Shown: in pieces, positions 1 to 64,000 of the stretch | How the letters are laid out: every line of letters starts with the position of its first letter | Position numbering within the stretch: the first letter of the stretch is position 1 | DNA from: Bifidobacterium felsineum | Lineage (GTDB): Bacteria; Actinomycetota; Actinomycetes; Actinomycetales; Bifidobacteriaceae | DNA length: 64,000 bases | Assembly: GCF_002802915.1 (NCBI RefSeq) | Contig: NZ_PEBJ01000001.1 | Span: 62,001 to 126,000 of the forward strand | Direction: 5' to 3' | Made by a program: the position numbers and the translations under genes | Notes under the pieces: generated by a model | Told to the model about the DNA's origin: nothing | Databases searched by the model: none | Seen by the model: the letters and a program-made list of their open reading frames with translations, nothing else

Positions 1-1910
1 GCGACGAATACGGCATCTACATGATCGACGAAACGAATCTCGAGACCCACGGCACGTGGACCTATGCGGACGGTACTTTCCATCCGGAGACCGCCGTGCC
101 GGGCAGCCGTGACGAATGGCGTGCGGCTTGCGTGGACCGTCTCAACAGCATGATGCGCCGCGACTGGAACCATCCAAGCGTGGTGATTTGGTCGCTGGGC
201 AACGAGTCGTTCGGCGGCGACGTGTTCCGTACGATGCGCGACTTCGTGCACACCAACGATCCGATGCGTCCGGTGCACTACGAGAGCGTCTACAACGAGC
301 CCGAGTACAGCGATGTGACCGACATCATGAGCCGCATGTACGCCAAGCCTGACGAAATCAAGGACCTGTACCTGTTCGGCGACGATCAGAAGCCTTACAT
401 CTCCTGCGAATACTCGCATTCAATGGGCAACTCCACCGGCGGCCTGCACCTGTACACCGCACTCGAGCAGTACCCGAAGTACCAGGGCGGATTCATCTGG
501 GATTACGTGGATCAGGCCCTGTTCCAGACCCTCGGCGACGGTACCGAGCGCCTCGCCTACGGCGGTGATTTCGACGATCGCCCGACCGACTACGAATTCA
601 GCGGCAACGGCATCGTGTTCGCCGACCGTACCCCCACGCCTAAGGCGCAGGAAGTCAAACAGCTGTACGCCAACGTGCGCCTGACTCCGGATGAATCCGG
701 CGTGACCATCGTCAACGACAACCTGTTCATCTCCACCGCCGACTATGTGTTCACCGCGCGCGTGCTGGTGAACGGTGTTGAGCGTTGGCATGCGGATTAT
801 CGCTTCGATGTGCCGGCAGGAGACACCCAGCGCCTGCCGATCGCTTTCCCGCGCGTCACCGATCTGGTGCCGCTGAGCGGTCATGCGGAAGTAGTGTACG
901 CAGTCGATCAGCGACTGGCTGCGGCCACTGACTGGGCACCGGCTGGCTATGAGCTGACGTTCGGGCAGTATGTGGCGAGCGTGGACTTTGGCGATAGTGA
1001 GGTTGACGTGGCTGAGGCTTCTACTGAGGATGCTGATGCTTCGCTGGCTGTGGTTGCCGAAGATCCGTTCAACGCCGGCATCCACAATGATGCCGCTGAG
1101 GCATTGCTTTCCAAGACCGCAGGCGGATTGGTGTCCTTCAAGCGTGATGGTCGCGAGATGGTGATTCGCCGACCTTCGCTGACCACCTTCCGTGCTCTGG
1201 TGGATAACGATCGCGGCAACCAGTCCGGTTTCAATCGTGCGCAATGGTTCGCAGCCGGCCGCTATGCGCGCGTGACCGGCACCGTCATCGAGCAGAATGT
1301 CGACGGTCTGACCGGCACGTACACCTATGAGCTGGCCGATGAGGCACATACGCCGGTTACTGTGCGTTATGAGATTGATGCTGCTTTGCGCATCCATTTG
1401 ACCGCCGAATTCCCTGGCGAAGCGGATGCTGCCACCTTGCCGGCGTTCGGTCTCGAATGGACACTGCCGGCCGAATATGATCACCTGCGCTTCTACGGTC
1501 TGGGACCTGAAGAGACGTATCGCGATCGTCTGCATGGCGGCAAGCTGGGCATCTTCTCTCGTACGGCCTCTGAAGACTTCGCGCCGTATCTGGTACCGCA
1601 GGAAACCGGCAACCATGAGGGTGTGCGCTGGGCTGAAATCACCGATGCCGAGGGACATGGCATGCGCGTTTCGGCGGCTGGTGCCGATGCTCAACCGTTC
1701 GCGGTGAGCCTCTTGCCGTACAGCTCGCTGATGCTGGAGGATGCGTTGCATCCGGACGAATTGCCGCCCGTGCGCCACACGTTCCTGCGCCTGTTGGCGG
1801 CCCAGATGGGTGTCGGCGGCGACGATACCTGGGGCGCTCCGGTGCACCCGGAATTCCAGCTGCCCGCCGATAAGCCGCTGAAGCTCGATGTGACGTTGGA
1901 ACTGATGTGA
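1..1910 (+). CDS. lacZ: Beta-galactosidase, GH2 (5' end outside window)
   Basis: C-terminal part of a LacZ-type enzyme that hydrolyses terminal beta-galactosides such as lactose, presumably in the cytoplasm. The frame is open from base 3, so the N-terminal sugar-binding domain lies upstream. The catalytic acid/base is the Glu of SLGNES (near base 204) and the likely nucleophile the Glu of ISCEYSHSMGN (near base 408). After the barrel come an Ig-like domain and the large C-terminal beta-sandwich typical of LacZ. The visible part is about 635 residues, which fits a total of roughly 1000. The gene ends at TGA 1908-1910 and faces gdhA across a repeat-rich gap. Substrate preference (lactose or milk-oligosaccharide galactosides) cannot be told from this part. 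Confidence 0.93.
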   Translation, partial: DEYGIYMIDETNLETHGTWTYADGTFHPETAVPGSRDEWRAACVDRLNSMMRRDWNHPSVVIWSLGNESFGGDVFRTMRDFVHTNDPMRPVHYESVYNEPEYSDVTDIMSRMYAKPDEIKDLYLFGDDQKPYISCEYSHSMGNSTGGLHLYTALEQYPKYQGGFIWDYVDQALFQTLGDGTERLAYGGDFDDRPTDYEFSGNGIVFADRTPTPKAQEVKQLYANVRLTPDESGVTIVNDNLFISTADYVFTARVLVNGVERWHADYRFDVPAGDTQRLPIAFPRVTDLVPLSGHAEVVYAVDQRLAAATDWAPAGYELTFGQYVASVDFGDSEVDVAEASTEDADASLAVVAEDPFNAGIHNDAAEALLSKTAGGLVSFKRDGREMVIRRPSLTTFRALVDNDRGNQSGFNRAQWFAAGRYARVTGTVIEQNVDGLTGTYTYELADEAHTPVTVRYEIDAALRIHLTAEFPGEADAATLPAFGLEWTLPAEYDHLRFYGLGPEETYRDRLHGGKLGIFSRTASEDFAPYLVPQETGNHEGVRWAEITDAEGHGMRVSAAGADAQPFAVSLLPYSSLMLEDALHPDELPPVRHTFLRLLAAQMGVGGDDTWGAPVHPEFQLPADKPLKLDVTLELM

Positions 1911-1919
1911 TGTTGTGCT

Positions 1920-2126
1920 TTCCCCGAATCCTGGGCGTGGCGCTTCAGTAAGCGTCCAGAATTCGGGGAAATGCTCCTATCACTCTGAATTTCGGACGCT
2001 CAGCGTCAATCAGTGTCCAATATTCAGGGAGACAGCCTTAATAACCCAAATTCTGGATGCTGACCCATTCTCAGTGTCCAATATTCGGGGAGATTAGGTT
2101 GTTCTCCCGAATTTTGGACGCTGAGG
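1920..2126. repeat. Array of palindromes, family 1 (61-bp period)
   Basis: Three full hairpin units and one half unit fill the gap between lacZ and gdhA. Left arms resemble CCCCGAATTCTGGACGCT and right arms resemble AGTGTCCAATATTCGGGGA. The GAAT of successive left arms (AAAT in the third) starts at 1926, 1987, 2048 and 2109, exactly 61 bp apart. Arms are imperfect but complementary within each unit. The gap lies between two convergent genes. No coding potential is evident. Confidence 0.8.
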
Positions 2127-2142
2127 GTGGTTTTAGAACCAG

Positions 2143-2190
2143 GTAATAACAAAGTGGGGTGGCAATCTCCGTAAAGAGATCACCACCCCA
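2143..2190 (-). terminator. Rho-independent terminator of gdhA
   Basis: On the minus strand an 8-bp stem TGGGGTGG/CCACCCCA (2155-2190) encloses a second stem (ATCTC/GAGAT). It is followed by the T-rich run CTTTGTTATT. It lies about 50 bp after the gdhA stop. Confidence 0.75.
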
Positions 2191-2240
2191 ATGGGCGGGA
2201 GCGTTGCGGTGCCCCACCTCGGTTTTTTAACGGTTACACG

Positions 2241-3611
<1,371 letters not shown>

Positions 3612-3789
3612 CTATCAAATAAGACGCTTCCGATTGTAGGCGTGAACTCTGGAAACACTCAAGAGGTGCCTGCGAGATTCCTCACTAGGTGGACACTGCG
3701 ATAACAATGCGCTGACACTTCACGGGTGAGACGCCATACCATAGAGTTAGAGCTTCTGCATAGGGTTTGTGGCACGAAGGGGACGCACT

Positions 3790-4884
3790 ATGCCATTGCA
3801 ATTGGTCCGGCAAGACATCACAAAGATGCAGGTGGATGCCGTCGTGAATGCCGCGAATACCCGACTGCTTATGGGCGGTGGCGTGTGTGGCGCTATTTTC
3901 CGTGCCGCTGGTGCGAGCCGACTGCAGGAGGCGTGCGACCGACTCTCGCCCATTCATACTGGAGACGCAGTGGCTACGCCGGGATTCGATTTGCCTGCGC
4001 AGTACGTGATTCATACGGCCGGTCCGGTTTGGCAAGGTGGAGATCACGGCGAGGAACGATTGCTGCGTGCTTGCTATAGCAATTCGTTGCAACTGGCATC
4101 CGATTTGGGCTGCGCGAGCATTGCATTCCCGCTGATCTCCAGCGGTATCTTTGGTTATCCCAAAGCGGAGGCCTTACATGTGGCCATTGACGAGATCCGT
4201 GGTTTTCTGGAACAATCAGCCGATGACTTCGATGTATATCTGTGCGTATTCGACCGCGCTACTTTCGATGCCGTCACGGCACTTGACCGTCAAATCCAGT
4301 CATACATCGATGATCACTATGTAGCCAAGCACAAAGGTCAGCCCAGCTCCCGCGCACAGGAAATGCGGGAACTGGGGTACTCCAGTGTATCCGCTGAACA
4401 GGAATACTCTGCAGAGGAATGGAGTGCCCAGTCACCGCGTGAGATGTCCGCGTCCGCACCAGTCGCTCACCAAGCCTCTGCCACACCTGCGTCATCAAGG
4501 TCAGAATCCTTGAGCTACCTCGATGATGAGATTCTCGCTGATTTGGATGAGCCTTTCGACGTGATTCTGATGCAAATCATCGACGCTAAAGGCTACTCCG
4601 ATGTGGAGGTATATAAGCGGGCGAATATCAGTCGGAAACTGTTCTCGAAAATCCGCTGCGGCAACGGCTATATGCCGAGCAAGAAAACCGTGCTTGCGCT
4701 GGCGATTGCCCTACGACTCAACATTGATGAGACGGAAGACCTACTGGCTTGTGCCGGATATGCGTTCTCGCACAGTATGAAGTTCGACGTCATCGTGGAG
4801 TTCTTCATTACTCACGGTATTTTCGACGTGTTTACGATCAATGAATCGCTGTTCCGGTACGATCAACCTCTGCTCGGACAGTAA
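3790..4884 (+). CDS. Macro-domain protein with C-terminal HTH-like module
   Basis: A 364-residue two-part protein. Residues 1-165 form a macro domain, the fold that binds ADP-ribose and often removes ADP-ribose or O-acetyl groups. The visible motifs are VNAANTRLLMGGGVCGAI and FPLISSGIFGYP. A low-complexity linker (about 180-240) leads to a C-terminal module (about 245-364) that reads like an XRE-type helix-turn-helix (VEVYKRANISRKLFSKIR, then MPSKKTVLALAIAL) and ends in a conserved-looking tail. ATG 3790 is preferred over GTG 3769 because AAGGGGA lies 7 bp before it. A VWA-domain gene follows 124 bp downstream on the same strand. A role in ADP-ribose signalling or stress is plausible, but the partner is unknown. 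Confidence 0.8.
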   Translation: MPLQLVRQDITKMQVDAVVNAANTRLLMGGGVCGAIFRAAGASRLQEACDRLSPIHTGDAVATPGFDLPAQYVIHTAGPVWQGGDHGEERLLRACYSNSLQLASDLGCASIAFPLISSGIFGYPKAEALHVAIDEIRGFLEQSADDFDVYLCVFDRATFDAVTALDRQIQSYIDDHYVAKHKGQPSSRAQEMRELGYSSVSAEQEYSAEEWSAQSPREMSASAPVAHQASATPASSRSESLSYLDDEILADLDEPFDVILMQIIDAKGYSDVEVYKRANISRKLFSKIRCGNGYMPSKKTVLALAIALRLNIDETEDLLACAGYAFSHSMKFDVIVEFFITHGIFDVFTINESLFRYDQPLLGQ

Positions 4885-5008
4885 TCGTTCTTCGGTTTGG
4901 ACTGTAGTGAGCAATGTCGCTTGCGAAGCGACCAATGCGAGTTTCAGTGATGCGATGCTAATCCCATCTTCGGCACAAACAGCGCCGAGATGAAGGAAAG
5001 GATGCATC

Positions 5009-5683
5009 ATGACGACGAACAACACCAATGCTGACCGTACGGAACTCGTGTTCATTGTGGACCGCAGTGGGTCGATGTCCGGCCTTGAATCCGATACAAT
5101 CGGCGGATTCAACAGCATGCTTGCCAAGCAGCGCGTGATTCCTGGCGATTGCTCGGTGACGACTGTGCTCTTTGACCATCACATCGAAACCTTGCATGAC
5201 CATATCGATTTGCGCGCCGTCAGGGATCTCACACAGGATGACTATTGGGCTCGCGGCAGCACTGCACTGCTTGACGCTATCGGTTCAACCATTGATCGTG
5301 TGGTTTCCCGCCAACGTCATACTGCAGCGCCCTATCGCGCAAGTCGTGTGCTGTTCGTGATTATCACCGATGGATATGAGAACGCGAGCCGACGGTATTC
5401 ATTGAGGAAGGTGCGCAAGATGATTGCTCATGAACGTGAGCAATACCATTGGGAGTTCGTGTTCCTTGGCGCCAATATTGATGCGGTACAGACTGCTGAC
5501 GATTTTGGCATTGATCCGATGTATGCAGCTAACTTCCATGCGGATGGGCAAGGTGTGGAAGCTTCGTTTGTGGCTGTATCGTGCGCAGCAACTGCCGTGC
5601 GTGGTGGGGCTCGTGACTTTGAGCAGGAAGCTGCGACTGCGCTTAGCGAGGTTCGTAAGGATTACAGCTCTCGCAGGCGTTGA
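5009..5683 (+). CDS. von Willebrand factor A domain protein (TerY-like)
   Basis: A 224-residue protein consisting almost entirely of one VWA domain. The metal-ion-dependent adhesion motif DRSGSMSG begins at residue 18, near the start, as in cytosolic TerY-type proteins. A threonine-rich strand and the segment IITDGYENASRRYS supply the other metal-site residues. No signal peptide or membrane segment is seen, so it is probably cytoplasmic. GGAAAGG lies 8 bp before ATG 5009. VWA proteins of this type usually act as scaffolds in metal- or nucleotide-linked stress complexes. Its partner here is presumably the macro-domain protein just upstream. No tellurite-resistance genes are in view. Confidence 0.82.
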   Translation: MTTNNTNADRTELVFIVDRSGSMSGLESDTIGGFNSMLAKQRVIPGDCSVTTVLFDHHIETLHDHIDLRAVRDLTQDDYWARGSTALLDAIGSTIDRVVSRQRHTAAPYRASRVLFVIITDGYENASRRYSLRKVRKMIAHEREQYHWEFVFLGANIDAVQTADDFGIDPMYAANFHADGQGVEASFVAVSCAATAVRGGARDFEQEAATALSEVRKDYSSRRR

Positions 5684-5693
5684 TAGTGATGCG

Positions 5694-5897
5694 GTGTGGG
5701 ATGCAACTGCAAAATGGGCGAAAATGCACGGGTGTCCCACTCGCCGTTATTCGCTCTTTTTTCAAATTGGCGGAATTCTGCCAATTATGGTTATCGCTGT
5801 GTGGGACGGTACTGCAAATTGCTTAATTATGCAGTGGTGTCCCGCAACTCAGTGGGACGCAACTGCAAATCAAATGAAAATGCGCCAGCGTCCCACA
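5694..5897. repeat. Palindromes, family 2
   Basis: Three copies of a hairpin with left arm GTGGGACGCAACTGCAAA and right arm ending in GTGTCCCAC or a variant: 5694-5741, 5800-5845 and 5851-5897. The last two begin 51 bp apart. A separate dyad centred on GGCGGAATTCTGCC lies at 5764-5786, between copies 1 and 2. They occupy most of the 309-bp gap between the convergent VWA and membrane-protein genes. No gene is seen in the gap. Confidence 0.78.
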
Positions 5898-5992
5898 AAC
5901 GAGACGTTGGCGCATGTGTTATGTAGCGTTTATGTGATTATGCAGTGGTTGCGCGGCGCGGGCGACGCCGGGCGACGGCAGTCGTGAGGTAA

Positions 5993-6967
5993 TCACGCGG
6001 CGCGGGCGATGGCCTGCTCGAAGTCCTTGGTGCCCTTGAAGACTTCCTGCATCCACGGGTTAATGCCCTGCTTCTTGGCACGGATGAGGATGTAGCCCAG
6101 TGCCAGCACATTGGCCACCAACGCGATCAGCGAGACCACGAGGTTCACGTTCGGGTTGTTCACGGACTGGGTGGAGAACACGGAGTAATCCTGGAACATC
6201 GGGAACACCTGGGCGAACATGCACCAGATGGCCAGCGTGAAGGCGCGGTTCTGAATCCAGCCGCCCTTGTTCCAGAAGAAGTTCGCCACGGTCGGAGCGA
6301 GCAGCAGCGCGAGGCCGCAGTACCAGGAGTGGGTGGGCAGGCAGTTGTAGGTGTAGCAGAAGTTCCACAGATCGTAGGCCACGATAAACACCCAGGTCAT
6401 GTCTGGCCAGAGCATGTCGTCCTTCTTCTTGGAGGCGTAGATGCCGAACCAGCCGGTCATGCAGAAGATGTTGAGAATGCCGGCCAGACCGTTGAACACG
6501 TTGTGCCAGCCGCCGTACAAGGTCACGCCTTCGGTGGAGATCCAGGTGCCGCCCCAGCCGCGGATGGCGGATTCAAAGTCGGAGACCACGGCGATCAGGA
6601 TGTTGATGGCCACGATGACGAACGGGAAGCACTTGAACCAGTGCGACTTGCCGATGGAACCCCACTTGTATTTCAACGCCATGAAGCCGATGCAGCCGAT
6701 GGTGGCCGCGTACAGCTTGGCGTAATGGAACCACGACGTCATGTGCACGTAGGTGGGGTTGTTGAGGGCCCACTCGGCACCCATGGCGGCGGCCGCGTAG
6801 ATGGTGATGAAGTAGACGGTCAGGATTGCGGGTATGACCAGGAACGCCACCACACCGCCGGTTTTGGTGCGTCGGGCGAGCTCGTTCGCGCCGATAAGGC
6901 AGCAGAATACGAGAATCCATCCGATCCATTGATAGACGGCATTGTCGCCGTAGACCTGAAACAGCAT
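5993..6967 (-). CDS. Polytopic membrane protein (possibly DUF5692)
   Basis: 324 residues with about nine or ten hydrophobic segments, rich in Trp and Phe, with no signal peptide and no recognisable nucleotide-binding or catalytic motif. The start MLFQVYGDNAVYQWIGWIL is preceded by GGAAAGGACC on the minus strand, a good ribosome site. It reads like the uncharacterised DUF5692 family, a recollection not checked by search. Conserved-looking hydrophilic stretches include KYKWGSIGKSHWFKCFP and SKKKDDMLWPDMTW. The gene stands alone, between a repeat array and the terminator of the acyltransferase gene. Transport or membrane-enzyme roles are both possible. Confidence 0.6.
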   Translation of the reverse strand: MLFQVYGDNAVYQWIGWILVFCCLIGANELARRTKTGGVVAFLVIPAILTVYFITIYAAAAMGAEWALNNPTYVHMTSWFHYAKLYAATIGCIGFMALKYKWGSIGKSHWFKCFPFVIVAINILIAVVSDFESAIRGWGGTWISTEGVTLYGGWHNVFNGLAGILNIFCMTGWFGIYASKKKDDMLWPDMTWVFIVAYDLWNFCYTYNCLPTHSWYCGLALLLAPTVANFFWNKGGWIQNRAFTLAIWCMFAQVFPMFQDYSVFSTQSVNNPNVNLVVSLIALVANVLALGYILIRAKKQGINPWMQEVFKGTKDFEQAIARAA

Positions 6968-7124
6968 AACGGTCCTTTCCTCATGTGCTGTGTGTTGCGC
7001 TCGTCATCCCTCGTTGGATGCCGGGCCGGGCTTATTGGCGCTTGGCTCGAGGTGCTGTGCTCTGCAATCGCTGCGGAACACACATTGTTGACGAAGCGTC
7101 AATTTCTCTCGCAGCATATTGTAA

Positions 7125-7155
7125 ACCCTCTTTTGACGCTGTGTCAAAAGAGGGT
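7125..7155 (-). terminator. Terminator of the acyltransferase gene
   Basis: Perfect 13-bp stem ACCCTCTTTTGAC/GTCAAAAGAGGGT with a 5-nt loop, about 14 bp after the stop of the minus-strand acyltransferase gene. A second small dyad, TTGAC/GTCAA, lies at 7088-7101. Confidence 0.7.
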
Positions 7156-7168
7156 GTTTGTCGGGAAA

Positions 7169-9121
7169 TCACTGTCCGCACAACGCTTGGATGATCATAT
7201 GCGAGTAAGCCTCACGTCCCAATCCCTCACCGATGGTCAGATGCACGCCGTCATCATAGAAGTACTCGCTATGCCCTTCGCTCAGCCCATACCAATCCAT
7301 GATGCCCACATTCTTATGGCGTGCAGCCACAGCGCGCATGGCCGCATTCACACCCTCGGCATCCGTCGTAGGATTGCGAATCGTAATGAAATACAAGGCC
7401 TTGCCCTTCACCGCGGTCACCGCATCTTCGAACGACTGCTCGGGATTCGGCCCTGCGTTATTGGTGCCCAATGCCACAATTACCACGCGTTTATCGTCGC
7501 CGGCAGCCAGATGCTGCTGGTAGGTAGACGGGAAGGCAGCTAGACGGCGGCCGATTTCATTGTCCTGAATCGCGTTCGGCATGGTGTTCACCAGCACACG
7601 CTGTGCGCCCATCTCCACGGAATCACTGATAATCAGTGGGTCAGCGCTGCACACACCCGTGGATGCGTCGTACGTCCAACCGGAAGTATCCAAATTATTC
7701 GGCACCTTTTCCGCGACCGGTACCAATTTGTTGGCATTCTGGGTCTGTTGGTCGGCCTGTTGCGCTGACTTATCCGCTGGCTTGGGCGCCGACTGGGTCT
7801 GTGCCGGCATTGCTTCGACTTTGGCAGCGGCCGGACGCAGCTGCGCGGAGCGAGCCTGCGCAATCGCACCCCAATCAAGCGGCAGCACGCACAGCAGCAC
7901 AGTGCCGACCGCGCACAGCACAATAATGATTCGACGGCAGATTTGCAGCGTATGCAGAGCAATAGTGCGTACGACATGCTTCTCTTGAACATCCAAGCGA
8001 ATTGTGTGCTCAATCAATTGATAGAACACTTCGGTGGTGATCCACAGTGCGATGATTTGCACAATCCATTCCCACCACGCCAGTTTGGTAGTGCGTGTGG
8101 CCGGATTCATCATCTCCAGCATCGGATAATGCACTAGGTACAGCGAGAACGAACGTGAGCCGATGTACTTGAGTGGGCGGGCGGAGAGTGCTTGGCCCAC
8201 CATATTGCCCGGCACGATGGCTGCCGCCAGCAGTAGTGCGGTGAGCAATGCCACAATCAGGTAGCCGCCTCGGTAGAGCACAATCCAGCTTGATTTGACG
8301 GCAGCAAAGGCCACGATCAGCAGCACTAAAGGTACCAGTGCCAATGCGTCGCCGAAGTCGAGATGGTAAGGCTGTTTTCTGGAATAGGTTGGATTGCTGC
8401 TTTCCGATGATCGCTGCTTGCCTGTGATGAGCATCGCCAGGAGCGCGCCGGCCAGCAGCTCTGCGGCACGCGTATCCAAACCATAGTATGAACGGCTGCC
8501 CGTGGCGTTCGGGTCGAAGAGGAGCGCCATAGCGAGTGTGGAGACCAACGTCAGCGCAGCGACGATGCTGAGCCGTGCTTTGCGTTGCAGTTTGGCGCGG
8601 CGGAAGGCGGGCAACACCAATGGCCACAATATGTAGAACTGCATCAGGACGCCGAGGAACCACAGGTGCGTCAGCGGTGAGGGCAGGCCGGCGGCGGCAA
8701 AGTAAGACACGTGGCGGAAAATGTTCACCCAATTACTGACGAAGAACAATGATGGCAGTGCGTCGGCCTGGGCTTTGGGCAGAAGGCTCGGCGAGGTGAG
8801 ATATGCGGCTAGGGCGGTGATGGCGATGATGACGACCGTGGGCGGAACGAGGCGCTTCAGTCGCTTGGCGAGGTACGTGCCATAAGAGATGCTGCCGGTG
8901 CGGTTGAGCTCGCCGGTGATGCTGCGGGTGATAAGGAACCCGCTGATGACAAAGAAGATGGTGACGCCGAGGAATCCGCCTCGCAGCAGCGAGGGGCGGG
9001 TGTGGTAGGCGACCACGCCTAGAATCGCCAGCGCGCGCAGACCGTCGATGGCGGTGAAGTGGGTGCTGACGGAATGATGCTGCGATGATGATGCGATGCG
9101 CGTCGGGCGGAAATCCGTCAT
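7169..9121 (-). CDS. Membrane acyltransferase (OafA type) with SGNH domain
   Basis: A 650-residue envelope enzyme. The N-terminal 370 residues form an acyltransferase-3 domain with about ten membrane helices, opening with AIDGLRALAILGVVAYH and FVISGFLITRSI. After a Pro/Gln-rich linker comes an SGNH hydrolase-like domain with IISDSVEMG (nucleophile Ser), GTNNAGP and DGVHLT (Asp/His). Such two-domain enzymes O-acetylate cell-wall or surface polysaccharides, and the target here is unknown. ATG 9121 is chosen over TTG 9142. Neither has a strong ribosome site, so the start is uncertain. It is transcribed alone. Confidence 0.87.
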   Translation of the reverse strand: MTDFRPTRIASSSQHHSVSTHFTAIDGLRALAILGVVAYHTRPSLLRGGFLGVTIFFVISGFLITRSITGELNRTGSISYGTYLAKRLKRLVPPTVVIIAITALAAYLTSPSLLPKAQADALPSLFFVSNWVNIFRHVSYFAAAGLPSPLTHLWFLGVLMQFYILWPLVLPAFRRAKLQRKARLSIVAALTLVSTLAMALLFDPNATGSRSYYGLDTRAAELLAGALLAMLITGKQRSSESSNPTYSRKQPYHLDFGDALALVPLVLLIVAFAAVKSSWIVLYRGGYLIVALLTALLLAAAIVPGNMVGQALSARPLKYIGSRSFSLYLVHYPMLEMMNPATRTTKLAWWEWIVQIIALWITTEVFYQLIEHTIRLDVQEKHVVRTIALHTLQICRRIIIVLCAVGTVLLCVLPLDWGAIAQARSAQLRPAAAKVEAMPAQTQSAPKPADKSAQQADQQTQNANKLVPVAEKVPNNLDTSGWTYDASTGVCSADPLIISDSVEMGAQRVLVNTMPNAIQDNEIGRRLAAFPSTYQQHLAAGDDKRVVIVALGTNNAGPNPEQSFEDAVTAVKGKALYFITIRNPTTDAEGVNAAMRAVAARHKNVGIMDWYGLSEGHSEYFYDDGVHLTIGEGLGREAYSHMIIQALCGQ

Positions 9122-9246
9122 CGATGAACCACTTTTCTGCAAACTGCCTGCTCTCTTCGGAGGACCATTCTATGCCGCAGCTGGGATAGCGAAGTGTGCC
9201 ATGTAGGCGAGTAACGTCGTGTAACGCTTGTTGATGGCAGAACGCA

Positions 9247-9280
9247 AAAACCCTTGGAATCGGCTTGATTCCAAGGGTTT
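9247..9280 (-). terminator. Terminator after tRNA-Ala
   Basis: Perfect stem AAACCCTTGGAATC/GATTCCAAGGGTTT followed on the minus strand by a T run, 7 bp beyond the tRNA-Ala 3' end. Confidence 0.8.
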
Positions 9281-9286
9281 GAATTG

Positions 9287-9359
9287 TGGAGCTAGCCGGG
9301 TTCGAACCGGCGACCCTCTGCTTGCAAAGCAGATGCGCTACCAGCTGCGCTATAGCCCC
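9287..9359 (-). tRNA. tRNA-Ala (TGC)
   Basis: A 73-nt cloverleaf on the minus strand. The acceptor arm is GGGGCTA/TAGCTCC, the anticodon stem-loop reads CTGCT-TTGCAAG-CAG with anticodon TGC, and the T arm contains GGTTCGAACC. CCA is not encoded: the genomic sequence after the discriminator A is CAATTC. Confidence 0.95.
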
Positions 9360-9373
9360 ATGTTGCATTGTTG

Positions 9374-9398
9374 AAAAAAAGAGCGGCACGCTGGCCGC
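9374..9398 (-). terminator. Terminator between the two tRNA genes
   Basis: Stem AGCGGC/GCCGCT followed by a run of seven T on the minus strand, just after the tRNA-Ile 3' end. It suggests the two tRNAs are separate transcripts. Confidence 0.65.
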
Positions 9399-9410
9399 TT
9401 CATTTTTCCG

Positions 9411-9484
9411 TGGGCCCGGGAGGACTTGAACCTCCGACCTCATCCTTATCAGGGATGCGCTCTAACCAGCTGAGCTACGGGCCC
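9411..9484 (-). tRNA. tRNA-Ile (GAT)
   Basis: A 74-nt cloverleaf on the minus strand. The acceptor arm is GGGCCCG/CGGGCCC, the anticodon loop CTGATAA gives anticodon GAT, and the T arm holds GGTTCAAGTCC. It is the usual isoleucine tRNA with GAT, here paired with tRNA-Ala outside any rRNA operon. Confidence 0.95.
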
Positions 9485-9608
9485 GATCCGCACGCTTCAA
9501 AAGCGCACAAGTGATTACAATACCACTGAACGCGTGAGTGTCAACGATGATATGCTCTTCGGCGTGTCGCGGGAATTGGTGTTTGTAAAAGAGGGCTGTG
9601 CGCTTTGG

Positions 9609-10793
9609 CTACAAGCGCGATAGTGACATCTGCAAAATAGGTATTAATTCGCCGCGAATTACAATGTCGCCGCCGATTTGGCATCTTCGGATGATGGTGC
9701 GTGGATGCAGAACCGAAGTGGTGTCTCGGGTAAGTTGCTGCTGGGCGGCGCTGATAAACGTGTCATTGACTATGTCGGATGGGCCGTACACGCAAATGTC
9801 GTCAATATCGAGCATGGCAACCGGCATTGATAATGCCGCAGCTAGATCTCGTCCGGCTTGGGCGATGATGCGTTCACAGTCGGACGGATGCCCTTGCATG
9901 CGTGCTCGCAATACAGGCGTGCCGATAATTGCATCTAAGCAACCGTGCCGGCCGCAGGAGCATTGCGGCCCGTCCTGTCTGGCCGGGATGTGGCCTATTT
10001 CGCCCACTGCATAGTTGCTGCCGGCCACGCGCATATCATTGATCAGCAATGCTGATCCAACTCCTCGCGCGAGTTGTATGAACAGCAGATTAGGGCCGCC
10101 TTGCCCGAAGCATCGCTCGGCCATCAGCGCGCTTGCGGCATCGTTGTTGACGGTCGTGGGGATTCCGAATTTCTGTTCGATGGGTTCGCGCAAGTCGGTA
10201 TTGTGCCATTGCGAATAGGTGTATGACAGCACATTGCTCTCGTTTTTCACCACGCCAGGGGCGGCGATGCCGATGCCGACGGGATGCTGGCCTGAACGTA
10301 GAAGTTGTGCGATGAGGTCGTCTACATCGCTTACCGTGAATTGATCGGATGCGCCGAGTGTGATTTCGGCTCGTGTAATGGTTTGTCCGAAGAGATTCAG
10401 TATCGCGCCCTGGATGAGATGCGGCTGAGACAGGTCGATGCTCAGGAGCCGAAGTCGCTCCGGGTTGGTCCCGAGCAATGTACCGCGTTTTCCTGGCCCC
10501 TTACCGCTGCTCGGTTGAGGGCCGACTTCACGGATGAATCCTTTGGATATCAGTGTTGCGGCCGCTTCTGAGACCACCACGCGAGATAGTCCGGTGGCTC
10601 TTGCGATGTCCGCTCTGGAGAGCTGGCGGTCGGGGAACAGCGTGCTGAATACCAATGATGCGTTGTTGCGGCGCATGTCGATGGGCCGAATGGTGCTATT
10701 GATGCCGTTTGTTGCGGTATGTGGCGTGATGATGGGGAAGAACGGTGCGGCCGAAGGCGATTCGGTGTTTGTAACCGCATTTCGGTCCGACAT
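9609..10793 (-). CDS. ROK-family transcriptional repressor (NagC/XylR type)
   Basis: 394 residues: an N-terminal winged helix (about 45-110, LSRADIARATGLSRVVVSEAA) followed by a ROK sugar-sensing domain. The zinc motif CSCGRHGCLDA and the ATPase-like segment VGIGIAAPGVVKN are present. A clear AGAGGAGA ribosome site precedes ATG 10793. It is divergent from the glycan importer whose solute-binding gene begins at 11093. Palindromes at 11035-11053 and 10943-10989 are likely operators in the shared promoter. It probably represses the importer and GH20 genes until an amino sugar or its phosphate is present. The inducer is inferred from neighbours only. Confidence 0.88.
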   Translation of the reverse strand: MSDRNAVTNTESPSAAPFFPIITPHTATNGINSTIRPIDMRRNNASLVFSTLFPDRQLSRADIARATGLSRVVVSEAAATLISKGFIREVGPQPSSGKGPGKRGTLLGTNPERLRLLSIDLSQPHLIQGAILNLFGQTITRAEITLGASDQFTVSDVDDLIAQLLRSGQHPVGIGIAAPGVVKNESNVLSYTYSQWHNTDLREPIEQKFGIPTTVNNDAASALMAERCFGQGGPNLLFIQLARGVGSALLINDMRVAGSNYAVGEIGHIPARQDGPQCSCGRHGCLDAIIGTPVLRARMQGHPSDCERIIAQAGRDLAAALSMPVAMLDIDDICVYGPSDIVNDTFISAAQQQLTRDTTSVLHPRTIIRRCQIGGDIVIRGELIPILQMSLSRL

Positions 10794-10921
10794 GATATCT
10801 CCTCTGATTCCAACTGTTGTATTCGACTATATCCGGTTCGCCGCGCATCGAATGGATGGTGTTGTGATTGCGGGGGCAATCGTTGTTGATGCCGGCTGCT
10901 GCGGCATGTACCTATAGTTCT

Positions 10922-11053
10922 ATTTGTTAGCTCAACTGCTTTATTACAAATGTATGAAGCATATGCGCAATCGATAATGTATTTGTAATCTTGAAATAAC
11001 AAAGCAAACTTACTCTCCGTTTCAATGTCAAAACTTGTTAGCTTGGCTAACAA
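10922..11053. promoter_or_regulatory. Divergent promoter region with ROK-type operators
   Basis: Holds a perfect 19-bp palindrome TTGTTAGCTTGGCTAACAA (11035-11053), a matching half site TTGTTAGCTC near 10924, and a distant inverted pair ATTACAAAT/ATTTGTAAT (10943-10951 and 10981-10989). The palindrome sits 39 bp before the solute-binding gene start, where a bound repressor would block transcription. Its assignment to the ROK protein is an inference from position. Confidence 0.65.
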
Positions 11054-11092
11054 TTATGGCGAACTGGTGCAAGCCGGTGAAAGGGAGGAACA

Positions 11093-12397
11093 ATGAAAAC
11101 AACACGACGCACTGCCTTTGTGGCGGCAATTACTGCATTGGTTGTCTCGCTCGCGGGGTGCTCTATGGGCAAACCGCAAGCCTCCGCTAGTGCATCCGAC
11201 AGCAAGACGCTCACCGTCTGGTCCATGAACGGTGATTTGAGCCCTGAAGTGCTCAACGAGATCAATGCACGATTCACCAAAGAAACCGGTGCGAAAGTCA
11301 AGCTCGAAATGCATGACTGGGATGGCATCACCACTAAGGTGACCACCGCACTGACCACCAGCACCCCGCCTGACGTGATCGATGTCGGCAATACGCAGGT
11401 TTCCGGTTATGCGGCGAACGGAGGTCTTCTGGACCTCACCTCGCATAAAAGCGATCTTGAACAAGGTCAGACCTGGGTGAAGGGTTTGGAAGACAGTGCC
11501 ACCTACGATGGCAAGCTGTATGGTGTCCCTGGCCTGCTGGCGCCTTTTGCTGTGCTGTACAACAAGAAGATCTGGGCGGATGCCGGCATCACCACTGTGC
11601 CGACAACATATGACGAGCTTGAGAAGGACCTTGATGCCATTAAGGCCAAGCATGCGGATGATTCCAGCTTCTCCGCGTTCTACCTGTGCGGCCAGGACTG
11701 GTATTCCGCGTTGCAGTGGATTTGGAACGATGGCGGCAATATCGCCAAGCAGAGTGGCAGCAAATGGTCCGGTTCATTGGAATCTGAGGATTCGGTAACT
11801 GGCGTCTCCGATTGGAAGGCCTTCCAAAACAAGTACTCTGCGCCGGCCTCTCGTACGCTTGCCACCGATTCTCCGGATCAGACGCAGATTTTCGCGGACG
11901 GTAAAGCGGCCACCATCATTGCACCAAGCTCTTCCATCGGCACTGCAGTGAATCTGAAATCTCAAGTCACCAAGGATGATATCGGCTCGTTCGCCATCCC
12001 CGGCAAGGACGGCAAGCCGCAGCCCACTTTCACTAGCGGCTCCGATTGGGTGATTCCTGCTAAGTCCGCCAAGAGCGATCTGGCCATCAAGTGGGTGAAG
12101 ATTGCCGCAAGCCCTGATATTCAGGAAAACTATGTGTTCCCGAAGCAATTCCTTAACCCGAACACCGTTGAGGGCAATGAGCATATCATGAAGAGCTCTG
12201 CGATGACGGATTCGCTTAAGGGATATGTTGATTCGGCTAAAGCCGCGGTATCTACGCCGATGGCTGCAGGCTGGCTGAAGGTCGAAGGCAATAAAGTGAT
12301 GGAAACCTACTTCTCATCTGTGGCTTCCGGCACATCCACTCCGCAACAGGCCGGCGAGAAAACCGATGCTCAGCTCAATGATTTGTTGAATCAATGA
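11093..12397 (+). CDS. ABC importer solute-binding lipoprotein
   Basis: A 434-residue extracellular sugar-binding protein (family 1). The signal peptide ends in a lipobox, VVSLAGCSMG, with the modified Cys at about residue 24, so it is membrane-anchored. The mature chain opens with KTLTVWSMNGDLSPEVLNEINARF, typical of oligosaccharide-binding proteins. AGGGAGG lies 8 bp before ATG 11093. It is first in an operon with two permeases and a GH20 enzyme. The likely ligand is therefore a GlcNAc-containing oligosaccharide from milk or host glycans, which is not shown directly by the sequence. Confidence 0.92.
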   Translation: MKTTRRTAFVAAITALVVSLAGCSMGKPQASASASDSKTLTVWSMNGDLSPEVLNEINARFTKETGAKVKLEMHDWDGITTKVTTALTTSTPPDVIDVGNTQVSGYAANGGLLDLTSHKSDLEQGQTWVKGLEDSATYDGKLYGVPGLLAPFAVLYNKKIWADAGITTVPTTYDELEKDLDAIKAKHADDSSFSAFYLCGQDWYSALQWIWNDGGNIAKQSGSKWSGSLESEDSVTGVSDWKAFQNKYSAPASRTLATDSPDQTQIFADGKAATIIAPSSSIGTAVNLKSQVTKDDIGSFAIPGKDGKPQPTFTSGSDWVIPAKSAKSDLAIKWVKIAASPDIQENYVFPKQFLNPNTVEGNEHIMKSSAMTDSLKGYVDSAKAAVSTPMAAGWLKVEGNKVMETYFSSVASGTSTPQQAGEKTDAQLNDLLNQ

Positions 12398-12427
12398 TTG
12401 CAATGCGATCAAGGTGATGGAATAGCC

Positions 12428-13399
12428 ATGAGTGAAGTAACACGTTCAGTGAAGATCAGTCGTCGACGCAACGGTCATCCGGTCGTGCGTGAAGAGCATA
12501 AGCTGGGGTATTCAACGAAAACCGCGATGCTCTTGCTTACCCCTTCAGGGTTGATTCTGGGCGCGCTGGTAGTAGTGCCGCTCATCTTCCTCGTGTTCAC
12601 GTCATTCACGGATTTCAACCAGCGAACCCTGTTCACCGGGGAGTTCAACGTCGTTGGGCTGAGCACTTACGCTGCTGTGCTTGCAGATTCGGAATTCTGG
12701 TGGTCGGTCGTACGCACGGTGCTGCTGATGGCAGCGTGCGTGGCCGGCACCGTCCTGCTGGGCATGGCGGTCGCCCAGTTCATGACCAAGCTGGGGAAAG
12801 TCACGCAATACATTGTGACGGTGACGATGATATTGGCCTGGGCCATGCCGGAAGTCGCTTCGGCTGAAGTCTGGAATTGGCTGTTCCAGCCGGGTTATGG
12901 CGTGATCAATTGGCTACTGACGCAATTGCATGTGTTCGGTGACGTGACCAATGTGTCATGGGCCAATGATGCGCGACTGGCCTACATCTGCATCTGGTTG
13001 CTCGTGGTTTGGCAGGCCATACCATTCGTGGCGGTCACCATGTTCGCCGCCATACAGCAGGTCGATCCCTCCTGTATCGAAGCGGCGAAAATCGATGGGG
13101 CAGGACCCGTTCGCCTGTATTGGATGATCACTATTCCACTGGTCAAGCCGACCTTGCTTTTGGTCACCGTGCTCTCGATTATCTGGGATTTCAACATTTT
13201 CAATCAGATATGGCTGGTTTCCAAAGGCGGCCCGGACAACGCCACCGCCAATCTTGGGGTGTTCACCTACAAGAAAGCATTTGTGGGGTTTGACATCGGC
13301 AATGGTGCGGCGATTTCGGTGATCACCACGCTGATGTTGCTTGCTTTGACTGCGGTGTATATCCGCAGTCTGTTGAAGAGCGGGGAGGATTTGGTATGA
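12428..13399 (+). CDS. ABC sugar permease, MalF-like
   Basis: A 323-residue inner-membrane permease with six or so helices and the EAA loop (CIEAAKIDGAGPVRLYWMITIPLVKPT, near residue 222) that docks the ATPase. ATG 12428, 30 bp after the binding-protein gene, is chosen over an upstream in-frame codon. The ribosome site is weak (GGTGATGG). It overlaps the next permease by 4 bp (ATGA), which implies translational coupling. No ATPase gene is in the operon. Confidence 0.92.
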   Translation: MSEVTRSVKISRRRNGHPVVREEHKLGYSTKTAMLLLTPSGLILGALVVVPLIFLVFTSFTDFNQRTLFTGEFNVVGLSTYAAVLADSEFWWSVVRTVLLMAACVAGTVLLGMAVAQFMTKLGKVTQYIVTVTMILAWAMPEVASAEVWNWLFQPGYGVINWLLTQLHVFGDVTNVSWANDARLAYICIWLLVVWQAIPFVAVTMFAAIQQVDPSCIEAAKIDGAGPVRLYWMITIPLVKPTLLLVTVLSIIWDFNIFNQIWLVSKGGPDNATANLGVFTYKKAFVGFDIGNGAAISVITTLMLLALTAVYIRSLLKSGEDLV

Positions 13400-14229
13400 A
13401 CTCGCATAAGCCGATACGCCATGCGGTAATGACGGTATTGGGGCTGCTGTTTGCCGCAGCGTATTTCTTCCCGTTCTATTGGATGGTCAACTCAGCGCTC
13501 AAGCCGCGCAGCGAGATTATGACCTCTACCCCGCTGTTCTGGCCGAAGCACATCACAATGCAGAATTTCGTGGTGGCCATAACGCAAACGAATTTCATGA
13601 TTAATCTGAAAAACAGTTTGATCGTGGTGTTCAGCGCCGTGGTGTTCTCAGTGATATTCGCATTCTTCGCCTGCTATGCCCTCACGCGCTTCTGTTTTCG
13701 CGGGCGTGCCGCTTTCATGGTCGGCATTTTGGTGATTCAGATGCTTCCTGGTACGGCAATGCTCATACCGCAGTTCCTGGTATTCAATCAGCTCGGGTTG
13801 TTGAACACGTATCTGGGATTGATACTGGCATACGTGTCTGCAGTATTGCCATTCTCCATATGGAACCTACGCAACTTCTTCCTCAATATTCCCATTGAAG
13901 TGGAAGAGGCAGCCATGATCGACGGTGCGAACACATGGCAGATCCTGTGGCACATCACATTCCCTCTGCTTGTTCCCGGCCTGGTATCGACTTCGATTTT
14001 CGCGTTCATCTCCGCTTGGAATGACTACTTGACCGCATACACTTTCATGAAGGACCAAAGCATGTACACTCTGCCGGTGTGGCTGGCGTCGTTCACCACG
14101 CCTCGTGGAGTCGATTACGGCAGCCAGATGGCAGCGGCGACGCTGTTCTCGCTTCCGGTGGTGATTGTGTTCCTGCTAGTGCAGCGGAAAGTGACCGAAG
14201 GTGCGGCACTGGGCGCGGTGAAAGGCTGA
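13396..14229 (+). CDS. ABC sugar permease, MalG-like
   Basis: A 277-residue partner permease with six hydrophobic segments. Its EAA loop reads EVEEAAMIDGANTWQILWHI (near residue 167). Its start overlaps the stop of the MalF-like gene. Together with the binding lipoprotein it forms a carbohydrate uptake (CUT1) system. The energising ATPase must be encoded elsewhere, probably a shared MsiK-like protein. Confidence 0.92.
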   Translation: MNSHKPIRHAVMTVLGLLFAAAYFFPFYWMVNSALKPRSEIMTSTPLFWPKHITMQNFVVAITQTNFMINLKNSLIVVFSAVVFSVIFAFFACYALTRFCFRGRAAFMVGILVIQMLPGTAMLIPQFLVFNQLGLLNTYLGLILAYVSAVLPFSIWNLRNFFLNIPIEVEEAAMIDGANTWQILWHITFPLLVPGLVSTSIFAFISAWNDYLTAYTFMKDQSMYTLPVWLASFTTPRGVDYGSQMAAATLFSLPVVIVFLLVQRKVTEGAALGAVKG

Positions 14230-14291
14230 CTGAGCAGTCAGGGGCGTTTGATGCCTGAATGGCTTCAGAGAACGATGAAGTGAGGAGCGTC

Positions 14292-16334
14292 ATGCAGTAT
14301 TGCATTGAGGGGCAAACGAAGGATTTCGAGCTGATTCCCGAGCCTCGCACGGTGGAAATAAACCCAGATTCAGTGGTTGTGCTGCCATATGCAGGCCGGA
14401 TTGTGGAAAACGCAGGCGAGTGGGATGTGGCCGATGTGTGGGCCAATCAAGTCGCTGATGATATCGAAGCAGCCACCGGTCTGCGATGGGATATCGCGAA
14501 AGGCGACCGATGGCAGTCGTTCATTACGCTGTCCATCGCTTCTACTGATGATCTGGGACGGGATGAATATCGCCTGACGATCGCCCAAGAGGGCATCACC
14601 GTTGTTGGCGGTGACGCCGCCGGCCTGCGCGATGGCATCCAAACGCTGCGCCAGATTATCCGCCAATGCGCACCGTCGCTACCCGAGATCGACATAAAAG
14701 ACAAGCCCGCGTACCAAACCCGTGGCTACTATCTTGACGCCACGCGTGGCCGTGTGCCGACGCTCGATTGGCTGAAGCGTTGGGCCGACAAGCTGTGCCT
14801 CTACAAATACAATCAGCTGCAGCTCTATGTAGAGCACACGTTTGCATTCGACGACATGAGCGAAACCTGGCGCGGCACCAGTCCGCTCAAGCCGGCCGAC
14901 ATCATCGCGTTCGATGAATACTGCGCGGCACGTGGCATTGAACTGGTGCCATCAGTCTCCACATTCGGCCACCTGTACATGGCATTGCGCACGCGTGAGC
15001 TGCGTCACCTGGGCGAATTTCCCGAACAAGCCGACCGCCCATACAGCCTGATCGAGCGTATGGAGCATCACACGCTGAACATCACCGAGACGGACGCGTT
15101 CGCGCTCTCCTGCACGCTTATCGATGATTATCTTCAGCTGTTCCGCAGTCGTAAATTCAATATCTGCGGCGATGAGACATTCGATCTCGGCAAAGGTCGC
15201 TCCAAGCCGGAAGCTGATAAACGCGGGGTCGCCACCATGTATGCCGACTACGTGTCGCGACTGTGTGGCCACCTGTCCGAACAAGGCCGCGAGCCGCTGT
15301 TCTGGGGCGATATCGCCGTGGAAATGCCGGAGATTCTCGCGCGATTGCCGAAGGATGTGATGCTGCTGAACTGGCTCTATGCGCCGGACATTACCGACGA
15401 GAAGGTGCGGCTTGTGGCCGAGTCCGGTGCCACGCAATACGTGTGCCCGGCCGTGTGGTGCTGGAATACATTGCTGCCGCGACTGGACTGGGCTTGGGAG
15501 AACATCTCGCGTCTGGCTCAGTACGGCAGGCACTATGGAGCTGCGGGATTCTTGGTTACTGATTGGGGTGACTATGGGCACGTCAACGATCCTCGTATGA
15601 CGGTTCCCGGCATGATTTATGGCGCGCAGTGCGCATGGGATTCGCAATGGGCTGATGGATCGGGCGATGATGCGCATGTTGAGCTCGACCGCCGCATCTC
15701 GATTGCGGAATATGGCGATAGCACCGGCGAATTCGTCGCCGTGCTGCGTGACGCAAGCCATCAAGTGGCGTTTGGCTGGGACAATATCGTCCGATACCTG
15801 GAACTTGACTATGGCGATGGTTTGCTGAACGCTGATGTGCGTGATTCGATTTGGACCGACGAACATGATAGTGCTGACGGCGTCGACTATGCCGATTTGA
15901 TTCATGCCAGTACAACGCTGCGCGAGGCGCGTATGAATCTGCTCACTTGGCTGAAGTCCGACATACTGCGCTGGTCTGAGGCCAACACGGCATTGCGCGC
16001 AGATGTTGCCCGGCTTGGTGCGATTACGGCCCAAGCGGCGATTTATGATTCAGGAGCCACACGCGGCGGACTATTGCAGCCGATGTTGGTCGCGGCAGAA
16101 GGGCAGCGCCTGTTCAATGAACTGGGTGTGTGCCTGGCGTTGCGCGACGGAGTCATCGCCGAAGATGAAATCACTGGCGAGGTATTGCCAGACAGATTCC
16201 CTCAGCAGGTTGCCCGCGGTCTTGAACAATGGTTTGAAACCTATGCGGCAGTATGGCGTACGGTCAGTGCTGAATCAGAGCTGAGGCGCATTGCCAATGT
16301 GATCTGGCATTATGCCGATCTGCTGCGTAGCTAA
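14292..16334 (+). CDS. GH20 beta-N-acetylhexosaminidase
   Basis: A 680-residue intracellular enzyme expected to release terminal beta-linked GlcNAc or GalNAc by substrate-assisted catalysis. The N-terminal alpha/beta domain (about 1-140) precedes a TIM barrel starting near YQTRGYYLDATRGRVPTLDW. The catalytic Asp-Glu pair is in NICGDETFDLGKG (about residues 290-300). The sequence is more divergent than classical NagZ/HexA enzymes and has a long C-terminal helical part. There is no signal peptide, so the substrate is imported first by the adjacent ABC system. ATG 14292 has TGAGGAG before it. An earlier ATG at 14259 lacks a ribosome site. Confidence 0.88.
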   Translation: MQYCIEGQTKDFELIPEPRTVEINPDSVVVLPYAGRIVENAGEWDVADVWANQVADDIEAATGLRWDIAKGDRWQSFITLSIASTDDLGRDEYRLTIAQEGITVVGGDAAGLRDGIQTLRQIIRQCAPSLPEIDIKDKPAYQTRGYYLDATRGRVPTLDWLKRWADKLCLYKYNQLQLYVEHTFAFDDMSETWRGTSPLKPADIIAFDEYCAARGIELVPSVSTFGHLYMALRTRELRHLGEFPEQADRPYSLIERMEHHTLNITETDAFALSCTLIDDYLQLFRSRKFNICGDETFDLGKGRSKPEADKRGVATMYADYVSRLCGHLSEQGREPLFWGDIAVEMPEILARLPKDVMLLNWLYAPDITDEKVRLVAESGATQYVCPAVWCWNTLLPRLDWAWENISRLAQYGRHYGAAGFLVTDWGDYGHVNDPRMTVPGMIYGAQCAWDSQWADGSGDDAHVELDRRISIAEYGDSTGEFVAVLRDASHQVAFGWDNIVRYLELDYGDGLLNADVRDSIWTDEHDSADGVDYADLIHASTTLREARMNLLTWLKSDILRWSEANTALRADVARLGAITAQAAIYDSGATRGGLLQPMLVAAEGQRLFNELGVCLALRDGVIAEDEITGEVLPDRFPQQVARGLEQWFETYAAVWRTVSAESELRRIANVIWHYADLLRS

Positions 16335-16378
16335 GTGATAGCTGCGGCTGAATAATTTCGGAAGGAACGAAACCAACG

Positions 16379-17254
16379 GTGAGCGAAATGCACGGTGATG
16401 ATGCTGACGGCACTGAATTGACAGTGATGCAGGTGGCCAAGCGTATCGGTATGGCCGAACCGGTTATCGATGTATTACGTCAGATTCAGGAGTCAGGCGA
16501 AACCCTGGCGCCGGAAGGCAATGCAGCTGTGCGTGGTCTGACTGATCCATCGCAGCGGGTTGCCTCGTGGCGTGCCCTTAAATCCACGCTTGGTGATGAT
16601 CAGGATGGGTTCCGCATGCTGTATTGGATGCTCTATGCCGCCGGACGGTACACGTTCCCAACATATGCGCGGATGGGCATACCGGCCACGGTTTTCGATG
16701 ACACGATGGGCTGCTTCTCGCGGTTCGTTGACGAGCATCAAGTGAGCTACGGAAAGTACGGATTCGACCGTGATTTCTGGACATACCGCGAGCTCAGTGC
16801 GCGTCTGTTTCGGTTGGGAACACTGGAATTCGAGCTGGCCTACGAAGCCGATGACGTGCCGGCAATTGCAGGTATGCCGCGCATCATCAATATTCATATT
16901 CCATCCAACGCATCGCTCGACCCCGAACATTGCGATGCGTCTATCGCTTCGTCGCGGGACTTTCTCGCCTCATTCTTCCCGAATTGGGCAGGCTTGCCAT
17001 ACTGGTGCGAATCATGGCTGCTCTCCCCCGCGTTGAATCAACTGTTGCCTGAGCGCTCGCATATTCTGGCTTTCCAGCATCGGTTTGATATTTGTGAGAC
17101 TAATCCGGATGCGGATGATTGGCGTGAATGGGTGTTCCAGCGGAATAATGCGCCGATTGCCGAGTTGCCTGAGCGCACATCATTGCAGCGGAATATGAAA
17201 CGATTCCTGCTGGCCGGTGGCAAAGTCGGCATTGGAATCGGCCGTCTGCGCTGA
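16379..17254 (+). CDS. Putative acyltransferase-domain protein (NAT_N / GNAT_C type)
   Basis: A 291-residue protein reading as an N-terminal helical domain (about 1-150, with YTFPTYARMGIPATVF and YGFDRDFWTYRELSARLF) and a C-terminal GNAT-like domain (about 155-291, with INIHIPSNASLD). From memory this matches the paired N-acyltransferase domains seen beside glycosidase genes in bifidobacteria. No substrate is known to me. The start is GTG 16379, with GGAAGGA 12 bp upstream. It lies 44 bp behind the GH20 gene, probably in the same operon, so a role in handling amino-sugar products is plausible. Confidence 0.65.
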   Translation: MSEMHGDDADGTELTVMQVAKRIGMAEPVIDVLRQIQESGETLAPEGNAAVRGLTDPSQRVASWRALKSTLGDDQDGFRMLYWMLYAAGRYTFPTYARMGIPATVFDDTMGCFSRFVDEHQVSYGKYGFDRDFWTYRELSARLFRLGTLEFELAYEADDVPAIAGMPRIINIHIPSNASLDPEHCDASIASSRDFLASFFPNWAGLPYWCESWLLSPALNQLLPERSHILAFQHRFDICETNPDADDWREWVFQRNNAPIAELPERTSLQRNMKRFLLAGGKVGIGIGRLR

Positions 17255-17288
17255 CTGCTTGCGCTGACTGTCGGTTCCGTGCGTGACA

Positions 17289-17924
17289 ATGGCGCACATG
17301 CCGTATCGTCCATCATCTCGCTCCCGCTCCTCAGTCAGCACCAGCAGCAGCCTTATTGTTGATGGATTGTCGATTACGGTGGTGCGCAAACCCATCAAGA
17401 ATATGTATCTGCGCATCAAGCCGCCGAACGGGGACGTGGTGGTGTCGGCGCCGAAGCGCATGAGCGAGCGAACCATTGTTGATTTTGTGCGTGGGCGCAG
17501 GGCTTGGATTGATGGCAATGTGCGCAAAATGCAGCATGCGCGGCAGCGGTCATTGGTGTCGGAGCCGGAGCATACTGGATTCGTCTGGACTGATGGTTTG
17601 CGCAAGAAGGCTGCAGCCAATATCAATGCGCAGCTGCCGGGGCTGTTGGCCCAGTGGGGGCCGGTGATTGGCCGAACTCCCACGCACATCACATTGCGAT
17701 TGATGACCACGCGCTGGGGGTCGTGTACGCCGAAAACCGGGCGGATTCGACTGAATCTGCAATTGGGGCTCATGGAGCCGCGGTTCCTTGAATACGTGCT
17801 GGTGCACGAAATGACCCACTTATGGGAGCGTGGCCATGGAGTGGGCTTCCAGCGGCGCATCGGCTCCTATCTGCCGAACTGGCGCGAATTGCGCCGTGAT
17901 CTCAATCGTCGTGTGGTGCTGTAG
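17289..17924 (+). CDS. YgjP/DUF45-family metallopeptidase
   Basis: A 211-residue zinc peptidase-like protein. The motif HEMTHLWERGHGVGFQ near residue 170 supplies HExxH plus a third His, as in the YgjP (M48-like) family. The preceding segment TRWGSCTPKTGRIRLNLQL is also typical. It is cytoplasmic, with a Ser-rich N terminus. The start is uncertain: GTG 17283 and ATG 17289 are both possible and no ribosome site is clear. It lies 34 bp behind the acyltransferase-like gene and is convergent with gntR. Confidence 0.85.
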   Translation: MAHMPYRPSSRSRSSVSTSSSLIVDGLSITVVRKPIKNMYLRIKPPNGDVVVSAPKRMSERTIVDFVRGRRAWIDGNVRKMQHARQRSLVSEPEHTGFVWTDGLRKKAAANINAQLPGLLAQWGPVIGRTPTHITLRLMTTRWGSCTPKTGRIRLNLQLGLMEPRFLEYVLVHEMTHLWERGHGVGFQRRIGSYLPNWRELRRDLNRRVVL

Positions 17925-18698
17925 CTACTGCACGCTGTCGCCGGCAATATGGCTGATGGCCTGATCGGATTCGTCGACGATTTGCCTCATGGTGGCTTCG
18001 GCTGCCGCGCCATCACCCTTGCGAATCAGCGCGGCGACTTCGGTGTGCCAGCCGAGTGCCGTCTGATCGGCCACCTTAGGCATCAATTCATGCTGCGTGC
18101 GGCCGGTCAGCGTGGAGGCGATCACGTCGCCGAGCGCCGCGAACATCAGGTTTCCGGAAGCCTCCAATAATGTGCGATGGAAGAGAATATCGGCTTCCAG
18201 ATACTCAGCTTCGTCGGCATGATCGGAATGCGCCACCATCTCAATGGCCGCGCGGGTCAGCGTGGCCCAATGCTCTGCGGTGGCGTGCGAGGCGGACAGC
18301 CGTGCGGCCACGGGTTCCACGGCGGCGCGCAGCTGCGAGAGCTCATGCAGTGCGGAAATGCGATGCGGACCGCGCAGTCGCCACTGGATTACCTGCGGAT
18401 CCAGAATATTCCACTGCTCGATTGGGTTTGCAGTGGCTCCGGCCTTGCGTTTGACGCTGACCAATCCCATCGATTCCAATACGCGCGTGACTTCGCGCGT
18501 CACCGTGCGCGAAGGTGCGGCGTCGCCATCCATATTCGGCTCGGGCAGTCGTTCTCCTGTGGCTACTTCGCCGCTCACTACGGCCATGCCCCACTCGTCG
18601 AGGAGCCGGTCATGCAGGGAAAGCTCGGTGGTGCTGCCGGTGTCGTGGGCGGTGGTAGCACCGGGTGTCGCAGTAATCGGAGAAGTCGCAGAAGTCAT
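17925..18698 (-). CDS. gntR: GntR/FadR-family regulator of the gluconate genes
   Basis: A 257-residue regulator with an N-terminal winged helix (SLHDRLLDEWGMAVVSGEVA to SRTVTREVTRVLESMGLVSV) and a helical FCD effector domain containing RAAVEPVAARL and ADILFHRTLLEASGN. ATG 18698 is preferred, although the frame is open to 18776. GATACT lies 6 bp before it, so translation may be leaderless. It is divergent from gntP, and palindromes related in sequence lie in the 170-bp gap. It most likely represses gntP-gntK-gnd and is released by gluconate or its phosphate. The effector is inferred. Confidence 0.85.
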   Translation of the reverse strand: MTSATSPITATPGATTAHDTGSTTELSLHDRLLDEWGMAVVSGEVATGERLPEPNMDGDAAPSRTVTREVTRVLESMGLVSVKRKAGATANPIEQWNILDPQVIQWRLRGPHRISALHELSQLRAAVEPVAARLSASHATAEHWATLTRAAIEMVAHSDHADEAEYLEADILFHRTLLEASGNLMFAALGDVIASTLTGRTQHELMPKVADQTALGWHTEVAALIRKGDGAAAEATMRQIVDESDQAISHIAGDSVQ

Positions 18699-18730
18699 AA
18701 GACAAGTATCGCACGTTCGGTTGGTTATGG

Positions 18731-18816
18731 CATACATATTCGACACACCGGTGCGCAAAAGTATTGCGTATTCCATAATCGGCCGTTATACTAGATAACA
18801 ACATACGAAATGTATG
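18731..18816. promoter_or_regulatory. gntR-gntP promoter region with candidate GntR operators
   Basis: A perfect inverted repeat CATACGAAATGTATG (18802-18816) lies 53 bp before gntP. A related sequence, CATACATATTCGACA (18731-18745), lies beside gntR and matches one side of it in inverse orientation. A third dyad, ATAATCGGCCGTTAT, spans 18775-18789, and TATACT at 18787-18792 could be a -10 box for gntP. Confidence 0.65.
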
Positions 18817-18868
18817 CGGTGACAATGAAACGTCATTCAAATACAATTACTCAAAGAAGAGATGGATT

Positions 18869-20296
18869 ATGAATACGCTTGTTTTGGCTGAAGCCGCGAA
18901 CGCAGCAGTCCAGCTCAACAGCACCCAGCTCGGCATCAGCGTGGTGGCCAGCATCGTCGTGCTGATTTTGCTGGTTACCGTCGCGAAGCTGCACCCGTTC
19001 GTCTCCCTGCTGATCTCCTCCCTCGTGGTCGGCATCGGCTCCGGCTACGGCCCGGTGGCCACCGTGGAAAGCTTCTCCACCACCTTCGGCTCCACGATGG
19101 CGTCCGTGGGCATCCTTGTCGGCCTCGGCGCCATGCTCGGCCGCGTGCTGATGGACACCGGCGCCGCCGACAGCATCGTCGATACGCTGCTCGCCAAGAC
19201 CTCCACCAAGATGATTCCGTGGACCATGGCCCTGATCGGCGCCCTAATCGGCCTGCCGATGTTCTTCGAAGTCGGCCTCGTGGTGCTCGTGCCGGTGATT
19301 ATCCTCATCACCCGCCGCTCCAAGCTGCCGCTGATGCGCGTCGCCATTCCTACGCTCGCCGGCCTGTCCGTGATGCACGCCTGCATGCCGCCTCAGCCCG
19401 GCCCGCTCGCCGCATTGAGCTGCTTCAAGAACGGTTCCGTGGGCATCACGATGATGTTCGGCCTGCCCATCGCCGTAATCACCGCAGCGCTCGTCGGACC
19501 GCTGTTCTCCAAGTTCGCCGCCAAGTGGGTGCCGGTCGGCGCTCCCGAGAACTTCGACACCGGCAAGGGCCGTGTGGATGCCGACGGCAACCCAATCACC
19601 ACCAAGCCGCCGTTTGCCCTGTCCGTGCTGTGCATTCTGGTGCCGGCCATCCTGATGCTCGGCAACGCCATCTTCGAAATCGTGGCCCCTGACCAAGCCG
19701 GCTCCAAGGCCGTCTACGCCCAGGTCCTCGCCTTCTTCGGCAAGCCCGCCATCGCACTGGCCACCGCCGTGATCTTCGCGATGATCGTGCTCGGCCGCAC
19801 CACCCACATGTCCTGGAAGACCGTCAACGACTCCCTGAAGGCTGCACTGCCGCCCATCGCAGGCATCCTGCTCATCGTCGGCGCTGGCGGTGGCTACAAG
19901 GGCGTGCTGGTGGACACCGGCATCGGCGACATCATCGGCAAGTTCGTTGAAAGCTCCGCCATCTCCATCTTCCTGCTCGCCTGGCTTATCGCCGCCTTCG
20001 TGCGCGTCGCCACCGGTTCCGCCACCGTGGCCATCATCACCACCGCCGGTATCCTCGGCCCGGTCGTTGACCAGATGGGCGTCACCGCTCCGGCCATCGC
20101 ACTGCTGGTCATCGCCATCGGCGCAGGTTCTGTATTCCTCTCCCATGTCAACGATGCCGGCTTCTGGCTCATCAAGGAATACTTCGGCCTGGAGGTTGGT
20201 GAAACCTTCAAGACCTGGACCGTACTCGAATGCCTGCTCTCCGTCGTGGTGCTCGCCCTCGTGATGATCTGCAGCATCTTCGTGCCGCTGGTCTAG
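18869..20296 (+). CDS. gntP: Gluconate:H+ symporter, GntP family
   Basis: A 475-residue inner-membrane carrier with about 12-14 hydrophobic segments. Signature stretches include GLGAMLGRVLMDTGAADSIV, HACMPPQPGPLAA and SHVNDAGFWL, all typical of GntP proteins. It takes up D-gluconate by proton symport. AAAGAAGAG precedes ATG 18869. It is the first gene of a three-gene gluconate operon, followed after 56 bp by gntK. Strong C-ending codon use suggests high expression. Confidence 0.94.
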   Translation: MNTLVLAEAANAAVQLNSTQLGISVVASIVVLILLVTVAKLHPFVSLLISSLVVGIGSGYGPVATVESFSTTFGSTMASVGILVGLGAMLGRVLMDTGAADSIVDTLLAKTSTKMIPWTMALIGALIGLPMFFEVGLVVLVPVIILITRRSKLPLMRVAIPTLAGLSVMHACMPPQPGPLAALSCFKNGSVGITMMFGLPIAVITAALVGPLFSKFAAKWVPVGAPENFDTGKGRVDADGNPITTKPPFALSVLCILVPAILMLGNAIFEIVAPDQAGSKAVYAQVLAFFGKPAIALATAVIFAMIVLGRTTHMSWKTVNDSLKAALPPIAGILLIVGAGGGYKGVLVDTGIGDIIGKFVESSAISIFLLAWLIAAFVRVATGSATVAIITTAGILGPVVDQMGVTAPAIALLVIAIGAGSVFLSHVNDAGFWLIKEYFGLEVGETFKTWTVLECLLSVVVLALVMICSIFVPLV

Positions 20297-20352
20297 CAGC
20301 CATCATCAATCATTCGTAATCCTCTCCCCTACTTAGTCGAAAAGAGACTCTT

Positions 20353-20922
20353 ATGACCATCGCAACCGAGGCACATGCCGACATCATCACTGCAAACACT
20401 ATCCCAGCCGACTACTTCGCCAACACCAAGCCGATCATCGTGCTGATGGGCGTCTGCGGTTGCGGCAAAAGCACCGTGGCCGCACACCTGACCGAACGCT
20501 ACGGACTGAAGTACGCGGAAGCCGACGACTTCCATCCGCAGGCCAACATCGACAAGATGGCCGCCGGCATCCCACTTACCGACGAGGACCGCTGGCCTTG
20601 GCTCGACACTTTGGCCTCTTGGATTGACGAGCGCATCGCTGCCGGCGAAGCAGCCGTGGTGACCTGCTCCGCACTGAAGAAGGTCTACCGCGACAAGCTG
20701 CGCCGCCCGGGCGTCGTATTCGTCTACATGCAGGGCACCTTCGACGAGGTAATGGAGCGCCTCTCCCACCGCGAAGGCCACTTCATGAAGCCGAGCATGC
20801 TGCAAAGCCAGTTCGACATCCTCGAAGAGCCGGGTAGCGATGAAGTGCACGTCAACGTGCACATCGGCCTGGCCGACCCCGATCAGGAGGCCATGGCCGT
20901 GGCCGGAGCCCTGAACCTGTAA
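20353..20922 (+). CDS. gntK: Gluconokinase
   Basis: Phosphorylates gluconate to 6-phosphogluconate with ATP in the cytoplasm. The 189-residue protein has the P-loop MGVCGCGKST near residue 33, after a 25-residue N-terminal extension, and the substrate segment EADDFHPQANIDKMAAGIPL of the GntK/IdnK family. CSALKKVYRDKLR is also typical. AAAGAGA lies before the start. It sits between the permease and the dehydrogenase acting just before and after it in the pathway. Confidence 0.95.
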   Translation: MTIATEAHADIITANTIPADYFANTKPIIVLMGVCGCGKSTVAAHLTERYGLKYAEADDFHPQANIDKMAAGIPLTDEDRWPWLDTLASWIDERIAAGEAAVVTCSALKKVYRDKLRRPGVVFVYMQGTFDEVMERLSHREGHFMKPSMLQSQFDILEEPGSDEVHVNVHIGLADPDQEAMAVAGALNL

Positions 20923-20965
20923 CGAATCGACAACGCTGTACGAAACGCGAAAGAAGGCAATTGCA

Positions 20966-21859
20966 ATGCAGATGGGAATGATCGGCCTCGGCCGTATGGG
21001 TGGCAACATGGTCAAGCGCCTGCGCGAAGACGGCCATGAGATCGTCGGCTTCGACATGAACCCGGAATCCGCGCGTGATGTGGACTCTTTGGAAGCTCTG
21101 GTGGCCGCGCTCGATGCCCCGCGCGTGGTGTGGGTGATGGTGCCGGCCGGCAAACCCACCGATTCCACCGTGGAACAACTGGGCAAGCTGCTCGAGCCGG
21201 GCGACATCGTGGTCGATGGCGGCAACTCCAAGTACACCGAAGATCGCGAGCATGCGGCCGCTTTGGCTGAAAAGGGCATTGGATTCCTGGACTGCGGTGT
21301 CTCCGGCGGCGTCTGGGGTGCCGAACGCGGCTACGCGCTGATGATCGGCGGTTCCGACAAGGATTACGAGACTGTGCTGCCGATTTTCGAAAGCCTCAAG
21401 CCGGAAGGTGAGTACGGTTTGGTACATGCCGGCCCGGTGGGCGGTGGCCACTTTGCCAAGATGGTGCACAATGGCATCGAATACGGCATGATGCAGGCCT
21501 TCGGTGAAGGCTTCGCCACGATGCTGCGCAGCGAATACGTCACCAACCCGGCCGAAACCATGACCTCGTGGCGCACTGGTTCCGTTGTGGCCAGCTGGCT
21601 GCTCGATCTGCTCGACAACGCCACCAAGGAGGATCCGGAGCTGAAGAGCGTGCCGGCTGTGGCCAACGAGTCCGGTGAAGCCAAGTGGATGGTCGAGGCG
21701 GCCCTCGAGCTCGGCGTTCCGGTGCCCACCACTGCCGCGGCCCTGTGGCAGCGCCAGACTTCTCGCGGCGGTGCCGACGACATTCTGCGCGTCGTGACCG
21801 CACTGCGTGCCCAGTTCGGTGGCCATGTGACCAAGGTGGACGAAATCGCTACGCACTGA
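20966..21859 (+). CDS. gnd: 6-phosphogluconate dehydrogenase, short form
   Basis: Oxidatively decarboxylates 6-phosphogluconate to ribulose 5-phosphate. 297 residues is the length of the short YqeC/GntZ-like form rather than the 470-residue housekeeping Gnd. The Rossmann motif GMIGLGRMGGNMVKRL is at the N terminus. VDGGNSKYTEDREHA, DCGVSGGVWGAERGYALMIGG and MVHNGIEYGMMQAFGEG carry the substrate-binding and catalytic residues. AGAAGG lies before ATG 20966. It completes the gluconate operon. The preferred cofactor (NAD or NADP) cannot be decided by eye. Confidence 0.92.
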   Translation: MQMGMIGLGRMGGNMVKRLREDGHEIVGFDMNPESARDVDSLEALVAALDAPRVVWVMVPAGKPTDSTVEQLGKLLEPGDIVVDGGNSKYTEDREHAAALAEKGIGFLDCGVSGGVWGAERGYALMIGGSDKDYETVLPIFESLKPEGEYGLVHAGPVGGGHFAKMVHNGIEYGMMQAFGEGFATMLRSEYVTNPAETMTSWRTGSVVASWLLDLLDNATKEDPELKSVPAVANESGEAKWMVEAALELGVPVPTTAAALWQRQTSRGGADDILRVVTALRAQFGGHVTKVDEIATH

Positions 21860-21921
21860 GTGGTTGCGTGTGATTGCGCGGTTGCACAGCATCGCTGGCA
21901 TCCTCAACGATGAGGATACAT

Positions 21922-21962
21922 AAGTTGTGGCTCCCCTCTTCGGAAGGGAGCCACAACTTTTG
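21922..21962 (+). terminator. Terminator of the gluconate operon
   Basis: Perfect 14-bp stem AAGTTGTGGCTCCC/GGGAGCCACAACTT with a 10-nt loop, followed by TTGTG. Confidence 0.8.
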
Positions 21963-22206
21963 TGTCCCGGTAGATGATTTTCGCGTTTTTGCGATTACCG
22001 TGGCAGAATCTCGCGCTCGATGAGTGATGATTCACATATCCATAAATCAAGAATCGGCTTTATTCCACGGTTTTGATACGGGGCAGGGAGAAAAGGGAAT
22101 GAATGGATTTGTCCCGGTTCATGGAAAACAATCAGAATTGCTTACCGAGACATAATAATTTGTCCCGGTAGCCATACCAATCGATTGATGTGACTACCGG
22201 GACAAG
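21961..22206. repeat. Palindromes, family 3
   Basis: One decayed and two clearer copies of a hairpin with arms TTGTCCCGGTAG and CTACCGGGACAA: 21961-22000 (poor), 22108-22153 and 22159-22206 (12-bp perfect arms). The GTCCCGG motif starts at 22111 and 22162, 51 bp apart. They lie between the gluconate operon and dps, which converge. No gene is visible in this gap of about 400 bp. Confidence 0.75.
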
Positions 22207-22268
22207 CTTTAGGATCACTAAGACCACAAATAATGGGTTTTAGCCCTACTTAAGTTCCATGTCTTAGC

Positions 22269-22748
22269 TCACGCCAGGTGAGAGCGCATGAACCACTGGA
22301 ATTTCTCGAGCTGCTGGACGTGATCCTGAATGATGTTGGAGCTGACGAAGTCCAGCTCATCCAGCTCGGCCACAGCCTTACGATCTTCGGCGATGAAGGC
22401 ATCGTAGTATTCAATCAGTGCCTTGAGATATTCCTCGGTGCCGGCACGACCTTCCACATCGAACGACTTCCAGGTACGATTGCGCACAATCGCATCCGGG
22501 CGACCGTCCGGAGTGCCACCCAGCGTGGCGATGCGCTCGGCGGTCTCATCGGCCTGAGCCAGCACGGATTCGACTTCCGGATCGAGCATCTCGTGCACGG
22601 CGATGAAGTTCGGGCCGGTCACGTTCCAGTGTGTGTGCTTCAGCACCAGAGCAGCCTCCTGCTCTTGGCTCAAACGGTTCTGCAAGATCGCAATGGCCTT
22701 CTCACTGGTCGCTTCATCGAGACCCGGCACCACAAATGCAAGTGTCAT
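22269..22748 (-). CDS. dps: Dps-family ferritin-like protein
   Basis: A 159-residue member of the Dps family, which stores iron and shields DNA from oxidants as a 12-mer. The ferroxidase motif KHTHWNVTGPNFIAVHEMLD carries the His and Asp ligands, with E and D residues continuing in VLAQADETAERIATLGG. ATG 22748 has AAGGAAGGAG upstream, a very strong site, so the in-frame Met at 22766 is not used. It is monocistronic and lies near the AhpC system, consistent with oxidative-stress defence. No basic DNA-binding tail is evident. Confidence 0.93.
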   Translation of the reverse strand: MTLAFVVPGLDEATSEKAIAILQNRLSQEQEAALVLKHTHWNVTGPNFIAVHEMLDPEVESVLAQADETAERIATLGGTPDGRPDAIVRNRTWKSFDVEGRAGTEEYLKALIEYYDAFIAEDRKAVAELDELDFVSSNIIQDHVQQLEKFQWFMRSHLA

Positions 22749-22835
22749 GATGCTCCTTCCTTTCATGTTTGGGGACAGTCATTCCAGTCTAGATTGTTTG
22801 CCTCCGCCACAAGCCCGGAGCAGACGTGTGAATAA

Positions 22836-24137
22836 TCACTGTGCTTCAGACGACTTGCGCACTTCGATGGTTTCGATGCGACGACCATCGACCTCGGTGA
22901 CCACCATGTCATAGCCGTCATCCGAATGAAGCACATCGCCCACGGCACCCATCTTGCCGGTGTGGGCCAGGAAGTAGCCGGCCACCGTCTCGTATGGGCC
23001 ATCCTCCAGTTCGATGCCGGTCAGATCGGCGAAATCCTCGATGGTCATGCTGGCCTCAATCGTGGCCACGCCATTCACAAAGACCGTGCGAGGCTTGCGC
23101 TCGCCGCCCTTTTCGGTCGGCAGATCATACTCGTCGCGAATATCACCCACGAGTTCCTCAGTCATATCCTCCAGCGTCACGATGCCATCCGTGCCGCCGT
23201 ACTCATCGATGACCACAGCCAGATGGATACCGCGCTTGCGCAACAGTTCTAGGCTTGGCAGCAGCTTGGAGGTGCCAGGCAGCGAGATGCCTTCGCGCAC
23301 CACATCGCGCACGGTTTTGGCATTCGGGTCGCGCACATCGAGTAGGTCGCGCACGTGCACAAAGCCAATCACATCATCGAAATCCTTGCCGGTCACCGGG
23401 TAGCGGGAATACGGCTGATCGCGCACGAATGCGGCAGCCTCGTCAATCGGCTGATCGCCTTCGATGAACACCACGTCGGCGCGCGGGCGCATCACCTCGG
23501 CCACAATCGTTTCGGAAGCGTCAAACACATCGTCCAAGATCGTGCGCTCATCCTTGGAAAGATTCGTATTGGAGCTCACGAGTACGCGCAGCTCATCATC
23601 GGACACCTCAGACTCGGTCTGCTGCGGATCAAATCCAAGCAAGCGCACGATGCCGTTCGTGTTCTTGCCAATCAGCCAAATAATCGGGCGGCAGATTGTG
23701 GCGAATGCATCAATCGCAGGCACCACAGCGCGGGCGATTTGCTCCGTACGCTGCATGGCGATGCGCTTCGGCACCATTTCCGAAATCACGATGGAGCAGT
23801 AGGAAATAATCAAGGTGAGCACAATGTTCACCAAGCCGCCGGCGATACCGACCGGTACGCCCCAGCCCTCTACAACCGGAATCAGATACGGGGCGATAGA
23901 GGAGGCGCCAAACGAGGCCGACAGGAAGCCGGAGAGCGTCACGCCGATTTGCACAGTGGACAGGAAGGTGTTCGGGTCGCGCGCGATTTTGGCGACTTTG
24001 GCGCCACGCGCATCCTCCTGCTCCATCTGCTCGATCTGCGAGCCTCGCAGCGAGACCAGCGCCAGCTCCGTGCCGGAGAACACCGAACCGATGACGAGGA
24101 AGACGAAAATCAGGAAGACATTCAAACCAACAGACAT
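22836..24137 (-). CDS. CorC/TlyC-type membrane protein with CBS domains
   Basis: A 433-residue protein with a DUF21/CNNM membrane domain (about 1-190, starting MSVGLNVFLIFVFLVIGSVF), a CBS pair (about 205-330, with VMRPRADVVFIEGD and VVIDEYGGTDGIVTLEDM) and a C-terminal CorC/HlyC domain. The family is linked to magnesium or cobalt handling, and old names call it hemolysin. ATG 24137 is chosen over an upstream TTG, with a weak GGTGG before it. It begins 35 bp after the carbonic anhydrase stop, probably in one transcript. Confidence 0.88.
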   Translation of the reverse strand: MSVGLNVFLIFVFLVIGSVFSGTELALVSLRGSQIEQMEQEDARGAKVAKIARDPNTFLSTVQIGVTLSGFLSASFGASSIAPYLIPVVEGWGVPVGIAGGLVNIVLTLIISYCSIVISEMVPKRIAMQRTEQIARAVVPAIDAFATICRPIIWLIGKNTNGIVRLLGFDPQQTESEVSDDELRVLVSSNTNLSKDERTILDDVFDASETIVAEVMRPRADVVFIEGDQPIDEAAAFVRDQPYSRYPVTGKDFDDVIGFVHVRDLLDVRDPNAKTVRDVVREGISLPGTSKLLPSLELLRKRGIHLAVVIDEYGGTDGIVTLEDMTEELVGDIRDEYDLPTEKGGERKPRTVFVNGVATIEASMTIEDFADLTGIELEDGPYETVAGYFLAHTGKMGAVGDVLHSDDGYDMVVTEVDGRRIETIEVRKSSEAQ

Positions 24138-24172
24138 GCCACCAACTCTAGGGGAGTGGGGAGTCAATTACC

Positions 24173-24955
24173 TCAGAAGCTCAGCACTTCGACGCGACCG
24201 GTGTCGAGCTGGTAGCGGGCGCCAACAATCATGAGCTGTTCGGATGCCAGCGCCTGCTGAATCACTTCGGAGCGCTCCACCAGAGCCTCGATGGTATGCG
24301 CCACATGCACACGCTCGATGTCGTCGAGGCAATCCAGCTCGGCCTCGCGCGCCTGCCATACGGAAATGCCGGCCTGACGCAACACAATGGAATCCGCCTG
24401 GGCGATGCGCTCATCCAAGTCATCCATGATGTTTTCGGCTTCGATGGAATCCTGGCTTTCCTCGGCTTCGGCGGTCACCGTGCGCACGAGTTCGTTGAAT
24501 TCGCGCTCGGCGACCTCCAGTGCGCCGCAGCGGCCGTGGCCCAGCACGCACAAGAGGCTCACATGCAGTTTCTTGACCGCGTATTCCAGCGATGCAATTA
24601 CCGCATCATCGATCATCTGACCGGCAGTACGCACGGTGAACAGGTCGCCCAGACCCTGATCGAAGATGATTTCCGGAGGCACGCGCGAATCAGAGCAGGA
24701 GAGCACGGCCGCGTCCGGCTTCTGGCCATCGGTGAGCATATGGCGGGTTTCCTTATCCTGCCAAGGGTGCTCGGCCTTGCCTTCGGCGAAACGCTTGTTG
24801 CCTTGGAGCATACGGCTCCACGTGGCATTCGCGGTGGATTCGTGCAATTCGCTGGGTAGGGGAGAGGCGAATTCCGCGGCCGGCTCCGGTGTCTGCTGCG
24901 CTGCCTCAACGTTCTGTTCGATGTTCTCTTCGTTGTCAAAGTCCGACTGTGTCAT
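24173..24955 (-). CDS. Beta-class carbonic anhydrase
   Basis: Interconverts CO2 and bicarbonate. The 260-residue protein has a 45-residue acidic N-terminal extension. The zinc ligands are Cys87 in VLSCSDSRVPPE and His140/Cys143 in CVLGHGRCGA, with the Asp89-Arg91 dyad present. GGAGG lies before ATG 24955. Bicarbonate is the co-substrate of PEP carboxylase, encoded elsewhere in this window, so the enzyme may feed that reaction. It is followed by the CorC-like gene. Confidence 0.93.
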   Translation of the reverse strand: MTQSDFDNEENIEQNVEAAQQTPEPAAEFASPLPSELHESTANATWSRMLQGNKRFAEGKAEHPWQDKETRHMLTDGQKPDAAVLSCSDSRVPPEIIFDQGLGDLFTVRTAGQMIDDAVIASLEYAVKKLHVSLLCVLGHGRCGALEVAEREFNELVRTVTAEAEESQDSIEAENIMDDLDERIAQADSIVLRQAGISVWQAREAELDCLDDIERVHVAHTIEALVERSEVIQQALASEQLMIVGARYQLDTGRVEVLSF

Positions 24956-25015
24956 GAAACCTCCATAATCGGCTTGTTGCTAGTTCCTCATAGTAGCTGG
25001 AGAGGTGGTACCGGC

Positions 25016-25246
25016 TGATTTTTTCGCGATTTGACTTAAGTTCGTGAAAATGTGCCGCTGATGAGTTCTCAGTGGCTTATTTTTTCGAGATGAGGCAAGG
25101 TTTCGTGAAAAGACGCCGCTGAGACTAACTCAGTGGCTTATTTTCACGAAGTTCCCCTGTATTACGAAAAAATAAGCCACTGGTGAATCGTCAGTGGCTC
25201 TTTTTCACGAAGTATGGCTTTTCTCCGAAAAAATAAACCGCTGGAA
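25016..25246. repeat. Array of palindromes, family 4, copy A (61-bp period)
   Basis: Three hairpins and flanking half units with arms TTCGTGAAAA-GCCACTGA and TCAGTGGC-TATTTTCACGAA. Left arms begin near 25041, 25102, 25163 and 25224, a period of 61 bp. The array opens with a right half arm (GGCTGATTTTTTCG) and closes with a left half arm (CCGAAAAAATAAACCGC), so its two ends are inverted relative to each other. The same array recurs at 60513-60743. It lies upstream of both ahpC and the carbonic anhydrase gene. Confidence 0.82.
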
Positions 25247-25387
25247 TCGACAACGCTGTGGTGCTATTCCAGTAACACCTCAGCGATATGGCTGTGATAA
25301 GGCTCATAGGGAACACAGAGACGTTATTGGAGCTGCCACGTTACGATGGAAAACGGTAATGCAACAGGATTCCTGAAAGGACCGATG

Positions 25388-25951
25388 ATGACTCTGCTGC
25401 AGCATGAACTGACCGATTTCAAAGTGCAAGCTTTCCAGAACAACGAATTCCATGAAGTGACCAAGGAAGACGTGCTGGGCCACTGGTCCGTGTTCTTCTT
25501 CTACCCGGCTGACTTCACCTTCGTGTGCCCGACTGAGCTCGAGGACCTCGCCAACAAGTACGAGGAGTTCAAGAAGATCGGTTGCGAGATCTACTCCGTT
25601 TCCTGCGACACCCACTTCGTGCACAAGGCCTGGCATGACGCCAGCGAGAAGATCGCCAAGATCCAGTACCCGATGCTGGCCGATCCGACCGCCCTGCTGG
25701 CCCGCGACCTCGACACCTACAACGAGGCTGACGGCATGGCCGAGCGTGGCGACTTCATTATCAACCCTGAGGGCAAGGTCGTGGCTTACGAAGTCACCAG
25801 CTCCAACGTCGGCCGTAACGCCGATGAGCTGCTGCGCCGCGTGCAGGCCTCCCAGTTCGTCTACGAGCACGGCGATCAGGTCTGCCCCGCCAACTGGACC
25901 CCAGGCGAAGAGACCATCGAGCCCAGCCTCGACCTCGTCGGCCAGCTGTGA
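25388..25951 (+). CDS. ahpC: Alkyl hydroperoxide reductase subunit C (2-Cys peroxiredoxin)
   Basis: Reduces hydrogen peroxide and organic peroxides in the cytoplasm. The 187-residue protein has the peroxidatic Cys47 in FTFVCPTE and the resolving Cys in GDQVCPANW near the C terminus. AAAGG lies 7 bp before ATG 25388 (ATG 25385 is possible). It is followed after about 120 bp by the flavoprotein that should reduce it. Bifidobacteria usually lack catalase, so this pair is likely a main peroxide defence. Confidence 0.96.
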   Translation: MTLLQHELTDFKVQAFQNNEFHEVTKEDVLGHWSVFFFYPADFTFVCPTELEDLANKYEEFKKIGCEIYSVSCDTHFVHKAWHDASEKIAKIQYPMLADPTALLARDLDTYNEADGMAERGDFIINPEGKVVAYEVTSSNVGRNADELLRRVQASQFVYEHGDQVCPANWTPGEETIEPSLDLVGQL

Positions 25952-26046
25952 CGAAGAGCCCAGTGGGCTCTTCGTAGCAGCGAGCAGCGATAGCGTCGCG
26001 AGCGTCGCAGTAATAAAAACGGGCTCCCGTAGGGAGCCTCTTTGTT
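25951..26046 (+). terminator. Two hairpins between ahpC and its reductase gene
   Basis: ACGAAGAGCCC/GGGCTCTTCGT (25951-25975, 3-nt loop, overlapping the stop region) and GGCTCCC/GGGAGCC (26022-26038) followed by TCTTTGTTTATT. The second is a plausible terminator or attenuator that would lower reductase relative to AhpC. Confidence 0.65.
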
Positions 26047-26070
26047 TATTTGTGAAAGAAAGAGTCAAAT

Positions 26071-27963
26071 ATGCCTCAAAACAATCTCTATGACGTTGTG
26101 GTCATCGGCGGGGGACCGGCAGGCTTGACCGCTGGCCTATACCTCGCCCGCGCTCGCTACCGTGTGTTGATCCTCGAAAAGGATGATTTCGGCGGGCAGA
26201 TCACCATCACCAATGAAGTGGTGAATTATCCGGGTGTCGGCCGCACCACCGGCCGCGCGCTCACCCAAACCATGCGCCAGCAGGCCAAGGATTTCGGTGC
26301 CGAGTTCCTTTCCGCCGAGGCCACTGGGCTTGACGTTGAGGGCGATATCAAAACCGTGCACACCTCGCGCGGCGACCTCAAGACCTTCGGCATTTTGATC
26401 GCCACTGGTGCATCTCCACGCAAGCTCGGCTTCGAAGGCGAACGTGAATACGCCGGTCGTGGTGTGGCCTACTGTGCCACCTGCGACGGTGAATTCTTCA
26501 CCGGTAAGGAAGTGCTCGTGGTCGGCGGCGGTTTCGCTGCGGCAGAGGAGTCCGTGTTCCTCACCAAGTACGCCTCCAAAGTTACCGTGCTCGTGCGCGA
26601 GCCCGACTTCACCTGTGATGCCTCTGTCGCCGCTGAAGCCAAGAACAATCCGAAGATTGACGTGCGTTACAACGTTGAGCTCAAGGGTGTCACTGCTGGC
26701 CAAGGCGGCTTGCGCGAAGCCACGATTCTGAACCGTGAGACCGGCGAAACCGAGACCTGGAAGCCGGCCGACAACGGTACGTTCGGTGTCTTCGTGTTCG
26801 CTGGCTACGTGCCCGCCACCGACCTCGTGCGTGGTGTGGTCGAGCTTGATGATCATGGCTATGTAGTCACCCACGACTATCTGGAGACGTCGGTGCCCGG
26901 TGTGTATGCCGCCGGCGATTTGCGCGTCAAGAACCTGCGTCAGGTGGTCACCGCCACCGCCGACGGTGCCATCGCAGCCGTGGAACTGGAGCGCTACGCC
27001 AAGCAGCTGAGCGAGAAAACCGGCCTCGTGCCGCCGCGCCCGACCACGTCCGCCTACGAACAGGCCGAAGCCACGGCCGCTGCCAAGACCGCAGCCGCAG
27101 GCACGACTCCTTCCCCCGCACCGGCCAAGCGCAGCGCCGATGCTGCGGCCGCCGCCGCGCAGACCGCCAAGAAGCCTGGCGAGCTGTTCTCCGCAGCCAT
27201 CAAGCAGCAGCTCAGCGTGGTGTTCGGCCGCATGACCCGCCCGGTGACGTTGGCTCTTGAGCTCGACAACACTCCGCTTTCCACGGAATTGCAAGGATTC
27301 ATCGGTGAGATGGTTGCCTTGTCCGGTGGCAAGCTGAATTCGGTGGCCGTCGGTGCCGATGGGCTGATTACTGCAATTAATGGTGATTCTGCACCTACAA
27401 GTTTGGTGGTAGGGGAGCCGCTTGAGGTTTCGCTGCCGAGCGATGACTCTGCGCTGACTACTTATGGTTCGCTTGATGACTCCGGTCGTGCTGAATTTGA
27501 TGTGGCCGCAGATTTGCCGCTGGCCCGTCCGGCTGTGCGCATCTGCACAGCGAGCGAGGATGGCAAGCTCACCTTCACCGGTCTTGCATTCCATGGTGTG
27601 CCGTCCGGCCACGAGTTCAACTCGTTCGTGTTGGGTCTCTACAATGCGGCCGGCCCGGGACAGCCGCTTGATGATGATTTGCGCGAACGCATCGCAGCTA
27701 TCAGCAGCCCGCTTGACGTGATGATTCTGGTCTCCTTGACCTGCACGATGTGCCCGGAGACTGTGCTCGCTTCGCAGCGTATCGCCTCGCTCAACCCGAA
27801 CGTGCGCGCCGAAGCCTACGATGTCTCGCATTTCCCCGAGCTCAAGGACCAGTACGGTGCGATGAGCGTGCCCTGCATCGTGATCAACAAGTTCGACGGC
27901 AGCCAGACCGTCGAATTCGGCAAGAAGAGCATCCCGCAAATGCTCGATCTGCTGGGTGCATAG
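26071..27963 (+). CDS. AhpF-like flavoprotein: thioredoxin-reductase domain plus C-terminal Trx-fold domain
   Basis: A 630-residue disulfide reductase probably serving AhpC. Residues 1-310 are a thioredoxin-reductase module: FAD motif VVIGGGPAGLTAGLY, redox pair Cys135/Cys138 in CATCDG, NAD(P) motif VLVVGGGFAAAEE and GVYAAGDLR. An Ala-rich linker (about 325-370) leads to a double-thioredoxin-like domain with redox motif CTMCPET near residue 557 and the cis-Pro segment SVPCIVINKF. In classical AhpF this second domain is N-terminal, so the order is reversed here. A reading as two fused proteins is ruled out by the uninterrupted frame. Confidence 0.88.
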   Translation: MPQNNLYDVVVIGGGPAGLTAGLYLARARYRVLILEKDDFGGQITITNEVVNYPGVGRTTGRALTQTMRQQAKDFGAEFLSAEATGLDVEGDIKTVHTSRGDLKTFGILIATGASPRKLGFEGEREYAGRGVAYCATCDGEFFTGKEVLVVGGGFAAAEESVFLTKYASKVTVLVREPDFTCDASVAAEAKNNPKIDVRYNVELKGVTAGQGGLREATILNRETGETETWKPADNGTFGVFVFAGYVPATDLVRGVVELDDHGYVVTHDYLETSVPGVYAAGDLRVKNLRQVVTATADGAIAAVELERYAKQLSEKTGLVPPRPTTSAYEQAEATAAAKTAAAGTTPSPAPAKRSADAAAAAAQTAKKPGELFSAAIKQQLSVVFGRMTRPVTLALELDNTPLSTELQGFIGEMVALSGGKLNSVAVGADGLITAINGDSAPTSLVVGEPLEVSLPSDDSALTTYGSLDDSGRAEFDVAADLPLARPAVRICTASEDGKLTFTGLAFHGVPSGHEFNSFVLGLYNAAGPGQPLDDDLRERIAAISSPLDVMILVSLTCTMCPETVLASQRIASLNPNVRAEAYDVSHFPELKDQYGAMSVPCIVINKFDGSQTVEFGKKSIPQMLDLLGA

Positions 27964-27992
27964 GCATAAGTCCCAAGTCAAACAGCGCAACA

Positions 27993-28028
27993 AAAGGGCG
28001 GTGTATTCACACGAATACACCGCCCTTT
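27993..28028. terminator. Bidirectional terminator
   Basis: Perfect 16-bp stem starting AAAGGGCGGTGTATTC with a 4-nt loop, flanked by A and T runs on both sides. It serves the flavoprotein gene and the convergent ABC permease gene. Confidence 0.8.
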
Positions 28029-28081
28029 ATGCTGGTGAGGCGTTACTACCATCCGACTGCATCAGACAGCAGCTACTCCAA

Positions 28082-28882
28082 TCACTTCACGCCGGACATC
28101 ATGAAGCTGGAGATGAACTGCCGCTGGAAGATGAAGAACGCGATCAGCAGCGGAGCGATTACCAGCATGGTTGCGGCGGAAAGCTGACCCCACTGCGCAC
28201 TGCTTTCGGTGGTTTTCGCGAACAGTGACATGCCGAGCGAAAGCGGGCGGTTTTCCGGCGAATTCGTCACCACCAGAGGCCACAGGAAGTTGCTCCACTG
28301 GTGGCTGGCGGAAACCAGCGCGAACGCCACATAGGTCGGCCGGGCCAGCGGCACATAGAAGTGCCAGATCACCTGCAGGGTGTTGCACCCATCCAGTCGC
28401 GCGGCCTCCTCAATCTCAATCGGCACACCTTGGAACGTCTGGCGCAGCAGGAAGACGCCGAATGCGGAGAGGAAGTACGGGATCATAATGCCCAGCAGCG
28501 TATCGACCAGGCCGAAATCCGCTACGGTCTGATAGTTCGGGAAGATCAGCACCTCGTTCGGAATCATGATCTGCAGCAGGTAGAGCACGAACAGGAAGTT
28601 CTTGAACGGGAACCTGAGGCGCGCAAAGGCATAGGCGGCCAGCGTGGAGGTGATGATCTGCGCGATCAGCACGCCCACGGCGATCAGAATCGTATTGAGA
28701 TAGTAACGGGGGAATGGCGCGGTGGCCCATGCCGACTGGTAGTTGGCCAGCGAGAAGCCGTCGCCGCCGTCAGGGCGCAGCGAGCGCCACACCACCCAGA
28801 TCAGCGGCACGGTCCATATGAATGCGAACAGCCAGGTGCCTGCGGTTTTGGCCACGCGCTGCACGTGATTTTCAGTCTGCAT
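28082..28882 (-). CDS. ABC permease, UgpE/MalG-like
   Basis: A 266-residue permease with six hydrophobic segments and the EAA loop EIEEAARLDGCNTLQVIWHF. AAAGGAAGG precedes ATG 28882 on the minus strand. It overlaps the stop of the other permease gene by 11 bp. It is last in a binding protein - permease - permease operon with no ATPase gene. Confidence 0.9.
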   Translation of the reverse strand: MQTENHVQRVAKTAGTWLFAFIWTVPLIWVVWRSLRPDGGDGFSLANYQSAWATAPFPRYYLNTILIAVGVLIAQIITSTLAAYAFARLRFPFKNFLFVLYLLQIMIPNEVLIFPNYQTVADFGLVDTLLGIMIPYFLSAFGVFLLRQTFQGVPIEIEEAARLDGCNTLQVIWHFYVPLARPTYVAFALVSASHQWSNFLWPLVVTNSPENRPLSLGMSLFAKTTESSAQWGQLSAATMLVIAPLLIAFFIFQRQFISSFMMSGVK

Positions 28883-29774
28883 AATCGGCCTTCCTTTCGG
28901 TGGCGGCCATCTGCACGCCGAAGATGATGAGCAGAATGACCAGCAGCACTGCGGTGACTGCGGATGCCTTGCTGCCGTCCACGAACTGGAACGAGACTTG
29001 GTAGATGTAGTACAGCAACGATGCACTGGAGTTGTTCGGTCCGCCCTGGGTCATCACGATGAGGTGATCGATCAGATGGAATGCGTCTGCGGTGGACATG
29101 ATGAGGCAGAACATGGTGGTGGGCATCAGCAGCGGGAAGGTCATGTAACGGAACATCTTCCAGCCATGCGCACCATCCAGTGCCGCCGCCTCGAACACGT
29201 CCTGCGGCAAATTCTTCAAAGCGGCCAGATAGAAGACCATGTAGAAGCTGGCGTCTTTCCACACCAGCATCACGATGATCGCGGCCTTCACTGTGCCGCT
29301 GTTGCTTAAGGGGCTTTGGTCCATCAGATGGGCCGCCGACAATGCCTGGCTGATCACGCCATCCGTGGAATACAGGTACAGCCAGATGTTGGCCACGGCC
29401 ACCAGCGGGAGGATCACCGGGTAGAAGAACAGACCTCGTACCAGCGAGTTGCCGATGAATGTGCGATTGACCATCATGGCCATCACCAAGGCCAGCGCCA
29501 CGCTGAACGGCACGATGAACACGACGTAGATCAGCGAGTTGTCCAGGACGGTCCAAAACACCTGATCGGACTGCAGTCCCTGGTAATTGCCGAGCCCGAC
29601 GAATTCCGGCTCAGGCAGCGCCAGGTCGGTTTTGTATAGGCTCTTATCCAAGGTGCGGCCGATGGGGAAGATGGTGAACACCGCGAGGAACAGGAACGAT
29701 GGCAGCAGCAGCGCGGCGGCGGTAAGCGCCTGCCTGATTTCACTGCGGCGGCGAATAGGTGTTGATTGCTTCAC
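28872..29774 (-). CDS. ABC permease, UgpA/MalF-like
   Basis: A 300-residue permease with six hydrophobic segments. Its EAA-type loop reads DVFEAAALDGAHGWKMFRYM. The start is GTG 29774, supported by GGAAGG 8 bp upstream. The longer open frame up to 29879 lacks a ribosome site and would overlap the binding-protein gene. It lies 85 bp after that gene. Confidence 0.88.
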   Translation of the reverse strand: MKQSTPIRRRSEIRQALTAAALLLPSFLFLAVFTIFPIGRTLDKSLYKTDLALPEPEFVGLGNYQGLQSDQVFWTVLDNSLIYVVFIVPFSVALALVMAMMVNRTFIGNSLVRGLFFYPVILPLVAVANIWLYLYSTDGVISQALSAAHLMDQSPLSNSGTVKAAIIVMLVWKDASFYMVFYLAALKNLPQDVFEAAALDGAHGWKMFRYMTFPLLMPTTMFCLIMSTADAFHLIDHLIVMTQGGPNNSSASLLYYIYQVSFQFVDGSKASAVTAVLLVILLIIFGVQMAATERKADYAD

Positions 29775-29859
29775 GATTGATGCCTTCCATGCACATGCCG
29801 ATTGCGAACGACCGCCCGCATGGCACGGACGGTCGTTCGCAATACACACTGGCGATGGC

Positions 29860-31179
29860 TTACTTGTTGAACGGGGCAAGGGCCTGATCGGCCTTGGCCT
29901 GAGCGTCCTTCAACGCCTGCTCCGGGGTCTTCTCACCGGTGACGGCGGCCTGCACGGCATCATTTAGCGCCTGCATGACCTGGCCGTTGTTGTGGGTGGA
30001 GAGCTCCTTGTCCGCGTACTTCAGCTGATCGCGAGCCACGGCGGCCTGCGGGAAGCCGGCGATGTAATCCTTCATCAGCTTGGTGTCGTATGCGCTCTTG
30101 GACGGTGCGACGTAGCCGGTGTCGATGCTCCACTTGGCGGCGCGCTCAGGGGTGGTCATCCAACGGATGAAGTCCCACGCGGCCTTCTTGTGTGATTCAG
30201 AAATGCCCTTGAACAGGTAGAAGTTGCCGCCGCCTGTCGGGGTGGCGAAGCGCTTGTTGCCCGGCAGGAAGGCCACGCCGAAGTCGAACTTGGCGTTCTT
30301 CTTGATGTTGGTCAGGTTGCCGGTGGTCTGGTAGAGCATTGCGGTCTTGCCGTTGATGAAGTCGTTCGGTGAGGTCTTCCAATCGATGGTGCCGGTCGGC
30401 ATGACCTTGTCCTTCTGGGACAGCTCGGTCATGAACTTCAGTGCATCGATGTCTTCGGATGTATCGAAGTACGCCTTCTTGCCGTCGTTGCTCATGATGT
30501 TCTTGCCTTCGCCGCTTGCCTGCATGGCCAGCGCTTGGAAGATCCAGTAGGTGCTCACGGTGGAGGGCAGCTCGACGCCCCACTGCTTGCCGTCGATGGT
30601 GAGCTTCTTGGCGTATTCGCGCAGCTCATCCCAGCTGGTCGGCGGCTTGTTCGGATCCAGACCGGCCTGCTTGAACAGGTCCTTGTTGTAGTACATCACC
30701 ACGGTGCTGCGCTGGAATGGAATGGACCAAGTCTGGCCATCGGCCTGGGAGTTCTTCAGGTATGCCGGGTAGAAGTCATCCAGGTACTTCTGGCCGTCGG
30801 AATCGGCCTTGATCAGGTCGTCGAGCGGCTGGATGGCGCCCATATCGCGGTAGATGAACAGCTCGGAAGACAGGGAGACGGCGATATCTGGCAGCTTCTT
30901 GGCCTGCACGGCGGCCTGCACCTTGGTGCGGGTCTCGTCGTAATCACCGGTGTATACCGGCTTGATGGTGACGTTCGGATGTTCCTTGGTGTACTGTGCG
31001 GCCAGTCCTTCGATGGTCTGGGTGATGGCGCCGCCCACGTTAACCGGGTAGTACCAGGTGAGCTCCACCTTGCCGTCGTCGCCCGCGGTGGTGCTGCTCT
31101 GTGCGGAGCCGCAGCCGGAGGCGAGCGTCAGTAGGGCGGTTACCGCCGCGACGGCAGCGGTAAGCGTGCGTTTCTTCAT
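29860..31179 (-). CDS. ABC solute-binding lipoprotein, UgpB-like
   Basis: A 439-residue extracellular lipoprotein with signal peptide and lipobox LTLASGCGSA (Cys at about 23). The mature sequence (VELTWYYPVNVGGAITQTIEGL, SIPFQRSTVVMYYNKDLF, GKTAMLYQTTGNL) resembles UgpB proteins that bind glycerol 3-phosphate or glycerophosphodiesters more than typical oligosaccharide binders. A phosphoesterase gene lies divergently next to it, which fits. The ligand remains an inference, and a sugar cannot be excluded. Confidence 0.82.
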   Translation of the reverse strand: MKKRTLTAAVAAVTALLTLASGCGSAQSSTTAGDDGKVELTWYYPVNVGGAITQTIEGLAAQYTKEHPNVTIKPVYTGDYDETRTKVQAAVQAKKLPDIAVSLSSELFIYRDMGAIQPLDDLIKADSDGQKYLDDFYPAYLKNSQADGQTWSIPFQRSTVVMYYNKDLFKQAGLDPNKPPTSWDELREYAKKLTIDGKQWGVELPSTVSTYWIFQALAMQASGEGKNIMSNDGKKAYFDTSEDIDALKFMTELSQKDKVMPTGTIDWKTSPNDFINGKTAMLYQTTGNLTNIKKNAKFDFGVAFLPGNKRFATPTGGGNFYLFKGISESHKKAAWDFIRWMTTPERAAKWSIDTGYVAPSKSAYDTKLMKDYIAGFPQAAVARDQLKYADKELSTHNNGQVMQALNDAVQAAVTGEKTPEQALKDAQAKADQALAPFNK

Positions 31180-31520
31180 GATGAGTCCCCTTCTATTCGC
31201 AATGAAGCTGCCTATATAGGTTGTGGATTGTGATTACAAATGATGCAGATGTATAGGCAACTTGTCTGGTGGGAAGTAAGCATTGCATTCATCCCCCAGC
31301 CGGCAACTGGTTTAACAGTCCAGAGTGAATCTTGGGGAGGTGGTTGGGAACGCTAACAAGTCCCCAATATGAACAGTTGGTGGACTGTGCCCTAGCTCAC
31401 AGTCGGTTGTGATGCCAGGCTGCGCATTCGTTGCAATGATGAAAGTACGGTTGCGCTGGCCTCGCATTGGCGTTATGACAGGCGGTCGGAAACCAGCGAA
31501 GACTTTAGAAGGCGGGCACT
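31180..31520. promoter_or_regulatory. Divergent intergenic region with nested inverted repeats
   Basis: No gene is seen. Perfect arms ACAGTCCA (31315-31322) and TGGACTGT (31381-31388) enclose TTGGGGA (31332-31338) and TCCCCAA (31361-31367), giving a nested dyad about 74 bp long. Nearer the UgpB-like gene, CTGCCTATATAGG (about 31207) and TATAGGCAA (about 31252) form a looser inverted pair. These are candidate regulator sites for the importer and the phosphoesterase. Confidence 0.5.
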
Positions 31521-32520
31521 ATGAGCGAATCCATACGGCACGATGCGGCAGATCAGCAGGAACGAGACGATCGGGATGATGCACTGATCATTCACTTGAG
31601 CGATACGCATATATCCGCGGCCGGCACAAACCCAGCCCGTCCGAATCCCCAATATGATTCCCGCGCGGCCTTTGATGCGGACTGCGCGCGTATCGCCCAA
31701 TCAGGATTGCGCCCGAATCTCATCGCGGTCAGCGGCGATATCTGTGACGCCGAGGTGGGCGAGCGTGCGTGCGTGCGAGGCGTACCGCTATGTGCGCGAT
31801 CACACGGAGGCGCTCGCCGCACAGCTGGGATGCCCGGTGGTGTATGCGATGGGCAATCATGACGATCGCGCAGCCTTCCGCGATGTGCTGCTGGCCTCGG
31901 TGGCCGCCCAGGCCGAACGCGATTCTCGGGTACGTTTCGCGCTGCGCTCCAATGTACTGAACGATCCGGTGGATTATGTGCTGACTGTGCCCGCTGGCAA
32001 CGATGCCGGGACCTTGCGCGTGATTGTGCTGGACACCAGCATCCCGGACATCGCCGATGACCAAGGTACGGTGCTTGGCGAACAGCTGGCTTGGCTGGAT
32101 GCGTTGCTGGCAGAACCGGTGGAGGCTGGTGGCGACGAGGCCGGTGCCGGTGCTGATGCGGCAGTCAGCACGGTTCTGGTGATGCATCACCCGCCAGTGG
32201 CACCGTGGCAGGACCGTGCCAGGCTATGGCACATGCACCCGGACGATGCCGCATGGCTGACACCGGTGGTGCGCGGCCGGGTGCGTGCGATATTGTGCGG
32301 CCATGTGCATCTGGCCTCCTTCGCCACGTTTGCCGGGGTGCCGGTGTCTATTGCCGGCGCGCATTCGCGCAATCAGGATCCGCTTCACGCGCGCGATCTG
32401 ACCTACTCGTGGGCGGCCAATTATGGATGCAACCTGGTGCTGTTGCGCGGGACCGCCGCCGACGCTGACCAGGTGCTGATTACTCCGGCGTTGCTTGCCC
32501 CCGTTTCCAGCGCTGACTAG
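31521..32520 (+). pseudogene. Calcineurin-like phosphoesterase, frameshifted
   Basis: A metallophosphoesterase of the CpdA / glycerophosphodiesterase type, split between two frames. The first frame (from ATG 31521, GAAGGCGGGC upstream) carries HLSDTHI and AVSGDICD. The second frame carries the rest: YAMGNHDD, VMHHPPVAPW and CGHVH. The metal-binding set is thus complete across both. The shift falls in a short tandem CGTG repeat at 31764-31777. Removing one unit joins the frames as GERACEAYRYVRD. It may be a real decay, a phase-variable switch or a sequencing error. Divergent from the Ugp-like importer, it would hydrolyse an imported phosphodiester. Confidence 0.82.
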
Positions 32521-32536
32521 TCGCAATGCCATGCAA

Positions 32537-32572
32537 AAGGCTGCCCGGCTCAAAAGAGAGCCGGGCAGCCTT
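32537..32572. terminator. Terminator hairpin after the phosphoesterase
   Basis: Perfect 15-bp stem AAGGCTGCCCGGCTC/GAGCCGGGCAGCCTT with a 6-nt loop, between two convergent genes. Confidence 0.75.
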
Positions 32573-32621
32573 GACATTTACCAAGCTAGGATCGGAATGA
32601 GTAATCTACGCTAATGCGGCA

Positions 32622-35600
32622 TCACCTCGCTTCCTCAGGTGTAGCTTCGCTGCGCGGGGCTGGAATGCGAGCATCACCGCGAACTTCGGTGATTGCCACG
32701 CACTTGCCTTCGACGGACGTGAACGTGATCTTGATACGAGATGTGCGCACCATATCGAAGGAGTAGGTGGTTTCATCACCGTTCGAGCTCATCGAGGAGC
32801 CGGGCTTATCTCCAACCGTGGCGTATACCCAAGCGGCATCGTTGGTCTGCTCAACCGGGTTGGAGGATACCTTCAACCCATGCACTGGCTGCCAGGAACC
32901 GTCGGCGGCCAGATAGTCCACCTCCACGGATTCGGGCAGTGCGACATTCTCACCATCCAAGCAGTAGTAGATGGTAAAGGAGTTGAGCATGAACGGTTCC
33001 TCCTCGCCATAGCCGAAGCGGTACTCCAGCCAAGCGGTGTTGGACGGGTCGCCGAACGTGGACCAGCGGTTCTTCAGGTTGTAGCCGACGCGTGGTGTGT
33101 AGGACACAATGCCGTCCATCAGCAGCGAAGCGTCCTCTTGAGCCTTCGGATCCGGGTTCGTGTAGGAAGCGCGCACCTGCGGATACACGTCGTTGCGGTA
33201 GGAGAACAGGTCGCGGTTCTGCACGTAGTCATCGGTTACGCGCACATGAGCCACAGCCTTCTGTTCCAAGCCATCGACATCGCCCAGTACGGTGAATTCA
33301 CCGGCATTGCGGTAGAGCGAGGCCTCAGGCTTGGCCCACGTCACCGCACGTTGTTCCTTGGCGCCATCGGACCAGTGGACGGTCACCTCGGGAGCGGTTT
33401 CGCCTATGAGTGGCTCGATGCCGGTAATGGTGTCCAGTGCCACGGACTGTACCTCAAGCACTTCAACAACCTGCACCTTGACGGTCACATCCAGATCGAA
33501 GCGCGTCACCTTGCCGGTAACGCTCACTTCGCCAGCGTGATCGTAGGCGGCAGGCGGCACGGCTTCCCATGCGACCGGCAGCGGTGCGGCTACACCGTGG
33601 TCGAAGTTCACGGTAACTGCGGAAGGCAACTCAGGTACCGTGCCTACCACCGTGCGCACGGCAGAAACCTGAACATCGGTCGGCTGCTTCGGCTGGGCGC
33701 CTTCGGTAACGGTTACGATGACCGGCGTGCTGGTCTTGGCCACTCCACCGTATGTGACGGTGGCGGTGATGTTCGCGGTACCGGACAAGCGACCGGTGAC
33801 GATGCCACTGCCGTCCACACTGGCCACGGATTCGTCGTTGGAGGCAAACGTGATTGCAGCTTCACTGCCTTCGTCCAGATTGATGGCGGCACCGGTCTCA
33901 TCGGTGGCAGACACCGCAAGATCAATGGTTTCATCCTCGGCCAACGTGAAGGTCGGCGGCACCAAGGTGACTTCGGCAACCGGTGCCGGCGGTACATCCA
34001 GGTCAAGCGCGTACGCGGCATGCTGCTCGCCATCCTCGGAGGTGACGCGAATCACGTAAGAACCGTACGGGTAGTTGAGTGGCGGCACTACGTATGCCAC
34101 AGCATTGTCGGCGGCCTCCACGCTGATTGTCGGAGCGCTGGCAGTGTAGGCGCGGTGCAGCACAGCACGATGCTGATCGTCGAACTCGATTGGCTTGCCA
34201 TCCACCAGAACCTGAATCAAATCAGTGGTGTCATGAGCAGCAGTTTCGCTATCGGTTAGGCGCACGCTTGCGGTGGTCGGCAGCTCGTAGCCTTCGACAG
34301 TACCGTTCAGCACCACAGTGCCAGTCTGACTCCAGTCGGCCTTGTTGGCATTCCAAGCCACCGGAGCGTCAACGGCACTGTCATCATCAAAGATGACCAA
34401 TGCCTTGGTAGGCAGCGCAGGTGCATTGCCAGCCGGCGCAGCTAGAGAAACCGGGCGAGCGGCAACCGGGTGCGTCACAGTCACCGTTGCGGCAACTGGC
34501 AGACCAGCAGCCTTGCCGGTGATGGTGAACGATTGTGCACCTGACCTGGCTGCAGCAGCCTGCAGGTCGCTGGCCAAGGAGACATCCTGCCATGCAACGA
34601 TAGCCTCGGCAGTGGTGTTGTCAGCCTTGAGCACGGTGACAGTCTGCGGCAGTACAGGGGTTTCTCCGGCGCGCACGCGCACGGCTACATTGCGGGTCTC
34701 GAGCACATCGGCGTCGGCTGGCAGGGATTCAGTGACGAATATGTTCACGGTGTCAGCCTTCAATCCCTTGGCGGTGGCGGTTACGCGGATTGGCTTGCCG
34801 GAGCCGTCGGAGGCCACAATGGCGAGCACCTTGCCGCTGTATGCGCTGTGCACGGGGGATTGCAGCGGTTCGGTGTTGGCCTGATAGCCGTTGTCGGTGC
34901 CGAGCAGGCGGCCATGTTCCACGTGGAACGTCAGCTCGTTGTTCGCACGCGGCACAATCACACCGGCATCGTCGATTACATCGGCTTCGATGAAGCTCAG
35001 ATCGTTCCCATCGCCATCGATGACATGACGGTCCGGAATGAGCTTGATGCCAGCCGGAGCACCTGCGGTAGTAATCGAGTCACGGGCTACCACGTGACCA
35101 GCCTTGTCGTAAGCCACTACCTCAACCGTGCCCGGCTCGAACGGCACCTCCCATTGCAGGGTGAGCTGCTTGGACTCGTTGCCGTCCTTCTGGTAGCGGT
35201 ATTCGAACGGCTTGTCCGCGTACTTGTTGCTCAAGTGGAAGCTGGCCTGGTGGGACTCGAACTCGCGCTTGCCTAGGGACTTGCCGTTGAGGAACAGTTC
35301 GGCGGAAGCGGCGTTGGTGTAGGCCCACACAGCCACGGATTCGCCCTGATCCCAGTTCCAGTGCGGCAGCAGGTGCACGACAGGGGCATCATCCGGGTCG
35401 GTCCACAACGCCTTGTACAGCCACCACGGATTCTTCGGGAAGCCGGCTGTATCGACCATGCCGTAGTAAGAGCGCAGAGGAGCCAGCACAGTGCCGTCGG
35501 ATTCCGGCATATCCGGCTTGTTCCAGTAGAAGTTGGAGATGTACGGAGCAGGCTCGCCGATGTAGTCGAAGCCGGTCCAGGCGAATTCGCCGACGTTGAA

Positions 35601-37322
35601 CTCAAGATTCACCAGACGATCGAACGCGATATCCAGCGGGTAGCCACGGTTGGTGGTCACGTTGTAGTCGGAGATCTCGTAGGTGTCTCCCTTCCATGGC
35701 TGGCGCCCCTTGGCGAACGGGTAGTCGCGGCCGCGCAGCTGCCATTCGTCGGTGAGGATCGTCGGGTGCACGTAGAAACCGCGGCATGGTGTGCAGTTGC
35801 CGGATTCGGAGTTCAGAATCACATCGTTCGGATGCTTCTCATGCACCTGCTCCATTTGGTCGCGGTTGATGTAGGAGTAGCCGCGCACGTCCATCTGCTC
35901 GTGAATCTTGTTGCCGATGCCGTCGATGCCCTTGGACAGGTACGAGGCATCGTTCACGGAGTTCGGGCGGGTTGGATCCAGCAGATGGCAGCGTCGGGTC
36001 AGGTCGGCGGCGATCGGAATCTCATGCTCCTGCCAGGCCACCTCGTTGCCCATACCCCACATGAATACTGCCGGCTCGTTGCGGTCGCGCAGAATCATCG
36101 CGGCGAGATCTTCCGGATAATCCTGGGCGAAGTAATTGGAGTAATCGTTGCGGTTCTTCGGTGCGGTCCACATGTCGGTGAGCTCTTCGAGCAGCAGGAA
36201 GCCCATGCGGCTGCACTCCTCGGCCCACACCTTGGAACATGGGTTGTGCGAGGTGCGGATGGCGTTCACGCCGGCATCTTTGAGGATTTCGAGCTGTCGG
36301 ACTACGGCGCGGCGGTAGGTGGCGGCGCCCAGGGAACCGAGGTCGTGATGCATGCACATACCCAAGGCTCGCATGTTCACACCGTTAAGAAACAGGCCCC
36401 TCTTCGGGTCCAGGATGATCCATCGCAGGCCAAACTTGGTTTCAGTGGTGTCTGCAGCATTGCTGCTGGTGTCGAGCACCGTGGTGCGCAGGGTGTACTG
36501 ATATGGGTCGGCGGTGCTCCACAGGTGCGGATTGAGGACCGAGAGCGTGGTGGAGAAGCGGTTTGGCGCTTCCGCGGCATCGTAAGCGCTGGCGGCTTCG
36601 GTGGTGTCCGGGGTGTTCGCGGGTACGATGACATTGTCATCGCCTACGGCGACGACATTGCCGTTCGCGTCCAGGATTTCCTGGCGCAGGGTGACGGTTG
36701 CATTGGTGTCGGTACCATTGGCCACGGTGGTGGAGACGATCACAGTGGCATGATCATCCTTGGTGTCTTCCTCAAGTGTCGGGGTGGTGATCTGGGTGCC
36801 GAAGCGGGCCACATGCACCGGGTCGGCCACGGTCAAGGTCACGCCGCGGTAGAGGCCGGCGCCGGCGTACCAGCGGGAGCTTGGCTCCTCGTTGTTGGTG
36901 CGCACGGTGAGCACGTTGACCTCTCCGGGCTTGATTGTGCTGGTCAGGTCAACAGCGAAGTTCGTGTAGCCGTAGTGATGTTCGGCTACCTTTTCGCCGT
37001 TGAGCCAGATTTCGGCGCGGTCCATGGCGCCGTCGAAGTCCAGGGTGACATACTTGCCGGCAAGTTCGGTCGGAGCAGTGAACGTCTTGCGGTACCAGCC
37101 TTCGCCCACTTTGAGGTAGCCGACGGTGGCGCGGGCGTTGCGGGAGAACTTGCCTTCCACGCCGTAATCATGAGGCAGGGTGACTTCGCGCCATGCGGAA
37201 TCGTCGTAGTTGGCTCGCTCGGCACCGTTCGGAGTACCGCGGAAGAACCGCCAGCCCGAGTTGAAGTTGTTGGAGCGTCCGGTGAGTACCTCTTCGGCTG
37301 CCGGGCGGTTATTTGTCGTCAT
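32622..37322 (-). CDS. Large multidomain GH2 beta-galactosidase-type enzyme
   Basis: A 1566-residue glycosidase. The GH2 jelly-roll domain (about 1-190), Ig-like domain (about 195-315) and TIM barrel (about 316-620) hold the acid/base Glu in MGNEVAWQ (near 424) and the nucleophile Glu in LNSESGNC (near 506). DUF4982-like and further GH2 domains follow (about 690-890). Then come several bacterial Ig-like modules (about 890-1360, including a Big_2 with SVDGSGIVTGRLSGTANITA) and a discoidin-like carbohydrate-binding C terminus (about 1375-1550). No signal peptide or membrane anchor is visible, odd for so many wall-type modules. GGAGG precedes ATG 37322. It is divergent from a galactoside permease under a shared LacI-type operator. 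Confidence 0.87.
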   Translation of the reverse strand: MTTNNRPAAEEVLTGRSNNFNSGWRFFRGTPNGAERANYDDSAWREVTLPHDYGVEGKFSRNARATVGYLKVGEGWYRKTFTAPTELAGKYVTLDFDGAMDRAEIWLNGEKVAEHHYGYTNFAVDLTSTIKPGEVNVLTVRTNNEEPSSRWYAGAGLYRGVTLTVADPVHVARFGTQITTPTLEEDTKDDHATVIVSTTVANGTDTNATVTLRQEILDANGNVVAVGDDNVIVPANTPDTTEAASAYDAAEAPNRFSTTLSVLNPHLWSTADPYQYTLRTTVLDTSSNAADTTETKFGLRWIILDPKRGLFLNGVNMRALGMCMHHDLGSLGAATYRRAVVRQLEILKDAGVNAIRTSHNPCSKVWAEECSRMGFLLLEELTDMWTAPKNRNDYSNYFAQDYPEDLAAMILRDRNEPAVFMWGMGNEVAWQEHEIPIAADLTRRCHLLDPTRPNSVNDASYLSKGIDGIGNKIHEQMDVRGYSYINRDQMEQVHEKHPNDVILNSESGNCTPCRGFYVHPTILTDEWQLRGRDYPFAKGRQPWKGDTYEISDYNVTTNRGYPLDIAFDRLVNLEFNVGEFAWTGFDYIGEPAPYISNFYWNKPDMPESDGTVLAPLRSYYGMVDTAGFPKNPWWLYKALWTDPDDAPVVHLLPHWNWDQGESVAVWAYTNAASAELFLNGKSLGKREFESHQASFHLSNKYADKPFEYRYQKDGNESKQLTLQWEVPFEPGTVEVVAYDKAGHVVARDSITTAGAPAGIKLIPDRHVIDGDGNDLSFIEADVIDDAGVIVPRANNELTFHVEHGRLLGTDNGYQANTEPLQSPVHSAYSGKVLAIVASDGSGKPIRVTATAKGLKADTVNIFVTESLPADADVLETRNVAVRVRAGETPVLPQTVTVLKADNTTAEAIVAWQDVSLASDLQAAAARSGAQSFTITGKAAGLPVAATVTVTHPVAARPVSLAAPAGNAPALPTKALVIFDDDSAVDAPVAWNANKADWSQTGTVVLNGTVEGYELPTTASVRLTDSETAAHDTTDLIQVLVDGKPIEFDDQHRAVLHRAYTASAPTISVEAADNAVAYVVPPLNYPYGSYVIRVTSEDGEQHAAYALDLDVPPAPVAEVTLVPPTFTLAEDETIDLAVSATDETGAAINLDEGSEAAITFASNDESVASVDGSGIVTGRLSGTANITATVTYGGVAKTSTPVIVTVTEGAQPKQPTDVQVSAVRTVVGTVPELPSAVTVNFDHGVAAPLPVAWEAVPPAAYDHAGEVSVTGKVTRFDLDVTVKVQVVEVLEVQSVALDTITGIEPLIGETAPEVTVHWSDGAKEQRAVTWAKPEASLYRNAGEFTVLGDVDGLEQKAVAHVRVTDDYVQNRDLFSYRNDVYPQVRASYTNPDPKAQEDASLLMDGIVSYTPRVGYNLKNRWSTFGDPSNTAWLEYRFGYGEEEPFMLNSFTIYYCLDGENVALPESVEVDYLAADGSWQPVHGLKVSSNPVEQTNDAAWVYATVGDKPGSSMSSNGDETTYSFDMVRTSRIKITFTSVEGKCVAITEVRGDARIPAPRSEATPEEAR

Positions 37323-37463
37323 CGTAAGACCTCCATGCCTTTGGATGATGTGGGTGGATGATTACTTGCTCCTGCATCGGGGCGAATCAATCGAAACGTG
37401 GGACTCTGGCTTCTTTATGTTGAGGGAGCCAGGGGAGTTCGTCTTTGACGAGACACATCATAA

Positions 37464-37550
37464 CATCTCAACGATAAGATTGCTAACAAACCAAGGTTTT
37501 CATGGTGTTCAAAACGCCGTATATGGCGCATAAATCTTAACGATGATAGA
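37464..37550. promoter_or_regulatory. LacI-type operators between the GH2 gene and permease 1
   Basis: CATCTCAACGATAAGATTG at 37464-37482 and a weaker relative, ATCTTAACGATGATAG, at 37534-37549. The same motif occurs before permease 2 and before the LacI gene. The 350-bp gap holds no other gene. Confidence 0.72.
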
Positions 37551-37674
37551 GTTCTAAGCCAGAACAAGCGAGCGGCGTGTCGCGACGATGCAGACATGCC
37601 GGCCAATAACCTTAAGAAATCTGATACACCGAAGGCACGATGCCGTGCTCGGCATTTCAGAAAGGAGAGCGACG

Positions 37675-39276
37675 ATGCCACGAACGAACAGCGGCGGGAA
37701 CCGTGTCAATCGAGCCAATCCGGCTTCTGAAGCAGTGGATGCCGCCCTGCCGTGGAAGGCCAAGCTCGGTTACGCCACATTCTCGCTGTCGTATGTGATG
37801 CAGACGATGATCGTGACCTGGCAGATGTTCTATTTCACCACGTTCCTCAACGTATCGATGGCCATTACCGCGGTGCTCATCGCCACCGGCAAGATCGTGG
37901 CCTCGGTGATCGGGCCGGTGTGGGGCTACATTTCCGATCGCATGTACCACAATGCGCTCGGCCGGCGCTTCGGTCGCCGCCGATCGATTCTGATTTTCGC
38001 CATTCCGGCGAACTTTATCTTCTATCTGCTGCTGTGGATTCCGAATCTGCCGATAGCTGTCTACTTCTTTGCCAATCTGTTGTATTGGGCGTTCTTCGCC
38101 GGTATTACCACGGTGCAGTACGGCCTACCAAGTGAAATGACCGAGAACCCAAGCCAACGCGCGCAACTTGTCGGCGTCAACCAGATTGCCGGTGCCATCG
38201 GCGGCACCTTCCTCTCAGTGCTCAACGTGTACCTGTTCACCATCTGGGGCAAGGACAACTGGGAATCGTATTTCAACATGGCGTTGCTGTACGGCATCGT
38301 CGGCACTGCGGTGTTGATGCTGGGCTTCCTGTCGATTCAGGAGCGCCCATTCGATGAATCCACGAACGTATCCACCGCTGACGGGACTGCCGGCAACGAT
38401 AGTGAGATGCGCATCAGTGTAGGCAAACGACTGGTTTCGGTGGTGTGGAACTTCCTTTCAGTGTTAAAAGTCAAGGAATTCCGCAACTATCTCGGCCTGT
38501 ACCTTTCCGAGGAGATGTTCCGCACAGTGCGCGGCACGTTGAATACCTACTTCGTGATTTTTGTGCTGCTGCTTGATCCGCAGACCGTCTCGCTTGCCAC
38601 CGGCGTCAATCTGCTGTTCGGCATCGCGTGCGTCGGCTTCTTCATCTGGATTACCGCGAAAATCGGCGGCCCGCGCGCCTACCGACTGGGCGGTATCGAA
38701 GTGATTTTCGTATTCCTGGCCATGTTTGTGCTGGCTATGACCGCCAGCCATATCCCAGTCGGCACGCGCGCCGTGCTCTACATCGGCCTTGGCTTGTTCA
38801 TGAACTTCGGCATCACCGGCGTGGTGAATGCCACCCAGTACACGTATACGTTCATCCCGGATGTGGATGAGATCATCACTTCGAAACGCCGAGAAGGGCA
38901 GTATGCCGCCATTAATTCGACTATCGACGACATCTTCTCCTCTGCGGAGACGATTGTGATTGGCCTGGTGCTGGAGGCGACAGGATTCGTGGAAGGCGCG
39001 CAATCGCAGCCGCCGCAGACGGTGTTTGCGTTGGCGTGCTTGTTCTCGTTCGTGCCGATTGTGATTTGCATTGTCGGCATTGTCTTTACATACCGATTGA
39101 AGCTCAACCGCAAGAATCATGAGCTGTTGCTTGATGAGATCGATCGTCTGCGCTCTGGCGGCTCAATGGAGGCGGTAACGCCGGAGACGCGCGCGCTGGT
39201 CGAAAGCCTGACTGGCATGCCCTATGAGCAATGTTGGGGCCATAACAACGTGATCAATGTAACGCATAAAGACTGA
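37675..39276 (+). CDS. GPH-family sugar permease 1
   Basis: A 533-residue secondary carrier of the glycoside-pentoside-hexuronide:cation symporter family, with 12 predicted helices. Characteristic features are WGYISDRMYHNALGRRFGRR after helix 2 and YGLPSEMTENPSQRAQLVGV. AAAGGAGAG lies 8 bp before ATG 37675, so the longer frame is not used. It is closely related to permease 2 downstream, even in the C-terminal MPYEQCWGHNNVINV. Galactoside uptake is inferred from the divergent GH2 gene. Confidence 0.88.
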   Translation: MPRTNSGGNRVNRANPASEAVDAALPWKAKLGYATFSLSYVMQTMIVTWQMFYFTTFLNVSMAITAVLIATGKIVASVIGPVWGYISDRMYHNALGRRFGRRRSILIFAIPANFIFYLLLWIPNLPIAVYFFANLLYWAFFAGITTVQYGLPSEMTENPSQRAQLVGVNQIAGAIGGTFLSVLNVYLFTIWGKDNWESYFNMALLYGIVGTAVLMLGFLSIQERPFDESTNVSTADGTAGNDSEMRISVGKRLVSVVWNFLSVLKVKEFRNYLGLYLSEEMFRTVRGTLNTYFVIFVLLLDPQTVSLATGVNLLFGIACVGFFIWITAKIGGPRAYRLGGIEVIFVFLAMFVLAMTASHIPVGTRAVLYIGLGLFMNFGITGVVNATQYTYTFIPDVDEIITSKRREGQYAAINSTIDDIFSSAETIVIGLVLEATGFVEGAQSQPPQTVFALACLFSFVPIVICIVGIVFTYRLKLNRKNHELLLDEIDRLRSGGSMEAVTPETRALVESLTGMPYEQCWGHNNVINVTHKD

Positions 39277-39310
39277 GCGCTGAGTACTGTGCATGTGCGC
39301 ATTTTCATCT

Positions 39311-39340
39311 AGCTCCCCTTCGCCGAGGGGAGCTTTTTTA
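39311..39340 (+). terminator. Terminator after permease 1
   Basis: Stem AGCTCCCC/GGGGAGCT followed by TTTTTTA. It separates the two permease genes into distinct units. Confidence 0.85.
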
Positions 39341-39400
39341 TTGTGCTGTTGACGTATTTACTGGTACGTCGCCAGCTGCGACACGCCATAATCGCAAAAT

Positions 39401-39485
39401 AATCTCATCGATAAGATTTGTGATATGGTTTGTTTTGCAAACATCAAGCAATGAAATCGAGCTTCAAAATCTCAACGATAAGGTT
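39401..39485 (+). promoter_or_regulatory. Two LacI-type operators before permease 2
   Basis: AATCTCATCGATAAGATT (39401-39418, near-perfect palindrome) and AATCTCAACGATAAGGTT (39468-39485). They are 67 bp apart, which could allow looping. Confidence 0.75.
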
Positions 39486-39601
39486 CTGAAGTAGATGAGC
39501 CGGGAACGGACGGTGAAGTCCCCCGGGAAGCAGCTCCGTATCAATGGCCCTGCGCCGTGCCCCATCGCGTCGATTTCTATTGGAGAATAGGAGAAAATCC
39601 A

Positions 39602-41161
39602 ATGTCCAACTCGGCATCGCCTGCAGTGGGCCGCAAACTGTCGTGGGTGACGAAGCTCACCTATGCCCTGCTGCCTCTGTCATTCACCATGACCACGATG
39701 GTCATGACCTGGCAGATGATCTACTACACCCAGCCGCTCGCCATCTCCATCGGTATCGTCACCACGATGCTCGCGGTTGGCAAAGCCATCGGTGGTTTCA
39801 TCACCCCGATTTGGGGCTACATCTCCGACCGTATGTACTCCACCGCCTTCGGCCGCAAGGTCGGCCGTCGTAAGGGCACGCTGCTCATCGCCGCTCCGCT
39901 GAACCTCATTTTCTACGTGCTGCTGTGGGTTCCGGGTATGCCGGTGTGGTACTACCTGCTCGTCAACATCATTTACTACGGCGTGTACCCGGGCATCAAC
40001 ACCGTGGTCTACTCCCTGCCCTCCGAGATGACCGATGATTCCAAGGATCGTGCCCAGCTCGTGGCCGTCCAGCAGATCGGCGGCGGCGTCGGCGGTTTCG
40101 CACTGTCCATGTTCAATGCCTACCTGTTCAAGATCTGGGGCGCCGACAGCTGGGAGCCGTACTTCAAGATCGCCATGATCTACGCCGTGCTCGGTACCGT
40201 CCTGCTGGTAATTGGCGCTTTGTGCATCAAGGAGCGTCCGTACGACGAGACCACCGATATCTCCTCCGCCGATAAGGGTTCCGACGAGAAGGTCGGTTTC
40301 TTCGGCCGTCTGGTCTCCGTGTTCTGGAACTTCCTCTCGGTGCTGCGCATCAAGACCTTCCGCAACTACCTGGGCATCTACCTCTCCCAGATGACCTTCC
40401 GTACCGTCCGTGGCCAGATCAACGCCTACTTCATCATGTTCGTACTGCTGCTGACCCCGGCCGAGGTCTCCCTGTCCACTGGTTTCAGCTTCCTGTTCGG
40501 CATGGTCTGCGTGGTCATCTGGGCCACTCTGATCACCAAGCTCGGAGGCATGCGCGCCTACCGCCTCGGCTCCTGGTTCACCATCGTTCTGTTCGTCGGC
40601 ATCTTTATCCTGGGTCTGACCCACGGTTCCATGCCGAAGGCCACTGTCACCTTGGTCTTCACCATTCTGATCACCCTGTTCACCCTTGGTAACTCCGGTA
40701 TCGTGAACGCTCAGACCTACGTGCAGTCCTTCGTGCCGGACGTTGATGAGCTCGTTACCGGTAAGCGTCGTGAAGGCCAGTACGCCGGCATCCAGTCCAC
40801 GCTCGAGGTCATCGTCAACACCGTGGTCACCATCCTTGTGGGTGTGATCCTGCAGGCCGTCGGCTTCCAGTCCGGTGCCGACGTCAAGACCCAGTCCCCG
40901 CTCGTGGTCAACGTGCTGCTCTACATGTACTGCGGCACTGTGGTTGTGCTCGCCCTCGTCGGCATTCTGCTGACCTACCGCATGCACCTGAACGAGAAGA
41001 CCCACGACATCCTCGTAGGCGAGTCCGCACGCCTGCGCAACGGCGGTTCGATGGACGACGTTACCGAAGAGACCCGCAAGGTTGTCGAGGATCTCGCCGG
41101 TATGCCGTACGAGAAGTGCTGGGGCCACAACAACGTGATCAACGTCTCCAACAAGGCCTGA
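39602..41161 (+). CDS. GPH-family sugar permease 2
   Basis: A 519-residue paralogue of permease 1, with 12 helices, WGYISDRMYSTAFGRKVGRR, YSLPSEMTDDSKDRAQLVAV and the C-terminal MPYEKCWGHNNVINV. ATAGGAGA lies before ATG 39602. Codon use is much more biased to C-ending codons than in permease 1, suggesting higher expression or a different history. It is probably the main galactoside (for example lactose) symporter of the locus. Substrates of the two copies may differ. Confidence 0.9.
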   Translation: MSNSASPAVGRKLSWVTKLTYALLPLSFTMTTMVMTWQMIYYTQPLAISIGIVTTMLAVGKAIGGFITPIWGYISDRMYSTAFGRKVGRRKGTLLIAAPLNLIFYVLLWVPGMPVWYYLLVNIIYYGVYPGINTVVYSLPSEMTDDSKDRAQLVAVQQIGGGVGGFALSMFNAYLFKIWGADSWEPYFKIAMIYAVLGTVLLVIGALCIKERPYDETTDISSADKGSDEKVGFFGRLVSVFWNFLSVLRIKTFRNYLGIYLSQMTFRTVRGQINAYFIMFVLLLTPAEVSLSTGFSFLFGMVCVVIWATLITKLGGMRAYRLGSWFTIVLFVGIFILGLTHGSMPKATVTLVFTILITLFTLGNSGIVNAQTYVQSFVPDVDELVTGKRREGQYAGIQSTLEVIVNTVVTILVGVILQAVGFQSGADVKTQSPLVVNVLLYMYCGTVVVLALVGILLTYRMHLNEKTHDILVGESARLRNGGSMDDVTEETRKVVEDLAGMPYEKCWGHNNVINVSNKA

Positions 41162-41386
41162 TCCGCTCACTACACTCTTCAGCAATTCTTTCCAATAGCC
41201 AACCTCGGAACTTCTCCGAAATTGCTGAACACCCGCGCCACAGGGATGGTTTACTGCAAATACGCCTCCCTTCTCCAGCCCTGTGGCGCAATTCAATCCT
41301 TCTTACTTTTTCCTTTCCAAGCCTGTGCGCCTCCTCGATAGAGAGGGGGCACACGCATTTCGGGGGCTGTCGCTACTCTGATAGCT

Positions 41387-41405
41387 ATCTCAACGATGAA
41401 GAGAT
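41387..41405 (+). promoter_or_regulatory. LacI-type operator before the lacI-like gene
   Basis: ATCTCAACGATGAAGAGAT lies 34 bp before the regulator start and matches the sites at 37464, 39401 and 39468. It implies autoregulation. Confidence 0.65.
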
Positions 41406-41438
41406 ATCAGATTAACCATCATCAGGAGCTGTGTGGCC

Positions 41439-42431
41439 ATGGTTACGTTAAAAGATGTAGGTGAGTTAGCTGGCGTGACTGCCACCACTGCCTCGGCAGC
41501 CTTGCGCGGCAAGGATTACGTGAAGCCGGAGACTATGCAGCGCGTCAAAGATGCAGCCCGCAGACTTGGCTATAAAACGAACCTTTCCGGACGGTCTCTG
41601 CGTTCAGGCCGAAGCGACACCATCACCTTCCTCACCTCGGGCATTGAAGGTGACTACTTCTCGAATCTCGCCATGTGTGTGGCTGAGGCGGTGCATGAGC
41701 GCGGATCTCATATGTTGATTGAGCTCTCCCGCTACCTCACCGACGATAACGACCTCTCGTACAGCTTCTCGGACGGCATCATCGCTATCAATGCGCCACG
41801 TGCCGTTGATATTCTTCGCCATCACCCAGCGGTATTGCTGGAGAACTATGACACCAACCTGCAGATTGACACGGTGAATGCTCCGAGTGATGCGGGCTCC
41901 CGCGTGGCTGTTCGCCATCTGATCGAGCGTGGTTGCAAGCGCATCGGCATCGTCGGCGATAACCGCGATCCCAGTCGGGCCATTATCCCGGGCTCCCGAG
42001 ATATGCGTATGCGTGCCGCGGCCGATGAAATCGCCAAAGCTGGGCTGAAATTCGACGTCAAGAAGGACTTCATCAAGTGTGCATGGTCGATTGACGGTGG
42101 TATCGAAGCCGGTCGGGCCATTGCCAAAGGGCGCACCAAATACGATGGCCTGTATTGCCTGAACGATGGCATCGCCATCGGCGTGCTCCGCGGCTTGGCC
42201 GACGGTGGCGTGCATGTGCCGGATGATGTATTGGTGATCGGTTTCGATGGTCTGAGCCAGGGCGCCTACACCGTGCCGACGCTCACCACCGTCGCTACCG
42301 ATTTCAAAGGCATGGCAAACTCTGCTTTGACGCTGTTGATGCGCCGCATCGAGCATCCGGATGAGGAATTCTTCCCCCAGACGGTGAGCGTGGGCTACAA
42401 GCTCATCGAACGCGAATCCACAAGTCGGTGA
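41439..42431 (+). CDS. LacI-family transcriptional regulator
   Basis: A 330-residue regulator. The N-terminal helix-turn-helix and hinge read MVTLKDVGELAGVTATTASAALRGKDYV then RVKDAARRLGYKTN. A periplasmic-binding-like effector domain follows (ending DDVLVIGFDGLSQGAYTVPTLTTVATD). ATG 41439 has AGGAG 10 bp upstream. It most likely binds the palindrome AATCTCAACGATAAGATT found before itself, both permeases and the GH2 gene, and so controls the whole galactoside locus. Confidence 0.9.
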   Translation: MVTLKDVGELAGVTATTASAALRGKDYVKPETMQRVKDAARRLGYKTNLSGRSLRSGRSDTITFLTSGIEGDYFSNLAMCVAEAVHERGSHMLIELSRYLTDDNDLSYSFSDGIIAINAPRAVDILRHHPAVLLENYDTNLQIDTVNAPSDAGSRVAVRHLIERGCKRIGIVGDNRDPSRAIIPGSRDMRMRAAADEIAKAGLKFDVKKDFIKCAWSIDGGIEAGRAIAKGRTKYDGLYCLNDGIAIGVLRGLADGGVHVPDDVLVIGFDGLSQGAYTVPTLTTVATDFKGMANSALTLLMRRIEHPDEEFFPQTVSVGYKLIERESTSR

Positions 42432-42453
42432 TGTTGGCCTGGGCTCATGCGGC

Positions 42454-43629
42454 TTACAGGCTGGTTCCGGAAGAATTCATGCGGATATAGGCCGCGTGCT
42501 CGCGTAAGTATTGGCGCAGATAGGGGATAGCAAAATCCACCTTTCCATAACCCATGTCTTTAATGACCTGCGCATCGATGAGCCTGGTGCGGTAGATGTT
42601 CGCGTATGCTACATCCTTGCCCATGCGTTCTGCCACGGTGGAGGTTGAAGACGGCCCATCATCCTGGGCCATCGCAAGCAGATATGTTTTGTCGATGGGG
42701 GATAGGCCATCAAGTTCCGGGCCATGCACGGCGTCGCCGAGTCTGCTGAGCGCATTGGCGATGCCCTGTTCGGTATCTTGCTCGGTTACGGTGATGGCAT
42801 CCGGTTTCTTGCTGTCGATGTTTCTGCTTCGGCGATAGGCGATGCGCCAAATATGGTATCCGACCAGCTGAATCATGAACGGATACCCTTCTGTAGCCTT
42901 GGCTGCCATGTCCAATGCTTTTCCCTCAATGGCTATGCCGGAGTCCTCGAAGGTGTCTTCGAAGGCATCTCGGACATCCTGCAGAGGAATATCGCCCAGC
43001 TGCTCCGCCTGGGCTCGTCGTAAGAACGTGAGCACCTCATCATTGAGCCATTTGGAGGCAATGGAGGGCAGCCCGGCGAATACGAAGGCGATATTGCGTT
43101 CTTCGCGAATCAAATGCTGTACGGCTGTAGCGATGGCGACCATATCGGATCGGTCCGCCGCCTGAGCTTCGTCGATAGTCACCAACAGGCCGGCGTTCTT
43201 GCGCTCCAACGCATCGAGTCGTTGGCCCATTGCGGCTCGCAGCGTCAATGGCATTTGTTTTGATGACACGCTAGCTTCACCGAGGCTGATTCCTCCAAGT
43301 CCGGCGATGGAGACCGAAGGTTTAAGAGATAGATTTACTGAAGGCTTGTCTGGCGCGAGGCGGTTCAGAAGCCGCTGAGCCAGCCCTTCTGAAGCGGTTT
43401 CGTCAATGACCTCCCATTTTCGAGCTTTAGCAATGCGCCCAAATTCGGTCAAAATAACGGTTTTACCCACTCCTCGTGCGCCGGTGACACGCATGAGGCG
43501 GCCGGGCGCGCCGGGGCCGTCATCGAGCCCTTCCTCAAAGTCGTCAATGATGGCATCGCGGCCGATGAGCAGTGGAGGCATGCGGCCGGCAGTCGGTTTG
43601 AATGGATTGCTCTGTCGCATTGAAGTCAT
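42454..43629 (-). CDS. AAA-type ATPase with C-terminal winged helix
   Basis: A 391-residue orphan ATPase. Walker A GARGVGKTVILTEFGR is near residue 50 and Walker B LLVTIDEAQAADRSD near 150. Sensor-like segments and a C-terminal winged-helix-like domain (about 300-385, GLSPIDKTYLLAMAQD to MGYGKVDFAIPYLRQYL) follow. The architecture recalls Orc1/Cdc6-like or AAA_16 ATPases, often of unknown role in bacteria. GAGG lies before ATG 43629. Thirty bases upstream is a striking array of five 10-bp AT-rich repeats. Neighbours give no functional hint. Confidence 0.75.
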   Translation of the reverse strand: MTSMRQSNPFKPTAGRMPPLLIGRDAIIDDFEEGLDDGPGAPGRLMRVTGARGVGKTVILTEFGRIAKARKWEVIDETASEGLAQRLLNRLAPDKPSVNLSLKPSVSIAGLGGISLGEASVSSKQMPLTLRAAMGQRLDALERKNAGLLVTIDEAQAADRSDMVAIATAVQHLIREERNIAFVFAGLPSIASKWLNDEVLTFLRRAQAEQLGDIPLQDVRDAFEDTFEDSGIAIEGKALDMAAKATEGYPFMIQLVGYHIWRIAYRRSRNIDSKKPDAITVTEQDTEQGIANALSRLGDAVHGPELDGLSPIDKTYLLAMAQDDGPSSTSTVAERMGKDVAYANIYRTRLIDAQVIKDMGYGKVDFAIPYLRQYLREHAAYIRMNSSGTSL

Positions 43630-43650
43630 TGTGGCCTCGATTCCCCGTGC

Positions 43651-43710
43651 CTAAATATAAAGATTATAAAAGAATATAAAATATTATAAAAGAATATAAA
43701 AGAATATAAA
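43651..43710. repeat. Phased 10-bp AT-rich repeats upstream of the ATPase gene
   Basis: Five consecutive 10-mers close to AGAATATAAA start at 43661, 43671, 43681, 43691 and 43701, preceded by a degenerate one at 43651. The period equals about one helical turn. The run is on the promoter side of the minus-strand ATPase gene. Confidence 0.8.
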
Positions 43711-43751
43711 AATGAGGAAAGCCCCGCTCGGTTGAGCGAGACTTCCTCATT

Positions 43752-43834
43752 AGAAAAAGGAACCACCGCTGAGCCGCGGTGGTGCTGTGCTGCGGGGTTT
43801 TTGCATGCGCAAAGTTACTATGCAAAAACCCCGC
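43752..43834 (-). terminator. Terminators after ppc
   Basis: Reading from ppc on the minus strand: a perfect 15-bp stem GCGGGGTTTTTGCAT/ATGCAAAAACCCCGC (43792-43834, 13-nt loop), then ACCACCGC/GCGGTGGT (43762-43783) followed by TCCTTTTTCTAA. The second looks like a standard terminator. Confidence 0.7.
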
Positions 43835-43835
43835 T

Positions 43836-43913
43836 ACGTTTTGGCCTGGTGAAGTCCACCGGACTTCACCAACGGCGTTACGCGGCGCGAGCCGCGAACG
43901 CCGGCCAAAACGT
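43836..43913. repeat. Compound hairpin (three-way junction) at the ppc 3' end
   Basis: An outer stem of 11 bp, ACGTTTTGGCC/GGCCAAAACGT (43836-43846 and 43903-43913), encloses two hairpins: GGTGAAGTCC-acc-GGACTTCACC (43849-43870) and GGCGTTACGCGG/CCGCGAACGCC (43874-43902). It abuts the ppc stop codon. The ACC-looped hairpin resembles one behind glgP at 59048-59070. Confidence 0.78.
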
Positions 43914-46666
43914 CAGCCCGTATTCTGTAGGCCTGCGGCGACGCCGGAGACGGTGCAGAGGATGAGGTAGATGAAGCCGGCCTGTTGGCTCTGGCTGAGC
44001 TCTTCCTTATCCACCTTCTTACGCAGCGAACGCAGGGCCAGCACCTGGGTGACGGACAGCGCGTCCACGTACGGGGAGCGAATGCGGATGGCCTGGCCGA
44101 GCACGTGACGGTGCTGCAGCGGCCACTTGTCGCCAACGATGTCGAGCACCCACTTGCGGGTGAGCTCCATCTCGCCTAACACCTTCTCGTTGAGGTCCTC
44201 GCGGTCGCCCAGAGCGAGGTACATCTTGGCGATGCGCTCGTCCGTCTTGGCAAGGGACATCTCAATGTTGTCGATGAAGGTGGAGAACAGCGGCCATTCC
44301 TCGTAGGCATCGCGCAACGTCTGCAGATCGCCGAACTTCTCGCACGCGGTACCGAGACCGTACCAAGCGGCCAGGTTGATGCGAGCCTGAGCCCAGGAGA
44401 AGATCCACGGAATCGTACGCAAATCATCCAGCGACTTGGCGCCGAGGCCACGCTTAGCTGGGCGGGAACCAATCGGCAGCAGGCCAATCTCGGTCAGCGG
44501 CGTCACGGTGGAGAACCACTGAGCGAAATCGGGTGTGTGCAGCAGATCGAGGAAGCGCTCGTGAGCGGCATCATCGAGTGCGTGCGCCATGTCGGCGTAC
44601 TTCTCGGTCATGTCGGTATTGCGCTTCTCCACGCTCGGAGCGGACTGCAGCAGGGTTGCCGCGGCCACGGACTCCACGTGGCGGATGGCGAGCACCGGGT
44701 TGCCGTAACGGGCGAAGATGACCTCGCCCTGCTCGGTGAGCTTGAAGCGGCACTTCACGGAACCGACCGGCTGGGCCAGCACTGCACGGTTGGCCGGGCC
44801 GCCACCACGACCAACGGCACCGCCGCGGCCATGGAACAGGGTCAGGTCGATGTTGTGCGATTCAGCCCACTTGGCGATGCGCTCCTGAGCGGAGTGCAGG
44901 GCCAGCGTTGCGGAGGTCGGGCCGGCGTCCTTCGAGGAATCGGAGTAACCGAGCATAACCTCGAGCTTGTTGCCAGTTGCCTTGAGGCGAGCCTGGACCT
45001 CGGGGATCTTGATCATTTCCTCGAGCACGTCCACCGAGTTCTGCAGATCCTCAAGCTGCTCGAACAGCGGGATCACATCGATAGTCGGCACGTCTTCCGG
45101 ATGGGCGAAGGCCAGGCGGTTGAGCTCGTAGACATCCTTGATGTTCTGGGCGCTCTTGGTGAAGGAGATGATGTAGCGGCGTGCGGCCTTGGTGCCGTTG
45201 CGTTTCTGGATGGAGCCGAGGGCGCGGAAGGTGTCGAGCACCTCGTGGGTCATCGGCTGTAGTTCGCCGCGTTCGCCGTGCAGGCCGTGCTCGCGGATGT
45301 CCGCAAGAGCGCGGGAGTGCACCACGGAATGCTGACGGAACTCCATCTCCACCATGTGGAAGCCGAAGGTCTCGGCCTGCCAGATCAGGTCCTGCAGCGG
45401 GCCATAGGCGGAACGCTTGGCACCGGCATCGGCCAGGGACTGCTGCACGGTCTTCAGATCGGCGATGTAGTCCTCGCAGGTGTGGTACATCAGATCGGCG
45501 TCGCGCTCGATGGTGTAGTGCAGACGATCGGCAATCACCAGCATGACTGCGCGGTGCAGTTCCTTGGTGGAAATCAGGGCGGCCTTATCGGTCAGTCGCT
45601 CGCTCATTTCCTTCTGGTGGCTCCACAGGATGCGCAGCGCGGAGCTCGGCGGCGTGGTCTCGGCCTCCATCGTGAGGTTGCGGCCCACAGTGCGGGTGGC
45701 TTCCTCAAGGGCGGCGAGCACATGATCGGAGAACTTGCGAGCCACCTGACGGCTGACCTTAGCGGTCACGTTCGGGTTGCCATCGCGGTCGGAACCGATC
45801 CAGCTGCCGGGGTGGAAGAACGCCGGGCAAACCGGCGGCACCAAGCCAGCCTTGTCGCCCAAGACCCAGTCGTCGAAGCGACGGTACACCTTGGGGATGG
45901 TGTGGAACAGCGTGTTGTCGAAGATGTCGAGAATCGTGTCGGCTTCTTCAACAGGAGTCGGCTTCTTCAGTGCGATCGGAGAAGTGCGGAACAGTGCGTC
46001 GATCTCGTTGTAGAGACGACGGCAGTTCTCCTTCTTATCCGATCCGCCCAGCGTCTTGTGCTCTTCGAGCAGTTCGGAGATGCGGCGAATCTTGCCTTCC
46101 ACTGCCTTACGGCGAGCCTCAGTGGGGTGGGCGGTGAAGACCGGGTGGAACTCGAGCTTGTCGAGCAGCTCCTTGGCCTTGGCCGGACCCATCTCATTGA
46201 TGAGCTGGTGATAAGCGGAAGTCATTTCATTGACCGGGTCATAGGCCTGATCGTCGGTGACTTCGTTTTCGCGCTGGCGCAGCACGGAGACGCGGTAGTT
46301 CTCCTCGGAAAGGTTGGCCAGATGGAAGTAGGTGGCGAACGCGCGGGCCAGCAGCTGGGCGTCGTGCAGGTTCATCTTGTCGATAACCTCAACGGCGGCC
46401 TTCAGACCATCATGGCCGGGGTTCGGATCCTCAACGCCACCGAAGTGCTCAGCGCTGGCTTCGACCGCGTAGTTGCGCACGGTATCGAAGGTGGAGAGCA
46501 TCTCGGGGTTGTATTCGCCCAGTACGTCGCGCAGGATTCGCAAGCACAAATCCATGTCGTACTTGAGGTTTTGGGGAAGATCATGCTCCTCCGGGCCCTT
46601 TCGGCCGGTCCCGGTGGTGACGATGGCAGCGTCAGCCGGAGTGATCTGTTCTTCGGATGTTGCCAT
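43913..46666 (-). CDS. ppc: Phosphoenolpyruvate carboxylase
   Basis: Carboxylates PEP with bicarbonate to oxaloacetate, the anaplerotic reaction of bifidobacteria. The 917-residue length is normal. Diagnostic motifs are VFTAHPTEARRKAV (catalytic His), MLGYSDSSKDAG, LFHGRGGAVGRGGGP and the C-terminal QNTG. AAAGGAGG lies 6 bp before ATG 46666. An upstream in-frame Met at 46756 is not supported. It is divergent from the ThrE-like gene. Confidence 0.97.
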   Translation of the reverse strand: MATSEEQITPADAAIVTTGTGRKGPEEHDLPQNLKYDMDLCLRILRDVLGEYNPEMLSTFDTVRNYAVEASAEHFGGVEDPNPGHDGLKAAVEVIDKMNLHDAQLLARAFATYFHLANLSEENYRVSVLRQRENEVTDDQAYDPVNEMTSAYHQLINEMGPAKAKELLDKLEFHPVFTAHPTEARRKAVEGKIRRISELLEEHKTLGGSDKKENCRRLYNEIDALFRTSPIALKKPTPVEEADTILDIFDNTLFHTIPKVYRRFDDWVLGDKAGLVPPVCPAFFHPGSWIGSDRDGNPNVTAKVSRQVARKFSDHVLAALEEATRTVGRNLTMEAETTPPSSALRILWSHQKEMSERLTDKAALISTKELHRAVMLVIADRLHYTIERDADLMYHTCEDYIADLKTVQQSLADAGAKRSAYGPLQDLIWQAETFGFHMVEMEFRQHSVVHSRALADIREHGLHGERGELQPMTHEVLDTFRALGSIQKRNGTKAARRYIISFTKSAQNIKDVYELNRLAFAHPEDVPTIDVIPLFEQLEDLQNSVDVLEEMIKIPEVQARLKATGNKLEVMLGYSDSSKDAGPTSATLALHSAQERIAKWAESHNIDLTLFHGRGGAVGRGGGPANRAVLAQPVGSVKCRFKLTEQGEVIFARYGNPVLAIRHVESVAAATLLQSAPSVEKRNTDMTEKYADMAHALDDAAHERFLDLLHTPDFAQWFSTVTPLTEIGLLPIGSRPAKRGLGAKSLDDLRTIPWIFSWAQARINLAAWYGLGTACEKFGDLQTLRDAYEEWPLFSTFIDNIEMSLAKTDERIAKMYLALGDREDLNEKVLGEMELTRKWVLDIVGDKWPLQHRHVLGQAIRIRSPYVDALSVTQVLALRSLRKKVDKEELSQSQQAGFIYLILCTVSGVAAGLQNTG

Positions 46667-46869
46667 ATAACCTCCTTTGCCGAATATTAGGTTGCTCGGT
46701 CTATTGGTCGTCCGCGGCTCCTCCGCGGTTGTTGAGGCCAATCGTTGCGAGCCCACAGCCCATATTCAACGTGGTTGTTGTGTGGGCAATAGTGTATCGC
46801 TGGGTAATCGCCATTTACGTTACGAAGTCCATTTTCCGCTGGTTTTTTGGTCGATTGCGCGCGCTAGTA

Positions 46870-48819
46870 ATGGAACACGTGAGTGAGAGCCAAGAGACCC
46901 ATCATCAAGAGGACCACAAGGAGCATGGCGCCATCGCTGTGCAGCATTTCCACACCCATTCCATTCCGCTGGACATGGAAGACATCGAACGCGATTGGGA
47001 TAAGCCCATTGCCGAGGCGGGCATCGCCGCTAAAGCCAGCGTGATTGTGCGCGTCGGCCTACTCGACCTGAGCGCCGGCACGGGTTCCTTCCGTGTGCGC
47101 GAGATGATGCACCGCATCGCCTATCCGCTCGGCGTGCACGTGCGCGCCGATGTGAATCTAACCGATATCGAAGCCGCCTGCACGGATGGTAAGGATCGCA
47201 TCACCGAAGTCATCGATTTGCCAACTACCGGCGTCAACACCGAACGTATTTGGCTACTTGAGCATTTTGCCGATTGGTTCAGCGTGAACCTCGGTGAGGA
47301 ATCGATGTATCACGTACAGCCTGAGGTTTCACAAGGCCTGATGCAGCACCTCGATACCAAAGATGCCTCCCAGGTCTCCGCCAATCTCTCCAAGCAGCTG
47401 CGCGAAGAGGAGAAGGAAGGCAAGGCCGAGACCGCCGGTCAGGATGCAGTATTGGACGCATTGGAGGCGGCCAGTGAGCATACGGATCCGGGTGATCCGC
47501 GCGCTCATCAGCTGCATGTGCATGAAACCGATTGGTCCCAGTCGGCCATGACCCAGTCTCTGGCGGCCCGTGCGGCTGATGAGCGGGCGCGTCAGGTGGC
47601 GCAGTCCGCCGAACAGTCGGAATTTGAGCGCAGCCAGGCAGGTCAGCCGGCACCGGACGCGATGGAATCGGACTTCCCGGATGCCGAGCCGGCCCGGCCC
47701 GCGCAGTCGCAGCCGCAAACCAAGGAATCCGCAGCTCCGCGCAAGCACAAGTTGGCCAATCACAAGCCTCCCAAGGAGTACGCTGAGCACTTCGACCATA
47801 TCGGTGCGGTGCCCAAGCCGAAGAATGCTCCTGGCATCACCGTGCGTCAGGCACATGAGCGACTTGACATGATCGAGCACCGTAAACCGCTGTACTCGCC
47901 AGCGTTCGCGGGTCTTGCCTCGGCCATCGCCTGCGCATCCTTCGTGTTCCTGCTGGGCGGCGGCCCGTATGACATGATCGGTGCATTCGTAGGCGCCGGC
48001 CTCGGCCATTGGTTGCGTCGCCGGCTATTCAAGCATCATCTGAACCAGTTCTTCGTCACCTTCGTGTGCGTGGCGGTGGCGGCGCTGGCCTGCACCGGCA
48101 CGTTACGACTCATCGGTTTGTTTGATCCGATTGCCTTGCAGCACGACACCGCATACATAGGTGCGATGCTGTTCGTCATCCCCGGATTTCCGCTGATCAC
48201 CAGCGGTCTTGATATGGCGAAAATCGACTTCCCCTCAGGCATTCAGAGGCTGGCGTACTTCCTGTGCATCGTGCTGATGGCCACACTCGCAGGCTGGATG
48301 GTGGCCGCACTCGTGCATTTGAACCCCACTGGATTCGAGCCGTTGGGTCTCAATGTGTGGGCAAATGGAGTACTGCGATTCGTGTTCGCGTTCCTTGGCG
48401 TGTGGGGCTTCTCGATTATGTTCAACTCCCCGCAGCGCATGTGCCTGGTGGCCGCGGTGATTGGCGCAATCACCGATACGCTGCGCTTGGAAATCGTTGA
48501 TATGGGCGTGCCCGCGGAAGCCGGCGCCTTCATCGGCGCACTGCTGGCCGGTCTGCTCGCTACCGCCTGGCGTTCCTCCGTGCGCAAGGGCTGGCTGGCG
48601 CCGCACCTTGGCTATCCGCGCATCTGCTTGACCGTGCCGTCAATCGTGATCATGGTACCCGGCCTGTATATGTATCAGGCCATGTTCCATCTGGGATCAT
48701 TCGATACGCAGTCCGCGTTGGATTGGGCGTTCCGCGCGTTCATGGTGATTATCTGCCTGCCGATTGGTTTGGCTATGGCCCGCGTGATTACCGATAAATC
48801 CTGGCGCTACGACATTTAA
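46870..48819 (+). CDS. ThrE-type threonine/serine exporter
   Basis: A 649-residue membrane protein. Residues 1-180 form the cytoplasmic ThrE N-terminal domain (AKASVIVRVGLLDLSAGTGS, VREMMHRIAYPLGVHVRADV). A long Gln/Ala-rich acidic insert (about 180-330) is followed by ten hydrophobic segments, the membrane domain. The family exports threonine and serine. No ribosome site is visible before ATG 46870, the first plausible start, so the start is uncertain. The unusually long hydrophilic insert is the main oddity. Confidence 0.83.
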   Translation: MEHVSESQETHHQEDHKEHGAIAVQHFHTHSIPLDMEDIERDWDKPIAEAGIAAKASVIVRVGLLDLSAGTGSFRVREMMHRIAYPLGVHVRADVNLTDIEAACTDGKDRITEVIDLPTTGVNTERIWLLEHFADWFSVNLGEESMYHVQPEVSQGLMQHLDTKDASQVSANLSKQLREEEKEGKAETAGQDAVLDALEAASEHTDPGDPRAHQLHVHETDWSQSAMTQSLAARAADERARQVAQSAEQSEFERSQAGQPAPDAMESDFPDAEPARPAQSQPQTKESAAPRKHKLANHKPPKEYAEHFDHIGAVPKPKNAPGITVRQAHERLDMIEHRKPLYSPAFAGLASAIACASFVFLLGGGPYDMIGAFVGAGLGHWLRRRLFKHHLNQFFVTFVCVAVAALACTGTLRLIGLFDPIALQHDTAYIGAMLFVIPGFPLITSGLDMAKIDFPSGIQRLAYFLCIVLMATLAGWMVAALVHLNPTGFEPLGLNVWANGVLRFVFAFLGVWGFSIMFNSPQRMCLVAAVIGAITDTLRLEIVDMGVPAEAGAFIGALLAGLLATAWRSSVRKGWLAPHLGYPRICLTVPSIVIMVPGLYMYQAMFHLGSFDTQSALDWAFRAFMVIICLPIGLAMARVITDKSWRYDI

Positions 48820-48930
48820 GGTATGCGGCTTTGGTGCCCCTAGGGCCACCATTTGAGACGCTGTTATGAGATTGTCCGTACTTTCAGGAAATCTCGGCGG
48901 GAGAGAAAGTACTGATAAAAGGCGGTTAGT

Positions 48931-50571
48931 GTGGCAAGCGATTTCTGGATTCTGTTGGCCATGGTCATCTATTTTGCGGCCATGCTGTCCATCGGATTCG
49001 TGTACTCCAAGCGATCCAACTCATCCTCCAAGGAGTACTTCGCAGGCGGCCGTGGCGTCGGTCCGTGGCTGACCGCACTTTCCGCCGAGGCGTCGGATAT
49101 GTCCGGCTGGCTGCTCATGGGCCTGCCGGGCCTCGCCTACTTCACCGGTGCCGCCGACCCGATGTGGACCGCATTGGGCCTCGCCATCGGCACGTATCTG
49201 AACTGGAAAATCGTGGCCCGTCGCCTTCGCCGTTACTCGGTGGTGGCCGGCGACGCCATCACCATTCCGGACTTCTTCGCCAAGCGATTCCACGACACCA
49301 AAGGCGTGATTTCCACCATCGCGGCGATTATCATCCTGGTGTTCTTCAGCGTGTACGTCGGCAGCTGCTTCGTGACCGTGGGCAAGTTGTTCGCCACGCT
49401 CTTCGGCTTCGACTACCACCTGATGATGATTCTGGGCGCGCTCGTGGTGTTCGTCTACACCGTGGTGGGCGGCTACCTTTCCGTGGTGATGACCGACTTC
49501 ATCCAAGGCCTGCTTATGTTCTTCGCACTGGCCGTGGTGTTCATCGGCACCGTGGCGAATGCCGGTGGCATTGAGAACACGGTGACGTTCCTTGAGTCCA
49601 TTCCCGGCTACCTTTCCGGCACCCAGGTTGCGGCTCCAAAACTTGATCCGGAGACCGGTCGTCAGCTGATTGAAGCCGGTCGTGCGGTGTTCGGCGCGCC
49701 CAAGGAATACGGCATTATCACCATCGTCTCGATGCTGGCGTGGGGCTTGGGCTACTTCGGTATGCCGCAGGTGCTGGTGCGCTTCCTCTCGATTCGAAGC
49801 GTTGAGGAAGTGCGCAAGTCCCGTATCATCGCCACCCTGTGGTGCGTGCTTTCACTCGCCAGTGCCGTGTGCATCGGTCTGGTGGGCCGCGCGATGATGC
49901 CGACGCATCTACTCACTTCCACCGACGCCGAAACCATCTTCATCGTGCTGGCACAGACCCTGCTGCCGAGCTTCATGTGCGGCGTGGTGGTGTCCGGTAT
50001 TTTCGCCGCTTCGATGAGCTCCAGCTCCTCATACATGATCATCGGCGCTTCCGCGATGGGCGAGAACATCTTCCGCGGCCTGTTCCACAAGAAGGCTTCC
50101 GATCGCCAGGTGATGATCGTGGCCCGCCTGACGCTGGTGCTCATGTTCATTTTCGGCGTGCTGGTGGCTTACGACCAGAACTCCTCGATTTTCCAGGTGG
50201 TCTCCTATGCATGGGCCGGTCTGGGCGCATCCTTCGGCCCGCTGATGCTGTGCTCGCTATATTGGCGACGCGCCAACAAGGCCGGTGCGGTGGCCGGCAT
50301 GCTCTCCGGCACGGCTGCGGTACTGATCTGGCATAACGTGATGAAGCCGCTGGGCGGTATCTTCGCCATTTATGAGCTGCTGCCGGCGTTCCTGATTTCG
50401 CTGCTGCTCATCGTGGTGGTGTCACTGCTCACCGAGAAGCCCAACGAGCAGATGCTCTATGAATTCGACCACTACATGGATGACCCACTGCCCGGCACCC
50501 TGCCTTCCGGTTCCGTACTGGTCGACGAGCCGATGGAAGCCATGGAGGCCGAAGTTCGCGGCGAAAAGTGA
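48931..50571 (+). CDS. putP: Sodium:solute symporter, PutP-like
   Basis: A 546-residue carrier of the SSS family with 13 predicted helices. It shows SSSKEYFAGGRGVGPWLTALSAEASDMSGWLLMGLPG at the start, with Na+-site residues, and SGIFAASMSSSSSYMIIGAS, as in proline symporters. The start is GTG 48931 with AAAAGGCGG upstream. It probably takes up proline. It follows the ThrE-like gene by 111 bp, perhaps as a separate unit. The gene ends just before a repeat region. Confidence 0.9.
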   Translation: MASDFWILLAMVIYFAAMLSIGFVYSKRSNSSSKEYFAGGRGVGPWLTALSAEASDMSGWLLMGLPGLAYFTGAADPMWTALGLAIGTYLNWKIVARRLRRYSVVAGDAITIPDFFAKRFHDTKGVISTIAAIIILVFFSVYVGSCFVTVGKLFATLFGFDYHLMMILGALVVFVYTVVGGYLSVVMTDFIQGLLMFFALAVVFIGTVANAGGIENTVTFLESIPGYLSGTQVAAPKLDPETGRQLIEAGRAVFGAPKEYGIITIVSMLAWGLGYFGMPQVLVRFLSIRSVEEVRKSRIIATLWCVLSLASAVCIGLVGRAMMPTHLLTSTDAETIFIVLAQTLLPSFMCGVVVSGIFAASMSSSSSYMIIGASAMGENIFRGLFHKKASDRQVMIVARLTLVLMFIFGVLVAYDQNSSIFQVVSYAWAGLGASFGPLMLCSLYWRRANKAGAVAGMLSGTAAVLIWHNVMKPLGGIFAIYELLPAFLISLLLIVVVSLLTEKPNEQMLYEFDHYMDDPLPGTLPSGSVLVDEPMEAMEAEVRGEK

Positions 50572-50658
50572 GGCAATGAGGCGGAGTTTTCACCATCGCA
50601 GCATCATCGTGGACTTCGATGAAGATATTGAAACGTCTGCCGTCCTTCTTTTGTGTTG

Positions 50659-50852
50659 TATCTCTTTTGCGAGGGGTACATCTATAACGGCGCGAATGTC
50701 TATCTGCTTTGTGAGGGGTATCTGATTCCTTGCAGCCTGTGTATGAGCGTTGTAATTGCAACGCTCATACATGCGTTTTATCGGAATGAGTACCCCTGCT
50801 AAGGCAGATAGACATTTGAAGAAGCGGAAATGTACCCCTTGCAAGGCAGAAA
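50659..50852. repeat. Nested palindromic element, family 5, copy A
   Basis: Two forward units like TATCTGCTTTGTGAGGGGTA (50659, 50701), a central perfect 13-bp hairpin TGTATGAGCGTTG/CAACGCTCATACA (50740-50771), then two inverted units like TACCCCTTGCAAGGCAGATA (50791, 50833). Both pairs are 42 bp apart. It lies between convergent putP and the amidohydrolase gene. A second copy is at 53681-53875. Confidence 0.82.
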
Positions 50853-50871
50853 GCTGCATGATGAGGTGCAG

Positions 50872-52422
50872 TTAATGCGTGTAATGCACGCGGATGCCGG
50901 CCACGAATGTCATTGTGACATGTTCCGGCATGGCGCGCATGGCTTCTGGAGTAGTGGGGGCGTACGGGTCGGTGTCAAGCAGCACCATATCCGCTGGGTC
51001 TCCGGGTTCAAGATGGTCTCGTCCGACTGCCGTTGAAGAAGCCAGTGCCACTTCGGCCGGCAAGCACTGTTCGGGTTGGAACGGCTCTCGGTCGGAGCTC
51101 TCCGTACCGAACACAGCGGCGGAAATGGCCAGCCATGGGTCAAGTGGCGCAACGGGCGCATCGGAGCCCATGCGCAGTTTCGCTCCAGCATCGTAGAGCG
51201 CGTGGAACGGATATGGGATGCCGGCAGGATTGGCCCAGAAACGGGTGATGACGTCACGATCATCCATCGCATGCTGCGGCTGAATGCTGGCCGTGAGCCC
51301 CAGCTTGGCGAATCGTGGAATATCAACCGGTTTGAGCATTTGCGCATGTTCGATGGAACCGTGGGCATGGGTGGCTTCCGCCGCATTGAGCACAATCGTG
51401 TTCGCCTCATCGCCGATGGCATGGCAGGCGATGTCGAAATCATGCTCAGTGGCCAGCCGCATATAGTCCTCGATTTGCTGCGGCGTGTAGCTCAACACGC
51501 CATAGGTCGCCGGGTCAATACCGGAATATGGGGTGGAGCAGTAGGCGGAGCGGGTGTTGAGCGAGCCGTCCGAAATAAGCTTCATAGCACCGACGCGGCC
51601 TAACCCATTACTGCCCGGCAGTGTTTTGCCGGTGTACCAACCAGCGGCAATGGCGCCCTCCACACGCTCGGGGTATACGCCAGCGTCCACGCGCAGCTTG
51701 CTGATTCCTGCGGCAAAGCGGTTAATCCATGTATCAATGTTTTCGGCCATCTCGTAGTCGCGAATGCCCACAATGCCTTTGGATGCCGCGTCTTGTTCCG
51801 CTTCACGCAACAGTCGGTCGGTCTCCTCGGCGGCACCGGGTGCTTTGTCGAATTGCGTATAGGCATCGAACCATTCGAGCTCGCCTACAAGCCCGGTGCG
51901 CTCATCCACATGCACGCCGAGGCGACGCGCGGCTGCGGAATTCACCCAACCGCAGTGCATATCCGCGCTGGAAAGCGCCACTGGTTGCTCTCCGGTCACC
52001 GCATCGATAGCGGCAAGCGTGGGCTGTTCGTCATCGGACCAGAGCGAATGACGAAATCTCATACCCACTACAAACGTATCCGGGTCAAGTGTGCCTGCTG
52101 CGCGGCGCTCATCCAAATGCGCTTTCAGCATGCTCATGGCTTCAGATGCTGAGCGTGCGCCAATCAAATCCAAGCGCCCAAGCGTTTTAGCCCATTGCGT
52201 GAAATGCGTGTGGCAGTCCCACAGGCCAGGAATAATCCAGAGTCCATCGGCGTCAATGGTTTCGCCTGCAGCCCAATCATGATATTCGCGCTGATTGTTG
52301 TCACTGTCTAATGGCGTGACCGATTCGACAATGCCGTTTCGCAAAACGATGTCAACGCGGGTCTCAGAACCGGGGATGCTGGCATTAGCAATACGCACTG
52401 AGTTACTCATAGTCGCCATCAT
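50872..52422 (-). CDS. Amidohydrolase, YtcJ-like
   Basis: A 516-residue metal-dependent hydrolase of the amidohydrolase-3 group. IIPGLWDCHTHFTQW carries the HxH metal ligands. Further His residues lie in FDIACHAIGDEAN and HGSIEHAQML, and the acidic residue in RMGSDAPVAPLDP. Substrates of this group are mostly unknown. The N-terminal start is uncertain: ATG 52422 is used here, ATG 52410 is possible, and no strong ribosome site is visible. It is transcribed alone and flanked by family 5 repeats on its 3' side. Confidence 0.85.
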   Translation of the reverse strand: MMATMSNSVRIANASIPGSETRVDIVLRNGIVESVTPLDSDNNQREYHDWAAGETIDADGLWIIPGLWDCHTHFTQWAKTLGRLDLIGARSASEAMSMLKAHLDERRAAGTLDPDTFVVGMRFRHSLWSDDEQPTLAAIDAVTGEQPVALSSADMHCGWVNSAAARRLGVHVDERTGLVGELEWFDAYTQFDKAPGAAEETDRLLREAEQDAASKGIVGIRDYEMAENIDTWINRFAAGISKLRVDAGVYPERVEGAIAAGWYTGKTLPGSNGLGRVGAMKLISDGSLNTRSAYCSTPYSGIDPATYGVLSYTPQQIEDYMRLATEHDFDIACHAIGDEANTIVLNAAEATHAHGSIEHAQMLKPVDIPRFAKLGLTASIQPQHAMDDRDVITRFWANPAGIPYPFHALYDAGAKLRMGSDAPVAPLDPWLAISAAVFGTESSDREPFQPEQCLPAEVALASSTAVGRDHLEPGDPADMVLLDTDPYAPTTPEAMRAMPEHVTMTFVAGIRVHYTH

Positions 52423-52522
52423 GCCACTGATACGGAGTCAGTGCCTTACCGTGCTCATGCGATTGAGATGCACATTGACTGGCAAGAAGGAATGTTCCCC
52501 ATTTCTTTGGGCACCACAAAAG

Positions 52523-52553
52523 TTATCCACCGAGTTATCCACATTTATCCACC
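52523..52553. other. Three close DnaA-box-like sequences
   Basis: TTATCCACC (52523), TTATCCACA (52535, perfect box) and TTATCCACC (52545) in 31 bp, all on the same strand, in the gap between the divergent amidohydrolase and DUF559-like genes. Confidence 0.7.
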
Positions 52554-52638
52554 AAAAAAATGAGTCGGTCGACAGGCGAGGGTGCAAGACCTTAGACTGC
52601 GATCACTCAGTGCCACACGTCACGAAGGGGTGATTGTA

Positions 52639-53637
52639 ATGGGCAGTTCAATCGCATTGACGGAATTGACCACAGTGAAGCATCAACGTATGAAAGCATG
52701 TTTCGAAATCCAGCAGCGCAGTAGCTGGAGGCCGCCTTATGCTCTAACGACATCATTGGAGCTGCAGGCGATTGAGCTGCCTCGCTTCCCTGCGAAAAGC
52801 AAAGTGCTGAGAGACGTGACATTTGTTGCGGTTCCTCATGCTAATGCCAAATACCGCGTTCGTGGAATGAAAGCAATGGTATGGTCATTCTCTCTAGACA
52901 AGGTGGTCGTTGAAAGGCAATTTTCCTGCACGTCGCCGGTTTGCACATGGGCTATGCTCGCGTCGTATTTGGACCTGGAGGAGCTGATTGTACTCGCTGA
53001 TTCAATGATGCGCCGCGACAGGCGTTTGTGCCGAGCGAGAGTTGAAGATTTCGTAGCGTATCTCGACGCTGCGGAGTCGCGAGTTCAATCAATACGTGCC
53101 AAGGGAGTCATGGCGAAGTTGTTTAAAGGCTATGAGAATTGCAGACGTGCGCTGATTTTAGCGAGAAGCGGAACGGATTCCTCGATGGAGAGCCGTACAC
53201 GATTCGTTCCCTCGCGATATGGGTTGGATTGCCCACAAGTGAATTATCCAATCTTTCTTGGGAGCAGCAGAAAGCCGCTTTACCTCGATATGGCGTATCC
53301 CGAATTCAAGATTTGCATTGAATATGAGGGGGCTCATCATGCGGGGCAATGGCTCAATGATGTTAGAAGAAGACAGGCTATCGAAGATGCAGGATGGATT
53401 TACATCCAAGTGACCAAATTGGATATCGGTGACGAACGCGCCGAAGAAGCGCTTGCACTACGAATTACCAAGCACATACAGGAGGTTACCGGCAAACAAG
53501 TGGCATTGACCCGACGCAAAACCATTCTTCAGATGTGCGATAGTCGTGGAAAGCGGCGTCGGCCTCTGTATGAAAAATTGAGATTCAAGCCGTTGATGCC
53601 GGCAACTCAATTGGGGGATGAAAGCCTGTATGGATAG
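52639..53637 (+). CDS. DUF559-like endonuclease-domain protein
   Basis: 332 residues. The C-terminal part carries a VSR/DUF559-like core: ICIEYEGAHHAGQWLNDVRR (the Glu and Asp of the nuclease fold) and AIEDAGWIYIQVTK. The N-terminal 190 residues are of unknown function, as in actinobacterial proteins with an AbiEi-like first half. Whether it cuts DNA is unknown. ATG 52639 has GAAGGGG upstream. Codon use is less GC-biased than its neighbours, suggesting acquisition. It is flanked by DnaA-box-like sequences upstream and a repeat element downstream. Confidence 0.72.
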   Translation: MGSSIALTELTTVKHQRMKACFEIQQRSSWRPPYALTTSLELQAIELPRFPAKSKVLRDVTFVAVPHANAKYRVRGMKAMVWSFSLDKVVVERQFSCTSPVCTWAMLASYLDLEELIVLADSMMRRDRRLCRARVEDFVAYLDAAESRVQSIRAKGVMAKLFKGYENCRRALILARSGTDSSMESRTRFVPSRYGLDCPQVNYPIFLGSSRKPLYLDMAYPEFKICIEYEGAHHAGQWLNDVRRRQAIEDAGWIYIQVTKLDIGDERAEEALALRITKHIQEVTGKQVALTRRKTILQMCDSRGKRRRPLYEKLRFKPLMPATQLGDESLYG

Positions 53638-53680
53638 ACAGTCGCGCACATATGCATTGCAAAAGCGCAGGGTGAAGAAA

Positions 53681-53875
53681 TATCTGCTTTGTGTGGGGTA
53701 CTTTTGTGCTTCTGCAAATGCCTATCTGCCTTGCGAGGGGTATCGATTGCTCGAAAACTTGTGTATGAATGGCGCAATGACGGCGCTCATATATGCGATT
53801 TGGAGGAATGAGCACCCCTCACAAGGCAGATAGATATCTGCAACATTGCTCATGTACCCCTCGCAGAGCAGATAG
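53681..53875. repeat. Nested palindromic element, family 5, copy B
   Basis: Same layout and orientation as copy A: forward units at 53681 and 53723 (TATCTGCCTTGCGAGGGGTA), a looser central dyad (TGTATGAATGGCGC / GGCGCTCATATA, about 53762-53793), then inverted units at 53813 and 53855. Unit spacing is again 42 bp. It lies between the convergent DUF559-like gene and trpS. Confidence 0.82.
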
Positions 53876-53923
53876 GTGTTCCAGCGACGTGGATTGGTCC
53901 CTTATAACACAAATAGGCGTATG

Positions 53924-53967
53924 AAAAAGGGCTTGTGCTGCTCCCGGATGGGAACAACGCAAGCCCT
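53924..53967 (-). terminator. Terminator of trpS
   Basis: Stem AGGGCTTG/CAAGCCCT (53928-53967) with an inner dyad, followed on the minus strand by TTTTTCAT. Confidence 0.72.
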
Positions 53968-53990
53968 GAAGAAGATTCAGCGGGTATGGC

Positions 53991-55082
53991 TCAGTACTTC
54001 ATGCCCATGGCCTCGCGCACCTGGTCGAGGGTTTCCTCGGCGATGGCGTTGGCGCGCTTGTTGCCGTCGTGCAGAATGTCGCGGATGGAATCCATGTCCT
54101 TGGCGAGCTCGGCGCGGCGCTCGCGGTGAGGGGCCAGGAACTCGTTGACGGACTTGATCACGTACTGCTTCAGCGCGCCGGCGCCGGCATCGCCGATCTC
54201 CTCGGCGATTTCCTTCGGGTCGCGGCCGGTCACGAGTCCTGCGGTGGTCAGCAGGGCGGAAACCTGCGGACGGGCGATCGGGCCGAAGGTGATGCGACGC
54301 TCGGAATCGGTAGGGCTCTTCTTGATGAGCTTGGCGGTTTCCTCAGCGGTGGCGCCTAGCATGATGGAGTTGCCATAGGACTTACTCATCTTGCGGCCGT
54401 CCAGACCCGGGATCTCAGGCGCGTCAGACAGGATGGCGGCCGGCTCCGGGAACACCGGGTTCTTCTTGGCGTAACGCTCGTTGAAGCGGCGGGCGATGGT
54501 GCGGGTGATTTCCACGTGCGGCAGGTTGTCCTTGCCGATCGGCACCACGTTGGCCTTGCAGAAGAGGATGTCGCATGCCTGATGCACCGGGTAGGTGAGC
54601 AGCAGGCCGGTCAGTGCGTGGCCGGAAGCCTCCATCTCGGACTTCACAGTCGGGTTGCGGTGCAGCTCGGCCTCGGTGACCAGGGAAAGGAACGGCAGCA
54701 GCAGCTGGTTCTCGGCCGGCACGGCGGAGTGGGTGAACATCATCGTCTTGTTCGGGTCGATGCCGGCGGCCATGTAGTCGAGCACGAGGTTCAGCACATT
54801 GTCCTGGATGTGCTCGGTGGTGTCGCGGTCGGTGATTACCTGATAATCGGCGATGATGATGTTCGTGTTCACGCCACGCTCCTGCATGGCGACGCGCTCA
54901 CGGATGGAGCCGAAGTAATGGCCCAGGTGCAGGCGTCCGGTCGGGCGGTCGCCGGTCAGCATGGTGAAGGACGAGGGGTTGGACTCAAGCTTGGCAAGCG
55001 TCTCGTCGGAACGCTTCTTCGCTGCGAGGAAGCTTGCGCTCATCTCGTTGCCTGCCGCTGTCAGTTTCTGCTCGTCGGTCAT
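53991..55082 (-). CDS. trpS: Tryptophanyl-tRNA synthetase
   Basis: Charges tRNA-Trp. The 363-residue class I synthetase has the HIGH-like motif GDRPTGRLHLGHYFGS (near residue 45) and the KMSKS loop in LDGRKMSKSYGNSI. AAAGGA lies 8 bp before ATG 55082. The longer open frame to 55532 has no support. A T-box leader was looked for upstream and not seen. It is divergent from the DUF3073 gene. Confidence 0.95.
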   Translation of the reverse strand: MTDEQKLTAAGNEMSASFLAAKKRSDETLAKLESNPSSFTMLTGDRPTGRLHLGHYFGSIRERVAMQERGVNTNIIIADYQVITDRDTTEHIQDNVLNLVLDYMAAGIDPNKTMMFTHSAVPAENQLLLPFLSLVTEAELHRNPTVKSEMEASGHALTGLLLTYPVHQACDILFCKANVVPIGKDNLPHVEITRTIARRFNERYAKKNPVFPEPAAILSDAPEIPGLDGRKMSKSYGNSIMLGATAEETAKLIKKSPTDSERRITFGPIARPQVSALLTTAGLVTGRDPKEIAEEIGDAGAGALKQYVIKSVNEFLAPHRERRAELAKDMDSIRDILHDGNKRANAIAEETLDQVREAMGMKY

Positions 55083-55216
55083 GCCGGATTCCTTTGAAAT
55101 AGCCTTAAAATAAACGCTTTTATGGTAAAAGTGTGAGCCGACAACGAACATGCACATATTAGGTGGTACTCTCTTAAGTTGATGAATCGAACAGCACAGT
55201 AATTTCAGGGGGTCAG

Positions 55217-55585
55217 ATGGGCCGCGGACGTCAGAAAGCAAAACAGCAGAAAATTGCCCGTAAGCTGAAGTATCTGACCACCGACACTGATTACGATGAG
55301 CTGGCCAAGGAACTGAGCGAGCAAGAGCCGGGAACCGGGTCCGTGGACCCGTTTGCCGACGTCGAAGATCAATATGTGGACACTGATGCGAAATCCGCTG
55401 ATTCCACATCGGCTCCTGTTGCGGATGATGATCTTGACGAGTACGCCAAGTGGGCTGCCGAGGCTGCGGCCAAGGCGACCAGCGGTGAATTCCCGAAGAC
55501 TTCAGCCAAGCCGGCAGCTCCGCATAAGCCAATTCCGATGCCGAAGCCTCGCCCGATTCCGAGCGCGCTCAAGCCCAAGCAGTGA
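55217..55585 (+). CDS. DUF3073 protein
   Basis: A 122-residue actinobacterial protein of unknown function. The basic N terminus MGRGRQKAKQQKIARKLKY is the hallmark of DUF3073. The rest is acidic then Pro/Lys-rich and probably disordered. CAGGGGGTC precedes ATG 55217. A clean terminator follows at 55608-55640. Confidence 0.9.
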   Translation: MGRGRQKAKQQKIARKLKYLTTDTDYDELAKELSEQEPGTGSVDPFADVEDQYVDTDAKSADSTSAPVADDDLDEYAKWAAEAAAKATSGEFPKTSAKPAAPHKPIPMPKPRPIPSALKPKQ

Positions 55586-55607
55586 TTGGTGGCAAATACC
55601 ATACTTC

Positions 55608-55640
55608 AAGGCACCTGTTTCGCGGCAGGTGCCTTTTTCA
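55608..55640 (+). terminator. Terminator of the DUF3073 gene
   Basis: Stem AAGGCACCTG/CAGGTGCCTT with an 8-nt loop, followed by TTTCATT. Confidence 0.85.
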
Positions 55641-55668
55641 TTGTGACGGACTGCTGTGGGTAGTTGAC

Positions 55669-55753
55669 GGCTGGGTGGGGAGGTGTGCATCTCGACCGTA
55701 AGCTTGGCCGAACGGCCTTGAGTGTGTCGAGATGCATACCTCCCCACCCAGCC
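55669..55753. repeat. 85-bp near-perfect palindrome
   Basis: Arms of 28 bp (55669-55696 and 55726-55753) are complementary with one mismatch. The left arm begins GGCTGGGTGGGGAGGTGTGC. The 29-nt middle holds its own dyad, GGCC-gaac-GGCC. It lies between the DUF3073 terminator and the sterol-carrier-like gene, which is convergent. Confidence 0.85.
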
Positions 55754-55775
55754 ATGCCGTAGTGCCATATATCAG

Positions 55776-56225
55776 CTAGCGCGTCAGCGGCAGCAAATCA
55801 CTTAAATCGTCACGTTCGCCGACCGCGCTGATGTGGCCGGCGTCCTTCTCCTGTGCCCAGCTGGTGATGCCGCAGGCGAGCCGCAGCCACACATCCGGGT
55901 CGAGTTCGATGACGTCCGGCGGCGTCAGATTATGCGGGTCCGACTCCGGCCCGTCCAAAATTTTGACCGCGCCCCACGGTGCCACGCGCACTTCCACGCC
56001 GGGCCCTGGTGCCCGCCGCTCCAGCAGGAACAGCGAGTAGCGCACGGCCATGGCCCACGTGCCGCGCGGCAATGCGGGATGAACGGCGACTGCCGCCGTT
56101 GGGTCTATATTGCCCGATGATTGCAATGGTGCCGATGCTTCGTGAGCCGCTTCGCGCCATTGCTCAAAGGCGATTCGCCCACGATCCACATCTTTTTCCA
56201 GTATGACTGCCATGCCCTCCATCAT
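55776..56225 (-). CDS. Sterol-carrier-family (SCP2-like) protein
   Basis: 149 residues with the SCP2/MDMPI-like core seen in actinobacterial proteins (AMAVRYSLFLLERRAPGPGVEVRVAPWGAVKIL and PPDVIELDPDVWLRLACGITSW). Such proteins bind hydrophobic ligands or belong to thiol-dependent enzymes. The function here is unknown. Start MMEGM at 56225 or MAVILE at 56213 cannot be resolved. It is cytoplasmic, with no partner gene visible. Confidence 0.68.
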   Translation of the reverse strand: MMEGMAVILEKDVDRGRIAFEQWREAAHEASAPLQSSGNIDPTAAVAVHPALPRGTWAMAVRYSLFLLERRAPGPGVEVRVAPWGAVKILDGPESDPHNLTPPDVIELDPDVWLRLACGITSWAQEKDAGHISAVGERDDLSDLLPLTR

Positions 56226-56533
56226 GGCACGGGAACGGCGAAATTGCCGTGCTTGGGCAGGCTTTCAACAGGAAACTACGTTGCCCGCCACGCCGTCTAC
56301 CAAGGGAGCCAAGTGGCCGCCGTTCCACATCTATTCAGACAATGATTGCTCCATGAAAACGATGACATATGAGTGTGGAGGCGTATGATGATGCCTTGTG
56401 ATAGCCTCGATATGAGAACGTATGCATCCCTCGATGTCGATGACGTTACAAAGAGTTCATGCTTACGTTTATGCCGCGCTACCAAGCGCGCGGCATAATA
56501 ATCTCGGGCACTTATCCCGGAAGGAAAGTCAGA

Positions 56534-58978
56534 ATGACCGAAATTACCGCACCAAAATCTCCCGTCACCGCGGACCAGTTCGCTGACGAGATTCGTGAAC
56601 AACTCAAGTACGCTCAAAACGTCACTGCCGAGCAGGCAACCGCTGCTGATGTGTATGTCGCCGCTTCCAAGGCCGTGCGCAACCATCTGGCCGATGCTTG
56701 GTTCAAGACCCAGGCCGACACCGTCAACGGCAACACCAAGGCTGTCGGCTACCTCTCCGCTGAGTTCCTGATGGGCAAGCAGCTGGAGAACGCCCTGCTC
56801 AACGCCGGCTTGACCGAGCAGTTCGACAAGGCTGTTGAAGCCTTGGGCTTCCAGCCGAAGGACATCATCGACGCCGAGTACGAGCCGGGCCTTGGCAACG
56901 GTGGTCTGGGCCGCCTCGCCGCCTGCTTCATCGACTCCCTCGCCTCCCTGGGCGTGCCGGCCTTCGGCTACGGCATCCAGTACAAGTACGGCATCTTCAA
57001 GCAGACCTTCGACGAGAACGGCAAGCAGGTCGAAACCCCTGATTACTGGCTGAACAACGAAGAGCCGTGGGGCCACATCGACTACAACCGTGACCAGAAG
57101 GTCTCCTTCGGCGGCGAAGTCGTTGAGGAGAACGGCAAGAAGGTGTGGAAGCCGGCTTGGTCCGTGCGCGCCGTCCCAGTGGACTACCTGGTTCCGGGCT
57201 ATGCTTCCGGCCGCGTGAATACCCTGCGCCTGTGGACCGCCAAGAGCTACGACGAGTTCGATCTGCTCGCCTTCAACCGCTCCGAATACATGGACGCCGT
57301 CAAGCCGCAGGTCAAGGCCGAGAACATCTCCAAGATTCTCTACCCGGAGGATTCCACCAAGGTCGGCAAGGAGCTGCGCCTCGAGCAGCAGTACTTCTTC
57401 GTCTCTGCCTCCCTGCATGACGCCATCCGCGTCTTCTACCCGGGTCAGGACAAGCCGGATCTGACCACCTTCCCGGACAAGATTACCTTCCAGCTCAACG
57501 ACACCCATCCGGTGATCGGCATCCCGGAGCTCATGCGCATCCTCATCGATGAGTACGGCTACGACTGGGATACCGCCTGGACCGTGACCCAGAAGACCTT
57601 CAACTACACATGCCACACGCTGCTGCCGGAAGCCCTCGAGGTTTGGCCGGCAAGCCTGATCGGCGAACTGCTGCCGCGTCACCTTGAGATCATCAAGAAG
57701 ATCAACGAGCAGTTCGAGGACGAGCTCAAGGGCAAGGGCATCGACGACAAGACCATCGAAGACATGCGCATCTACACCGGTGACGCAGTCCGCATGGCCT
57801 ACCTCGCCACCTACGGCGGCTCTCACGTCAACGGCGTTGCCGAGCTGCACTCCCAGCTGCTCAAGGACGTCACCCTGAAGAACTTCTCTGACGCCTACCC
57901 GACCAAGTTCACCAACGTGACCAACGGCGTGACCCCTCGCCGCTTCGTCAAGCTCGCCAACCCGGGCCTGTCCGACCTCATCACCGAGGGCCTCGGCACC
58001 GACAAGTGGATCTCCGACCTTGAGCTGCTCAAGGGCCTGGTCCCGCTGGCCAAGGACGACGAGTTCGTCAAGAAGTTCGCCGCCGTCAAGGCCGCCAACA
58101 AGCACGCCTTCGTGGGCTTCGCCAAGGACCACTACGGCATCGACGTGGACGAGAACACCCTGTTCAACACCATGGTCAAGCGTCTGCACGAGTACAAGCG
58201 CCAGAGCCTGAAGATCCTGCTGGTCATCTCCCAGTACGCCGCCCTCAAGAACGGCACCCTCAACGCTGAAGAGATCCTGCCTCGCACCGTGTTCTTCGGC
58301 GCCAAGGCAGCCCCGGGCTACTACCTGGCCAAGATGACCATCGAGCTGATCAACAACGTCTCCAAGGTCATCAACAACGATCCGGACGTCAAGGGCAAGC
58401 TCGCCGTCTACATGCTCCCGAACTACAACATCGAGATGGCACAGAACCTCATCCCGGCCACCGAACTCGACGAGCAGATCTCCCAGGCCGGTAAGGAAGC
58501 CTCCGGTACCGGTAACATGAAGTTCGCTCTGAACGGCGCTCTGACCGTCGGCACCCTTGATGGCGCCAACGTCGAGATTCGTGAGAAGGTCGGTGCCGAG
58601 AACTTCTTCCTCTTCGGCATGACCGTGGACGAGGTCGAGAAGCTCTACGCCGACGGTTACGACCCGGCCAAGTACTACGAAGCCGATCCTCGCCTGAAGC
58701 AGGCCGTCGACCTCGTGGCCAACGGCACCTTCTCCAACGGTGACCGCAACGCCTACGCTCCGCTCGTGGCCGACTGGCTCACCAAGGATTGGTTCATGGC
58801 TCTCGCCGACTTCTCCTCCTACGCCGACATCCAGGCTCAGATCGAGAAGCTCTACCGCGATCCGCTCGAGTGGAACCGCAAGGCCTTGCTCAACGTGGCC
58901 AACTCCGGCTACTTCAGCTCCGATCGCTCCATCGAGGATTATTTGGAACGTATCTGGCACACTGGTCCGCTCGCCTGA
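56534..58978 (+). CDS. glgP: Glycogen/maltodextrin phosphorylase
   Basis: Cleaves alpha-1,4-glucans with phosphate to glucose 1-phosphate. The 814-residue GT35 protein has the PLP-binding Lys in EASGTGNMKFALNGALTVGT, and GNGGLGRLAACFIDSLA and RVNTLRLWTAKS in the catalytic core. GGAAGGAAAG lies before ATG 56534. Heavy C-ending codon bias points to high expression. Its last 26 bp are repeated 134 bp downstream (59087-59112), so the 3' end has been rearranged. Confidence 0.96.
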   Translation: MTEITAPKSPVTADQFADEIREQLKYAQNVTAEQATAADVYVAASKAVRNHLADAWFKTQADTVNGNTKAVGYLSAEFLMGKQLENALLNAGLTEQFDKAVEALGFQPKDIIDAEYEPGLGNGGLGRLAACFIDSLASLGVPAFGYGIQYKYGIFKQTFDENGKQVETPDYWLNNEEPWGHIDYNRDQKVSFGGEVVEENGKKVWKPAWSVRAVPVDYLVPGYASGRVNTLRLWTAKSYDEFDLLAFNRSEYMDAVKPQVKAENISKILYPEDSTKVGKELRLEQQYFFVSASLHDAIRVFYPGQDKPDLTTFPDKITFQLNDTHPVIGIPELMRILIDEYGYDWDTAWTVTQKTFNYTCHTLLPEALEVWPASLIGELLPRHLEIIKKINEQFEDELKGKGIDDKTIEDMRIYTGDAVRMAYLATYGGSHVNGVAELHSQLLKDVTLKNFSDAYPTKFTNVTNGVTPRRFVKLANPGLSDLITEGLGTDKWISDLELLKGLVPLAKDDEFVKKFAAVKAANKHAFVGFAKDHYGIDVDENTLFNTMVKRLHEYKRQSLKILLVISQYAALKNGTLNAEEILPRTVFFGAKAAPGYYLAKMTIELINNVSKVINNDPDVKGKLAVYMLPNYNIEMAQNLIPATELDEQISQAGKEASGTGNMKFALNGALTVGTLDGANVEIREKVGAENFFLFGMTVDEVEKLYADGYDPAKYYEADPRLKQAVDLVANGTFSNGDRNAYAPLVADWLTKDWFMALADFSSYADIQAQIEKLYRDPLEWNRKALLNVANSGYFSSDRSIEDYLERIWHTGPLA

Positions 58979-59260
58979 CGGCTCGGAACCAGTACGCCAG
59001 ATACGTGCTGGTTCCTACCTCGCGGCATAGCCGCTCGGCGTCGCCTACGGGAAGCCCACCGGGCTTCCCGCTTAACGGCTCCGCACTCTGGCACACCGGC
59101 CCGCTCGCCTGATAATGGAGTGTCCTCGTCGTTGCAGAAGGCTCGACGTACCTTCGTACGCCGTCGCCTTCTGCGCCTAGAGGCCGCACGCATTATCAGT
59201 TCCAGCAAGCTCGCTCTGCTGGCCTGACGTAATCAGGACGCACCAGCAAGCTCGCTGGTT
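58979..59260. repeat. Mosaic of hairpins with a duplicate of the glgP 3' end
   Basis: The last 26 bp of glgP (58953-58978) recur with two mismatches at 59087-59112. Between the copies are GGAACCAG/CTGGTTCC (58985-59015) and CGGGAAGCCC-acc-GGGCTTCCCG (59048-59070). Beyond lie an outer stem CTGATAATG/CATTATCAG (59109-59199) enclosing GCAGAAGGC/GCCTTCTGC, and a direct repeat CCAGCAAGCTCGCT at 59202 and 59243. No gene is seen here. Confidence 0.78.
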
Positions 59261-59312
59261 GATGGACGTAGCTGGATGCACACTCCCGCCCCTCCAGCGT
59301 CAGTTTCAGTAC

Positions 59313-59358
59313 ATACGAAAGTCCCCTGCAACCAAGTGATTGCAGGGGACTTTCGTAT
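59313..59358. terminator. Bidirectional terminator
   Basis: Perfect 18-bp stem ATACGAAAGTCCCCTGCA and its complement with a 10-nt loop, between convergent glgP and a small membrane-protein gene. Confidence 0.8.
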
Positions 59359-59378
59359 CTGTTGGGAAACCTAAAGAA

Positions 59379-59603
59379 TCAGGCTTCGGCTGGTGCGGAT
59401 TCGGGCTCCTCCTCATCGCCCTTATCCTCAGCCTTGTTCAGGCCCAGATCCACCGGCGAAGAGCTGTTCTCCCACGGCTCCTCCCACGGATCATAATCCG
59501 GATTCTGCTGCTTGTAGATGTACAGACCAATGACTGCAGCCAGTGCCGCACCAAACAGCAGTGCGAAGAACTTCCAACCGTTAGAAGAAGAGTTGTTCTC
59601 CAT
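59379..59603 (-). CDS. Small single-pass membrane protein
   Basis: A 74-residue protein: a short polar N terminus (MENNSSSNGWK), one hydrophobic helix (FFALLFGAALAAVIGLYIY, about 12-30), then a highly acidic tail rich in Glu, Asp, Pro and Ala. AAAGGAG lies before ATG 59603. I do not recognise the family. The tail would face either side of the membrane. It is divergent from the rhomboid gene, with about 160 bp between them. Confidence 0.7.
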   Translation of the reverse strand: MENNSSSNGWKFFALLFGAALAAVIGLYIYKQQNPDYDPWEEPWENSSSPVDLGLNKAEDKGDEEEPESAPAEA

Positions 59604-59763
59604 GACGGCTCCTTTCTTTGAGGGATCGTCTGGTCGGCATGCCCATTCAAGACCGACTCTGCTCCCTATTCTAGGCCGATGATTGTGTCGATTGGGTGGA
59701 TTGCAGTGCCCGGGCGATTTGCCGGGCGACCCACGTTGCCTCGTTTCCGATACAGTGGTCTGC

Positions 59764-60492
59764 ATGCATATGCCGACTAAACGTGAAATCAAATATTCGT
59801 GGGACCGCGGCGGCCCGGTGATCACATGGGCGATTATCGTCGCATGCACAGTCGTATGGCTGATCGAAGTACTGCTGGGCCTTATTTCGCCGTTGTTGCA
59901 GGGGCTGCTGATCTATCAGGGCATGATGTCGCCAATGACGATGGTGTCCCGCCCGTGGACCGCAATCACATCAATGTTCCTCCACGCGCCGAACACCATC
60001 ATGCACATTCTGTTCAATATGATCGCCTTGTATTCCGTGGGGCCGGTGCTTGAGCGCATGATGGGGCATTGGCGCTTCCTTGGGTTGTACATCATTTCAG
60101 GTCTTGGAGGAGCACTGGGCCTGATGCTTTGGGGCGTATTCGCCCCGGGCGGCAAAGGCTGGCAGATGGCCGCTTATGGTGCATCCGGTGCTATTTTCGG
60201 TCTGTTCGCCGCCATATTGGTGGTGTATCGCCGCATTGGTGCCGATATTCGATCGATGATGATCTGGATGGCCATCAACTTCGCATTGCCGTTCGTTGTG
60301 GGCGGTGTGGCTTGGCAGGCGCATATCGGCGGTTTCCTGATCGGTGGTCTGTTGACCTGGCTGCTGACCAGCGGATTGCCGTTCTGGCGGCATAAAAGCC
60401 TCACATGGCGGATGCAGGTTTACGGATGGTCCGTCACTGCGATAGTGGTGGTGGCGATTCTGCTGTGCAATATCGCCAATCCATACGCCTAG
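59764..60492 (+). CDS. Rhomboid intramembrane serine protease
   Basis: A 242-residue protein with six or seven membrane helices. The catalytic Ser141 lies in YGASGAIFG and His187 in WQAHIGGFLIGG. Asn85 in HILFNMIALYSVGP and the rhomboid segment near HAPNTIMHI complete the site. It would cleave membrane proteins in their transmembrane helix. TACAGT lies 7 bp before ATG 59764 and no ribosome site is seen, so the mRNA may be leaderless. ATG 59770 is an alternative. A repeat array follows. Confidence 0.88.
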   Translation: MHMPTKREIKYSWDRGGPVITWAIIVACTVVWLIEVLLGLISPLLQGLLIYQGMMSPMTMVSRPWTAITSMFLHAPNTIMHILFNMIALYSVGPVLERMMGHWRFLGLYIISGLGGALGLMLWGVFAPGGKGWQMAAYGASGAIFGLFAAILVVYRRIGADIRSMMIWMAINFALPFVVGGVAWQAHIGGFLIGGLLTWLLTSGLPFWRHKSLTWRMQVYGWSVTAIVVVAILLCNIANPYA

Positions 60493-60512
60493 CGATGATA
60501 CGAACTTCCTAG

Positions 60513-60743
60513 GGGCTCATTTTTTCGAGAAAATCCCTGACTTCGTGAAAACACGCCACTGAATATGACTAAGTGGCGTGTTTTTCGAAATAAGACCTTA
60601 TTTCGTGAAAAGCGGCCACTGAGCACCCGTCAGTGTCCTATTTTCACGAAGTTGGGGATCTTCTCGTGAAAATGCGCCACTCAGCCATACTCGGCGACTT
60701 CTTTTCACGAAAAGTGGCTTATCCGCGAAAAAATAAGCCACTC
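60513..60743. repeat. Array of palindromes, family 4, copy B (60-61-bp period)
   Basis: The same array as at 25016-25246: a right half arm, hairpins beginning near 60542, 60602 and 60663, and a closing left half arm near 60724. Arms are TTCGTGAAAA-GCCACTGA and complements. It ends 7 bp before the first DnaA box of the adjacent cluster. Confidence 0.82.
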
Positions 60744-60749
60744 CGATGG

Positions 60750-61220
60750 TTATCCACAGCCTTTTCATCCCAGTGACAAAATATGGGGACCGTTTGGAGG
60801 CCAAAACGCTAGATATAGGGGTGCTCACAACCAATCCACTAAAACGAGTGGATAGTTGTGCACAATTGTGGAAAAGACGGTGGATAACTCAAGTGCAATG
60901 TGGATAACCGAGTAATCCACAATAACGGCGGTGAATAACTCATCACTTAAGGGTTGTGGATAACTCGGTACTATCCACAGCCCTCAAGGTGTATAAATGG
61001 CGCTTTTTGTCAACAATCCCTAGTTATCCACTACTTATACACCGCTGAATACCCCTTATCCACGTGTTATCCACTACTTATCCACAAGGTTTTCCACATT
61101 CGGTGGAAAACTACAGAAATGTAATTCATCCACATTGTGTGCATAAGCATGTGGATAACTAGTGGATAAGTGGTGGATAGCTGTGGGTAAGTCGGTGCTG
61201 GCCCACATGGATGTGCATAA
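60750..61220. other. DnaA-box cluster, candidate replication origin
   Basis: Five perfect TTATCCACA boxes: 60750 and 61078 on plus, 60899, 60955 and 61150 on minus. Four more fit TTWTNCACA: 60867, 61090, 61138 and 61212. At least ten further sites have one mismatch, so about 20 boxes lie in 470 bp on both strands. The stretch has no open frame of note. It is flanked by a family 4 array and by crgA, a gene usually near oriC in actinobacteria. The dnaA gene is not in the window. A clear AT-rich unwinding element was not identified, so this could be oriC or a DnaA-titrating locus. Confidence 0.7.
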
Positions 61221-61260
61221 GCGCTGGATCAATCAATTGTTGCCTAGAATAAAAAGAAAT

Positions 61261-61293
61261 AAAAAAACCGACCCCTTCTCAAGGAGTCGGTCT
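61261..61293 (-). terminator. Terminator of crgA
   Basis: Stem ACCGACTCCTT / AAGGGGTCGGT with a short loop, followed by seven T on the minus strand. Confidence 0.8.
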
Positions 61294-61337
61294 TCAATAC
61301 AACGATTAGGCGGTGCAGCCACCTGTTGACGTGGAAC

Positions 61338-61796
61338 TCAGCGCCATCCCATTGTCATCAGGAATCCGATCATGATCAGCGCGAAGCCGATTGCCAGGTT
61401 CCAAGCACCGATGTTCGGAATCGGCCAAGCGCCGGACGGGGAGAGGTAGTACACCACGCACCAAATCAGACCAATGATCATGAACGCGCAGAACACCGGC
61501 ACGAACCAACGCGGGTTGGACTTGGTGCCCTTAATGGTCTCCTCAACGCGCTTGGTGTTCTCTGCCTGGCGGTTCATCATGCGCTGCATCTGCGGGGTCA
61601 GCGAAGCCTTATCGGCAGTAGCGTTGAGCACGGCCTGCACCTTGTCCATATCAACGCCGTAAGTCTCATCTTCGTCGGCAGCGGCGTTGGTGTCGGTGTC
61701 AGTGCTCTCCGTGGCCTTGGCATCTGCGGATGCGGTCTCCTTCTGCCAGTCCTTCTGGTCCTTCGAGTCGTTTTCGTGCAGCTCTTCGTCAGCCAT
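61338..61796 (-). CDS. crgA: Cell division protein CrgA
   Basis: A 152-residue septum-associated membrane protein that helps place divisome and wall-synthesis proteins in actinobacteria. A long acidic N-terminal part (about 1-75) precedes two helices (WFVPVFCAFMIIGLIWCVVYYL and IGAWNLAIGFALIMIGFLMTMGW). Between them is LSPSGAWPIPNIGAWN, the CrgA signature. The N-terminal extension is longer than in mycobacterial CrgA. ATG 61796 has GGAG 9 bp upstream. It is divergent from the DUF881 gene, as is usual. Confidence 0.9.
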   Translation of the reverse strand: MADEELHENDSKDQKDWQKETASADAKATESTDTDTNAAADEDETYGVDMDKVQAVLNATADKASLTPQMQRMMNRQAENTKRVEETIKGTKSNPRWFVPVFCAFMIIGLIWCVVYYLSPSGAWPIPNIGAWNLAIGFALIMIGFLMTMGWR

Positions 61797-61885
61797 CAGC
61801 GTATTCTCCATTCAATAGGCTAAAAGTCATAATAGTGGCTAGACTCGAAACCAGTGGACAAACCGTGTAAAAAGACGGGATTTTT

Positions 61886-62698
61886 ATGGCCAAGCATCAA
61901 GGAAAACACAGTGTGCGCCGCTCCATGCTCAGCGGAGTGGCCGCGTTTGTGCTGATTGCGTTGACCGGATTCCTGTTGAGCACCAATGTGCGCGTCAACC
62001 GCACCACCACCGTCAACAACGACACCGCAGACTTGGTCGAGCATAGTGTGGCGGAAGTCTCCCAGCTGCAAACCGACGTCAATGATCTGCAAAAACAGGT
62101 CAACAATCTTACCGATGCCATCAACGCGACCGGCTCCAATTCCAATACCTCAGAGAACTCCAGTGAGTCCAACGGCACCGATACCTCCAGCGACGCCACC
62201 GATGGCGGCGACTCCAGCCTGATGTTGCCCGCGCTCTCCGGCGAAGGAATCACAGTAACACTGGATGATTCTCCGCTGTGGGAGAACGCGGTGAACGACA
62301 ACGGCACCACCGCCAATATCAATGATTATGTGATCCACCAGCAGGATGTGGAGTCCGTGGTGAACGCATTGTGGGCAGGTGGCGCGGAAGCCATGAAGAT
62401 CATGGACCAGCGCGTGCTGTTCAACTCGGCGGTCATCTGCTCGGGCAATGTGCTGTCCATCCACGGTAAGAAATACGCGCCGCCGTTCACCATCTCCGCT
62501 ATCGGCGACCCGGTTGCGATGCGTAAGGCGTTGAACGATTCGAAGGCCATTACCATTCTGAAACAGTACGTCAGTGCATTCGGCATCGGATACAAAGTAG
62601 AGAACAAGGATGACCTGCAGTTTGAAGCCACCACCGCGTTGCTGCAGCAGTTCAAATACGCCACAGTCGATACGTCGAAGACCAAGGATGAAGAGTAG
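61886..62698 (+). CDS. DUF881 membrane-anchored protein
   Basis: 270 residues: a basic N terminus, one membrane helix (about 14-33), a short coiled coil (VAEVSQLQTDVNDLQKQVNN) and a Ser/Asp-rich linker. The DUF881 domain (about 110-255) follows, with GEGITVTLDDSP and NALWAGGAEAMKIMDQRV. It sits outside the membrane. The function is unknown, but the gene travels with crgA and sortase E in actinobacteria, pointing to envelope or division work. There is no clear ribosome site before ATG 61886. Confidence 0.88.
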   Translation: MAKHQGKHSVRRSMLSGVAAFVLIALTGFLLSTNVRVNRTTTVNNDTADLVEHSVAEVSQLQTDVNDLQKQVNNLTDAINATGSNSNTSENSSESNGTDTSSDATDGGDSSLMLPALSGEGITVTLDDSPLWENAVNDNGTTANINDYVIHQQDVESVVNALWAGGAEAMKIMDQRVLFNSAVICSGNVLSIHGKKYAPPFTISAIGDPVAMRKALNDSKAITILKQYVSAFGIGYKVENKDDLQFEATTALLQQFKYATVDTSKTKDEE

Positions 62699-62710
62699 AG
62701 GCAAGACGTC

Positions 62711-63838
62711 ATGAGGCATGGTACACATAGCAATCGTGCAGTGCGAGTGCAGACTCCTCAGTCTCGCCGCGGCCCACTATGGCAGGCGCTGGGTATTGTA
62801 GCGGAGATTTTGCTCACGGCAGCCGCAGTATGCGCGCTGTACATCGTCTGGCAGATGTGGTGGACCGGTGTGGAGGCCGAGCAGGTCCAGAATGAAACCA
62901 CTAAATCCGTGAACTGGTCCGACCCGGCGGCCAATGGCGGCGATGTGAAGATTGCCAAAGCCCAGGAGGGCGAACCGCCAGTGCAGCCGGAGAATCCGAA
63001 GTACGGCGACCTGATTGCCCAAGTGTACATCCCGCGTTTCGGCAGCCAATGGCACCGCAATTTGGTGGAAGGCACCACGCTCGAGCAGATTAACCGCCAT
63101 GGTCTGGGCCATTATCAGAGTTCGCAAATGCCTGGTCAGATCGGTAACTTTGCGCTCGCAGGCCACCGCAATGGCTATGGTCAGCCGCTTGGTGATGTGG
63201 ACAAGCTCCAGGAAGGCGACCCAATTATCGTGCGTACGCAGGATTACTGGTACGTCTACCATTACACACGCTATGAGATCGTGCTGCCCACTGATATCTG
63301 GGTAATTGCCCCCAACCCTGAAAACTCCAGCGTGAATCCCACCAAGCGTATGATCACGATGACCACATGCGAGCCGAAATACACTACGCCAACCCATCGT
63401 TGGATCAGCTACGGCGAGCTCTCCTACTGGGCCAAAGTGTCCGATGGCGTGCCGAAGGAACTGGCCACCACCGATTCGTCCGGCGCGGTGAAGTTCGCCA
63501 TCTCCGAAACACCATCCATCGCCTCCAAAATCGGCTCGTTGGACAAGGTCGTGTACCTGGCGCTGGTGACTTGGCTGATTCTATTCATTGCCGCCGCCGT
63601 GGCCTGGCGCTGGCCGGTGCTGCGCGCCATTCGCTCAGGCGAACGTCGCCGTCCGGATGCCAGCATTTATGGCCTGCTGGTCAGACTGCAGCCCGGTGTG
63701 ATGCCGATTCGATGGTTGCTGCTGATTCTGCTGCTGTTTGCAGCCTCTGCCGCACTGTTCCAGTGGACATTCCCCTGGGCGGCCAGCAACATCCCGTTCC
63801 TGCGCCAGATGTCGAACTTCGTGGCCGTTCCGGAGTAA
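62711..63838 (+). CDS. Class E sortase
   Basis: A 375-residue transpeptidase that attaches surface proteins to the wall. An N-terminal helix (about 25-47) anchors it. The catalytic triad is His152 (LAGHRNGYG), Cys220 (MITMTTCEPKY) and Arg230 (TPTHR). Two further helices lie at the C terminus (about 275-295 and 335-355), an extra found in some actinobacterial sortases. It follows the DUF881 gene by 12 bp and is surely cotranscribed. Class E enzymes usually recognise LAxTG-type signals. No substrate gene is in the window. Confidence 0.92.
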   Translation: MRHGTHSNRAVRVQTPQSRRGPLWQALGIVAEILLTAAAVCALYIVWQMWWTGVEAEQVQNETTKSVNWSDPAANGGDVKIAKAQEGEPPVQPENPKYGDLIAQVYIPRFGSQWHRNLVEGTTLEQINRHGLGHYQSSQMPGQIGNFALAGHRNGYGQPLGDVDKLQEGDPIIVRTQDYWYVYHYTRYEIVLPTDIWVIAPNPENSSVNPTKRMITMTTCEPKYTTPTHRWISYGELSYWAKVSDGVPKELATTDSSGAVKFAISETPSIASKIGSLDKVVYLALVTWLILFIAAAVAWRWPVLRAIRSGERRRPDASIYGLLVRLQPGVMPIRWLLLILLLFAASAALFQWTFPWAASNIPFLRQMSNFVAVPE

Positions 63839-63891
63839 AACCGGCGCTGCTGAAGTAGTATGGCATGCAAGTCGACTTCAAGGAGAGCAGC

Positions 63892-64000
63892 ATGACCGAT
63901 TCCGCACACATTCTGGTGGTGGATAACTACGATTCGTTCGTCTACACGATTGTGGGCTATCTGAAAACGCTTGGTGCCACAGTGGACGTGGTACGCAATG
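63892..64000 (+). CDS. Glutamine amidotransferase, TrpG/PabA type (3' end outside window)
   Basis: The first 36 residues of a component II of anthranilate or 4-aminobenzoate synthase, reading MTDSAHILVVDNYDSFVYTI and then VGYLKTLGATVDVVRN. The DNYDSF motif is the family hallmark. AAGGAG lies 7 bp before ATG 63892. In actinobacteria this gene usually sits between the sortase and pknB. Its catalytic Cys lies beyond the window. Confidence 0.9.
   Translation, partial: MTDSAHILVVDNYDSFVYTIVGYLKTLGATVDVVRN

Follow-up and report, generated by a model that had tools for sequence, protein, structure and literature searches.

Clusters of DnaA boxes near oriC are reported to repress untimely initiation in Bacillus subtilis and Streptomyces coelicolor (PMC4585315, PMC5742627, PMC10950094). 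The B. subtilis clusters consist of several DnaA boxes near, but outside, oriC (Okumura et al., 2012); those of S. coelicolor are an actinobacterial case and likewise lie apart from oriC (Smulczyk-Krawczyszyn et al., 2006). Two other kinds of locus are known from Escherichia coli: datA, which promotes hydrolysis of the ATP bound to DnaA, and DARS, at which DnaA releases ADP. An IHF site is required at datA, where the essential boxes share one direction, and box I of DARS2 is opposed to boxes II and III (PMC5742627). The low-affinity sites of E. coli oriC are arranged in two opposed arrays (PMC4285127). For Bifidobacterium longum, Lee et al. (2008; PMC2430713) reported three oriC clusters, slightly off the place predicted from strand asymmetry. 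Here, we describe a dense cluster of DnaA boxes beside crgA in Bifidobacterium felsineum and compare it with these systems.

The window is the whole analysed stretch of 64,000 nucleotides (contig C11:62001-126000; the genome comprises 20 contigs and 2.38 Mb). An earlier note on it had described about 20 DnaA boxes beside crgA and had offered three readings: the true oriC, a second origin-like region, or a site that titrates DnaA. The count was fair. Counting both strands, 18 sites in window positions 60750-61220 (470 bp) match TTATCCACA with at most one mismatch, five of them perfectly; beyond these five, four boxes fit TTWTNCACA (two TTTTCCACA and two TTATGCACA). In 2000 composition-preserving shuffles of the stretch, sites within one mismatch numbered 0.13 on average and never more than 2. 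When two mismatches were allowed, 28 sites were found in 60500-61300, and the perfect box occurs 57 times genome-wide. The location was also as described: the cluster fills the gap between two convergent genes, a rhomboid gene (3' end at 60492) and crgA (3' end at 61338), both identified by Pfam (Table 1).

Table 1. Features of the crgA-rhomboid region, in window coordinates.
Feature	Position	Strand	Remarks
Rhomboid-family membrane protease gene	59764-60492	+	Pfam Rhomboid, 1.5e-26; no neighbour of the cluster is more constant than its 3' end
DnaA-box cluster	60750-61220	both orientations	box count compared with shuffles
Left part of cluster, more variable	60867-60979		boxes at 60867, 60879, 60899, 60913, 60955, 60971
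Array of four boxes	61056-61098	+	starts at 61056, 61067, 61078, 61090; steps of 11-12 bp
Conserved core (about 50 bp)	61078-61126	+	box a 61078-61086 (+), b 61090-61098 (+), c 61102-61110 (-), then CTACA-N4-TGTAATT
Palindromic non-box element AACTACA-N4-TGTAATT (TACA-N4-TGTA)	61109-61126		dyad centre
Mirror triple	61126-61158	-	c' 61126-61134, b' 61138-61146, a' 61150-61158
Facing box array	61138-61190	-	61138, 61150, 61161, 61172 (two mismatches), 61182; steps of 10-12 bp
Terminator-like hairpin	61263-61295	-	between crgA and the cluster
crgA, cell division protein	61338-61811	-	Pfam CrgA, 5.2e-27; convergent to the rhomboid gene

In the core, a box (+) is followed after 12 bp by a second box (+), after a further 11-12 bp by a box (-), and then by TACA-N4-TGTA. 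The consensus common to the clusters is GTTATCCACA-n3-TTTTCCACA-n2/3-TGTGGAAAACTACA-n4-TGTAATT. In the window and in close relatives, the core is doubled around a dyad at about 61118, giving the order a-b-c, palindrome, c'-b'-a'. Distances between same-strand boxes of the Bifidobacterium clusters peak at 11-12, 21-23, 32-34, and 43-44 bp, and distances between facing boxes peak at 11-12, 23-24, and 35 bp, which is about one helical turn per box; shared descent inflates both sets of counts. These facing arrays recall the opposed low-affinity arrays of E. coli oriC. When stretches of roughly 0.4 Mb each from four Bifidobacterium genomes were surveyed, the +/+/- triple was found only at the dnaA-dnaN oriC and at the crgA-side cluster, at both in 4/4 genomes; the crgA-side element thus repeats the assembly module of oriC. 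The Bifidobacterium oriC itself (dnaA-dnaN gap, C11:46468-46701) carries the triple with 12- and 11-bp steps and resembles the cluster in the number and types of its boxes. It differs in adjoining dnaA and dnaN and in lying near parS and the skew minimum; no TACA-N4-TGTAA motif is present in the part of it that was read.

Like the clusters of the B. subtilis and S. coelicolor type, the locus at crgA has multiple DnaA boxes close to oriC but not within it, and its place, density, and conservation fit this origin-proximal kind. B. subtilis belongs to another phylum and its clusters have other neighbours, whereas the locus described here has 18 boxes, facing phased arrays, an oriC-like triple, and a palindrome. 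Streptomyces differs in having about 3-7 boxes at crgA and no TACA-N4-TGTA palindrome. Like E. coli datA, the cluster is a non-coding DnaA-box locus outside oriC, at a conserved genome place and subject to early duplication. However, the boxes of datA are one-directional and those of the cluster core are opposed (+ + -), and the IHF consensus WATCAANNNNTTR had no match on either strand of 60700-61260. Assignment to the datA class was rejected on the IHF site and the box direction; an unrelated bending protein could take the place of IHF at the cluster.

CrgA was found in 61/61 sampled Bifidobacterium genomes, and a cluster of at least three boxes was found in 51/61 regions around crgA, mostly within about 250 bp of the rhomboid 3' end. 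The cluster stays with the rhomboid gene where the latter is several kb from crgA (G020, G035, and G051) and, in G045, where it is placed on the opposite side of crgA. In one group of genomes, which have no detectable rhomboid gene, the cluster is 3' of crgA. Among the ten cluster-less regions, four belong to genomes with the core elsewhere (G001, G004, G005, and G010), five are near a contig end, and one (G043) has a degenerate core. The third box together with the palindrome was present in 55/66 Bifidobacterium regions, and in 8/8, 2/2, and 1/3 of those from three further genera. The 3' part of the core (61102-61126), searched with up to three mismatches, occurs exactly once in 22/24 whole Bifidobacterium genomes; the reversed-sequence control gave zero matches. 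Conservation extends to the boxes and the core but not to the spacers, and the element retains its identity when the neighbouring genes change. In 19 genomes, it is located 14-139 kb from dnaA (1.2-10.8% of the half-chromosome) despite a rearranged neighbourhood. Species differ in box number, from a few to about 20, so simple titration capacity is not conserved. Several genera of the Bifidobacteriaceae have no cluster at the crgA place; hence, loss is possible, and the element is dispensable or replaced there. Both observations count against a conserved DnaA-binding regulatory locus.

Beyond the genus, families and genera are referred to by f and g numbers, which are search handles. In Streptomyces, exact TTATCCACA or TTGTCCACA boxes were found in the crgA-rhomboid gap of 80/80 loci, about 25-310 bp past the crgA stop codon. 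The gap holds 254 such boxes versus 24 in the remainder of the loci, a 343-fold difference by length. These loci were taken from 80 named records with a Streptomyces CrgA query, to which the matches were 89-96% identical. The Streptomyces consensus, GAGTTATCCACAGGCGTTTTCCACAGTGGGGAAAA...TGTGGATAAC, is similar to the Bifidobacterium core as far as the third box and is without the palindrome; in 43/80 loci, a +/+/- triple can be fitted if its third box is allowed to be degenerate. Two genomes of family f22, taken for Streptomyces, have the strict facing pair TTATCCACA-N18-48-TGTGGAYAA at a single site in 9 Mb, next to crgA. Looser box pairs are located 17-90 bp past crgA in families f4, f16, f21, f29, and f36. 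Roughly a hundred matches distributed at random over genomes of several Mb would give far fewer than one crgA-adjacent case. Since the other families were searched with box-pair patterns and crgA coordinates, a genome without a pair may still have boxes. Conservation at crgA in other species, raised as a check in the earlier note, is strongly supported in Bifidobacterium, Streptomyces, and further families. One of the S. coelicolor clusters is reportedly named after a cosmid that carries crgA, which is a lead, rather than a test, that it may be the site at crgA. No open-access paper tying crgA or the rhomboid gene to DnaA boxes was found.

We consider that the cluster is probably a conserved origin-proximal DnaA decoy or regulatory locus, to which DnaA would bind, and not an origin. 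Because an oriC-type triple is set in two facing, helically phased arrays, DnaA would be expected to assemble cooperatively on the cluster, much as on oriC. The cluster has no evident unwinding element; hence, it should not start replication. Given its position at 1-11% of the half-chromosome from dnaA, the cluster would be duplicated soon after each initiation. The extra copy would take up, or help inactivate, DnaA, and this uptake would delay the next initiation. Two points favour titration or inactivation: the copy number would increase directly after initiation, and oriC is imitated with no evident unwinding region. A site that titrates DnaA is thus the best supported of the three readings first offered, and its effect on initiation is what we infer from arrangement and position.

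The topology of the core also fits DARS, whose action is the opposite, and this weighs against titration. If the cluster acted as a DARS-like site, the core boxes would hold ADP-DnaA head-to-head, ADP would be released, and recharging with ATP would promote initiation. In the K-12 MG1655 sequence, the DARS2 core has one box opposed to two others, with gaps of 5 and 3 bp. DARS1 and DARS2 share with the cluster three core boxes, one of which is opposed to a tandem pair spaced by 3 bp; in the cluster, it is the core that is conserved, more than the surrounding boxes. However, the opposed gap is 2-3 bp in the cluster versus 5 bp in DARS2, many more boxes surround the cluster core, and Fis or IHF sites are neither known nor found at the cluster. 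Furthermore, the triple is present at oriC in 4/4 genomes; the topology is not specific to reactivation, and by itself it cannot separate DnaA restraint from recharging. We therefore regard a DARS-like function as rather unlikely.

The preferred reading, a DnaA decoy or regulatory locus, was also compared with functions in transcription. No sigma-70-type promoter was found in the convergent crgA-rhomboid gap; as the gap is convergent, promoter control of crgA or the rhomboid gene was rejected as unlikely. An Rfam search of the locus gave no match to a structured RNA. Two repeats were noted in the surrounding sequence. The motif CGYGAAAA-n-GCCACT occurs four times, about 60 bp apart and as part of imperfect hairpins, in the interval from the rhomboid gene to the cluster (60544-60742); single or paired copies also occur at C11:87132, 87193, 185881, and 416682, so the motif looks like a dispersed intergenic repeat. 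At 58954-59113, the final codons of the glycogen phosphorylase gene (TCTGGCACACnGGnCCGCTCGCCTGA) are found again about 130 bp downstream, which looks like a partial duplication of the end of the gene.

DnaA bound at the cluster might instead serve as a transcription roadblock, separating the crgA and rhomboid transcripts, or anchor the origin region near the division machinery. From Bifidobacterium to Streptomyces, the boxes stand in a convergent gap beside a division gene, and a transcription-terminating DnaA-dnaA-box complex is described in a reference cited by PMC10950094. Nevertheless, the terminator-like hairpin of crgA already precedes the cluster, and facing many-box arrays exceed what a roadblock needs. 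The element is also retained in genomes whose crgA is kilobases away or on a different contig, and in those whose rhomboid gene has moved or is undetectable. A roadblock or an anchor is thus unlikely.

That the cluster is a functional replication origin, whether the main one or a second or conditional one, is very improbable. Its box number equals that of the dnaA side, it has the oriC-like triple, and the three oriC clusters reported for B. longum by Lee et al. (2008; PMC2430713) are slightly off the predicted place. All of these would agree with an origin, but the evidence from the dnaA side is against it. The sole dnaA of the genome is at C11:44.6-46.1 kb, outside the window, in which the earlier note had found no dnaA; the distance to the cluster (C11:122.75-123.22 kb) is about 77 kb, in line with its guess of tens of kb. 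Three box groups are located on the dnaA side (C11 40.8-41.0, 44.45-44.51, and 46.47-46.70 kb), and perfect 16-bp parS sites stand at C11:39435, 41665, and 42376, all three no more than 6 kb from dnaA, whereas no parS was found near the crgA cluster in the stretches examined. Cumulative GC skew, which had been proposed as a check, was computed from genome stretches. In the first 320 kb of C11, its minimum is at 56 kb. The minimum is 8-13 kb past dnaA in three genomes, namely G000 and the single-contig genomes G038 (11-13 kb) and G051 (8-10 kb), and not at crgA; the cluster is 77, 119, and about 140 kb from dnaA in these genomes, respectively. G044 was left out, as 33 kb next to its dnaA reads N and the skew is irregular there. 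The most AT-rich 25-mer is 72% inside the boxes (76% when the crgA terminator is included), no more than the 72-80% of the dnaA-side groups, and no replication gene adjoins the cluster. The true oriC was ruled out by the skew, the parS sites, and the three dnaA-side box groups. For a second origin-like region, only the boxes speak; there is neither a stretch more AT-rich than the dnaA side nor a skew turn at the cluster.

In this genome, the skew minimum is downstream of dnaA, not at dnaA (C11:45000-57000), and G038 and G051 have counterparts. The steady offset of about 10 kb may be the slight difference described for B. longum in PMC2430713. Of the seven box types in Lee et al. (2008; PMC2430713), TTATGCACA is present in this genome in the crgA cluster but absent from the dnaA region. 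This hints that the third B. longum cluster may be the crgA cluster, although the strains differ.

An inert relic of an ancestral origin, retained by chance, would account for the oriC-type triple and the place near the present origin, but is hardly credible, since a relic would decay, yet boxes and core are kept while spacers diverge, one copy per genome persists across the genus, and boxes stand at the same place in Streptomyces.

At the proposed DnaA decoy or regulatory locus, a putative second protein may bind the TACA-N4-TGTA palindrome of the core. In the stretches of G000, G038, and G051, AATTACA-N4-TGTxA occurs only between two DnaA boxes upstream of dnaA (TTATCCACAAATTACAnnnATGTTATTCACA), and the cluster core bears the close form AATTACA-N4-TGTAG on the minus strand. 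Judging from these sequences, the same protein may act on both, but this is a suggestion only, since their spacings to the next box differ by 3 bp. With two mismatches allowed, the motif by itself is not rarer than expected by chance; the evidence is its conservation and context. Upstream of dnaA, AATTACA-N4-TGT (C11:44450-44515) is a possible site of a putative dnaA regulator.

As a tentative extension, the locus may possibly be an ancestral actinobacterial replication-control element, kept in the crgA-rhomboid gap from Streptomyces to Bifidobacterium, which would build an oriC-like DnaA complex. In Bifidobacterium, a putative second protein, acting at an AATTACA-N4-TGT-type site common to the dnaA promoter, would couple DnaA synthesis to sequestration or recycling. 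Once-per-cycle control of initiation is poorly known in bifidobacteria and in actinobacteria generally. A small, non-coding, single-copy element, conserved in sequence and position, is a direct handle on it, as it can be deleted, moved, or added, and the palindrome common to the cluster and the dnaA promoter points to a putative regulator of dnaA. The single copy of the core per genome across the genus and the similar sites at the corresponding spot in Streptomyces suggest an old switch that restricts the frequency of chromosome copying. Should the boxes next to crgA in Streptomyces and in Bifidobacterium prove to be one element, initiation control by DnaA boxes would belong to an old lineage beside a division gene and would not be an isolated adaptation.
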